Assembly: GCA_018829775.1 (NCBI GenBank) | Contig: JAHJTL010000006.1 | Span: forward strand, 1 to 36,762 | Length of the DNA: 36,762 nt | Direction of reading: 5' to 3' | Origin: Chloroflexota bacterium | Lineage (GTDB): Bacteria; Chloroflexota; Dehalococcoidia; Dehalococcoidales; RBG-16-60-22 | Part shown: one piece after another, positions 1 through 36,762 of the stretch | Position numbering within the stretch: position 1 is the first letter of the stretch | Layout: every line of letters starts with the position of its first letter | The notes under the pieces: generated by a model | The model's input: only the letters and a program-made list of their open reading frames with translations | Databases searched by the model: none | Told to the model about the DNA's origin: nothing | Made by a program: the position numbers and the translations under genes

Positions 1-1002
1 CTGGAAGAACTGGCCGAGGCAGGAATCCCCGATGATAACATCCGCTTCATTGCCGCCATCGGTGCGCACGGCACGATGAACGGCATAGACTTCAGGAAGA
101 AGCTGGGCGATGATGTCATGTCGCGGTTCCTGGTCTACAACCACAATCCCTATGAGAACTGTACGCCTCTCGGTGTGAGCAAGTACGGAACACCGATAGA
201 GGTTAATAGCGAGTTCGTTGCCTGCGAGCTGAAAATAGGCATCGGCACTATCGTGCCGCACCCCTACGGCTTTGGCGGTGGCTGCAAGGTCATCCTGCCC
301 GGGGTTGCCTCCATGCAGACCATTGCCTCCAACCACAACCGGCTGGTGTTCGACCCTTCAGTAGCCATTGGCAAGCTGCGGGAAAACGTAATCCTTGAGG
401 ACATCATTGAGGCCGCCAGGATGGCCCGACTTGATGTCAAGGTGGACGCCATCGTCAATCTGAAAAGGGAAGTCACCGCGCTGTTCGTCGGCGACCCGGT
501 GGAGGAGCACCGGGAGGGGGTGAAGGTGGCCATGGAGCACTACGCCACCGATGTGGTCTGGAATGCCGATATCGTCGTGGCCAACTGCTTTTCCAAGGCG
601 AACGAGATGCTGCTGGCTACGCCGGTGGTCTCCCCGCTGCTGGCTGAGGACGGCGGCGGCGACATGGTGCTGGTGGTGGTGACGCCGGAAGGCCAGATAC
701 ATCATTACTTCGACCGCAGCTTTGGCAAGAACTATGGCGGGCTTGGGTGGGGTCCGCTGTGCCGCAAGAACGCGCTGCCGAGCAACACAAAGAAGCTGAC
801 CATTCTGGCACCGTATTCGGATAAAGTTGGCGCCGACTGGGTAGCGCCTTATGAGATGGTGAACTGGGCGAGGAGCTGGCCAGAGGTCATTCAGGACCTG
901 GAGAAACGCTATGGCAATAAGGCCAAAGTGGCCGTGGTGCCGGATGCCACTATCCAGTACTTTCCGGAAGCGGTGCCGAAGTGTGATGTTTGTTCCGGTT
1001 AA
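1..1002 (+). CDS. LarA-like nickel-pincer racemase family protein, 5' truncated by window edge
   Basis: The frame is open from base 1, so about 333 C-terminal residues are visible and the true start lies outside the window. The internal ATG at 76 is not the start: codons 1-25 align residue by residue with the paralog at 1081-2358. LarA enzymes racemise 2-hydroxy acids using a nickel-pincer nucleotide; the wider DUF2088 family acts on other hydroxy acids. Visible landmarks are the first conserved His in IGAHGTM and the second in VPHPYGFGGGCK, whose Lys aligns with the lysine that carries the cofactor in lactate racemase. That His-Lys interval is one residue shorter than in the paralog (HPTAGFGGGGK). 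This could change cofactor geometry or mean altered function. No LarB, LarC or LarE cofactor genes are in view. The gene ends at a shared terminator facing its paralog. The family is clear; the substrate is unknown. Confidence 0.85.
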   Translation: MEELAEAGIPDDNIRFIAAIGAHGTMNGIDFRKKLGDDVMSRFLVYNHNPYENCTPLGVSKYGTPIEVNSEFVACELKIGIGTIVPHPYGFGGGCKVILPGVASMQTIASNHNRLVFDPSVAIGKLRENVILEDIIEAARMARLDVKVDAIVNLKREVTALFVGDPVEEHREGVKVAMEHYATDVVWNADIVVANCFSKANEMLLATPVVSPLLAEDGGGDMVLVVVTPEGQIHHYFDRSFGKNYGGLGWGPLCRKNALPSNTKKLTILAPYSDKVGADWVAPYEMVNWARSWPEVIQDLEKRYGNKAKVAVVPDATIQYFPEAVPKCDVCSG

Positions 1003-1017
1003 ATCGATTTAAGGAAC

Positions 1018-1067
1018 AAAAAAGCAGGGTGTCGGTTGATGGTTTCGCCGGCACCCTGCCTTTATTT
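1018..1067. terminator. Bidirectional rho-independent terminator between convergent larA-like genes
   Basis: A 12-bp stem (1024-1035 with 1048-1059, one G-T wobble) encloses a 12-nt loop. A run of six A at 1018-1023 gives a U-tract for minus-strand transcripts. The T-rich stretch at 1061-1067 serves plus-strand transcripts. It lies exactly between the two stop codons. Confidence 0.8.
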
Positions 1068-1080
1068 GAACTTTGATTGT

Positions 1081-2358
1081 TTAGTCGCCGGGAATGGTGG
1101 CACCGCTGGGCAGTCCGCTGTGCGGGAAGTACTGCAGTGTGCCGTCGGGGATGACCACCGCCTTTGCCTTGTTCCCGTTGCCATTTTTCAGCGCATTCAG
1201 GATCTCAGCCCAGCTATTGAGGATGGTAATCTTGTCAATCGGGCCGATCCAGTCGAGTCCGGCCTTGTCAATATAAGGGCCGAGGGCGAACATCCGCTTT
1301 ACCCTGGGCGGCAGTTTCTTGTGGGCCCCATAGAGCTGGCCGCCGATAGTCTTACCGAAGCTGCGGGCAAGGTAATGACAGACCTGCCCCTCGGGGATAT
1401 TGCCGATGACAACGAAGTCGCCGCCGGATTCCTTGAGCATCTTGCTCCCCAGGCCTGCCACTAAGGCGGCCTCGTTGGCTTTGGCATGGGCATTGGCCAC
1501 AACGATATCGGCCTCGTTTGGCGCTTCGGTTGCATAGACTTGGCGCGCCATTTTCACGCCCTCACGCTGGGCTTTAACCAGGTCGCCGCAGAAAAGCCCG
1601 ATGGTATCCCGCTTGATGTTCACCAGGGCATTGATGGAGAAATCAAGCCCCGCCATGCGCGCGATTTCTTCCATGTCCAGTCGCATGGTGTTGTCGTCCA
1701 CCCTGCCCCAGGTATCCATCACTATGGTTCCGGTATCAGAAATGGTACACAGCCTGCCGTGATTGGCGGCAATGGATTCGGTGCTGGACACGCCGGGAAG
1801 TATCATCTTGCCTCCGCCGCCGAAACCGGCGGTGGGATGGGGTACGAGCGACCCGACGGATACCTTCAAATCGCAGGCCATGAACTCGCTGTTAACCGAA
1901 ACCGGAATGCCGCGCGAGGTTTCTCCCAGGTAGGTGCAGTTCTCATAAGGATTGTGGTTGAAGACGAGGTACTTCTGGGGTATTTCCTCACCCAGCTTTT
2001 TCTGGAAGTCCATGAGCTTCATGGCACCGTGGAGTCCGAGGGCAGCGATAAACCGGATGTTCTCATCCTTGATGCCTCCCTCATGCAGCTCATCCAGAAC
2101 GTGCGGGATAATCTGGTCGGCCTTGGTTGGTCGGGTGAGGTCGTCGAAGATAATGCACACCTCTTTTTTGCCTCGCGCCATTTCGGCAAGGCGCGGTGTG
2201 CCTATGGGTTTACGAAGCGCATCCCTTATCTGTCCACCAGACATTTTGGGGGCATTCTCCCCGGCCATTCTGGGGACAATCACCTCCCAGGAATCGGGAA
2301 AATCCAGTTCCAGCTCGGTGTCACCGTACCAGCAGAACTGCGGCACTTTGACAATCAT
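1081..2358 (-). CDS. LarA-like nickel-pincer racemase family protein (DUF2088), complete
   Basis: 425 residues, the usual length for LarA. The start ATG follows a strong AAGGAGGT ribosome site. Conserved LarA landmarks are present: DDLTRPT near residues 72-78, the first catalytic His in ALGLHGAM, and the second His with the cofactor-type Lys in HPTAGFGGGGK. Known family members racemise or epimerise 2-hydroxy acids with a nickel-pincer cofactor. The gene is the last of a minus-strand operon behind two UxaA-type dehydratase subunits and an NHL propeller protein. This suggests a route in which a hydroxy acid or sugar acid is isomerised and dehydrated. A 98-bp gap separates it from the upstream uxaA-like gene, with no convincing promoter in it. 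It is a close paralog of the truncated gene at 1-1002. The maturation genes larB, larC and larE are not in the window. The substrate is inferred only as a class. Confidence 0.87.
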   Translation of the reverse strand: MIVKVPQFCWYGDTELELDFPDSWEVIVPRMAGENAPKMSGGQIRDALRKPIGTPRLAEMARGKKEVCIIFDDLTRPTKADQIIPHVLDELHEGGIKDENIRFIAALGLHGAMKLMDFQKKLGEEIPQKYLVFNHNPYENCTYLGETSRGIPVSVNSEFMACDLKVSVGSLVPHPTAGFGGGGKMILPGVSSTESIAANHGRLCTISDTGTIVMDTWGRVDDNTMRLDMEEIARMAGLDFSINALVNIKRDTIGLFCGDLVKAQREGVKMARQVYATEAPNEADIVVANAHAKANEAALVAGLGSKMLKESGGDFVVIGNIPEGQVCHYLARSFGKTIGGQLYGAHKKLPPRVKRMFALGPYIDKAGLDWIGPIDKITILNSWAEILNALKNGNGNKAKAVVIPDGTLQYFPHSGLPSGATIPGD

Positions 2359-2456
2359 GGTTGTACCTCCTTATCTATGTTCGTATCCCGTGTTATCAGC
2401 ACATCTTCCAATAAAGGGCCTCGGTGTGTCAAGCGAAATACATCATCACGTTTGCT

Positions 2457-3656
2457 CTACAATATCGGACCAAGGGTATATAAGACGATTGGTTCGCGGT
2501 ATCCCTTGCGCATCTCGCGCCTGGTCAGCTTGCCTGAGGCAACTGCGATGACCTCGTCGAAAAAGTGGTCGGCAACTTCGTCAACCGATTCCGTCCCTTC
2601 GATTATCGTATCAGCATAGATATCAAAGAAGTCCTTTTCCTGGCTGTCCCGCGGGGTGCTCTGCCGGCTGACCACGGAAATCTGGGGAATGATTGGTATT
2701 TCACCGCCCCAACCTGCGGTACAGCGGAAGCTGGAGGTGATGCCGCCGCCGGTGGAGTAAATGTGGATGAGTGCCCCGGACGCCATTTCGCCGCTTATCA
2801 ATTCGCTGGTCTGAGCCGAGCCGTCCATGAAGTACAGTCCTTTGCCCCCTGGTTTCTCACCATGTTCCAGCGCGCCCTGCAGCGGGGTGGTCCCGGTCTT
2901 GGCCAGTGCCCCCAGTGATTTTTCTTCAATTGTGGTCAAGCCCCCGGCAATGTTCCCGCGGGTAGGCTGGGTTCCTCTGATATCCTCGCCGGTGGCTTCA
3001 ATCATCGCCTCATGCCGGTCGACCATTTCACGGAACTTGCGGGCTACCTCTTCGTTCACTGCCCTTTTTGCCAGCAGATGGTCAGCGCCGATAACCTCGG
3101 TGGTTTCCGAGAAAATGGCGGTGCCTCCTTCAGCAACTAACCGGTCAAATACTTTGCCGGTGGCCAGGTTGCCGGCAAGGCCCGATACAGCACTGGAACC
3201 GCCGCATTTTACACCGATGGTGAGGTAGCTCAAGGGAAAGGGCTTCCGCTGCATCTCGGATGCCTCAGCAGCCATGCGGCGGGCGATAGTCAAACCCCGG
3301 TCAATGAAATCCTGAAAACCGTCGCTCTCCATCACGGTGAGGACCTCAACCGGCCTCTTTGATTTGGCAATCTCCTTACCAATGCTGGACGGGGAAGGGT
3401 TCTCGCAGCCGACACCGATAACAATGGCGGCGTAAACATTGGGATTGGTGCCTGCACCGGTAAAGAAGCGAAACGCCTTTTCGTTATCATCTTTAAGGCG
3501 GGCGCAGGGATGCGTGGTAATAACGGCCACGGTGCCCGGCACCGCATCGGCGATGGTAGCGGCCATTTCGTTGCTGCAGCGATTGGCTGAAATCACAGCT
3601 ACGTGGTTGCGTATTCCCGCCGAACCGTCCGGTCTTTCATAACCCAGGAATTCCAT
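2457..3656 (-). CDS. UxaA/GarD-family hydro-lyase, large (C-terminal) subunit
   Basis: 399 residues matching the C-terminal catalytic part of altronate and galactarate dehydratases. It begins with the typical FLGYERPDGSAGIRN stretch and later shows GVKCGGSSAVSGLAGN and STGGGITSSFRC. In classical UxaA this part is fused to a small SAF domain; here the SAF domain is the separate gene directly upstream. The two overlap by one base (TAATG), so translation is probably coupled and the products should form one enzyme. Family members are metal-dependent enzymes that remove water from sugar acids (altronate, galactarate) or related hydroxy acids such as sulfolactate. The LarA-like gene downstream and the NHL protein upstream do not identify the substrate. 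The C-terminal region looks intact. Confidence 0.88.
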   Translation of the reverse strand: MEFLGYERPDGSAGIRNHVAVISANRCSNEMAATIADAVPGTVAVITTHPCARLKDDNEKAFRFFTGAGTNPNVYAAIVIGVGCENPSPSSIGKEIAKSKRPVEVLTVMESDGFQDFIDRGLTIARRMAAEASEMQRKPFPLSYLTIGVKCGGSSAVSGLAGNLATGKVFDRLVAEGGTAIFSETTEVIGADHLLAKRAVNEEVARKFREMVDRHEAMIEATGEDIRGTQPTRGNIAGGLTTIEEKSLGALAKTGTTPLQGALEHGEKPGGKGLYFMDGSAQTSELISGEMASGALIHIYSTGGGITSSFRCTAGWGGEIPIIPQISVVSRQSTPRDSQEKDFFDIYADTIIEGTESVDEVADHFFDEVIAVASGKLTRREMRKGYREPIVLYTLGPIL

Positions 3657-3952
3657 TACTTAACCTCCTTGCCGCCGGGGAGGAGTGCACTTATGACATT
3701 GTGGGTGTGCACATGCTCTCCGTTGCTAATCTGCTGAGTGGCCAGGCCGATTACCTCTCCGTACTTCAGGACTTTATCGCCCTTTTTGATATCAACAACG
3801 GCCAGCTTATGCCCGAACGGCACTGCCTGCTTGGCGGTCATTTCCCCGACTGGCCCCGACTTTGAGACCAGACTGATGGTTTCCCCGGCATCGATATCAT
3901 TCAGGGCGGTGGCGGTATTATCATCGGGATTAATCCTCATCGCTCTTTTCAT
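3656..3952 (-). CDS. UxaA-family hydro-lyase, small SAF-domain subunit
   Basis: 98 residues corresponding to the N-terminal SAF domain of altronate dehydratase. Recognisable segments are PFGHKLAVVDIKKGDKV, KYGEVIGLAT and the C-terminal GEHVHTHNV, all typical of UxaA N-termini. The start at 3952 is set by GGAGGAC eight bases upstream; the second Met, five codons in, has no such site. The stop codon overlaps the start of the large subunit by one base. Split small and large subunits are common in this family and together make the dehydratase. The gap of 55 bases to the upstream NHL gene supports one transcript. Confidence 0.87.
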   Translation of the reverse strand: MKRAMRINPDDNTATALNDIDAGETISLVSKSGPVGEMTAKQAVPFGHKLAVVDIKKGDKVLKYGEVIGLATQQISNGEHVHTHNVISALLPGGKEVK

Positions 3953-4007
3953 CGCGTCAGGTCCTCCAGTGATTCCTTTTTATCTTTTTATCAGCATCAA
4001 GTAACTA

Positions 4008-4943
4008 TTACGTTTTGCGGGCGAATTTCTGGATCGCCCTCGGCCCTTTGTCAATTTTGAAGCCGGTGTAGGCAACCTCACCAACGTAGATACTGCCCTG
4101 TGAATCAACGGCAATAGCGTGCGGGGCGATGAATAAAGCTTTCTCCCGTTCCGTTCCTTCTGCTGCCCACTCGGACAGCAGCTTACCGTCGATGGTGCAT
4201 ACTCTGACACGGTCTGCCAGGTCAGAGATATACACGGTATCCTCATCATCGATGAATAGGTCGGTAGGGCGGAGCTGGTCGGTCCACATGTCGAGCAGTT
4301 TGCCTTCGCTATCGAATATCTGGAAGCGGCTGTTTTCCCGGTCGGGAATCCAGACCCGCTCCTGCCTGTCCACCCAGATGTTGTGTGGGAGGCGGAACTG
4401 GCTCGGGCCAGTGCCCGGTCCACCCCATGAGAACAGGTATTTGCCGTCGCCGGTGAATTTATGAACCTGGGCATTCCCGTAGCCATCGGCAATATAGATA
4501 TTTCCCGAGGGGCCAACGGCGACTCCGGTGGGTCGGTTGAAAGGCCCGCCGCCTCTGGTGATGGTCACCAGACTGGCAAAGAAGTCAAACTCATTAATGT
4601 AGCCCGTGTCCGACGGTTTGTCCTCGGTGCCCAGAGTCATAAGCAGCTTACCGTCTGAAGTGAATTTACGTACGGTGTGATTGAAATCATCGGTGCAGTA
4701 AATATTTCCTTCAGAATCAATACAGCTGCCGTGCGCCCGCTTGAAGATTCCTTCTCCCCAGGTGGACTGCACGTTTCCCTCGCGGTCGAATATCATCAGG
4801 GGATGCGCGCTGCGATTGAAAACATATACCCTGTCCTGCTTGTCGACAGTGATACCGCCAACATCAAGTATCGACCAATCTTTGGGATACTTCGCCCACC
4901 CATCAACCAGTTCATACGTGTATTTGCCAGAACCAAATGACAT
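4008..4943 (-). CDS. NHL-repeat / SMP-30-like beta-propeller protein
   Basis: 311 residues made of repeated NHL-type blades, each with a pattern like GITVDKQDRVYVF, GVAVGPSGNIYIADG, NIWVDRQERVWIPD and AIAVDSQGSIYVGE. This predicts a six-bladed beta-propeller. No signal peptide is visible. An in-frame ATG upstream at 4997 would add 18 residues, but the start at 4943 has AAGGAGG eight bases upstream, so I prefer it. The closest functional relatives I can name by look are peptidyl-alpha-hydroxyglycine lyases and SMP-30/gluconolactonase-like proteins, but no catalytic set can be assigned from sequence alone. It is the first gene of the operon with uxaA-like and larA-like genes. A lactonase or lyase step in the same hydroxy-acid pathway is an inference. 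Confidence 0.8.
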   Translation of the reverse strand: MSFGSGKYTYELVDGWAKYPKDWSILDVGGITVDKQDRVYVFNRSAHPLMIFDREGNVQSTWGEGIFKRAHGSCIDSEGNIYCTDDFNHTVRKFTSDGKLLMTLGTEDKPSDTGYINEFDFFASLVTITRGGGPFNRPTGVAVGPSGNIYIADGYGNAQVHKFTGDGKYLFSWGGPGTGPSQFRLPHNIWVDRQERVWIPDRENSRFQIFDSEGKLLDMWTDQLRPTDLFIDDEDTVYISDLADRVRVCTIDGKLLSEWAAEGTEREKALFIAPHAIAVDSQGSIYVGEVAYTGFKIDKGPRAIQKFARKT

Positions 4944-4982
4944 ACAATAATCCTCCTTGTACCTAAAATATTTTGTAATTAT

Positions 4983-5014
4983 CGTGTTTGCCGTCACGGA
5001 CGGCTGGCATCACG
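4983..5014 (-). other. Inverted repeat in the leader of the NHL-uxaA-larA operon
   Basis: A perfect 6-bp stem, GCCGTC/GACGGC (4990-4995 with 4999-5004, 3-nt loop), sits inside an outer CGTG/CACG pairing (4983-4986 with 5011-5014). It lies just downstream of the predicted transcription start. It could be an operator or an mRNA hairpin; no regulator is known. Confidence 0.45.
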
Positions 5015-5026
5015 AAAGTCCGCCGC

Positions 5027-5057
5027 ATTATATACATTGAAGGTCATGGCCTGTCAA
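5027..5057 (-). promoter_or_regulatory. Sigma-70-type promoter for the NHL-uxaA-larA operon
   Basis: Minus strand: TTGACA (5052-5057), 19-bp spacer, TATAAT (5027-5032). Using TATATA instead gives the ideal 17-bp spacer. The predicted start is near 5020, about 77 bases before the NHL start codon. The promoter partly abuts the end of the threonine-synthase-like gene. Confidence 0.65.
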
Positions 5058-5062
5058 GGACG

Positions 5063-6178
5063 CTACATCAGTTTCAGCATTTTCTCGGTGGCCTTCAGAC
5101 CGTGGCCGGTGAAAACGGAGACCACGACTTCACCCGGATTTGAATTGGGGAGGTACTTCTTGATGCCGGCGATGGTGGCCGCCGATGTGGGTTCGATGTA
5201 AGAGCCCTTTCGGCAGATTTCCAGAAGCGACCTCTTGATTTCTTCCTCACTCACCGCTAAGAATTCACCCCCGGTCTGCCTGACGGCATCGAATATCTGT
5301 CTGCCTCTTACCGGCCGGGCAATGGCGATACCCTCGGCCAGAGTTTCTTTCGTTTCTGCTGGCGGGACTTCTGCCAGGTTATCTTTGTAAGCGCGGTAAA
5401 GGGGGGCACAGTTTTCCGCCTGAACGCCTATGATTCGGGGCAGACGGTCGGTAATCCCTGCCCGTAGAAGTTCTTTAAAGCCGGTGTAGGCACCCAGCAG
5501 AAGCGTTCCGTTGCCAACGGGCAGGATAACGGTGTCAGGAGATTTCCAGCCAAGCTGCTCGCACACTTCAAAGGCAAAGGTTTTGGTGCCCTGGAAGAAA
5601 AACGGGTTCCAGGCGTGGCTGGCGTAGTACATCTTCTCTGCCGCCAGTAAGGCTGCCTGCGCCGTGTCCTCCCGGCTACCCGGTATCTGGTGCAGTACCG
5701 CTCCGTAAAGCTGTATCTGGGCGAGCTTTCCTGCGGAGGTATTTTGGGGCACGTAAATGTGGCATTTAACGCTGGCGCGTGCGCAGTAGGCGGCAATTGC
5801 GGCACCGGCATTCCCGGAGGAATCCTCAACCACTTCTTTTATGCCCAGTTCCTTCACCTTGCTGATAAGAACGGAGGCTCCTCTATCCTTGTAGGAGCCG
5901 GTGGGGAACAGCTGGTCCTGTTTGATGAGCACGGCTTTCCCGTCAATTACGACTTCTGTTAACGGTGTAAATCCCTCATCGAGAGAAATGATATTGTCGT
6001 CGTCCCCCAAAGGGATAGCCTCACGGTAGCGCCACATGGTTGGCTTTCTCCCTTTTATCTGGGTCAGGTCAAATACAGGCTGAAAGTCGATATCCAGAGT
6101 GCCGCCGCAGTCACATCGCCATCGCGGTTCCTTCAAAGGGTATGATGCCAGGCACTCGGTGCAGGTAAGCTGGTTCAT
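5063..6178 (-). CDS. Threonine synthase-like PLP enzyme (fold type II)
   Basis: 371 residues. An N-terminal zinc-ribbon-like Cys set (C6, C9, C22, C24) is followed by a fold-type-II PLP domain. The PLP lysine is K97 in PTGSYKDRG; the substrate loop is SSGNAGAA (120-127); the phosphate-binding glycine loop is PVGNGTLLLG. Classical threonine synthase turns O-phosphohomoserine into threonine, and this length and Cys-rich N-terminus match the archaeal/bacterial ThrC type. The gene follows ridA by only 12 bases. RidA proteins hydrolyse 2-aminoacrylate or 2-aminocrotonate, which are released by PLP enzymes that beta-eliminate Ser, Thr or related amino acids. The pairing therefore leaves open a dehydratase or ammonia-lyase activity. 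I favour threonine synthase family, exact reaction unsure. Confidence 0.8.
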   Translation of the reverse strand: MNQLTCTECLASYPLKEPRWRCDCGGTLDIDFQPVFDLTQIKGRKPTMWRYREAIPLGDDDNIISLDEGFTPLTEVVIDGKAVLIKQDQLFPTGSYKDRGASVLISKVKELGIKEVVEDSSGNAGAAIAAYCARASVKCHIYVPQNTSAGKLAQIQLYGAVLHQIPGSREDTAQAALLAAEKMYYASHAWNPFFFQGTKTFAFEVCEQLGWKSPDTVILPVGNGTLLLGAYTGFKELLRAGITDRLPRIIGVQAENCAPLYRAYKDNLAEVPPAETKETLAEGIAIARPVRGRQIFDAVRQTGGEFLAVSEEEIKRSLLEICRKGSYIEPTSAATIAGIKKYLPNSNPGEVVVSVFTGHGLKATEKMLKLM

Positions 6179-6190
6179 AACAAGCCTCGA

Positions 6191-6571
6191 TTATGCTTTA
6201 ACGGCGGCAATGGCGTCGATTTCAACCTGGAAGCCAAAGTGTAAATTCGGTGCCGGCACCACAGTACGCGCCGGCCGGTGCTCGCCGAAAAACCGAGCAT
6301 ACACCGCGTTTAATCGCTCCCAGAGCGACATATCAGCGACGTAAACGGTTACCCTCAACACGTGATTCAAATCGCTGCCGGCGGCTTGCAATATCTCGGC
6401 CAGGTTTTTCAGTACCTGTTCCGTCTGCTCTTCAATCGGGCCGGTTTTTTTCTCTCCGGATTTTGGCTCAATCGGTAGCTGACCGCATACATATACAGTA
6501 TCGCCGTGGACGATGGCCTGCGAGTAGTGTCCCGCCGGTCTGGGCGCATTTTCCGTAAATATCACCTTCAC
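6191..6571 (-). CDS. ridA: RidA/YjgF family reactive-imine deaminase
   Basis: 126 residues, full RidA length. Conserved signatures include GHYSQAIVHGDTVYVCGQ near the start, and R102 in PARTVVPAPNL. R102 corresponds to the arginine that binds the carboxylate of enamine/imine substrates. RidA hydrolyses 2-aminoacrylate and related imines to keto acids and ammonia, protecting PLP enzymes. The start is GTG: an AAGGAGGT site (6581-6588) sits nine bases upstream, and the nearby ATG at 6578 is in another frame. It is the first gene of a two-gene unit with the PLP enzyme downstream. Confidence 0.88.
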   Translation of the reverse strand: MKVIFTENAPRPAGHYSQAIVHGDTVYVCGQLPIEPKSGEKKTGPIEEQTEQVLKNLAEILQAAGSDLNHVLRVTVYVADMSLWERLNAVYARFFGEHRPARTVVPAPNLHFGFQVEIDAIAAVKA

Positions 6572-6604
6572 TTTCCATCTACCTCCTTCACCGCTATTGG
6601 TGCT

Positions 6605-6633
6605 ATTCTGTATTAATGGTCATTCGCTGTCAA
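6605..6633 (-). promoter_or_regulatory. Sigma-70-type promoter for ridA and the threonine-synthase-like gene
   Basis: Minus strand: TTGACA (6628-6633), 17-bp spacer, CAGAAT (6605-6610, four of six matches). Predicted start near 6598, giving a leader of about 27 bases that contains the AAGGAGGT site. Confidence 0.55.
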
Positions 6634-6648
6634 TGCTCGGCAAAGTAG

Positions 6649-6676
6649 AAAAAGGCACAGAGATGTCTCTGTGCCT
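6649..6676 (-). terminator. Rho-independent terminator of the fatty-acid synthesis operon
   Basis: A perfect 10-bp stem (6653-6662 with 6667-6676) with loop ATGT is followed on the minus strand by a run of five T (6649-6653). It lies about 120 bases after the degV stop. A second small perfect hairpin (6721-6736) sits between degV and this terminator. Confidence 0.85.
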
Positions 6677-6794
6677 CCTCATTTGAAAACACGTTTAACT
6701 GACAGAAATATCATCGATGTGATGGCTCAGGCCATCTTCTACCGTCCTCATCTCTTATAAGGCAGAAAATAAAACTGCAGAACGCTGGCTGGTT

Positions 6795-7649
6795 CTATTC
6801 AGTATAGAAGGCGAACGCCACCACCGCGCCCGTCGCCGATGCCATGACCGGAGTGTAGGGCGTCAAATATACCTCTTTGCAGTCTATCTGCGAGGTAACC
6901 ATTTCCTGGAGCGTTTCGCCATCAGCAATGCTATCGGTGTAGTGGAACATGGCATGTACCGGTTTCCCCGGTTCAATATGCTCCTTGGCAAGCTCGACGA
7001 TTTTGGCTAGGGCTTTCTTCTTTCCCCTGGCCCGGCCCAGGTTCTCCACCAGCCCGGTGTTGCTGACCATGCCGATGAGCGGTTTCACCCCAAACACATC
7101 ACCGAGCATCGCTATCTTCGGGGCACGACCGCTTTTAATGAGGTATTTCAGCGTGTCCATGGCGGTGACGAACTTCACCCGGGGAATCATATCATTGGTT
7201 ATCTTAACAACTTCATCGAGGCTCTTACCCGCTTTGGCGGCACGAGCCGATTCCAGAACGATGAAACCGAGGGCACCGGTTGATGTCATGCTATCGATAA
7301 TCTCAATGTTGATTTTGGGATTTTTCTCCTTTACCAGCTCTTTGCCCTTTGTGGCAGCCTCAAAGGTGGCGCTCAGCGCTTTGGAAACGAAGATACAGAC
7401 GATGCCATCGGTGGACTTGCCCAGCTCTTCAAAGACGCTGGCGAAATCACCCGGGCTGGGAGCGGCTGTGGTGGATGCTCCGTTGGCGGCATAGAAGAGC
7501 TGCCAGAATTCCTCGTTGGTCAGGTCTGTGTCCCTGTAATGTTTGCCGCCAATGACCAGACCCACCGGCACGATGCGAATGTCATACTCCTTGACCAGCT
7601 CCGGGGGCAGACAGCTTGTGGTGTCAGTAACGATACCTACTTTGGACAT
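6795..7649 (-). CDS. DegV/FakB family fatty-acid-binding protein
   Basis: 284 residues, full DegV length. The N-terminus GIVTDTTSCLPPEL and the following VPVGLVIGGKHYRD are typical. The ligand-contacting Thr/Ser segment STTAAPSPGDF lies at residues 59-69, and GRAPK replaces the common GGRIS motif. DegV proteins bind a single long-chain fatty acid; FakB members present it to the kinase FakA. The gene is last in the fatty-acid synthesis operon, 21 bases after fabG, with its own AAGGAGG site. That supports a role in carrying fatty acids to or from the Fab/PlsX pathway. No fakA is in the window, so FakB function is inferred. Confidence 0.87.
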   Translation of the reverse strand: MSKVGIVTDTTSCLPPELVKEYDIRIVPVGLVIGGKHYRDTDLTNEEFWQLFYAANGASTTAAPSPGDFASVFEELGKSTDGIVCIFVSKALSATFEAATKGKELVKEKNPKINIEIIDSMTSTGALGFIVLESARAAKAGKSLDEVVKITNDMIPRVKFVTAMDTLKYLIKSGRAPKIAMLGDVFGVKPLIGMVSNTGLVENLGRARGKKKALAKIVELAKEHIEPGKPVHAMFHYTDSIADGETLQEMVTSQIDCKEVYLTPYTPVMASATGAVVAFAFYTE

Positions 7650-7670
7650 GGCAAATCCTCCTTAGTGTAT

Positions 7671-8420
7671 TTATATTACACCGCCATCAATGCAGATAAC
7701 CTGCGCTGTAATGTAGCTCGCCCGCTCGCTGGCCAGAAAGGCAACGAGCTCGGCGATATCATCCGGTGTGCCGAAACGCTTTAACGGAATACGGGACAGG
7801 ATGACATCTTTGGTCTCCTGAGGCAGTTTGTCGGTCATCTCGGTGGTAATAAAGCCGGGGGCAATGGCGTTTACCGTTATATTCCTCGAGCCTAGCTCGC
7901 GGGCAACGCTCTTGGTGAACGCGATAAGCCCTCCCTTGGCTGCCGAATAATTCGCCTGTCCCGTGTTCCCCACAATACCGGCGAGAGAAGCGATGTTTAT
8001 GACCCTGCCCCAGAGCTGTTCCATCATGGAGCGCACGGCAAACTTGGTGCAGAGGTAAGCGCCGCGCAGATTGGTGTTTATCACCTCGTCCCACGTCTCA
8101 TCAGCCATCCTGGGCAGGAGGTCGTCTTTGACTATGCCCGCATTGTTCACCAGGATATCCAGTTTCCCCCACCGGTCCACGATTTTACGAACCATCGTTC
8201 TGACTTCTTTTGCGTCGGCAACGTTTGCCTTGGCCAGCATTGCCTCCCCACCGCCCATTTTTATCTCCTTTGACAGGCTGGCTGCCGCCTCATCACTGGT
8301 CAGATAGTTGATGGCGACCCTTGAGCCCAGGCTGGCCAGCCTGAGGGCGATGGCCCTGCCCAGGCCTCTCGAAGCGCCGGTAACGAGTGCTACTTTCCCT
8401 TCCAGTTCTTTCGGTTCCAT
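7671..8420 (-). CDS. fabG: 3-oxoacyl-ACP reductase FabG
   Basis: 249 residues. A short-chain dehydrogenase with TGASRGLG (14-21) for NADPH, NNAGI (92-96), and a catalytic set S145, Y158, K162 in the Y-x3-K spacing of ketoacyl reductases. FabG reduces 3-oxoacyl-ACP to 3-hydroxyacyl-ACP in each elongation cycle. The gene starts eight bases after fabF, behind an AGAGGA site. The neighbouring SDR (fabL) differs in its active-site spacing, so the two are not redundant. Family and pathway are secure from motifs plus operon. Confidence 0.92.
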   Translation of the reverse strand: MEPKELEGKVALVTGASRGLGRAIALRLASLGSRVAINYLTSDEAAASLSKEIKMGGGEAMLAKANVADAKEVRTMVRKIVDRWGKLDILVNNAGIVKDDLLPRMADETWDEVINTNLRGAYLCTKFAVRSMMEQLWGRVINIASLAGIVGNTGQANYSAAKGGLIAFTKSVARELGSRNITVNAIAPGFITTEMTDKLPQETKDVILSRIPLKRFGTPDDIAELVAFLASERASYITAQVICIDGGVI

Positions 8421-8428
8421 CTTTTCCT

Positions 8429-9673
8429 CTAGGGAAAACGCTTGATTATCACGCTGCAGTTCTGGCCGCCCATCCCGAACGAGTTGGACAGGCAGACATT
8501 GACAGTTTGTCGTCTTGCTTTATTGGGCACATAGTCAAGGTCACAGTCAGGGTCAGGCGTTTCATAATGGATTGTGGGCGGAATAATTCCCTCCCTGACC
8601 GTCATTACGGCGGCTACCGCCTCTGCCGCGCCGGCAGCGCAGGCGAGATGCCCTATCATCGATTTGTTGGAGCTGACCGGTATCTTATAAGCTCTATCAC
8701 CGAAGACCATCTTGATTGCCCTGGTCTCGGCGGCGTCATTCAGTCTGGTACTGGTGCCGTGAGCATTGATGTGGTCGACCTCTTCCGGTGTGACACCGGC
8801 ATCCTGCAGTACCATCCGCATGGCGATGGCCTGGGTCTCCGCATCAGGCGCGGTCTCATTGTAAGCGTCAAAAGACCAGCCGGCGCCAGCCAGTTCGGCC
8901 AGAATGGGAGCGCTGCGTTCCTGGGCGTGTTCCAGCGTCTCCAGTACCATTATTCCGGCACCCTCGCCAAAGACAAAGCCATCACGGTTGAGGTCAAAGG
9001 GGCGGCTGGCTTTGCCGGGGTCTTTCTCCCGGGACAGGGCTCCTACCCGGGCGGTGCTGGCAATGGCTATCGGGTTGACATTGGCCTCCGCGCCGCCGGC
9101 GATAAGAACGTTGGCGTGGCCCAGACGCAGGTGGTTCAAGGCAATGCCCAGCGCATCGCTGCCGCTGGCGCAGGCACTGTTCAGGCTGGTATTGGGCCCT
9201 TTGGCGCCAATCTCCAGTCCGACCTGAGCTGTGACCATGCTCGGCGCCGTTTTGGTAATACCCAGGGGGTCAATCCGCATCGGCCCCTTTTTCCTGAGGA
9301 CTTCGCCCTCGTCGGCTATTATCGACATCATGCCGCTGGTGGCGATAATCACGCCGACCTTTTCCGGCTTCTCACGCGACATATCCAGCCGGGCCGATTC
9401 GATGGCCATGTTCGACGCCGCGATGGCGAACTGGATGCAGCGGGATGTCCGGTCGACGCGCTTGAGGGGCATATATTTTTCGGGGTCAAAGTTCTTGACC
9501 TCGGCCGCCACACTGACCGGGTAAGCGCTGGCATCAAACAGGGTAATCGGGCCAAATCCCGACCGGCCGTTGACCAGTCCCTGCCAGTACTCCTCCACAG
9601 TTAGACCCAATGGCGTAATGGCACCCAGCCCGGTGATGACGATTGTCGGTAAGGTTAACGTTCTCCCCATCAT
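8429..9673 (-). CDS. fabF: 3-oxoacyl-ACP synthase II FabF
   Basis: 414 residues, standard KAS II length. The Cys-His-His catalytic triad is visible: C168 in NSACASGS, H305 in NAHGTST and H342 in KSMIGHLACAAGA. The C-terminal SNSFGMGGQN glycine-rich loop is present. The enzyme condenses malonyl-ACP with acyl-ACP. It overlaps the upstream fabL by four bases (ATGA), so translation is coupled; a second ATG follows immediately and could also serve. No fabH (initiating synthase) or fabD lies in the window. Confidence 0.93.
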   Translation of the reverse strand: MMGRTLTLPTIVITGLGAITPLGLTVEEYWQGLVNGRSGFGPITLFDASAYPVSVAAEVKNFDPEKYMPLKRVDRTSRCIQFAIAASNMAIESARLDMSREKPEKVGVIIATSGMMSIIADEGEVLRKKGPMRIDPLGITKTAPSMVTAQVGLEIGAKGPNTSLNSACASGSDALGIALNHLRLGHANVLIAGGAEANVNPIAIASTARVGALSREKDPGKASRPFDLNRDGFVFGEGAGIMVLETLEHAQERSAPILAELAGAGWSFDAYNETAPDAETQAIAMRMVLQDAGVTPEEVDHINAHGTSTRLNDAAETRAIKMVFGDRAYKIPVSSNKSMIGHLACAAGAAEAVAAVMTVREGIIPPTIHYETPDPDCDLDYVPNKARRQTVNVCLSNSFGMGGQNCSVIIKRFP

Positions 9674-10455
9674 TTTTCCTCGGTTTTTGGATTAATCGGC
9701 GTTAGTGAGACGCCGCCGTCGATGACAATAATCTGCCCCCGTATCATATCCGCCCCTTCACTGCAGAGAAAGGCGACCACGTTGGCGATGTCTTCGGGCT
9801 GCACCATCCTGCCTGCGGGCGTGGTCTGCCACGCCGGTTGGGGCAGGTTCGGGTCGGCGGTGTACAGTTTCAAAGCCTCTGACTCTACGGCACCGGGGGC
9901 AACGCCGTTGACGCAGATTCCCCTGGGAGCCAGCTCCACAGCCAGATAGCGGGTCAGCGCCTCCAGAGCGGCCTTCGATACGCCAACCGCCGCATAGATG
10001 GGCAGCACGAGGCGTGAGCCGAGGCTGGAAATGCTCACCATCTTGCCGCCGCTTTTCATCAGCCTGGCGGCCCTCTGGGCACATAATAAAAAGGCACGCG
10101 CGTTGATATCCATGGTCCAGTCCCAGCCGCGGTCGTCCAGGTCAAGGGCCGACCGGGCCACACCAGAGGCGGCATTGTTGACCAGTATATCCAGTTTTCC
10201 AAACTGCGACTCTATCTCATCGAACATGCTCTCTATCTGCTCCGGCTCGCCGACATTGGCCTTGATGATGTGGGCTTTGACGCCTTTATCGCGCGCTTCC
10301 TGTGCGGTACTCTCGGCGGTGCTTTTCTTGCGGAAGAAATTGATGATGACGTCGGCACCTTCCGAGGCCAGTTTCAGCGTAATAACCCGCCCGATGCCCC
10401 GGGAACCGCCGGTAATCAACGCTACTTTACCTTTAAGAGGTTTCTCACTGCCCAT
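9670..10455 (-). CDS. fabL: Enoyl-ACP reductase, FabL type
   Basis: 261 residues, SDR fold with ITGGSRGIG (14-22). It differs from FabG in key places: NNAASGVAR in place of NNAG, WDWTMDINARA, SISSLGS, and YAAVGVSKAALEALTRYLAVEL. The active-site spacing is Y154-x6-K161, which marks enoyl reductases (FabI/FabL), not the Y-x3-K of ketoacyl reductases. The late segment GRMV...DMIRGQ also matches Bacillus FabL as I recall it. FabL reduces trans-2-enoyl-ACP with NADPH, the last step of each cycle. Automatic annotation would probably label this gene fabG. It sits between acpP and fabF and overlaps fabF by four bases. Confidence in FabL rests on motif identity, not on an alignment score. Confidence 0.85.
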   Translation of the reverse strand: MGSEKPLKGKVALITGGSRGIGRVITLKLASEGADVIINFFRKKSTAESTAQEARDKGVKAHIIKANVGEPEQIESMFDEIESQFGKLDILVNNAASGVARSALDLDDRGWDWTMDINARAFLLCAQRAARLMKSGGKMVSISSLGSRLVLPIYAAVGVSKAALEALTRYLAVELAPRGICVNGVAPGAVESEALKLYTADPNLPQPAWQTTPAGRMVQPEDIANVVAFLCSEGADMIRGQIIVIDGGVSLTPINPKTEEK

Positions 10456-10463
10456 GGCTATGC

Positions 10464-10706
10464 CTATTTCCCTTTTTCGCCCACCTTGCGCTCGACATAG
10501 GCGATGAAGTCTCCCATGTTCTTGATCTCTTGCAGCTCTTCGTCCTGGATCTCGATATCGTAGGTATCTTCCAGTGCCACCAGTATCTGCACGATATCGA
10601 GGGAGTCGGCGTCCAGCTCCTCAAATGTGGCCTCAGGTGAGAAAGCGGCGTCCGGCTTGCGCGTGACCCTGGTTACTATCTTTTTCAGCGTTTCTTCGAC
10701 TGACAT
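10464..10706 (-). CDS. acpP: Acyl carrier protein
   Basis: 80 residues, typical ACP. The phosphopantetheine attachment site is S35 in LDADSLDIVQ, followed by the acidic helix region DEELQEI. The start at 10706 has AAAGGAG about six bases upstream. The longer open frame to 10760 would overlap the end of plsX and lacks a site. It carries the growing acyl chain for the Fab enzymes and PlsX around it. It lies 25 bases downstream of plsX and eight bases upstream of fabL. Confidence 0.93.
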   Translation of the reverse strand: MSVEETLKKIVTRVTRKPDAAFSPEATFEELDADSLDIVQILVALEDTYDIEIQDEELQEIKNMGDFIAYVERKVGEKGK

Positions 10707-10731
10707 GTAAGACTCCTTTACCTCATTCAGT

Positions 10732-11757
10732 TTAAGAACTGGAAGATTGCTCGAAACCAACCTCTTTTAATCTTTGACGTGCCGCGGACAGCTCTGCCTT
10801 CAGTGTGCCGACCAGGTCCTGCTCCACGGCAAGCTTTGCCTGCTCGATGGTTTTGGCGATTTCCTCATGGCGACTGCGACCGTGGGAGACACAGGCCACG
10901 CCGTTGACCGCCCAGAGCGGCCCGCCACCACGGACGTCGGCGGCATTGGTGGCCCGCAGCAGGCCTTCGGTTATTTCTTTAACCTCTTTTTCCGCTAATT
11001 TGCCCTGTATGTTTTTCTCAAGCCAGCCGGCGATTATCTTGCCCAGGGATTCACAGAATTTGACCACAATATTCCCCACGAAGCCGTCGCAGATGATAAC
11101 GTTGGCCTTTCCCGAAGGTATGTCATAGCCTTCAACATTGCCGATGAAGTTCAGCCCGCATTTCTGGAAGAGGGGGTAGCTTTCCTTGACCACTTCATTG
11201 CCTTTGCCTTCTTCCGTGCCAACGCTGAGCAGCGCCACGGTCGGGTTGGGGATATTCATCATTTTCTGGGCATAAACCGTGCCCATGATGGCGAAGTCAA
11301 GCAACTGGTATGGCTGGCAGTCCACATTGGTGCCCAGGTCCAGCATGAGGGTATCGGGCGCAAACCCGAGGAACGGGCCGCCCGCCACCGGCCGGGACAT
11401 CTCTGCGATAGTGCCCAGGATATACAGGGCGGCGGCGACCACCCCGCCGGTAGGCCCGGCACTGACCACGGCATCGGCCTTGCCATCCCGAACCAGCTTG
11501 GTCGCCACGGCAACCGAGGCATCCCTCTTCTGTCGCAGTGCATAAGCAGGGGGTTCGCCTTCAACCAGGTACTCGCCGGCATGAACGATTTCTATCTCGG
11601 CACCGGACAGGTCGTGTTTGGCCAGCTCCTGATTCATCAGGTCAGAGGGGCCGACGAGGGCAATCTGCACGCCGTATTCCCTGGCGGCGATAACGGCACC
11701 TTTGACTATCTCTTCGGGGGCGTAATCGCCGCCCATGCCGTCAACCGCGATTCTCAT
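10732..11757 (-). CDS. plsX: Phosphate acyltransferase PlsX
   Basis: 341 residues. It begins with the hallmark MRIAVDGMGGDYAP and has SAGPTGG, LDLGTNVDC, LLSVGTEEGKGN and DGFVGNIVVK, all PlsX signatures. PlsX converts acyl-ACP and phosphate to acyl-phosphate, the donor for PlsY in phospholipid synthesis. Its start lies within the last bases of the upstream MaoC gene (17-base overlap). Co-location with fab genes and acpP is standard for plsX. Confidence 0.95.
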   Translation of the reverse strand: MRIAVDGMGGDYAPEEIVKGAVIAAREYGVQIALVGPSDLMNQELAKHDLSGAEIEIVHAGEYLVEGEPPAYALRQKRDASVAVATKLVRDGKADAVVSAGPTGGVVAAALYILGTIAEMSRPVAGGPFLGFAPDTLMLDLGTNVDCQPYQLLDFAIMGTVYAQKMMNIPNPTVALLSVGTEEGKGNEVVKESYPLFQKCGLNFIGNVEGYDIPSGKANVIICDGFVGNIVVKFCESLGKIIAGWLEKNIQGKLAEKEVKEITEGLLRATNAADVRGGGPLWAVNGVACVSHGRSRHEEIAKTIEQAKLAVEQDLVGTLKAELSAARQRLKEVGFEQSSSS

Positions 11758-12175
11758 TGTCTCCCACCTTTACCCTGGCATCGCCGGTAATCACCGGCTC
11801 ATCATTTTGATTGCTACAGAGTACGTCGCAGTCAATCATTTGATAGCCTTCAGCTTTTTCTATCCGGCGTACCGTGCCACTGATGGTAATGACATCGCCG
11901 GGGCGAGCCGGCGCGCGAAACCGTACGTTGAGCCTGCCGCCGGAGAGCCAGTCGTGCCCGAAGGCATTGGTCATCATCTGAGAACTGTAGGCGAGAATGA
12001 GCATACCGTGGGCAACTGTCCCGCCCAGAGGCGTCTTGCGGGCGTAGTCAGCATCAATGTGAATGGGATTGAAATCGCCGCTCGCCTTTGCGTACCGGTC
12101 GATATTGTCCTGAACGATATTCTTTTTAATTGTCGGGAGGCTCGCGCCTTCTTTTAGTTCAACCGACGTTGACAT
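11741..12175 (-). CDS. MaoC-like hot-dog dehydratase (catalytic, HadB/R-hydratase type)
   Basis: 144 residues. The R-specific hydratase motif is intact: ASGDFNPIHIDADYAR at 31-46, with the catalytic pair D34 and H39, then GGTVAHGML. Such enzymes dehydrate 3-hydroxyacyl thioesters. No fabZ or fabA is in this operon, so this gene, probably with the non-catalytic partner just upstream, is the likely 3-hydroxyacyl-ACP dehydratase, as HadAB/HadBC do in mycobacteria. It is 28 bases downstream of the partner and overlaps plsX. Confidence 0.85.
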   Translation of the reverse strand: MSTSVELKEGASLPTIKKNIVQDNIDRYAKASGDFNPIHIDADYARKTPLGGTVAHGMLILAYSSQMMTNAFGHDWLSGGRLNVRFRAPARPGDVITISGTVRRIEKAEGYQMIDCDVLCSNQNDEPVITGDARVKVGDNENRG

Positions 12176-12203
12176 AGCACTTCCTCATTTTCGCGCCATA
12201 TCG

Positions 12204-12614
12204 CTACTGCACAGGTAATACAAAACTTGTTTTACCGGCCAGTACCGGTTTCTGCTCCTGGTTAACAACACTGATGTCGACGGTCATCAAATGCAGCTTG
12301 CCACGCTCCTGTACTCTGCTGACCTTAGCCTGGCTGGTCAAGGTATCCCGCGTATTAACAGCAGCAATGAATTCAAATTCCTGCGAAACATGTATCGTTC
12401 CGGGCGGCATTGAGATGGTATTAATCAGCGCCTTCAACGCCAGGGCCGCCAATGCCATCGGCGGGACAAGTCCAGTATTTCGATATATAACGTTGTCTTC
12501 CTCGACTGCCTTCAGGTAATCGGCCACTGTTGCCGTATCTACCTGAAATGCAGCGGAAGGGAACTCCTGACCAGCTTTCAAATCCTGATATTCTATTTTC
12601 TCGTGCTCTGCCAT
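12204..12614 (-). CDS. MaoC N-terminal-like hot-dog protein (probable HadA/C-type partner)
   Basis: 136 residues with hot-dog fold features: an N-terminal YQDLKAGQEF and a central hydrophobic helix followed by IHVSQEFEFIAAVNTRDTL, typical of MaoC N-terminal halves. The Asp-His hydratase motif is absent. In two-gene or fused MaoC dehydratases one half is catalytic and the other binds the acyl chain; the arrangement here fits that. It is the first gene of the fab operon, about 55 bases from the predicted transcription start. No good ribosome site precedes the ATG, so the start is less certain than for other genes. Confidence 0.75.
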   Translation of the reverse strand: MAEHEKIEYQDLKAGQEFPSAAFQVDTATVADYLKAVEEDNVIYRNTGLVPPMALAALALKALINTISMPPGTIHVSQEFEFIAAVNTRDTLTSQAKVSRVQERGKLHLMTVDISVVNQEQKPVLAGKTSFVLPVQ

Positions 12615-12645
12615 ACCGTTTTAAATAAGATTTTCGGTGTTCTAT

Positions 12646-12666
12646 ATACCTTGAGTGTCGAGGTAT
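12646..12666 (-). other. Inverted repeat at the fab operon start site
   Basis: ATACCT (12646-12651) and AGGTAT (12661-12666) form a perfect 6-bp dyad separated by nine bases, next to the predicted transcription start near 12669. It could be an operator for a lipid regulator or a leader hairpin. No regulator gene is in view. Confidence 0.35.
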
Positions 12667-12675
12667 TAGTTATTG

Positions 12676-12704
12676 ATATTAATCACAATGGCCTTATTTG
12701 TCAA
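12676..12704 (-). promoter_or_regulatory. Strong sigma-70-type promoter of the fatty-acid synthesis operon
   Basis: Minus strand: TTGACA (12699-12704), a spacer of exactly 17 bases, TAATAT (12676-12681). This is one of the best promoter matches in the window. It fits a highly expressed housekeeping operon of eight genes ending at the terminator at 6649-6676. Confidence 0.75.
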
Positions 12705-12986
12705 GATGCTCTGGAGCAGAAAAATACCCTGTTGACAACGATATTTCTCAGATTTTACAGATTCTACTACGGGGCGCAGCAGCTTTACCGTTAATGGAAT
12801 TCTCAAATCGGGGCGGTAAACTGGGCACACGGACTTACAAAAGGATGGTCCTCCAGGTTCCAGCTTCTTTGTTGTATATAGCTGGGCGCAAGACGATTTA
12901 AAGGGAAATCCTGGGGGACATCGAATATCGGGCGGAGTTTTCCTTTGTGGCGAGTGCAGGTGAACCTATGAGCGGCAAATCAGTTG
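12705..12986. other. Gene-free stretch between fab promoter and zinc-ribbon gene
   Basis: I see no convincing gene, RNA or terminator hairpin here. Short frames on the plus strand lack ribosome sites and recognisable composition. The zinc-ribbon transcript would read into this stretch toward the fab promoter. Confidence 0.5.
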
Positions 12987-13292
12987 CTATCTGGTCATTT
13001 TGTTCTTGTTGTAGCACGCACTGCAATATACCGGTCTACCTTCGCGTGGTTCAAATGGCACCTCAGTTTCCTGACCACACTCGGCGCATACCGCAGGGAA
13101 CATCCGGCGTGCTGGTCGGTCGTTGTAGCTGTCGCCTTGATAACGCTGTGTTCTCCTTGCTTCGCGGCATTTGGGACATCGTTTGGGCTCGTTAGTGTAG
13201 CCTTTGGTCTGGAAGAACTCTTGCTCCTCGGCGCTGAAGGTAAAGCTAGACCCGCAATCGGAGCATTCCATTGTCTTGTCTTCAAAACCCAT
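12987..13292 (-). CDS. Zinc-ribbon protein with CxxC-x17-CxxC domain
   Basis: 101 residues with two metal-binding modules. The N-terminal half holds CSDC ... CPKC, as in probable zinc-ribbon (zf-trcl) proteins. The C-terminal half is CAEC-x17-CSAC with the core TEVPFEPREGRPVYC, the CxxC-x17-CxxC domain seen in many Chloroflexota and archaeal proteins. The start has a GGAG site upstream. Function is unknown; small basic zinc ribbons of this type may bind nucleic acid, but that is inference. A second copy of the C-terminal domain begins at the other end of the window (36595-36762). Confidence 0.85.
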   Translation of the reverse strand: MGFEDKTMECSDCGSSFTFSAEEQEFFQTKGYTNEPKRCPKCREARRTQRYQGDSYNDRPARRMFPAVCAECGQETEVPFEPREGRPVYCSACYNKNKMTR

Positions 13293-13355
13293 TCAGTAAT
13301 TTCTCCTCTTCCAAATAGTTGGCCTGAATTTTGGTCATCCAGTACTTGAGCTATC

Positions 13356-13375
13356 GAGCAATTTGATAATTGCTC
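13356..13375. other. Perfect hairpin upstream of the zinc-ribbon gene
   Basis: GAGCAATT (13356-13363) and AATTGCTC (13368-13375) form a perfect 8-bp stem with a 4-nt loop. A further imperfect dyad lies at 13407-13427 (CACTGTAT / ATACACTG, one mismatch). These fill much of the 219-base gap before the next gene and may be leader structure or operator. Confidence 0.4.
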
Positions 13376-13511
13376 TTTCTAAGTACGTTATAACCTAAAC
13401 CAAAACCACTGTATATATCATACACTGGGATGATGCGTCTGGCAAATGCCTAACAGGGTTATCGGAAAGAAGGTAACAGGGCGACTAAATATTGTATTCG
13501 GCTGTGGGGAA

Positions 13512-13760
13512 TCACCTGAGAGGCAGGTCATAAATACGCCATCGCTTGTAATACCGGCCGCCGAAAAGGTCTGTTATCTTAATTATCGGCCCATTATCTT
13601 CCAGAATTAGAGAGGCATCGCAGTCCTGGTAATGCCCGGGCAAGATGTAATAGGCGATTTTATCGGCAAGCACTACTGGTATTCCTAAATTTCTGTATTC
13701 TGGCTTTAACCCGGGGTCTCCCAGAGGAATTTCGCTTACTTTCAATCTAGGCAAAGACAT
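13512..13760 (-). CDS. Small protein of unknown function, probably leaderless
   Basis: 82 residues, not recognised. Composition is protein-like, rich in Leu, Ile, Pro and Asp, with a C-terminal GGRYYKRWRIYDLPLR stretch. No signal peptide, membrane segment or Cys motif is visible. There is no ribosome site before the ATG. However, a good promoter (TTGACA, 17 bases, TACAGT) predicts a transcript start only about five bases upstream, which fits a leaderless message. It is transcribed away from the flavoprotein gene at 13922. Existence of the gene is more likely than not; function cannot be assigned. Confidence 0.5.
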   Translation of the reverse strand: MSLPRLKVSEIPLGDPGLKPEYRNLGIPVVLADKIAYYILPGHYQDCDASLILEDNGPIIKITDLFGGRYYKRWRIYDLPLR

Positions 13761-13771
13761 AATTTATTGAG

Positions 13772-13800
13772 ACTGTAGTAAGCTCAATTGTTCTTGTCAA
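13772..13800 (-). promoter_or_regulatory. Promoter for the small unknown gene
   Basis: Minus strand: TTGACA (13795-13800), 17-bp spacer, TACAGT (13772-13777, four of six matches). Its -35 box mirrors the divergent plus-strand promoter about 30 bases away. Confidence 0.55.
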
Positions 13801-13829
13801 AGAGTACGAACTACATAAAGTAGCTTTTG

Positions 13830-13858
13830 TTGACAAAGTGCGTTCTTAAATCTAGACT
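13830..13858 (+). promoter_or_regulatory. Promoter for the flavoprotein gene
   Basis: TTGACA (13830-13835), 17-bp spacer, TAGACT (13853-13858, four of six). A short dyad CTAC/GTAG (13811-13814 with 13820-13823) lies between the two divergent -35 boxes and could be a shared operator. Confidence 0.5.
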
Positions 13859-13921
13859 TACACTTGCTAATATATATACAACCGCAATTTTTACTAGTCT
13901 GAAGAGAGATGTTAACTTAAA

Positions 13922-15262
13922 GTGAGCCGTAAACAAACTTATGAACTTCAATGTGATGTGCTTGTCGTAGGCGCCGGTTTTGCCGGACTGGCAGCGGCTA
14001 TCGAATCGATGAATTCCGGAGCAAAAGTGATTGTCCTGGGTCGCCGCAATCCTCTTGCCAGTAACTCGGCTCTCGGGGGCGGCACTTTCGCTTTTGTGGA
14101 TACCCCCTTGCAAAGACAAAAGGGGATTCAGGACTCAGCAGAACTATTAGCCAAAGATATTCTCGAGGCTAACCGCCATACTATCCCTGAAGATATTGTT
14201 ATCGCGGCAGCCCGGCAAGGCAGCCAGCTGTACGATTGGTTGGTAGAAATCGGTGCCGAGTTCTATGAAGTAATGCACTATCCGGGGCACAGCGTCCCTC
14301 GAGTACATTTAGAGAGAGGCTTGGATGGAGCTAATACCGTCAGATTACTTCTCAAAAGGGTTATGAGGGAAGGCGCCGATGTTAGACTTGGTATGATGGC
14401 AGAGCATCTAATCTTAAGCGAAAAAAATGAAGTAGAAGGCGTGCAGGCTTCTGACGGAGTGGAAAGGGGGATAATAAAAGCCAAGCGAGCTACGATTCTG
14501 GCGGCGGGGGGATTCGGGAAAAATAAGGGTATGATGGCCAAGTACCTGCCCAAATATGCTGAAATGCCGTGTGTCTCCGGTGCCGGAAGCACAGGCGATG
14601 GCATACGAATGGGAATGGAGATTGGAGCTGAGGTTCTTAATATGGATGCTGCAGAATTGTACTCGTTGGGTTCTGTCAAAAGGGGACTCCGAATACTGGG
14701 AATATCAGAAGCGATGGCAAAGGGAGCCATCCTGGTTAATAAGAATGGGCAGAGATTTACTGATGAGAGTAAAGGCTATGCACTGACCGCACCGCCTGTG
14801 ATGCAGCAACCGGATGCGATAGCGCTCTTAATCCTGGATGAAAGAATTCTGACAAGCGTGGTGAAGTTACACGGGAATATCGATAAATATTTAGAAATGG
14901 GGCTGTTTTATTATGGTGAAAGGGCATTTGAACTTGCTAATAAGACCGGCGTTGACTTCGATAATCTCCAAACAGCGGTTAACAGATATTTTCCCTCCGG
15001 GAAGCTATATGGCACATGGGTCCGGACAATAGTAATACAGTCCATGGGTGGGCTTAAAGTCAATTCCAGAGCTCAGGTAATGCACCGCCGGGGGCATCCT
15101 ATACCCCGTCTTTATGCCGCCGGTGATAGTACACCGAGCCTGGGCGGCGCGGCAACTTCAGGCAATCCGTGCCCCGGTTACCTTACCGGCACCGGCTATC
15201 TCTGGGCTCTCGCTTCAGGTCGGATAGCAGGCCAAAATGCAGCCGAAGTTACCAAACAATAG
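13922..15262 (+). CDS. FAD-dependent oxidoreductase, fumarate-reductase flavoprotein family
   Basis: 446 residues. The N-terminal Rossmann motif is VLVVGAGFAGLAAAIES, and the C-terminus has LYAAGDSTPSLGGAA...GYLWALASGRIAGQNAA, both typical of the FAD_binding_2 family (fumarate reductase, 3-ketosteroid dehydrogenase and relatives). RGLDGANTVRLLLKRV in the middle also fits. It is shorter than respiratory fumarate reductase subunits and no iron-sulfur partner is adjacent. A soluble dehydrogenase or reductase acting on an unknown substrate is most likely. GTG is chosen as start; the ATG 13 bases upstream runs into a stop within four codons. It is the first plus-strand gene before the peptidase/ATP-grasp series, separated from it by 145 bases, so common transcription is possible but not shown. 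Confidence 0.8.
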   Translation: MSRKQTYELQCDVLVVGAGFAGLAAAIESMNSGAKVIVLGRRNPLASNSALGGGTFAFVDTPLQRQKGIQDSAELLAKDILEANRHTIPEDIVIAAARQGSQLYDWLVEIGAEFYEVMHYPGHSVPRVHLERGLDGANTVRLLLKRVMREGADVRLGMMAEHLILSEKNEVEGVQASDGVERGIIKAKRATILAAGGFGKNKGMMAKYLPKYAEMPCVSGAGSTGDGIRMGMEIGAEVLNMDAAELYSLGSVKRGLRILGISEAMAKGAILVNKNGQRFTDESKGYALTAPPVMQQPDAIALLILDERILTSVVKLHGNIDKYLEMGLFYYGERAFELANKTGVDFDNLQTAVNRYFPSGKLYGTWVRTIVIQSMGGLKVNSRAQVMHRRGHPIPRLYAAGDSTPSLGGAATSGNPCPGYLTGTGYLWALASGRIAGQNAAEVTKQ

Positions 15263-15407
15263 GCGAATTCAATAATCCCTTAAATTATCAAACTCCCGCT
15301 TTCTGAATGAGTAAACGATTTGGCTTTCTGTTAAGGTTAACTATAAGACTCCATATCCAGCGATGTCACGTTACTTTGCCGTTCGATTCCAAAATAGGTA
15401 GAATAGG

Positions 15408-16058
15408 GTGAACTCTCTAAAACAATTGAGACCAGAAACAATGGAAGGTGAAGCAAGCCGGTCAAGCTATCTGGCCCGAGTAATTTCTAAAATTACGAAT
15501 CCCTGTATTCTCAGTGTACTGGTACTGTTGTTGATGGCCTTTACTGAGTCCACTAACGTGGGTGTACTAATTGGCTGGGCTGCGATAGTGTTTTTGTTCC
15601 TTGTTTTACTACCGCTCGTTTACGTTTACATTAGAACCTCCAAAAGCAGGGGTGGCACAAAACTGTTGTCTAACCCAACACTTTTTCTGAAGCAGCACCC
15701 ACGAGATATTTTGATTTTGGGTCTTTTACTGGGCCTGCCCTGCTTGGTAATTCTGGTAGTTCTTGAAGCTCCACCGCTTCTGATTTCCACACTTGCGGCG
15801 TTGCTGGCAAGTTCGATTGTGACCGCTCTGTTCAACATATTCTACAGGGTAAGCTATCACCTGGCTGCGGTCACAGTCCTTATGCTCATGGCAGCACTAA
15901 CCTGGGGGCAAATTTATTTTGTTCTTCTGGCTGTCATCCCTCTGGTCGGTTGGGCCAAGTACCGGATTCATGAGCACACTCCAGCCCAGCTTGCAATGGG
16001 CGTCGCCGTGTCAGTGGCGATAAGTGGGGCTATAATTAAAATTTACTCGATATTATGA
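15408..16058 (+). CDS. PAP2-like integral membrane protein
   Basis: 216 residues with about six hydrophobic segments. The second half carries YRVSYHLAAVTVL and WAKYRIHEHTPAQLAMG. This resembles the two conserved His/Arg segments of membrane PAP2 phosphatases and lipid-phosphate phosphatase-like proteins. Such proteins remove phosphate from lipid or prenyl phosphates, though some only resemble them. The GTG start is weakly supported; ATG at 15441 is an alternative. A possible promoter (TTGCCG, 17 bases, TAGAAT ending at 15404) lies so close that a GTG-initiated message would be leaderless. It is followed after 66 bases by the DUF885 gene. Family call is tentative. Confidence 0.6.
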   Translation: MNSLKQLRPETMEGEASRSSYLARVISKITNPCILSVLVLLLMAFTESTNVGVLIGWAAIVFLFLVLLPLVYVYIRTSKSRGGTKLLSNPTLFLKQHPRDILILGLLLGLPCLVILVVLEAPPLLISTLAALLASSIVTALFNIFYRVSYHLAAVTVLMLMAALTWGQIYFVLLAVIPLVGWAKYRIHEHTPAQLAMGVAVSVAISGAIIKIYSIL

Positions 16059-16124
16059 GTATTTATCGTTAATGGCGTTAGTCACATTATGATGTGATTA
16101 TGAACTGGATTATTGAGGTGGACG

Positions 16125-17717
16125 GTGGCAAATCCTTCACTGCTTGTAGCGGAAATCGGCAATGAAATGTTTGAATTTCTGGCGCGTACTTACCCCATTT
16201 CGTGTGCCAGTGACGAGTTTTTCTATTTCCCGCAATTCCGACTTCCGGAGCCACAATGGAACGTCTGGGACAAGTTCTCGACAGAATCCGTAGTTGAGTC
16301 TGCGCATCTTCTGTCCCTATGGGAACATAAACTCGATCATCTGACCTTGGGTCATCTGGATTTACAGGAGCAAATAGACATTCGCCTCCTTAAGAAGTAT
16401 GCACGTACTTTGCAGGAACAGTTTCTGGAAGTCAGAAGCTGGGAATCCCAGCCCTCTTTTTACCTCACCCTGGCCGGTATCGGTCTGGCTGAAGCTATGG
16501 AATCGGAGGACCCGGCCGCCAGGCACGAGCGTGCCAGAACCCTCCCTCTGTTTCTTGACCAGGCCAGCCGTAACTTGACCAGAGTCCCTGTCCTGTTTCG
16601 CGATATCGGTCTGGAGATGGTGAAAGATACCAGAGATTATTTTGCCCTGCTTGGCAGAACGATACCTGAAATGCCATCCGCACTGGATGCCCTCGACCGA
16701 TTTGAAGATAGCCTCAGATGTGTGGATACGCGTGAGGACTTTCAATTGCCACCGGATTCACTGGAGCGTGTAATCAATGTCCACATCGGCTCCGGCATGG
16801 ATATACCTGCGATTCAAGAGGAATTAGATTTGGAAATTGAGGAAGTGCGGAAGGTTTTGGACCGGGAGGCCAGACAATATGAAGCGGTAACATTTGAAAA
16901 TAAAAGCGCACGGCGTACATGGTTGGATGCATACAACAGTATCCCCGGGCCATCCACAGACAAAGACAGCGTAATCAGTATTTTCAGCAATGAAGTGAAC
17001 AGGATAGCCGCACATTGCCTGCACCACGGTTTGGTGAAGCGGAGCCTTTTATCCTCCTGTCCGGTCAGTGTAGAGCCTATGCCAGACTTCCTCTCCGCCA
17101 TCCGCGTTGGGGCAAGTTACAGCATTCCGCCCAAATATCCGCCAGAAGGCGGCAAATTTTATCTTTACACCAGGCATATTACAGGTAAACTGACTCCCGG
17201 GTCTCTTCGTGAATACAGGATGACGTGCGCCCACGAAACGTATCCCGGCCATCACCTGCTTGATGCCTCGCGCTGGAGTATGAATCGACCTCTGCGGCGG
17301 CCTATGGAGCAGCCGATATTTTATGAGGGCTGGGCCTGCTTTGCCGAAGAGCTTATGAGATTGACCGGATATTTTACCAGTGAGGCAGATGGACTCATTC
17401 TCGCCCGGCGGCGGTTCTCACACGCAATCAGGGCCAAAGTGGATATAGGTCTTCAGACGGGGACGATGGATTTGTCGATAGCCGCAGGCTATCTTGAGCA
17501 GGTCGGAATCAACAGGGAGAGGGCCAGGCTTATGGCACGGAAATATACCTTGAATCCCGGATATCAACTCTGTTACACGCTGGGTCTGCGACGATTCCTG
17601 GACCTTTTCTACCGTTACGGCCAAAGCGACCTGCCCGCCTTCGTGCACACGGTACTGGGTCAAGGAGAAATAAACTTCTCAGACCTTGAAAAGGTTCTCC
17701 GATTGCACGACAATTAG
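16125..17717 (+). CDS. DUF885-family zinc metallopeptidase-like protein
   Basis: 530 residues from the GTG at 16125, which has GAGGTG just upstream; a TTG at 16113 would add four residues. The DUF885 signature CAHETYPGHHL is present, with H370, E371 and H376, followed about 25 residues later by YEGWACFAEELM, which supplies the third metal ligand. DUF885 proteins are predicted zinc peptidases of the gluzincin type, often in secreted or membrane contexts. No signal peptide is visible here, so it should be cytoplasmic. It precedes the ATP-grasp gene by 38 bases. In that setting it might cut or trim a peptide or amide product of the ligase; this is inference. Confidence 0.85.
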   Translation: MANPSLLVAEIGNEMFEFLARTYPISCASDEFFYFPQFRLPEPQWNVWDKFSTESVVESAHLLSLWEHKLDHLTLGHLDLQEQIDIRLLKKYARTLQEQFLEVRSWESQPSFYLTLAGIGLAEAMESEDPAARHERARTLPLFLDQASRNLTRVPVLFRDIGLEMVKDTRDYFALLGRTIPEMPSALDALDRFEDSLRCVDTREDFQLPPDSLERVINVHIGSGMDIPAIQEELDLEIEEVRKVLDREARQYEAVTFENKSARRTWLDAYNSIPGPSTDKDSVISIFSNEVNRIAAHCLHHGLVKRSLLSSCPVSVEPMPDFLSAIRVGASYSIPPKYPPEGGKFYLYTRHITGKLTPGSLREYRMTCAHETYPGHHLLDASRWSMNRPLRRPMEQPIFYEGWACFAEELMRLTGYFTSEADGLILARRRFSHAIRAKVDIGLQTGTMDLSIAAGYLEQVGINRERARLMARKYTLNPGYQLCYTLGLRRFLDLFYRYGQSDLPAFVHTVLGQGEINFSDLEKVLRLHDN

Positions 17718-17755
17718 TGGTATATAATCCATCGCTGTCAAGTCGAGAAAGGTGA

Positions 17756-19159
17756 ATGGAATTGGAAGAATTTCTGGGATATCATTCGGAATGGAACCTG
17801 GGCAGCCCGGGCGGGTGGGATTATCAACGGACCACACAGATTATAGGCAAAGCGGTCTGGCAGGTTCTCGTTCGGAAGCGCGCTATTGACGTTGATGTGG
17901 ACTTCGACCATCCGCTGCTGAACCCTTTAGGTGGTTTCGTTGAAATGCTAACGGAGGCGCATCGTGCGCGGGAAGGCAGAAATTCCGGGTTTATCGCGGT
18001 TGTTGCCGAAGAGGAGACACTCAAGGACGTAGTAGAAAACAGAAATCTTGTAACTCATTTGAACGCCATCGATGGATTGTCGAGTGCGCTTATGGCGCCT
18101 CATGAACTCGAATTAAATGCTGGCCGCGTTTGCTGGCGGGGCCAACCGGTATCAATTGCCTTCGTGGACTTCAACACGAACATTTTGCTTGACCTGCACC
18201 GCAAGCATAATCTGGCCCCTCTGCTCCAGGCTGTTCGGGAGGGCAGAATAATCAATCCCAGGGGAACAGAGCCGATAAACGCTAAAAGCATGTTTGAACT
18301 CATCACTGAACCAGATAAAAGTCGCTTCTTTCAAAAGGAAACAGTATCGAGGACGCCATGGACGCGTCAATTCTATTCCCGACAGACTGCCGGCCCCCGT
18401 GGGGAATATATCAAAGACCTGGTTGAGTGGACTCGCGCCAACTGGGAAAATCTTGTGCTCAAGCCAGAGCGCGGCTACTCCGGCAAGGGGGTATCTGTAG
18501 GTGGTTTAAATGCTGATATAGACAGTATCTTGAACGGGGCGCTTGGAAAAGGCAGCTACGGTAACTATATCGTACAGGAGAAAGTTCCCCTGAATTTATG
18601 GGCCGAAATAATTCCCGAGCTTGATACCGAGAATCAAATTGTGCGCGAAGTTCAGCACCAGACCGATTTCCGGTGTTTATTTGGCCAGGCCGGACTGTTT
18701 GGATTTCTCTGCCGGTACGGTAGTGTGCCGACAAATGTTGGCAGCGGCGGAGGCGTTCAGCCTCTGGCCGTGCTCCGCTCTGATACTAGCGTCGGCGAGG
18801 CTACCAAAAGGGTCAACAACGCCATCCTGGACATGGACTACGGAGATGTACTGGAGGCCGTTGAACTCCAGCAGAAACTGGCCCTCGACCATCAATTCAC
18901 CTACCTGCTCGGTCCAATCAAAATAGCCCTGCGCCCCCGGCTTATCACCCACAGACAGATGCAGTCGCTTGAGGCGTACTGCGCTGGTATCTGGGCTGAC
19001 TGCATGACGCTGGAAGAAATGTGGATGTCTGGAGAATTAGGTTTAATTGAGAGCATCGATGCAGAGGAGCTTGAAATCATACGGTCGCAGCCGTGGAGAG
19101 GTTCACCGGCAATCTTCGCCTCAGACGGCCTGTTCAGCTTTGGGGCACACTTACCATGA
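17756..19159 (+). CDS. ATP-grasp ligase of the circularly permuted (glutathionylspermidine-synthase-like) type
   Basis: 467 residues. The ATP-grasp core is visible: LVLKPERGYSGKGV (233-246) with the nucleotide lysine and glycine loop, the hinge YIVQEKV (271-277), and a metal/phosphate segment with R320 and N327 in PTNVGSGGG. The region before it (AFVDFN near 135-140, IINPRGTEPINAK 165-177) has the layout of circularly permuted ATP-grasp proteins, where a substrate-binding part precedes the ATP site. Such enzymes join a carboxylate to an amine through an acyl phosphate. Partner genes are the DUF885 peptidase upstream and a methyltransferase overlapping its stop by four bases. No short precursor peptide gene is visible. 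Substrate unknown. Confidence 0.72.
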   Translation: MELEEFLGYHSEWNLGSPGGWDYQRTTQIIGKAVWQVLVRKRAIDVDVDFDHPLLNPLGGFVEMLTEAHRAREGRNSGFIAVVAEEETLKDVVENRNLVTHLNAIDGLSSALMAPHELELNAGRVCWRGQPVSIAFVDFNTNILLDLHRKHNLAPLLQAVREGRIINPRGTEPINAKSMFELITEPDKSRFFQKETVSRTPWTRQFYSRQTAGPRGEYIKDLVEWTRANWENLVLKPERGYSGKGVSVGGLNADIDSILNGALGKGSYGNYIVQEKVPLNLWAEIIPELDTENQIVREVQHQTDFRCLFGQAGLFGFLCRYGSVPTNVGSGGGVQPLAVLRSDTSVGEATKRVNNAILDMDYGDVLEAVELQQKLALDHQFTYLLGPIKIALRPRLITHRQMQSLEAYCAGIWADCMTLEEMWMSGELGLIESIDAEELEIIRSQPWRGSPAIFASDGLFSFGAHLP

Positions 19160-19938
19160 ACCAGAGAGTGGATGAAAACTGGTGGCAGCATATATTTGAC
19201 GATATATACCTGTTGACTGACGCTAGGTCGGTCTGCGATGAGGAATTGACTCGGCAGGAAGTTGACTTCCTCGTGGGAAATCTTGACCTGGATAAAAGTG
19301 CCTCAATCCTTGACCTGTGCGGCGGACATGGCCGACATTCCCTGGAACTCTCCAGACGTGGTTTTAAAAACGTGACGGTGCTTGATTATTCCGGGCACCT
19401 TGTCGACCTCGGAGCAAGAAAGGCAGGAGAAGAAGGGCTAAATACCAGCTTCACAAAAGGCGATGCCAGAAACACAGGTCTTCCCGAGGGTAGCTTTCAG
19501 GTTATTATAGTAATGGCCAGCTCTTTTGGTTACTTTGAGGAAGAGAAGGAAAACAGAAAAATACTCGAGGAAGCATTCCGCCTGCTCGCGCCTCAAGGCA
19601 TGCTCTTGCTGGACCTCCCCGACCGGGATTTCGTGTTGCAGAGCTTCAGGCCGGTTTCCGTTCACAACGTCGACGAAGACATTACGGTCAAACGTACTAG
19701 AGAGCTGGGAGATGACATCATTTACAGCCGTGAAGTGGTCTCGCACAAGCAAAGAGGCTGCCTGCGTGACATTACTTACTGTACCCGTCTCTACAGCCAC
19801 GAGAATATCACGCAACTAATGCAGTCTACCGGCTTCTCGTCGGTTACCTGTTTCAATAACTTTATGAACCGTCAGGCCCTGGGAGACTTCGGCTGCATGA
19901 CCAACCGTATGATTGCCATCGGCAAGAAGCCAGGATAG
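19156..19938 (+). CDS. Class I SAM-dependent methyltransferase
   Basis: 260 residues. SAM-binding motif I is ILDLCGGHGRHSLELSRRG (51-69), followed by the acidic VLDYS (motif II) and GDARNTGLPEGSF (motif III region). The C-terminal half is mixed beta structure ending MIAIGKKPG. The start is the ATG overlapping the ATP-grasp stop (ATGA); a longer frame from 19093 would run 60 bases into the ligase gene. The tight coupling implies that methyl transfer acts on the ligase product or substrate. Small-molecule O- or N-methylation is likelier than RNA or protein methylation, but sequence does not settle it. It faces the AOR gene with only 20 bases between stops. Confidence 0.85.
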   Translation: MNQRVDENWWQHIFDDIYLLTDARSVCDEELTRQEVDFLVGNLDLDKSASILDLCGGHGRHSLELSRRGFKNVTVLDYSGHLVDLGARKAGEEGLNTSFTKGDARNTGLPEGSFQVIIVMASSFGYFEEEKENRKILEEAFRLLAPQGMLLLDLPDRDFVLQSFRPVSVHNVDEDITVKRTRELGDDIIYSREVVSHKQRGCLRDITYCTRLYSHENITQLMQSTGFSSVTCFNNFMNRQALGDFGCMTNRMIAIGKKPG

Positions 19939-19958
19939 TACAACAGGCCTGCAATGGT

Positions 19959-21836
19959 TCAGGCACATTTCCTTGCCAGCTCCAGCAGTCCCAGCCTGGT
20001 CAGACAGGCCTCGGTGGGCTTGCCTGTCCTGGGGTCCCATTCCATGGCTTCTCTGTATTCCCTGGTTAAGGTATCAATGTCTACGGTTACCCCTTCCAAA
20101 GGACCGGCGCTCTGAGGTGGTATTCCAGCCATTCTATCCGGCAGCTGGACGTCTGCCGGTGTTATCCCCTCGCGGACGTTGAATAGCTGCCTGAGAGTCT
20201 GGATTCTGGCGCCTGTCTCCAGGGCTTCACTCACTGACATATCCCATCCGGTTACCCCATTGATAAGCTCCAATAACGGATAACAACCGGAGAATACCAC
20301 GGGCATAAGACACAACCCGGCACTGGCACAGACCTGCCAGTAATTGGTGTTGGCAGCCGCGGCCGGTCCTTTACCCGTATACTGGTATTTCTCAAATCCG
20401 GAAACCTGAAGCTCTTTATACGGACCGGCGGCCGCGTTAACATCGCACCGGGTGTAAGGCGCGGCTGCGGTGTGCCGACCGGGCGTCGGGTCGGCAACGA
20501 ATCCGGTGCCGCGTCCCGGGAAAAACGTGGCATTGTGCAATCCGGGCTCCTGCCCGCCAACGTGCATGGCAAACCTTTCCGCACCTTTACCTATTTTTTT
20601 CGCCGCCACCTTCACGCCGTCAGCGAGCACGTCACCGAAACCCTCGCGGCGTCCTATCTTTTCGGTCATGGCAACCATGGCTTCCGAGTTTCCCCAGGTT
20701 AACTCTATACCATCTGTGTCCGCCTTGGTGATAATGCCGTTCTCATAGCACTCCATGGCGAAAGCGATAACGGAACCCGCCGATATCGTATCCAGCCCGC
20801 TGCGATTGCACATATCGTTCAATTTAAATATTGAGTCGAGGTCATCGTTCAGGCACATGTTGCCGAAGGCAGCCACCGTCTCATATTCCGGTTTGTGCGT
20901 CTCGGTTACCGGATATCTCCCGGAAGGCACCGTGGTAATACCGCCGCAGCGAATGGGACAGCTGAAACAACCGTATTTTTTCGTTTCGTAGGCGATAACG
21001 TTATCACCGCCTATTTTCTCAACGGTGGGGAAGGACTCCGTGCCGGTGAGCCGCCAGTTTTTAATCGGACTGACACCAGAGCCAACAACGGCTACCGTGT
21101 TGCCGCAGGTACCGTATTTGATTAACGTTTGAATGAAGCCCACATCCTTCATCTTCCTGGTGAATTCTTGATTCAGCTTTTTTATGCTGGCGCTGTCCAC
21201 CACGGCAACCTTGCCCTTTCCCCTCACCGCCACTGCTTTGAGCCGCTTGGAGCCCACAACTGCGCCGACGCCCGAGCGACCCGCGTACCGTCCTTTATCG
21301 TTGCAGACACCGCTGATTAGCGAGAGCTTCTCTGACGCAGGGCCAATACAGGCAACGCGAACTCTGGGGTCGCCGATCTCATTCGCCAGGGCTTCCTCTG
21401 TTTCAATGGCATCTTTTCCCCAGAGATGAGAAGCGTCCTTTATTTCAATGCCTGTGTTGGTAACCATCAGATATGATGGCCTGGGCGCTATCCCTGAGAT
21501 GAAAAGCGCATCCCAGCCGGCAAACTTAAGCTCGGGCCCAAAGTAACCGCCCGAGTTGGCATCACCCCAACCACCGGTCAGTGGCGATTTGCATACCACC
21601 GCGTAGCGACCGCCGGTCGGTACCGGTGTGCCGGTCAGAGGGCCGGTGACAAATCCCAGCACATTTTCCGGTCCCAGAGGGTCGACCCGACCTTTCTGTT
21701 TCTCAAGCAATATGCGGGCACCCAGTCCATGTCCGCCGATAAAATCCCTGGCCAGTTTTTCGTCCAGTTCCTGTTCGCGGATTTCACCATTGGATAGATT
21801 GATGAAACCGATCTTTCCGACATAACCTCCAGACAT
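19959..21836 (-). CDS. aor: Aldehyde ferredoxin oxidoreductase (tungsten/molybdenum pterin)
   Basis: 625 residues, the standard AOR length. The N-terminal domain begins GYVGKIGFINLSNGEI and contains GPLTGTPVPTGGRY and GRSGVGAVVGSKRLKA. The iron-sulfur cluster ligands are C290, C293, C297 in YGCFSCPIRCGG, and the late C509 in ASAGLC. AOR enzymes bind a tungsten bis-pterin and oxidise aldehydes to carboxylic acids with ferredoxin as acceptor; some work in reverse. A strong AAAGGAGGT precedes the ATG. It is 14 bases downstream of the ornithine-cyclodeaminase-like gene, forming a two-gene operon. Which aldehyde is used is unknown; the paralog family is large in anaerobes. Confidence 0.92.
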   Translation of the reverse strand: MSGGYVGKIGFINLSNGEIREQELDEKLARDFIGGHGLGARILLEKQKGRVDPLGPENVLGFVTGPLTGTPVPTGGRYAVVCKSPLTGGWGDANSGGYFGPELKFAGWDALFISGIAPRPSYLMVTNTGIEIKDASHLWGKDAIETEEALANEIGDPRVRVACIGPASEKLSLISGVCNDKGRYAGRSGVGAVVGSKRLKAVAVRGKGKVAVVDSASIKKLNQEFTRKMKDVGFIQTLIKYGTCGNTVAVVGSGVSPIKNWRLTGTESFPTVEKIGGDNVIAYETKKYGCFSCPIRCGGITTVPSGRYPVTETHKPEYETVAAFGNMCLNDDLDSIFKLNDMCNRSGLDTISAGSVIAFAMECYENGIITKADTDGIELTWGNSEAMVAMTEKIGRREGFGDVLADGVKVAAKKIGKGAERFAMHVGGQEPGLHNATFFPGRGTGFVADPTPGRHTAAAPYTRCDVNAAAGPYKELQVSGFEKYQYTGKGPAAAANTNYWQVCASAGLCLMPVVFSGCYPLLELINGVTGWDMSVSEALETGARIQTLRQLFNVREGITPADVQLPDRMAGIPPQSAGPLEGVTVDIDTLTREYREAMEWDPRTGKPTEACLTRLGLLELARKCA

Positions 21837-21850
21837 TTGAACCTCCTTTT

Positions 21851-22879
21851 CTATTCAGAAAAATTAAAAGTGGCAACTTCCTTCGCCACGGCTTTTTCAT
21901 ATACAAGCTTGGCACAGACTATGTCCTGAATCGCCAGTCCGGTAGAATCGAAAATGGTTATTTCATCATCGTTTTCTCTCCCTTTTTTCATACCGGCCGC
22001 TATTTCCCCCAGAGTGCCGTAGATATCGTCCGTTTTCAAAAGCCCCCGCGAGAACGGAACGTTGATTTCACCGGAATGACGTGCTTGCCCAAGTTCATCA
22101 ATGACAATCTTGGCACCTAGCAACAGGTCAGCTTCAATCTCCTGCTTTCCTTGCGCATCGGCTCCGATGGCATTAATATGGGTTCCCGGACTGATATGCG
22201 CCTTTTTAACCACCGGGTGAGTAGCGTAGGTAGTGGTCACCACAATATCAGCCTGCGCTGCCGCCTCGGCGGTTTCAACGGGATGAATGTTTATATTCAG
22301 TGTTGCTGCCATCTTCTGTGAAAATCTCTGGCTGGTTTCCTCCGGTAGCGAGTATACCTTGACCTCATCGATTCCTGGCAAAATCTCGCTTATAGCGAGC
22401 AGCTGCGCTTCCGCCTGCTTGCCGGCTCCTATCATTCCAACAACCGATGAGTCTTTCCTGGCCAAATATTTAACCGCTATTCCCCCAGCAGCCCCGGTTC
22501 TCATGTTGGTAATATGAGTGCCATCCATAATGGTCAGCGGGTAGCCGGTGCTGGGGTCACATAGAATAATTAACGCCATCACGGTTGGCAGATTGTACTT
22601 ACGGTTATCAGGGTAGACGCTCACCCATTTCATACCGGCGCTCCCATCGATATAGGCGGGCATAGCCCTGAAATCACCGTGGTAATCCGGCAGGTCCAAA
22701 TATATCTTGCCGGGCATGATGGCCTTGCCTTGAGCCTTGAGGCTGAAGGCATTTTCAACAGCTTCTAATGCTTCACCCATAGTAAGCAGTTTTTCAATTT
22801 CATGTTGGTTGATTAACAGCGTATTGAGTGCCGTAGACTGTTTATTCTCTTTGCTCCTTTGGTCGGAATTAATTTTCAT
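21851..22879 (-). CDS. Ornithine cyclodeaminase / mu-crystallin family dehydrogenase
   Basis: 342 residues. Family landmarks are GMKWVSVYPDN with the substrate lysine K84, THITNMRTGAAGG with R127, the NAD(P) loop MIGAGKQAEAQL (149-160), and the C-terminal FDSTGLAIQDIV. Members include ornithine cyclodeaminase, archaeal alanine dehydrogenase and various imine reductases, which cannot be told apart here. The ATG is preceded by AAGGGG. The operon with AOR suggests an amino acid or imine being turned over near an aldehyde or keto acid; this is inference. It is divergent from the TRAP transporter across a 380-base gap. Confidence 0.85.
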   Translation of the reverse strand: MKINSDQRSKENKQSTALNTLLINQHEIEKLLTMGEALEAVENAFSLKAQGKAIMPGKIYLDLPDYHGDFRAMPAYIDGSAGMKWVSVYPDNRKYNLPTVMALIILCDPSTGYPLTIMDGTHITNMRTGAAGGIAVKYLARKDSSVVGMIGAGKQAEAQLLAISEILPGIDEVKVYSLPEETSQRFSQKMAATLNINIHPVETAEAAAQADIVVTTTYATHPVVKKAHISPGTHINAIGADAQGKQEIEADLLLGAKIVIDELGQARHSGEINVPFSRGLLKTDDIYGTLGEIAAGMKKGRENDDEITIFDSTGLAIQDIVCAKLVYEKAVAKEVATFNFSE

Positions 22880-22939
22880 ATAGATGCCCCTTTTTAATAT
22901 TCAGCAGTTAAAACCAATCAGAAAATCTTACCGTTATAA

Positions 22940-22968
22940 ATAATATAGTTTTATGCCTTTCAGTGCAA
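22940..22968 (-). promoter_or_regulatory. Promoter for the cyclodeaminase-AOR operon
   Basis: Minus strand: TTGCAC (22963-22968), 17-bp spacer, TATTAT (22940-22945, five of six). Predicted start near 22933 with a leader of about 54 bases. Confidence 0.5.
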
Positions 22969-23049
22969 AATAATTAACAGCAATGGGGGTGAAATTCAGT
23001 CAAATATCTGAATTTAGCCAGACTTCCTTCAAAACCAAGTAAAAATGTC

Positions 23050-23079
23050 TTGACAGTGGTTTATATTATGTTCAATAAT
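23050..23079 (+). promoter_or_regulatory. Promoter for the TRAP transporter operon
   Basis: TTGACA (23050-23055), 18-bp spacer, AATAAT (23074-23079, five of six). Predicted start near 23086, giving a leader of about 174 bases that contains the nested stem at 23099-23179. Confidence 0.6.
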
Positions 23080-23098
23080 TGTAGCAATTCGTACAACT

Positions 23099-23179
23099 AT
23101 TTTAGATACCTGCTGAATTAGGCAAAGGGAACCGTAAGTTCAAGACATTCAAATTATAATTCTGCCGAATATCTAAAAT
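23099..23179 (+). other. Candidate structured leader RNA of dctP
   Basis: A perfect 10-bp outer stem pairs ATTTTAGATA (23099-23108) with TATCTAAAAT (23170-23179). An inner 6-bp stem pairs GAATTA (23115-23120) with TAATTC (23157-23162). The stems enclose about 36 bases with AGGCAAAGGGAACCG-like purine-rich sequence. It begins about 13 bases after the predicted transcript start. I do not recognise a known riboswitch. Confidence 0.45.
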
Positions 23180-23259
23180 CACGAAAAGAGGAGGTGATGG
23201 CTTTCAGGGAATAGATGCTTACTGTTGTGGCTTGCGAAATTATAAAGGGAGGTAAATAA

Positions 23260-24336
23260 GTGAATAAATCAATACTGCTAGTTATTCTTGCACTGGTATT
23301 AATTATGGCCTTGATTGTTCCCAGCTGCGCCAAACCGGCTCCGGCCCCCGCGCCCGGTGCAGCGCCAACAGCGGCACCACCCGGAACTGAGTACCAGTAT
23401 CAATGGCGAAACAGCAGCAATTACCCAACCGACTCTGAAGGCGCTGATGCTATGTTCCGTTTCGGCGATCTGGTAACGGAAAGGACCAAGGGTCGTGTTA
23501 CGGTTACCAGTTATGCCGATGGGGTGCTGGGGGGATGGGATGCCATCCAGGAGATGGTTATCCGCGGCGATGTTGAGATGATGTTTGAAGCCATTGATGA
23601 CGCCTTTGACCCCAGAATCGCCGTAGGCTATTACATCCCGTACGTATTCATTGACTACGATGCGGCCCAACGCCTGTGGGCTCCGGGTGGCTACGTCTAT
23701 GAGACCCTGAATAACAGAATCATGGTTCCGCTGGGCTACCGGGCTCTCGGCGCCTGGTGTGCTGGCATCGGTGGGATAACCACCAGGGACGTTCCTCGCG
23801 AACCGTGGAATACCGATGTAGCCAAGGATATGAAAATCAGGGTCATGGCCCTGACCGCCTGCCAGCTCACCGCTGAGACTCTGGGCTATATGGTGGTGGG
23901 TATGCCCTTTGCCGACGTCTATACCTCCATACAGACCGGCATCGTCGATGGTCAGCAGGGTGGCGGCACCATGCAGGCCTATATCTTCAAGGATGTACAG
24001 AGCACATACCTTCACTACAAGGACTACATTGAGCCCATCTGGTATGTAGTCAACAATGATTCCTGGGCATCGCTCACTGAGGAGGACCAGCAGATTCTCA
24101 CCGATACCGCCCAGGAAATGCAGAATGAGCAGGCGGCATACGCCGAGGAGATGGACCAGAAGTACATGCAAATGCTGCGAGACTATGGCTGGACGGTACT
24201 GGAACCTACCGATGCAGAGTGGGAGCGCATGCAGCAAGCCGTCTTCGAAGAGGTCTGGCCAGAGCTCACCCCAATCATTGGTAAAGCCATCATTGACGGG
24301 CTTTATGATGCGCTGGGGATACCGCGTCCTGGATAA
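23260..24336 (+). CDS. dctP: TRAP transporter substrate-binding lipoprotein, DctP family
   Basis: 358 residues. The GTG start is fixed by AAAGGGAGGT six bases upstream. A lipoprotein signal peptide is clear: hydrophobic stretch 4-20, then VPSC with the lipidated C23, then a Pro/Ala-rich linker (24-42). The DctP core follows, with MKIRVMALTACQLTAETLG and GMPFADVYTSIQTGIVDGQ, which hold the ligand-binding arginine region and the family signature. It binds a small organic acid outside the membrane and delivers it to DctQM. The first gene of the operon, with a strong hairpin after it. The nearby sugar-acid dehydratase makes an acid sugar or hydroxy acid plausible as cargo. Confidence 0.93.
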   Translation: MNKSILLVILALVLIMALIVPSCAKPAPAPAPGAAPTAAPPGTEYQYQWRNSSNYPTDSEGADAMFRFGDLVTERTKGRVTVTSYADGVLGGWDAIQEMVIRGDVEMMFEAIDDAFDPRIAVGYYIPYVFIDYDAAQRLWAPGGYVYETLNNRIMVPLGYRALGAWCAGIGGITTRDVPREPWNTDVAKDMKIRVMALTACQLTAETLGYMVVGMPFADVYTSIQTGIVDGQQGGGTMQAYIFKDVQSTYLHYKDYIEPIWYVVNNDSWASLTEEDQQILTDTAQEMQNEQAAYAEEMDQKYMQMLRDYGWTVLEPTDAEWERMQQAVFEEVWPELTPIIGKAIIDGLYDALGIPRPG

Positions 24337-24364
24337 TTGACTGGAACAGGCACGTTTTACTTAA

Positions 24365-24399
24365 CCGGTGAGGGAGCTCAAGGCGAGTTCCCTCATCGG
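24365..24399 (+). other. Strong intercistronic hairpin between dctP and dctQ
   Basis: A 15-bp uninterrupted stem (24365-24379 with 24385-24399, two G-T wobbles) with loop AAGGC. No T-tract follows, so it is not a standard terminator. It fills about half of the 79-base gap. Such hairpins can protect the upstream message from decay or partly stop readthrough, giving more binding protein than membrane subunits. Confidence 0.75.
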
Positions 24400-24415
24400 C
24401 TGGATGTGAGGAAAT

Positions 24416-24958
24416 ATGGCGGCTGCAATAAGCTCTTTAGCCAGTAAGCTGGCTTTTCGCTGGATACCATCGCTCATGTGGTGGGTGATACTGGTATCCT
24501 GCATCCCTCTGGTAGTGCTTATTTTTATTCAGGTGTGGCTGCGTTATGTCTTCCATGTTCCCATGCTCTGGGTGGAAGAAATCGCCATTACCCCTGCCTT
24601 CTGGTTCTACATGATGGGGGCGGCTTATGCCGTTTACGAGCGGACTCACATTAGGGTGGACATAGTAGAAATCGCGATTCATAACCCGAAGCGACGGCTG
24701 ATAATCAGATTTATCTCCTCGCTGATTACACTTGGACTGGCCATGCTTTTTGTCTGGTGGGGCTATCAATTCTTTGTTTCGGACCTGGGATTCAAAATGG
24801 AGACGGCGACCTTGAGATACCCCATGATCTACGGACGCTGTTCTATCTTCTTCGCAGCCGGTATACTGGGGGGCTTTTACTTCTGGGTAGAAACAATAGA
24901 CCTGGCGCGCCAGCTATTCTGGGGCAAGCCTCCGCTATATGAAAGGAAGGAGACGTAG
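24416..24958 (+). CDS. dctQ: TRAP transporter small membrane subunit, DctQ family
   Basis: 180 residues with four predicted membrane segments. The segment IFIQVWLRYVFHVPMLWVEEIA carries the typical RYVF...W.EE motif of DctQ. A GAGGAA site precedes the ATG. It forms the membrane complex with DctM, whose gene begins six bases after its stop. Charged C-terminal tail in the cytoplasm. Confidence 0.88.
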   Translation: MAAAISSLASKLAFRWIPSLMWWVILVSCIPLVVLIFIQVWLRYVFHVPMLWVEEIAITPAFWFYMMGAAYAVYERTHIRVDIVEIAIHNPKRRLIIRFISSLITLGLAMLFVWWGYQFFVSDLGFKMETATLRYPMIYGRCSIFFAAGILGGFYFWVETIDLARQLFWGKPPLYERKET

Positions 24959-24964
24959 AGCGAA

Positions 24965-26314
24965 TTGGAGACCGCTTTATTTGGCATACCCAACCTGGGC
25001 ATATTTGTTGACCTGGCCATTCTGGTAGGTCTGCTCATGCTCGGTGTGCCTGCCCCCTTTGCCTTCATGGCGGCGCTGGTATTTCTGGTTTATGTCTATG
25101 GGTTTGAGCCCGGGGCGCAACTGCCCATGGCTTTTCATAAGTTGAAAGCATTTACCCTCCTTTCCGTTCCCTTCTTTATCATGCTGGGAGGGTTCATGAG
25201 TTTGGGAGGTATGGCGGACAAGCTGGTCGCTGTGGCCGATGCCCTTGTGGGCCGGATTAAAGGTGGTCTGGGAATGGTTGCGATAGTGGCCTGCGCCATG
25301 GTTGGCGCCATCGCCGGCACCTGCTCGGCGGCAGTGGCATCCTTAGGTCCACTGGTGATTCCAGAAATGGAAAAGCAAGGTTACTCCAGAGGATATGCCA
25401 CCGGGATGCTGGCGGTCGCTTCGGTGCTGGGGCAGCTAATCCCCCCCAGCGTACCGATGATTCTCTATGGCTTTGTTACGTGGGTGCCAGTCACCGCCTG
25501 TTTTCTGGCCGGGGTCGGGCCCGGCATCCTCACCGTTATCATTTACTGCATTATTAATTACTTCATGGTACGGAACAATCCCAACGTCAGGGTGGCACCC
25601 CCGATACCGATTAAGGCACAGGCCAAGCAGGTGGGAGTTGCTATTCATAAAGGATTTTTTACCCTGTTGCTGCCCATTATCCTCCTGGGGGGTATCTACG
25701 GTGGTATCTTCACCACCACCGAAGCCGCCGTTGTAGCCATGGTCTATGCCATAATCGTCGGGCTGTTTATCTATCGTTACCTTACTATCAGGATGATCGG
25801 GAGGACCTTTGTCTCACAGTGCGTTATCACCGGAGTGGTCATTCTGATGATTGTCTTTGTCATCATTTTAAGCCGGGTGATGACCATGCAGAATATCCCG
25901 CAGAGTTTGATTAAGATGATAAGTGGGGTTACCGAGAACTACTACGTAACTCTGCTGTTGATAAATGTCTTCCTCATCCTCTTGGGTATGATCGTGGATG
26001 ATTTCACCGGCACCCTGCTGGCAGCACCTCTTTTGTTTCCACTAATAACACATATCGGGGTGAACCCCATTCACTTCGCCGCTATTTTAGGCACTAACCT
26101 GGGATTAGGGAATGTTACTCCACCCACGGCTCCCATCCTTTATCTGGCGGCGCGTATCGGCAATGTCAGCGTTGATAAGATGATAAAGCCGGCGCTGGTT
26201 TTCATGGTTTTTGGCGCCCTGCCGGTGGTGCTAGTCACCACTTACTGGCCCGACCTGTCGCTGTTTCTGCCCCGGTTGATATTGCCCAAGATAATGGCCG
26301 GGATGGGCGGATAA
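24965..26314 (+). CDS. dctM: TRAP transporter large permease, DctM family
   Basis: 449 residues, almost wholly hydrophobic with about a dozen membrane segments. Family stretches include GVPAPFAFMAAL, AGTCSAAVASLGPLVIPEM and LGQLIPPSVPMILYG, and in the second half GMIVDDFTGTLLAAPLLFPL and GLGNVTPPTAPILYL. DctM is the sodium-coupled channel-forming subunit. The start is TTG at 24965, 12 bases after an AAGGAG site, a slightly long spacing; no better start is in frame. A probable terminator follows. Confidence 0.9.
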   Translation: METALFGIPNLGIFVDLAILVGLLMLGVPAPFAFMAALVFLVYVYGFEPGAQLPMAFHKLKAFTLLSVPFFIMLGGFMSLGGMADKLVAVADALVGRIKGGLGMVAIVACAMVGAIAGTCSAAVASLGPLVIPEMEKQGYSRGYATGMLAVASVLGQLIPPSVPMILYGFVTWVPVTACFLAGVGPGILTVIIYCIINYFMVRNNPNVRVAPPIPIKAQAKQVGVAIHKGFFTLLLPIILLGGIYGGIFTTTEAAVVAMVYAIIVGLFIYRYLTIRMIGRTFVSQCVITGVVILMIVFVIILSRVMTMQNIPQSLIKMISGVTENYYVTLLLINVFLILLGMIVDDFTGTLLAAPLLFPLITHIGVNPIHFAAILGTNLGLGNVTPPTAPILYLAARIGNVSVDKMIKPALVFMVFGALPVVLVTTYWPDLSLFLPRLILPKIMAGMGG

Positions 26315-26327
26315 AACAAAGAGAAAA

Positions 26328-26355
26328 AAGGCCATCACTGATAAGTGAGGGCTTT
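26328..26355 (+). terminator. Probable terminator after dctM
   Basis: A stem of 10 pairs with one A/G mismatch (26328-26338 with 26345-26355), loop TGATAA, lies 14 bases after the dctM stop. It ends in TTT and is followed by an A-rich stretch with few T, so it is a weak form. A run of six A precedes it, so it would also work on the minus strand. Confidence 0.5.
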
Positions 26356-26411
26356 AAAATAAAATCAATATAAGGTAAAATATCGCTGAAAAATATGGAA
26401 GGGGGTTGAAA

Positions 26412-27734
26412 ATGACAATCAATACATTAAGTATAGTTGATGAGTATATTAAAGCGCATCCCGGCTCACAGAAGCTGCATGAACGAGCAATGCGAATTTT
26501 CGCGGCCAATGGTGCTACCCATACTGCCCGTGTCCTTGATCCCTTCCGCCCCTACGTAGTGCGCGCGCAGGGAACCCGCAAGTGGGACGTCGATGGCAAC
26601 GAATACATCGATTTTGTCATGGGACACGGTGCCTTAGTTCTGGGTCATGCGCATCCCGCTATTGTCCAGGCAGTGCAGGAACAGGTGGCTAAAGGGACTC
26701 ATTATGGGGAAAACCACGAACTTGAAGTAGAATGGGCGGAACTGATTCAGCGCATGATGCCGGCAATGGAAAAGATTGAGTTTTTCCCCTGCGGCCAGGA
26801 AGCAAACATGATGGCCGTTCGTCTTTCTCGCCTCTTCACCAATCGTAAGAGAGTACTCCGTTTCGCGGAGAACTTTCACGGCTGGGGTGACGAGCTTGTC
26901 GCCACCACTACTCCAGGGGTGAGCAATGACTGCGTCACCATGCTACCCGGGCATGATTTGGAACTGCTGGAAAAGGAGCTGGCGACCAAAGAGTACGCCA
27001 TGGTCATGATTGAAGGTGGCGGCGCCCACATGGCCGGGCAGGTTCCCTGGGACCCTGATTTCGTCCGCAGTATCCCCCCGCTGACGCGCAAGTATGGCAC
27101 GATATTCCTTATCGACGAGGTGGTTACCGGCTTCCGCGATGCCACCGGCGGCTGGCAGTCCACCATCGGGGTTACGCCCGATTTGACCAGTCTGGGCAAG
27201 ATTATCGGCGGTGGGCTCGGTGTCGGCGCAGTTGGTGGTCGGGCTGATGTAATGGACATGCTCAAACCCAAGGCTCCTCCACAACCTTTTGCCCGGCACT
27301 CCGGAACCTGGAATGCCAACCCGCTCACCTCGGCCGCTGGGGTAGCCGCCTGCAAACTGTACCTTGATGGCGAACCACAGCGACGGGCCAATGAACTGGG
27401 CGCATATCTCAGGAAGAAAGGCAATCAGGCATTGAAGGACAAAGGGTATGCCGGCCGACTCTATGGGCGAACAATTAGCCATGTCTATCTTGGTCCGCCT
27501 GACTATGAACCGGCTGATGATAGCCTGCCGCCCACATCAGACGTGGCGAAGTTAATGTCGAAAGCGGATGTGAAGTTAAAGCTTTGCGTGCACCTGCTTC
27601 AGAGAGGCATCGCTACCATGGGCGGAAGGTTCTTCGTCCTGTCTGGTATGCATACCGAAAAGGAGCTGGACCAGGCAGTGGATGCCCTGATTTCAAGCCT
27701 TGATGCCATGGCAGCGGATGGAAGCTTAACTTAG
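26412..27734 (+). CDS. Class III aminotransferase, glutamate-1-semialdehyde aminomutase-like
   Basis: 440 residues from the ATG at 26412, which has GGAAGGGGG six bases upstream; a TTG two codons earlier is possible. PLP contacts are visible: CGQEANM (127-133; usual form SGTEANM), FHGWGD (155-160), LIDEVVTGFR (233-242), and the Schiff-base lysine K263 in TSLGKIIGGGLG. The layout is that of HemL-like enzymes rather than acetylornithine transaminases. True HemL serves haem synthesis, but this gene lies between a TRAP transporter and a sugar-acid dehydratase, so a catabolic aminotransferase or aminomutase is likelier. The Cys in place of Ser in the phosphate loop is unusual. Exact substrate unknown. 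Confidence 0.85.
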   Translation: MTINTLSIVDEYIKAHPGSQKLHERAMRIFAANGATHTARVLDPFRPYVVRAQGTRKWDVDGNEYIDFVMGHGALVLGHAHPAIVQAVQEQVAKGTHYGENHELEVEWAELIQRMMPAMEKIEFFPCGQEANMMAVRLSRLFTNRKRVLRFAENFHGWGDELVATTTPGVSNDCVTMLPGHDLELLEKELATKEYAMVMIEGGGAHMAGQVPWDPDFVRSIPPLTRKYGTIFLIDEVVTGFRDATGGWQSTIGVTPDLTSLGKIIGGGLGVGAVGGRADVMDMLKPKAPPQPFARHSGTWNANPLTSAAGVAACKLYLDGEPQRRANELGAYLRKKGNQALKDKGYAGRLYGRTISHVYLGPPDYEPADDSLPPTSDVAKLMSKADVKLKLCVHLLQRGIATMGGRFFVLSGMHTEKELDQAVDALISSLDAMAADGSLT

Positions 27735-27812
27735 CTTTGATTCGGGGGCAGGACTACTGGCGCCCGTTTCCAAAACCCCGATGCTACTTTGCTTTTGCAT
27801 ATCCTGTTCAGG

Positions 27813-27998
27813 CAATCGAGTCCAGTGCCCCGATGATGCAGCTCCAAGCTCCTGATACGGTTCAAATCCGACGGACAGGCGCAGCATACCGGGAAAAGGA
27901 TACTTTTTCTGCCCGAACACAGTGGGCACGTGTATCAGAACGCTCTCCGCATTGCCAAGCGTGAAAACGTTGCGAATTATTAAGAAGGCGCACTTAGC
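27813..27998 (-). pseudogene. Remnant of a Cys/Met-metabolism PLP enzyme (C-terminal fragment)
   Basis: On the minus strand the frame reads AFLIIRNVFTLGNAESVLIH and then GMLRLSVGFEPYQEL. This matches the conserved C-terminal pattern of cystathionine gamma-synthase / methionine gamma-lyase enzymes (SLG..ESL..HPA, then GL.RLSVG.ED...L). The part between the two motifs is shortened, and nothing recognisable of the N-terminal or PLP-lysine region is nearby. It is therefore a decayed fragment rather than a gene. It lies in the 457-base gap between two plus-strand genes. The match is by eye. Confidence 0.5.
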
Positions 27999-28061
27999 AC
28001 ATTGGCCCCACAAGTAAACAAATTGCCAGCCAAGCGTTATCTTGAAGAAGGTTAACATAAA

Positions 28062-28145
28062 ATGAAGATTACCGATGTAAGATGCCTTGTATTTGACTGG
28101 GAATATATAAACAAGCATAAGACTTATGAAACACCGTCGCTTTAA
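28062..28145 (+). pseudogene. Possible N-terminal remnant of an enolase-superfamily gene
   Basis: An ATG with AAGAAGG 11 bases upstream opens a 27-codon frame beginning MKITDVRCLVFDWEY, then stops at TAA. MKITDVR is the common first strand of mandelate racemase/enolase-superfamily proteins. The intact family member 46 bases downstream starts MKIIDIKTYLVDANW. This looks like a truncated duplicate or deletion scar. It is short, so chance resemblance is possible. Confidence 0.4.
28093..28121 (+). promoter_or_regulatory. Possible promoter for the enolase-superfamily gene
   Basis: TTGACT (28093-28098), 17-bp spacer, CATAAG (28116-28121, four of six). It lies inside the short remnant frame and about 70 bases before the intact gene. 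Confidence 0.4.
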
Positions 28146-28191
28146 TTCTCGGTGAAGCACTATTGTTATTAAATAGAAGAGGGAGTACAGA

Positions 28192-29349
28192 ATGAAAATC
28201 ATCGATATTAAAACCTATCTCGTCGATGCTAACTGGAGAAACTGGGTCCTGGCGAAGGTGGAGACCGATGAAGGGATTCACGGTTGGGGCGAAGCCAGCA
28301 TGGAGATGAATGAGGATATAGCTCCTGAGGCCGCGATAAAGCGTATGTCAGATTATTTCATCGGCAAGGACCCGCGCACCATCGAATTACACTGGCATAC
28401 TGTGTACCGCGATACCTGGTACCACCCGTGTTACGTGATGGAAAGCGCGCTGGCCGCTATGGAAATCGCGCTCTGGGATATACTCGGGAAGAGCCTCAAT
28501 GCGCCTGTTTATCAACTTCTCGGCGGTGCCTGCCGCCCCAGGGTAAGGGCCTACGCCAATGGCTGGTACTCCAAAGCAAAGAGCATAGATGACTACGGGA
28601 AACTGGCCCAGGATGCCGTTTCCTTTGGTTTCAAGCACATTAAAATTGACCCTTTCTGGCCCAGCGATCTATACGGTGAACCGGATGAAATAGCCAGACC
28701 CAGGGAAATAATTCGAACGGTGCGCGAGGCTGTGGGCTCCAGCACACATATACTTGTTGAAGGTCATGGGCGATTCAATGCCGACAGGGCTATCCAGATT
28801 GCGCGTGCCCTTGAGGAGTACAACCCCTATTTCTTTGAGGACCCGGTGCCTCCGGAAAATGTTGATGTTTTAGCCAGAGTGACTTCGTCAATCGGCATAC
28901 CTGTCTGTTCCGGAGAAAGGACATGCACACACTGGCAGGCCCGCGAAATAATAGAGAGAGATGCGGTATCGGTCTTCCAGCCCGATGTGGTTCATATAGG
29001 CGGCATCTCGGAGACCAGGAAAGCGGCGGCCATGGCCTCCGCTCACTACATCCCGATATCCATCCATAACCCCAATGGGCCGGTGCAAACGGCAGCCAGC
29101 ATTCATATAGGTGCGTCAACGCGTAATTTCCTGTTTACCGAATTTTTCTACCCGGACCTTCCCATATATGAGGAGATACTGAAAGAACCGCTATCTTTCT
29201 CCAAGGGCTGCTTTGATTTGCCAACTCGGCCCGGTCTGGGGATTGACTTCGATGAAAATGCCCTGCTGAAACGGCCACCGAAACAATACCGTGGTGTGGC
29301 CGCACTATATGATGCCAGCGCCGAACCAGGGTCGGGTTCCGGGTATTAG
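28192..29349 (+). CDS. Mandelate racemase/enolase-superfamily acid-sugar dehydratase, galactonate dehydratase-like
   Basis: 385 residues. An N-terminal capping domain is followed by the barrel. Metal ligands read as E190 (VEGHGRF), E216 (FFEDPVP) and E242 (CSGER); candidate acid/base residues are H192 and H292 (SIHNPNGPV). The intervals 190-216-242-292 equal those of E. coli galactonate dehydratase as I recall them (183-209-235-285), and the D-x-H of that enzyme is E-x-H here. The enzyme should abstract the proton alpha to a carboxylate and eliminate water from a sugar acid. The TRAP transporter and aminotransferase upstream suggest uptake and use of the same type of compound. Substrate is inferred. 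Confidence 0.85.
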   Translation: MKIIDIKTYLVDANWRNWVLAKVETDEGIHGWGEASMEMNEDIAPEAAIKRMSDYFIGKDPRTIELHWHTVYRDTWYHPCYVMESALAAMEIALWDILGKSLNAPVYQLLGGACRPRVRAYANGWYSKAKSIDDYGKLAQDAVSFGFKHIKIDPFWPSDLYGEPDEIARPREIIRTVREAVGSSTHILVEGHGRFNADRAIQIARALEEYNPYFFEDPVPPENVDVLARVTSSIGIPVCSGERTCTHWQAREIIERDAVSVFQPDVVHIGGISETRKAAAMASAHYIPISIHNPNGPVQTAASIHIGASTRNFLFTEFFYPDLPIYEEILKEPLSFSKGCFDLPTRPGLGIDFDENALLKRPPKQYRGVAALYDASAEPGSGSGY

Positions 29350-29356
29350 GAGACGG

Positions 29357-29394
29357 CGCCATTTGCAGACAGGTCATACCTGATATGAATGGCG
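29357..29394. other. Nested hairpin between convergent genes
   Basis: A 7-bp outer stem (29357-29363 with 29388-29394) encloses a 5-bp inner stem CAGGT/ACCTG (29370-29374 with 29378-29382). There is no T-tract. It lies in the 62-base gap between convergent stops and may act in termination or mRNA 3' end stability. Confidence 0.5.
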
Positions 29395-29411
29395 GTGTAA
29401 GAACTTAATCA

Positions 29412-30824
29412 TTAAGTGAGTGTCACAGTATCCCGGTAGCCTGGAACCCGTGTTTGCCACCCTGTCTGTTCACTGATGAATTTCGCAAGGCTGGTCGCGG
29501 CTTTTTCCTCACCGTGGGTGACAAAGACGCAGCGAGGTGGCATGCGCATGTCGGAGAGCCAGGCCAGCAGCCCTTCGCGGTCAGAGTGGGCGGAGAAGCC
29601 ATGTATCTGAACCACACGCGCCCGTACCGGATAGGTATGCCCCAATAGTCGGAGTTCTCTTGCCCCATCCAGAAGGCGTCTACCCGGCGTTCCCTGCGCT
29701 TGATACCCTGTGAACAGTATGGTGTTCTCCGGTCGAGTAATGTTATTCACCAAGTGGTGCTTGATGCGGCCGCCTGTTACCATACCGCTGCCGGCTATGA
29801 TTAGTACACTCCCTTTGGTGGAGTTGATTGCTTTAGACTCCTCCGTAGTCTGCACTATCTTCAAGTTATCAAAACTAAAGGGTGAATTCCCCTGGTGCAG
29901 ACGCTGCATCATTTCCCTGTCGAAGAGTCCAGCGTGATGTTTGAAGACCTCGGTAATACGTATCGCCATCGGGCTATCCAGGAAGACAGTAATCGGCGGG
30001 ATTTCATCGCGCAGGAAGAGTTCGTTCAAATGGTAGAGCAGTTCCTGGCTGCGCTCCAATGCGAAGCTGGGCACAACGATGTTGCCGCCAGCCTTGATTG
30101 TCTCGTTGATACAGTCGCGCAGTTGTGCCTGAATATCGACGTTCTTGTGTTCGGCGTGGGTGCGGTTGCCGTAGGTTGACTCGATGACCACGTAATCCGC
30201 CTCATAGAAAATGGCCGGGTCATTTATGATAGGGCGGTCGGGTTCGCCAACATCGCCGGAAAAGAGGATGCGGCGCTTCTCACCGTCCTGGATTATATTA
30301 ATGGCAACAGTGGCCGAACCAAGCACATGGCCAGCCTCATAGAAGCATCCTTCGATGCCATCTTTCACTCTGATACAACTATCGTATTCCACGGCGGCGA
30401 AATGCGGGGTAACTGCCTCGGCATCCCTGGTGGTGTAAAGCGGCAACTCTGGATATGGCCCACGCCGCCCTTCGCGCTGATGACGCTGTGCCTTATAGAT
30501 AGCGTCTTCTTCCTGCAGGTGTGCAGAGTCGAGCAGTATGATTTGGGCGATTTCAGACGTTGCCTGTGTACAGTATATCTTGCCCTTGTAGCCATCGCGC
30601 ACCAATTTGGGCAACAGGCCGCAGTGGTCGAGATGGGCATGGGTTAAAAAGACAGCGTCGATGGTGTCAGGGCGGAACGGGAATGGCTGCCAGTTCCTTT
30701 CCTGATATCCGCGTTCCTGATATAACCCGCAGTCCACCAGCACACGGACATCTGAGGTCTCCAGCAAATAGCAGGAACCGGTTACATTGTGCGACGCACC
30801 AAGGAATGTGACTTTAGCCAGCAT
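29412..30824 (-). CDS. Metallo-beta-lactamase fold, beta-CASP ribonuclease family
   Basis: 470 residues. The metal site THAHLDHCG holds H62, H64, D66 and H67, followed by AGHVLGSATV and LFSGDVGEPDRP with further ligands. The beta-CASP insert starts after VVIESTYGNR, and the C-terminal part has IHGFSAHSDREGL and VTHGEEKAA, the RNA-specificity module. Such proteins are RNA endo- and exonucleases related to CPSF73 and archaeal/bacterial RNase J-like enzymes. The gene is the last of a minus-strand series, 62 bases after the mtmB-like gene; a functional link to it is not evident. Start ATG has AAAGGAC about 12 bases upstream. Confidence 0.9.
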   Translation of the reverse strand: MLAKVTFLGASHNVTGSCYLLETSDVRVLVDCGLYQERGYQERNWQPFPFRPDTIDAVFLTHAHLDHCGLLPKLVRDGYKGKIYCTQATSEIAQIILLDSAHLQEEDAIYKAQRHQREGRRGPYPELPLYTTRDAEAVTPHFAAVEYDSCIRVKDGIEGCFYEAGHVLGSATVAINIIQDGEKRRILFSGDVGEPDRPIINDPAIFYEADYVVIESTYGNRTHAEHKNVDIQAQLRDCINETIKAGGNIVVPSFALERSQELLYHLNELFLRDEIPPITVFLDSPMAIRITEVFKHHAGLFDREMMQRLHQGNSPFSFDNLKIVQTTEESKAINSTKGSVLIIAGSGMVTGGRIKHHLVNNITRPENTILFTGYQAQGTPGRRLLDGARELRLLGHTYPVRARVVQIHGFSAHSDREGLLAWLSDMRMPPRCVFVTHGEEKAATSLAKFISEQTGWQTRVPGYRDTVTLT

Positions 30825-30886
30825 AAATCATCAAGTCCTTTCATCATTGTACTGCTAAAGGGTCTTGTGTTTGAATATACCAAATA

Positions 30887-32272
30887 TCATAGGTAAGGTG
30901 AAGTGAGCGGCATTCTTAAACCGAACTCGTTACCCATCTCCTTTCTGACTTCGCGGTAGAGCTCTATACATTCTTTAACCGGCGTTCCCGCCGCCAGATT
31001 AAAGTATTCTGGGAATTTCTTACCGGCCGGGGGGTCCTTTAACGAGCTTTCATACTTATCAAGCAGTGCCTTCACTATTTTATTCGCCTCCTGACGGCTC
31101 ATCCCGACTACGGAATGCGCTATCCCGTTGCCGAAGATATTCTCCAGGGGTCCGGAATTGTCTACAATTACCCCTCTCGATGGGGGAGCGATTTCGACGG
31201 AGCCACCGGACACCACGGAGGCGACAATCGCCGCGCTATACTCGTAATAGCTCATTTTGGTCATCGGCCCGGCCATCGAATACACCGGACTAACTATCGA
31301 TAGTGGGCTGTGGCGGGTCGTGGCTTGATTGGCTACGCTCCGTGCCCAGATTGTATTACGGTTGGAGGTGGTCCCCATCTCAATGGGGACGGCAAAGGGA
31401 TGTTGTGCCACCCCTCGTATGACAAGCATATCTACCGGATTATAGGCGGCGCTGACCACCGCCACGCCCACCGGTCCACCGGCGAAACCACCCAGGATAA
31501 CCCCGTTTTCGGCAAAGGTTAAATTCCCCACGGCTTGCGCATAAGCGACCTTGTTCAGCGCGTCGAGGTCTACCTTCAACTCGTGGACGGTGCCTATTTC
31601 CAGAAAATCCGTTTTCGGATTACCAAATCGGTGACCCGCAATATGTTCCGGAGCCCTTATCGCTGAAGCCACCTCATTGACCACCGGCATTCCCGGACGG
31701 CCGGCTCGACGCAAGGCCTCACGGGTTAGAAGTATGGTCCTAATGGCACCCTCCAGCCCCATGGGACTACCCGCCACCAGTGGCTGTCCATCCAGATTGG
31801 TCAGGCAGGGAGCGGTGATACCATCCGAAAGAGGGTCCTCCGCATATGTCTTGACTATATTGATTAAATTCAACTCGCTGGATACCGGACCGGCTCCTGA
31901 ACCGGAACACCAGGGAGGCGTTTCATCTTCCGGGAAACGCCGCGGCATCACCCTGGCATCTTTTCCCTCACCGTACACCACATTCACCGGTGCTGATGCA
32001 ATGGCTCCTTCTATCTCCTCTCGGGTGAAAAGAACCCGTCTTTCCGTATCAAGGCAGTAAACCCCCGTCTCAACGAGAAACTCCATGGCCGCTTCCCAGA
32101 CTCTATCAGCCAGGTCGTCATCTGCCGGGACCGGGTTCTGCGGGTCATATTTAATGTCATACTTCTCTACCACTTTGCGCAAGTTAGGCACAAAGATACG
32201 GAGGTCAAAATCCCGCTCCGTGCAAATTGGGCCATTAAACGCCCGCTCCATAACTGTCCCAAAACTAATCAT
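30887..32272 (-). CDS. MtmB-family methyltransferase homolog lacking pyrrolysine
   Basis: 461 residues, close to the 458 of methanogen monomethylamine methyltransferase. Segments I recall from MtmB recur in order: CTERDFDL, ETGVYCLDTERRV, YGEGKDARV, AGRPGMPVV, ELKVDLDALN, FGGFAGG-like GGFAGGPVG, and AGKKFPEYFNL near the end. In MtmB the pyrrolysine (UAG) follows AGRPGMGV; here that position is V198, encoded GTC, and no in-frame TAG occurs. Pyl-free MttB relatives such as MtgB demethylate quaternary amines to a corrinoid protein, so a different methyl donor is expected here. No corrinoid protein gene is in the window. It follows the YeiH-type transporter by 29 bases, presumably co-transcribed. 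Confidence 0.82.
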   Translation of the reverse strand: MISFGTVMERAFNGPICTERDFDLRIFVPNLRKVVEKYDIKYDPQNPVPADDDLADRVWEAAMEFLVETGVYCLDTERRVLFTREEIEGAIASAPVNVVYGEGKDARVMPRRFPEDETPPWCSGSGAGPVSSELNLINIVKTYAEDPLSDGITAPCLTNLDGQPLVAGSPMGLEGAIRTILLTREALRRAGRPGMPVVNEVASAIRAPEHIAGHRFGNPKTDFLEIGTVHELKVDLDALNKVAYAQAVGNLTFAENGVILGGFAGGPVGVAVVSAAYNPVDMLVIRGVAQHPFAVPIEMGTTSNRNTIWARSVANQATTRHSPLSIVSPVYSMAGPMTKMSYYEYSAAIVASVVSGGSVEIAPPSRGVIVDNSGPLENIFGNGIAHSVVGMSRQEANKIVKALLDKYESSLKDPPAGKKFPEYFNLAAGTPVKECIELYREVRKEMGNEFGLRMPLTSPYL

Positions 32273-32301
32273 CGGTTTATTTTACCCTCTTTTCTGATTA
32301 T

Positions 32302-33480
32302 TTACAGTGTTACATAGGGGCCTATGAGCAACACCAGAATCAGGCTGGTTACTCCGACGATTGTGGCTGCGAACAGTCCGACGTAGAAAGGCTTTATTCC
32401 CAGCCCTCTGACAGTAGCAAAGGATGTTCCAAGGCCAACCCCGGCCATGGCTGTGGCCAGGATGTATCCGGACCATTGTTTAATATTGACCACTACCGCC
32501 TTCCAGGTCTCATCGGTAAGCAGTGCGAAAGCTTGACCTCCGCTATTTATGCCGGCATCGCCGGCTGACCTCAGGATAGCCATAACGAGAAATCCAATGA
32601 TGAACAATGGGAACAATTTCAGTGGATTAATCCTGGCTCCGCGTTTTGACTCCCCCGATTTAATACTTCGTCGGTTATAGATGTAGGCCATAACGGGGAT
32701 AACTGCGGCCATCATGGCGTTCCTCACCAGTTTGGTTACCATGGCTGCGTCGGCAGCGGTTGGATTCGCGCTCGTCTGAAATGTCTGGTCGTATATTAAG
32801 CCCGCTCCGGCTACCTGTGCGGTCTCATGAATTGAAGTCCCGGTGAAGAGGCCAACCATGGTCGTGCTCCCCGAGAATATCAGGTGAGATAGGTAGGGAT
32901 AAATAAACATGGCTATCAGGCCAAAAACCGTGATATTAGCCACTGCATAGCTCACCTCCTCATCCTTGGCACCGATTCCCGGCGCCGTCGCCACTATCGC
33001 GGAAGCGCCACAGATGCTGGTGCCAACGGCGATTAGCGTGCCAAGGCGCTCCGGGAGCTTGAGCAGACGTGTGAAATATGTGGTGACGATAAGTCCAACC
33101 AGGATGCAGAGTATAACGATGGGCAGCCCCCAGGTACCCAGCTTCAATACATCGAAAATGCTCAACCGGATGCCCATCATGATGATTCCCAGCCTCAGGA
33201 GCTTTTTCAGACAGAAACTCAAGCCGGGTTTGAAGATGGGATGCAGCCCAATCAGATTCCTTATCAGGATGCCGGCCAGAATGGCCACTATAATATAGCT
33301 GATAACCCCTCTTTGTCCCAGAGCGGAGTTGATTAGGTTGGTAAGCTGTATTGAGGCGACAACCAGCACAACAGCCAGAGCAACCCCGGGAATGAGCGCC
33401 GGTGTTTCTCTCAACGTGCAGCCGAAGATGAGCTCTTCAATCAGGTTGGGTTTGCGTTTTACCTTGTCGCTGTCACTCAT
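32302..33480 (-). CDS. YeiH/UPF0324 family putative anion exporter
   Basis: 392 residues with about ten membrane segments. Conserved family stretches include LAGILIRNLIG, LLRLGIIMMGIRLSI, GTSICGASAIVATAP, GTSIHETAQVAGAG and AMAGVGLGTSF. The family (YeiH, PF03601) includes proteins proposed to export sulfate or organosulfonates; the true cargo is mostly unknown. The gene lies directly upstream of the mtmB-like gene, so transport of that enzyme's substrate or product is a reasonable guess. Start ATG has only a weak purine-rich site. A separate promoter lies at 33524-33552. Confidence 0.87.
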   Translation of the reverse strand: MSDSDKVKRKPNLIEELIFGCTLRETPALIPGVALAVVLVVASIQLTNLINSALGQRGVISYIIVAILAGILIRNLIGLHPIFKPGLSFCLKKLLRLGIIMMGIRLSIFDVLKLGTWGLPIVILCILVGLIVTTYFTRLLKLPERLGTLIAVGTSICGASAIVATAPGIGAKDEEVSYAVANITVFGLIAMFIYPYLSHLIFSGSTTMVGLFTGTSIHETAQVAGAGLIYDQTFQTSANPTAADAAMVTKLVRNAMMAAVIPVMAYIYNRRSIKSGESKRGARINPLKLFPLFIIGFLVMAILRSAGDAGINSGGQAFALLTDETWKAVVVNIKQWSGYILATAMAGVGLGTSFATVRGLGIKPFYVGLFAATIVGVTSLILVLLIGPYVTL

Positions 33481-33523
33481 GATTTCTTATGAGCTTCATT
33501 TTGCCATCTTTGCGTTGTTCCGT

Positions 33524-33552
33524 ATTGTAACAGAAAGGCATTTGGTGCTCAA
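33524..33552 (-). promoter_or_regulatory. Promoter for the YeiH-like / mtmB-like pair
   Basis: Minus strand: TTGAGC (33547-33552), 17-bp spacer, TACAAT (33524-33529, five of six). It lies in the 102-base gap after acetoacetyl-CoA synthetase; predicted leader about 37 bases. Confidence 0.55.
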
Positions 33553-33582
33553 TGCTCGTGAAATCACTAATGGCGTGAGGTA

Positions 33583-35544
33583 TCACTCCTGTTGAAGCTC
33601 AACTCGAATGCTTTCATAATAATCCAGCGATTCGGGATTCATCAGGGCGTCCCGATTTAAGACCGGGCGACCATTTATTAAATTCGTTACCGCCATTTCC
33701 ACCTTTTTCATGTTGAGCGTATAAGGGATATCCGGCACTTCAATAATTTTGGCAGGGACATGCCGTGGCGAAGCGTTTTCCCGAAGCATCTTTTTGATTT
33801 TATCCTTCAGCTCCTCGGTCAGGTGGTAACCTTCAGCGAGTTTAATAAAAAGTATGACGCGCTGGTCGCCTCTCCATTCTTGACCAATAGCGAGGCTATC
33901 AGCGACTTCATTTAATTTTTCAACTTCGTTATATATTTCAGCGGTACCGATACGAACTCCCGATGGTTTTAAAACAGCATCAGAGCGGCTAAAAAAGGTT
34001 ATTCCTCCGGTATCACTGTGAATCACGATATAATCCCCGTGACGCCATACATTGGGGTAAACACTGAAGTAGGTTTCTATATACTTTTCATCCTTCGGGT
34101 CATTCCAGAAGCAGAGCGGCATAGAAGGGGAGGGAGCTTCACACACCAGTTCTCCCACCTGGTCCAGCACCGCTCTACCCTTTTCATCGTAACACTTGAC
34201 TTTCATTCCCAAAGCCGCCCTTTGCAATTCACCGGCATATACCGGAAGGGTGGGACTACCCTGAGCGAAACAACCGTTGATATCTGTACCCCCGGAAATG
34301 GAATTAAAATGAAGGTCTTTCTTAATCGCCTGATAGACGTATTCAAATCCATCAGGCGATAGGGCTGAGCCAGTCTGTGATATTTCCCGCAAAGATGAAA
34401 GATTAAAATCTTTACCCGGCATAAGTCCCTGGCTTTTAATAAAATTTATATAACTGGCGCTGGTTCCGAAAACGGTTATCTTTTCATCCTGTACCAGTTT
34501 CCACATAGCCGTTGCATTGGGATAATTGGGATTACCATCATACAATACTATTGTTGCCCCGACGGCCAGTGAACTGAGAAGCCAATTCCACATCATCCAG
34601 CTGCACGTTGTGATATAGAATATGACATCTTCTCGCTTTAAATCAGTGTGTAGTACCAGCTCCTTCAGGTGATTTATTAAGACCCCGCCACCTCCCTGGA
34701 CAAGACACTTCGGCTTGCCGGTGGTCCCTGAGGAATACATGATAAATGCGGGGTAGTCAAAAGGCAGCTGTTCAAAATGGATGTCACGTTGACGCTTATG
34801 GGCGATAAAATCCTCATAATAAATTGAGTTGGGAATATGGCTGATACCAGAATCTCCTTCCCGGTAGCGGACCACGACAACGCTTTCCAGCGAGGGCAAC
34901 CCTTTTGCGATTTCACTGACATTGGCTAGAGAATCATGTGCCTTTCCTTTATAAAAATAACCATCGACGGTAAACAGGACTTTAGGCTCAATCTGGCCGA
35001 GACGGTCCAGTGCCGCGTGTGCCCCTAGGTCAGTAGCACATGAGGACCATATCGCACCAATGCTGGTGGTAGCGAGCATGGCGACGGCGGTCTCGATTAA
35101 ATTGGGCATATAGGCGGCTATCCTGTCCCCGGGTCTAATTCCCATCTCGCGAAGTGAAGCCACAAGTCGAGCTACCGCATCATAAAGTTCTGCATAGCTC
35201 ATTCTCGTTGATTTCTGTGTCTCTCCCTTGAAAATAAAAGCAGGTTGGCTATCTCGGTATCTCAATAAGTTCTCGGCGAAATTCAACTTGGCGCCGGCAA
35301 ACCATTTCGCCCCGGGAAACTTGCTTAAGTCGTCTACTACCTCGTTATACTGGCGGGAAGCTCTAACCTGGGTAAATTCCCAGACAGCGGCCCAGAAATC
35401 GGGGATGTTTTCGATTGACCAATCATGTAGCGCGTCATAGGAGTCGATATTAAGGCCAAATTTAGAGTTAACAAAATTGATGAATCTGGTCATGTTAGCC
35501 TGGTTTATTCGTTCTTGAGAAGGCTTCCAAAGCAATTTACCCAC
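33583..35544 (-). CDS. Acetoacetyl-CoA synthetase
   Basis: 653 residues, the usual length for acetoacetate-CoA ligase, longer than plain acyl-CoA synthetases. Motifs: AMP-binding YSSGTTGKPK (270-279), SISGGTDINGCFAQGSP, and the C-terminal catalytic-lysine region YTLNMKKVEMAV. The N-terminal WKPS and the central TTCSWMMWNWLL stretch are typical of this subfamily. It activates acetoacetate to acetoacetyl-CoA with ATP, feeding thiolysis to acetyl-CoA. The start is GTG, with AAAGGTGAG about 11 bases upstream. A separate promoter precedes the next gene, so it may be its own unit. Confidence 0.92.
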   Translation of the reverse strand: MGKLLWKPSQERINQANMTRFINFVNSKFGLNIDSYDALHDWSIENIPDFWAAVWEFTQVRASRQYNEVVDDLSKFPGAKWFAGAKLNFAENLLRYRDSQPAFIFKGETQKSTRMSYAELYDAVARLVASLREMGIRPGDRIAAYMPNLIETAVAMLATTSIGAIWSSCATDLGAHAALDRLGQIEPKVLFTVDGYFYKGKAHDSLANVSEIAKGLPSLESVVVVRYREGDSGISHIPNSIYYEDFIAHKRQRDIHFEQLPFDYPAFIMYSSGTTGKPKCLVQGGGGVLINHLKELVLHTDLKREDVIFYITTCSWMMWNWLLSSLAVGATIVLYDGNPNYPNATAMWKLVQDEKITVFGTSASYINFIKSQGLMPGKDFNLSSLREISQTGSALSPDGFEYVYQAIKKDLHFNSISGGTDINGCFAQGSPTLPVYAGELQRAALGMKVKCYDEKGRAVLDQVGELVCEAPSPSMPLCFWNDPKDEKYIETYFSVYPNVWRHGDYIVIHSDTGGITFFSRSDAVLKPSGVRIGTAEIYNEVEKLNEVADSLAIGQEWRGDQRVILFIKLAEGYHLTEELKDKIKKMLRENASPRHVPAKIIEVPDIPYTLNMKKVEMAVTNLINGRPVLNRDALMNPESLDYYESIRVELQQE

Positions 35545-35718
35545 TGTCTTTTCTCACCTTTAGTTCATAAGATATTCTGTCCGATAATTCCTGTTTTTGG
35601 TAAGTGTATATAATAATTCCGAACATAGCAATCCGCCAGACCATTTAAATATTAGCAGAATAAATAGTTTTACAAAACAGGGATTACCTGTTATTGAACA
35701 ATTGCTTGTTTTGTTACC

Positions 35719-35958
35719 GTGTTGAACAAATTGACAGACTTGCTATTGAAGTTCTGGTGTCGAAAAGGAATCTTCGTTTGTGGTTCTGGTATCATAGGAA
35801 ACGCGTTTTTGCTAATAGGGATTATCACTGCTGCCCTAAATACGAGTATTGCTGGTTTTACACCTGTAGTCTGGATGCTACTGGCTTTTATTCTATATGT
35901 GATCATGATTTTCTCCGTAACACTTAGAATCATGACCCAGTTAGAATCTCAACGGTAG
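35719..35958 (+). CDS. Possible small membrane protein
   Basis: 79 residues from a GTG start, not recognised. Two hydrophobic stretches are evident, roughly residues 18-41 (GIFVCGSGIIGNAFLLIGII) and 47-72 (FTPVVWMLLAFILYVIMIFS), with a basic N-terminal part and a charged tail. No clear ribosome site precedes the start, and TTG codons nearby are alternatives. A plus-strand terminator lies 180 bases downstream, which gives mild support to a transcript here. An overlapping frame at 35694 is Cys/Tyr/Trp-rich and looks like a shadow. Confidence 0.4.
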   Translation: MLNKLTDLLLKFWCRKGIFVCGSGIIGNAFLLIGIITAALNTSIAGFTPVVWMLLAFILYVIMIFSVTLRIMTQLESQR

Positions 35959-36140
35959 CTCATCTTAGGCATGGATAGTTTTCCTGTCCAGCGGATTTCC
36001 CAAAGGCTGCAGCTACCTGCATTCGGGTAATCAACGATGTCTTCCTCATATTCTTCTGGCTGATGAGCAAGGGGACAAGATATAGGCGAACTGAAGGAAG
36101 TCGTTAGCAACCCCGTTGGATTAGCAAAACCCCAAAAAGA
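35954..36140 (+). other. Gene-free stretch with hairpin at the end of the small membrane ORF
   Basis: GGTAGCT (35954-35960) pairs with AGCTACC (36011-36017), enclosing a GGATAG/CTGTCC stem. The outer arm spans the ORF stop codon. Beyond this I see no gene or known RNA up to the terminator at 36141. Confidence 0.35.
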
Positions 36141-36186
36141 AACCCCTTGTCCGGCTGATTTAGCCTCAAAACAGGGGGTTATTTTT
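36141..36186 (+). terminator. Plus-strand rho-independent terminator
   Basis: AACCCCTTGT (36141-36150) pairs with ACAGGGGGTT (36171-36180), ten pairs with one G-T wobble. An inner GGCT/AGCC stem (36153-36156 with 36162-36165) sits in the loop. ATTTTT follows. It would end a transcript from the small membrane ORF. Confidence 0.75.
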
Positions 36187-36346
36187 GTCTTGGTAGCCCA
36201 AGTTGTTCAATAGATAGAACTTTTAGAGCAGAGTTTGCTTTTGTTTGATTCGTTCGAGCTAGTTGAATGAAATTGTAGCAACTGTGGTATTGGGATTGCA
36301 ACCAGATTGAAGACTAGCTAAATATTAGGGCACAATAAGATGAAAT

Positions 36347-36433
36347 GTTACCTGTGACACCTTCTGGCATGGCGGACAGATTGGTAACGATGAATCCCAC
36401 TCGTGGGAATAGCTGTCCCCGGTGCCACTTCAC
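36347..36433. ncRNA. Candidate structured RNA with possible pseudoknot
   Basis: Stacked pairings: TGGCA/TGCCA (36365-36369 with 36423-36427), GGACAG/CTGTCC (36374-36379 with 36413-36418), and an apical TCCCA/TGGGA (36395-36399 with 36404-36408). In addition, GTTACC (36347-36352) is complementary to GGTAAC (36383-36388) inside the loop, which would make a pseudoknot. It lies between the terminators of flanking opposite units. I recognise no known family; strand is undecided. Confidence 0.35.
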
Positions 36434-36530
36434 ATCGCGCCTCGTCAAAGGCTAGAGAACAATTCCAGCTATCGGCCTACGCTCAAACCAGAGCTAGGTT
36501 TCTGCTTAATAATTTGTTAACAGAAGAAAC

Positions 36531-36575
36531 GTAAAAGGCTGGGTAAGGCTATCCAGTTGGACGGTTCACCCAGCC
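36531..36575 (-). terminator. Terminator of the second zinc-ribbon gene
   Basis: GGCTGGGT (36537-36544) pairs perfectly with ACCCAGCC (36568-36575); on the minus strand the stem is followed by TTTT (36533-36536). It lies 20 bases after the stop codon at 36595. Confidence 0.65.
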
Positions 36576-36594
36576 AATCGTTATCCGCTGATAA

Positions 36595-36762
36595 CTAATA
36601 TCTTTTTACTGGGTTCGTTTTGCGGTAACAATCTGAACAGTAGACTGGCCTATCACCACGGGGTTCAAAAGGTACTTCAGTGTCTTTGCCACACGTGGCG
36701 CATTTCACGGGAAACATCTGTCGCGGGGAGCCGTAGCTACTGGAACCACCACCGTAACTGCC
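36595..36762 (-). CDS. CxxC-x17-CxxC zinc-ribbon protein, 5' part outside window
   Basis: The last 55 codons and stop of a minus-strand gene that runs off the window end. After a Gly/Ser/Tyr-rich linker (GSYGGGSSSYGSPRQ) comes MFPVKCATCG, the 17-residue spacer with TEVPFEPRGDRPVYC, and CSDC. This is the same domain as in the gene at 12987-13292, including the identical TEVPFEPR core. The upstream half, probably another zinc ribbon, is not visible. A terminator follows. Function unknown; possibly nucleic-acid binding. Confidence 0.88.
   Translation of the reverse strand, partial: GSYGGGSSSYGSPRQMFPVKCATCGKDTEVPFEPRGDRPVYCSDCYRKTNPVKRY

Follow-up and report, generated by a model that had tools for sequence, protein, structure and literature searches.

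The stretch of DNA analysed here (the window, 36,762 nucleotides, which is the whole of contig C6 in a Dehalococcoidia genome of 2.16 Mb, 118 contigs and 95.6% completeness) raises the question of what a bacterial protein of the MtmB methyltransferase family does when the position of pyrrolysine (Pyl) is occupied by valine. Pyl-free MtmBs are an already known kind: a published tree contains 1,061 Pyl and non-Pyl MtmBs, most of the latter without a function (PMC13044021, 2026), and the same work gave a Pyl-free MtmB its first function, that of a tetramethylammonium/choline:corrinoid methyltransferase, in MtqB of Methanococcoides methylutens Q3c, whose subgroup bears a Met/Cys pocket signature. 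The remark in the initial annotation that Pyl-free MtmB relatives are much less discussed is outdated by that study. In 'Ca. Formimonas warabiya', moreover, growth on dichloromethane induces a Pyl-free MtmB-superfamily protein more than any other (PMC9768040). A preprint on mlp gene clusters (PMC10418091) does not treat MtmB, and no paper on the Dehalococcoidia clade described below was found in titles and abstracts that covered few subscription journals. With function assigned to a Pyl-free MtmB for the first time in 2026 and still lacking for most of them, this clade lends itself well to the next test, since members of the partner families are encoded in the same genome and the proteins can be made without a pyrrolysine system.

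Identity of the window protein

The gene and the codons that bear on its identity are the following.

30887..32272, minus strand: Pyl-free MtmB-family methyltransferase, paralogue C, 461 aa (PF05369, 1l2q, AlphaFold2)
31679..31681, minus strand: V198 codon GTC, position of Pyl202 of MtmB1 (alignment, offset 4)
31598..31600, minus strand: E225, equivalent to MtmB1 Glu229 (residue table; coordinates calculated from the ORF start)
31508..31510, minus strand: E255, equivalent to MtmB1 Glu259 (residue table; coordinates calculated from the ORF start)

The open reading frame is full-length, residues 7-447 of its product matching positions 6-446 of the 450 in profile PF05369 (E 1.2e-82; 278.6 bits against a curated cut-off of 25), and a phmmer search of the PDB pairs it with the MtmB1 chains 1l2q and 1nth at E 1.3e-51, the identity to MtmB1 of Methanosarcina barkeri being 28%. 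PF05369 is the sole family reported by Pfam, with no match to the MttB family PF06253, and no NCBIfam model matches the protein at E 0.001. The initial annotation had proposed an MtmB homologue with valine at the pyrrolysine site, and both parts of this proposal are borne out: V198, encoded by GTC, aligns with Pyl202 (X in 1l2q), and a constant offset of 4 separates the two proteins at 198/202, 225/229, 231/235, 255/259 and 331/335. An alignment of 56 rows made with MAFFT introduces a one-residue gap beside the site and pairs N199 with Pyl instead; we take V198 as the equivalent residue because the spacing is equal on both sides of the site and no net gap is needed.

The reading frame contains no stop, and comparison with the orthologue in another genome of the genus (L046) yields a dN of 0.069 and a dS of 0.93; a dN so far below dS, together with the absence of stops, indicates that the gene is under purifying selection and is not a decayed Pyl gene. 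As nothing in the 95.6%-complete genome exceeds the cut-off for PylS (the best TIGR02367 score is 22 bits against a cut-off of 178), readthrough at a Pyl codon and decay of a former Pyl gene are both ruled out by the GTC codon, the dN/dS comparison and the lack of pylS. The window protein is a genuine, functional-looking member of a known, poorly characterised family.

Fold, active-site residues and phylogeny

An AlphaFold2 model built from 28 rows (mean pLDDT 92.3, pTM 0.93) finds its best Foldseek matches in the MtmB structures 1L2Q, 1NTH and 1TV2 (TM 0.93, rmsd 1.7), the MttB structures coming next in the ranking at a TM of about 0.5. In the predicted structure the MtmB TIM barrel is retained, which answers in the affirmative, for the barrel itself, the question about the barrel pocket that had been left to structure prediction. 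The window protein is like the Pyl-free enzymes MtgB, MtpB, MtcB and MtyB of the MttB superfamily in the absence of Pyl, in a putative methylated amine donor and in a related corrinoid protein; unlike it, those enzymes belong to COG5598/PF06253, and the structural similarity is limited to the TM of about 0.5. With MtmB1 (1L2Q, 1NTH) it shares the Pfam family, the full-length TIM barrel, the positions E229, E235, E259 and Y335 and the family of the corrinoid partner, whereas it differs in having V for Pyl202 and P for Q333, in being bacterial, in occurring without a pylS over cut-off and in that its methyl group would probably pass to THF rather than to CoM.

Glu229, Glu259, Gln333 and Tyr335 of MtmB1, which we take from the MtmB structure papers to be the residues lining the Pyl site, although a search of open papers turned up no such statement, correspond to E225, E255, P329 and Y331 of the window protein. 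Predicted strands contain V198 (197-199), E225 (223-227), E255 (251-260) and Y331 (325-332), and the retained residues are assigned to the Pyl site from their identity in both Pyl-MtmBs and from these positions on the predicted barrel strands. The protein falls within a fully supported clade of 20 Dehalococcoidia/Chloroflexi sequences, which holds a corrinoid-linked A type together with B and C types. Glu229, Glu259 and Tyr335 are kept in all 20 members and in one relative outside the clade (L077), while the Pyl position is V throughout the clade and I in L077, and the Gln333 position is P, V, S or L. No other Pyl-free row examined keeps both E229 and E259, L058_3531 keeping E259 alone. What is new here, at the level of aligned residues, is that a Dehalococcoidia clade, with one outside relative, keeps Glu229, Glu259 and Tyr335, unlike the other Pyl-free members examined; an active site that keeps the acids of the Pyl-MtmBs while losing Pyl is of direct relevance to the question of why pyrrolysine is required.

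The tree of Pyl and non-Pyl members that had been proposed as a check sets the window clade apart from the two Pyl-MtmBs (M. barkeri and DCMF), which form a clade of their own. Grouping of the window clade with MtmB1 through the shared acids is rejected (AU p 0.00017, for a clade named after the residues were seen and in a tree with one long Pyl branch), so that the retained acids are either ancestral, with losses elsewhere, or convergent. The Pyl-MtmB of 'Ca. Formimonas warabiya' DCMF (L086, G405:C1:2702114-2703466) has one in-frame TAG exactly at the Pyl site and serves as a positive control; it is the only one of the eight MtmBs in its genome with an in-frame TAG. That genome, with one Pyl-MtmB and seven Pyl-free paralogues, offers a natural comparison set.

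These comparisons bear on two alternatives to the N-methylated amino acid or betaine-like substrate that we favour. The window protein might be a choline or tetramethylammonium methyltransferase like MtqB, performing the same reaction on a small quaternary amine without a carboxylate. MtqB, which uses QMA, choline and, to a small extent, MMA, is the sole Pyl-free MtmB with a demonstrated function that we found, and both it and the window protein are Pyl-free members of the MtmB family with an associated corrinoid protein. MtqB is archaeal and delivers the methyl group to CoM, and there is no sign of a shared substrate. An MtqB-like role seems unlikely: the MtqB clade branches near the Pyl-MtmBs (PMC13044021) whereas the window clade lies apart from the two Pyl-MtmBs in our tree, and the neighbours of the window clade point toward amino-acid enzymes. 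A non-amine methyl donor such as a chlorinated methane, acted upon by an MtmB scaffold in which a hydrophobic residue replaces Pyl, seems to us very unlikely. The protein most induced on dichloromethane (PMC9768040) is, like the window protein, a bacterial Pyl-free MtmB from a host with the Wood-Ljungdahl pathway, and seven of the eight DCMF MtmBs have no in-frame TAG; yet the DCMF Pyl-free members examined (L067, L100, L109 and L113, which may or may not include the induced copy) are distant and without E229 and E259, whereas the window clade keeps the polar acids and has amine-processing neighbours. CdmB, the chloromethane protein, was considered separately as a relative and ruled out, being a UroD-family protein and not an MtmB.

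Paralogues and methyl-transfer partners

The genome contains three MtmB genes, one in the window and two in tandem on contig C19, and each of five other genomes of the genus contains two or three; with an MtmB match in 7 of 400 sampled Chloroflexota genomes, the family is patchy in the phylum. No MttB-family (PF06253) gene was found in the genome. There is no corrinoid gene beside the window copy, but the suggestion that corrinoid proteins be sought elsewhere in the genome proved fruitful, since such a gene heads the operon of the paralogues on C19, where the order on one strand is corrinoid protein (217 aa), MtmB-A and MtmB-B. This corrinoid protein passes TIGR02370 (217.1 against a cut-off of 215.3) and scores 220.8 bits on the MtgC model, under the cut-off of 310. 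By hand tally, 20 of 27 MtmB loci have a corrinoid gene adjacent or close by, the loci coming from Chloroflexota, Spirochaetota, Desulfobacterales, Bathyarchaeota and other groups, at least two of the seven loci without one being short or cut contigs; the scan of genome contigs returned 22 loci, several of them the same records as the genus genomes.

Contig C82 encodes a methyl-THF:corrinoid methyltransferase of the PRK07535 type (324 bits, cut-off 259), RACo domains over the Pfam cut-offs occur in the genome, and the CODH/ACS cluster, on contig C8, includes a methyltransferase and an activase of its own. Given the corrinoid protein, the methyl-THF methyltransferase, the activases and CODH/ACS, this organism has the component families needed to feed methyl groups into the Wood-Ljungdahl pathway; that these particular proteins cooperate, including a pairing in trans of the C19 corrinoid protein with the window copy, is what we infer. 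The same CODH/ACS cluster would fit a corrinoid methyltransferase that runs in the reverse direction, or that serves C1 assimilation or methionine supply instead of catabolism, and corrinoid systems are reversible in principle; the deaminating enzymes and the solute uptake system near the gene nevertheless suggest catabolism, and we hold the reverse or assimilatory role to be highly improbable.

The PRK07535 gene lies in a putative operon (L074, G000:C82:3226-9492) that comprises, on one strand, genes for a class III aminotransferase, an ADP-ribosylglycohydrolase-family protein, a UroD-family protein, the PRK07535 methyltransferase and a RACo-type activase; its aminotransferase is 75% identical to one beside corrinoid and MtmB genes at L054. 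Three further corrinoid proteins (L028 on C82, L029 on C61 and L030 on C13), each adjoining UroD-family methyltransferase-like genes, are likely to represent additional demethylase systems, to judge by their gene content.

Gene neighbourhood of MtmB

The neighbouring genes of the window considered here are the following.

32302..33480, minus strand: YeiH-like (UPF0324, PF03601) membrane protein, E 2.8e-67, 29 bp upstream of MtmB on the same strand
26406..27734, plus strand: class III aminotransferase, closest PDB names of D-phenylglycine / glutamate-1-semialdehyde type
23260..26314, plus strand: TRAP transporter DctP-DctQ-DctM (profile matches)
21851..22879, minus strand: OCD/mu-crystallin family 'alanine dehydrogenase' (TIGR02371)
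19959..21836, minus strand: protein of the aldehyde:ferredoxin oxidoreductase family, following the OCD-type gene after 14 bp

A coupling of MtmB to the YeiH-like protein, which the initial annotation thought might move the substrate or product, is not supported by the survey of genomes. The protein stays under the cut-off of subfamily TIGR00698 (140.1 against 232.6 bits); a PF03601 search that covered the genus only found the family in none of the five other genomes (MAGs 76-89% complete), all of which carry MtmBs; and the window YeiH has no match among the ORFs at other MtmB loci. Not being found in the rest of the genus, YeiH is rejected as a partner of MtmB, and its characterised relative is the protein on which the resistance of Salmonella to sulfite chiefly depends (PMC12880088). 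That resistance, the 29-bp spacing on one strand and the nearby class III aminotransferase and TRAP transporter could be accommodated if an N-methylated sulfonate, for instance N-methyltaurine, were the substrate and the sulfite were exported by YeiH. Against such a functional coupling stand the results of the survey just described and the best matches of the window aminotransferase, which are not of the taurine-pyruvate type, and we regard it as scarcely probable. The corrinoid protein, the class III aminotransferases and the OCD-type dehydrogenases are better neighbour signals than YeiH.

In two further genomes of the genus (L046 and L047) the orthologue of the window MtmB has a class III aminotransferase as its immediate neighbour, and the TRAP genes are syntenic with both (DctP of L047 being truncated by the contig end); class III aminotransferases flank MtmB also at L054, L056 and L066 in the clade. 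Outside the genus the aminotransferases share 22-26% identity with the window enzyme, and different subfamilies are represented among the loci. DctP has no PDB relative at E 1e-20. The window OCD-type gene has relatives next to (corrinoid-)MtmB in L056 (75% identity) and L053 (66% identity), and OCD-type genes number 0-3 per genome. In two post hoc tests, with few loci and with families chosen after the loci were seen, 4 of 8 independent loci have a class III aminotransferase within 5 kb of MtmB (0.61 expected, P 0.0017) and 4 of 10 have a member of the OCD family within that distance (0.12 expected, P 3.5e-6), the window OCD-type gene, 8 kb from MtmB, being outside the latter count and two of the four linked loci lying outside the Dehalococcoidia clade. 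It is a new observation that class III aminotransferases and alanine-dehydrogenase-type enzymes are found near MtmB more often than expected by chance, and the enrichment in both tests suggests that demethylation yields an amine or amino acid which is then deaminated.

Proposed function

We believe, with our confidence evenly balanced, that the window protein is the MTI of a Pyl-free corrinoid system whose substrate is an N-methylated amino acid or a betaine-like amine; its catalytic activity, the pairing with a partner in trans, the direction of flow and the substrate are all features that we infer. As a substrate-binding, corrinoid-dependent methyltransferase working without pyrrolysine, it would bind a methylated nitrogen compound in the TIM-barrel pocket and methylate the Co(I) of a small corrinoid protein; this acceptor is probably the protein of 217 aa encoded with the two paralogues on C19. 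A PRK07535-type methyltransferase would pass the methyl group on to tetrahydrofolate and thereby to the Wood-Ljungdahl pathway, and a RACo-type activase would re-reduce the corrinoid. Uptake of the substrate, of which N-methylated amino acids or betaine-like amines would be the likeliest class, may be carried out by the TRAP transporter, and once the methyl group is gone, the class III aminotransferase or the OCD-type alanine dehydrogenase encoded nearby would deaminate the resulting amine.

That the methyl donor is a new one, as had been supposed from the sequence at the outset, is plausible. More tentatively, we raise the possibility that N-methylated amino acids are demethylated by this clade as a distinct group of Pyl-free MtmBs, with the retained Glu229 and Glu259 binding or protonating the ammonium group of the substrate, whose amine would stand in for the pyrrolysine adduct. 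As quaternary amines are the main substrates of the Pyl-free enzymes characterised so far, a secondary or tertiary amine would be an unusual substrate. If true, this proposal would extend the MtmB family to a new class of substrates and give Dehalococcoidia a catabolic route for N-methyl amino acids, and methylated amines would join the carbon sources of the uncultured members of this group.

Other genes at MtmB loci

Genes of the aldehyde:ferredoxin oxidoreductase family share stretches with MtmB in three genomes (window 19959-22879, L078 and L084). In L046 (4621-9386), 5-oxoprolinase PxpABC-like genes, named by reading the sequences, and a 'putative hydro-lyase' gene (NF003969) lie directly upstream of an MtmB of the window type. 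Across the clade (L055, L022 and L050), DapA-like, enolase-superfamily and phosphotriesterase-like genes form a conserved block that is convergent with the MtmB operon; the block beside the C19 operon was considered as a hydroxyproline-betaine pathway and rejected as such, the DapA-like protein scoring as an ordinary 4-hydroxy-tetrahydrodipicolinate synthase and the enolase an uncharacterised relative of mandelate racemase. Finally, a beta-CASP metallo-hydrolase is encoded at 29412-30824 of the window, between an enolase-family gene and MtmB; it matches Cas14-type and aCPSF1 models under their cut-offs and is probably an ordinary beta-CASP nuclease.
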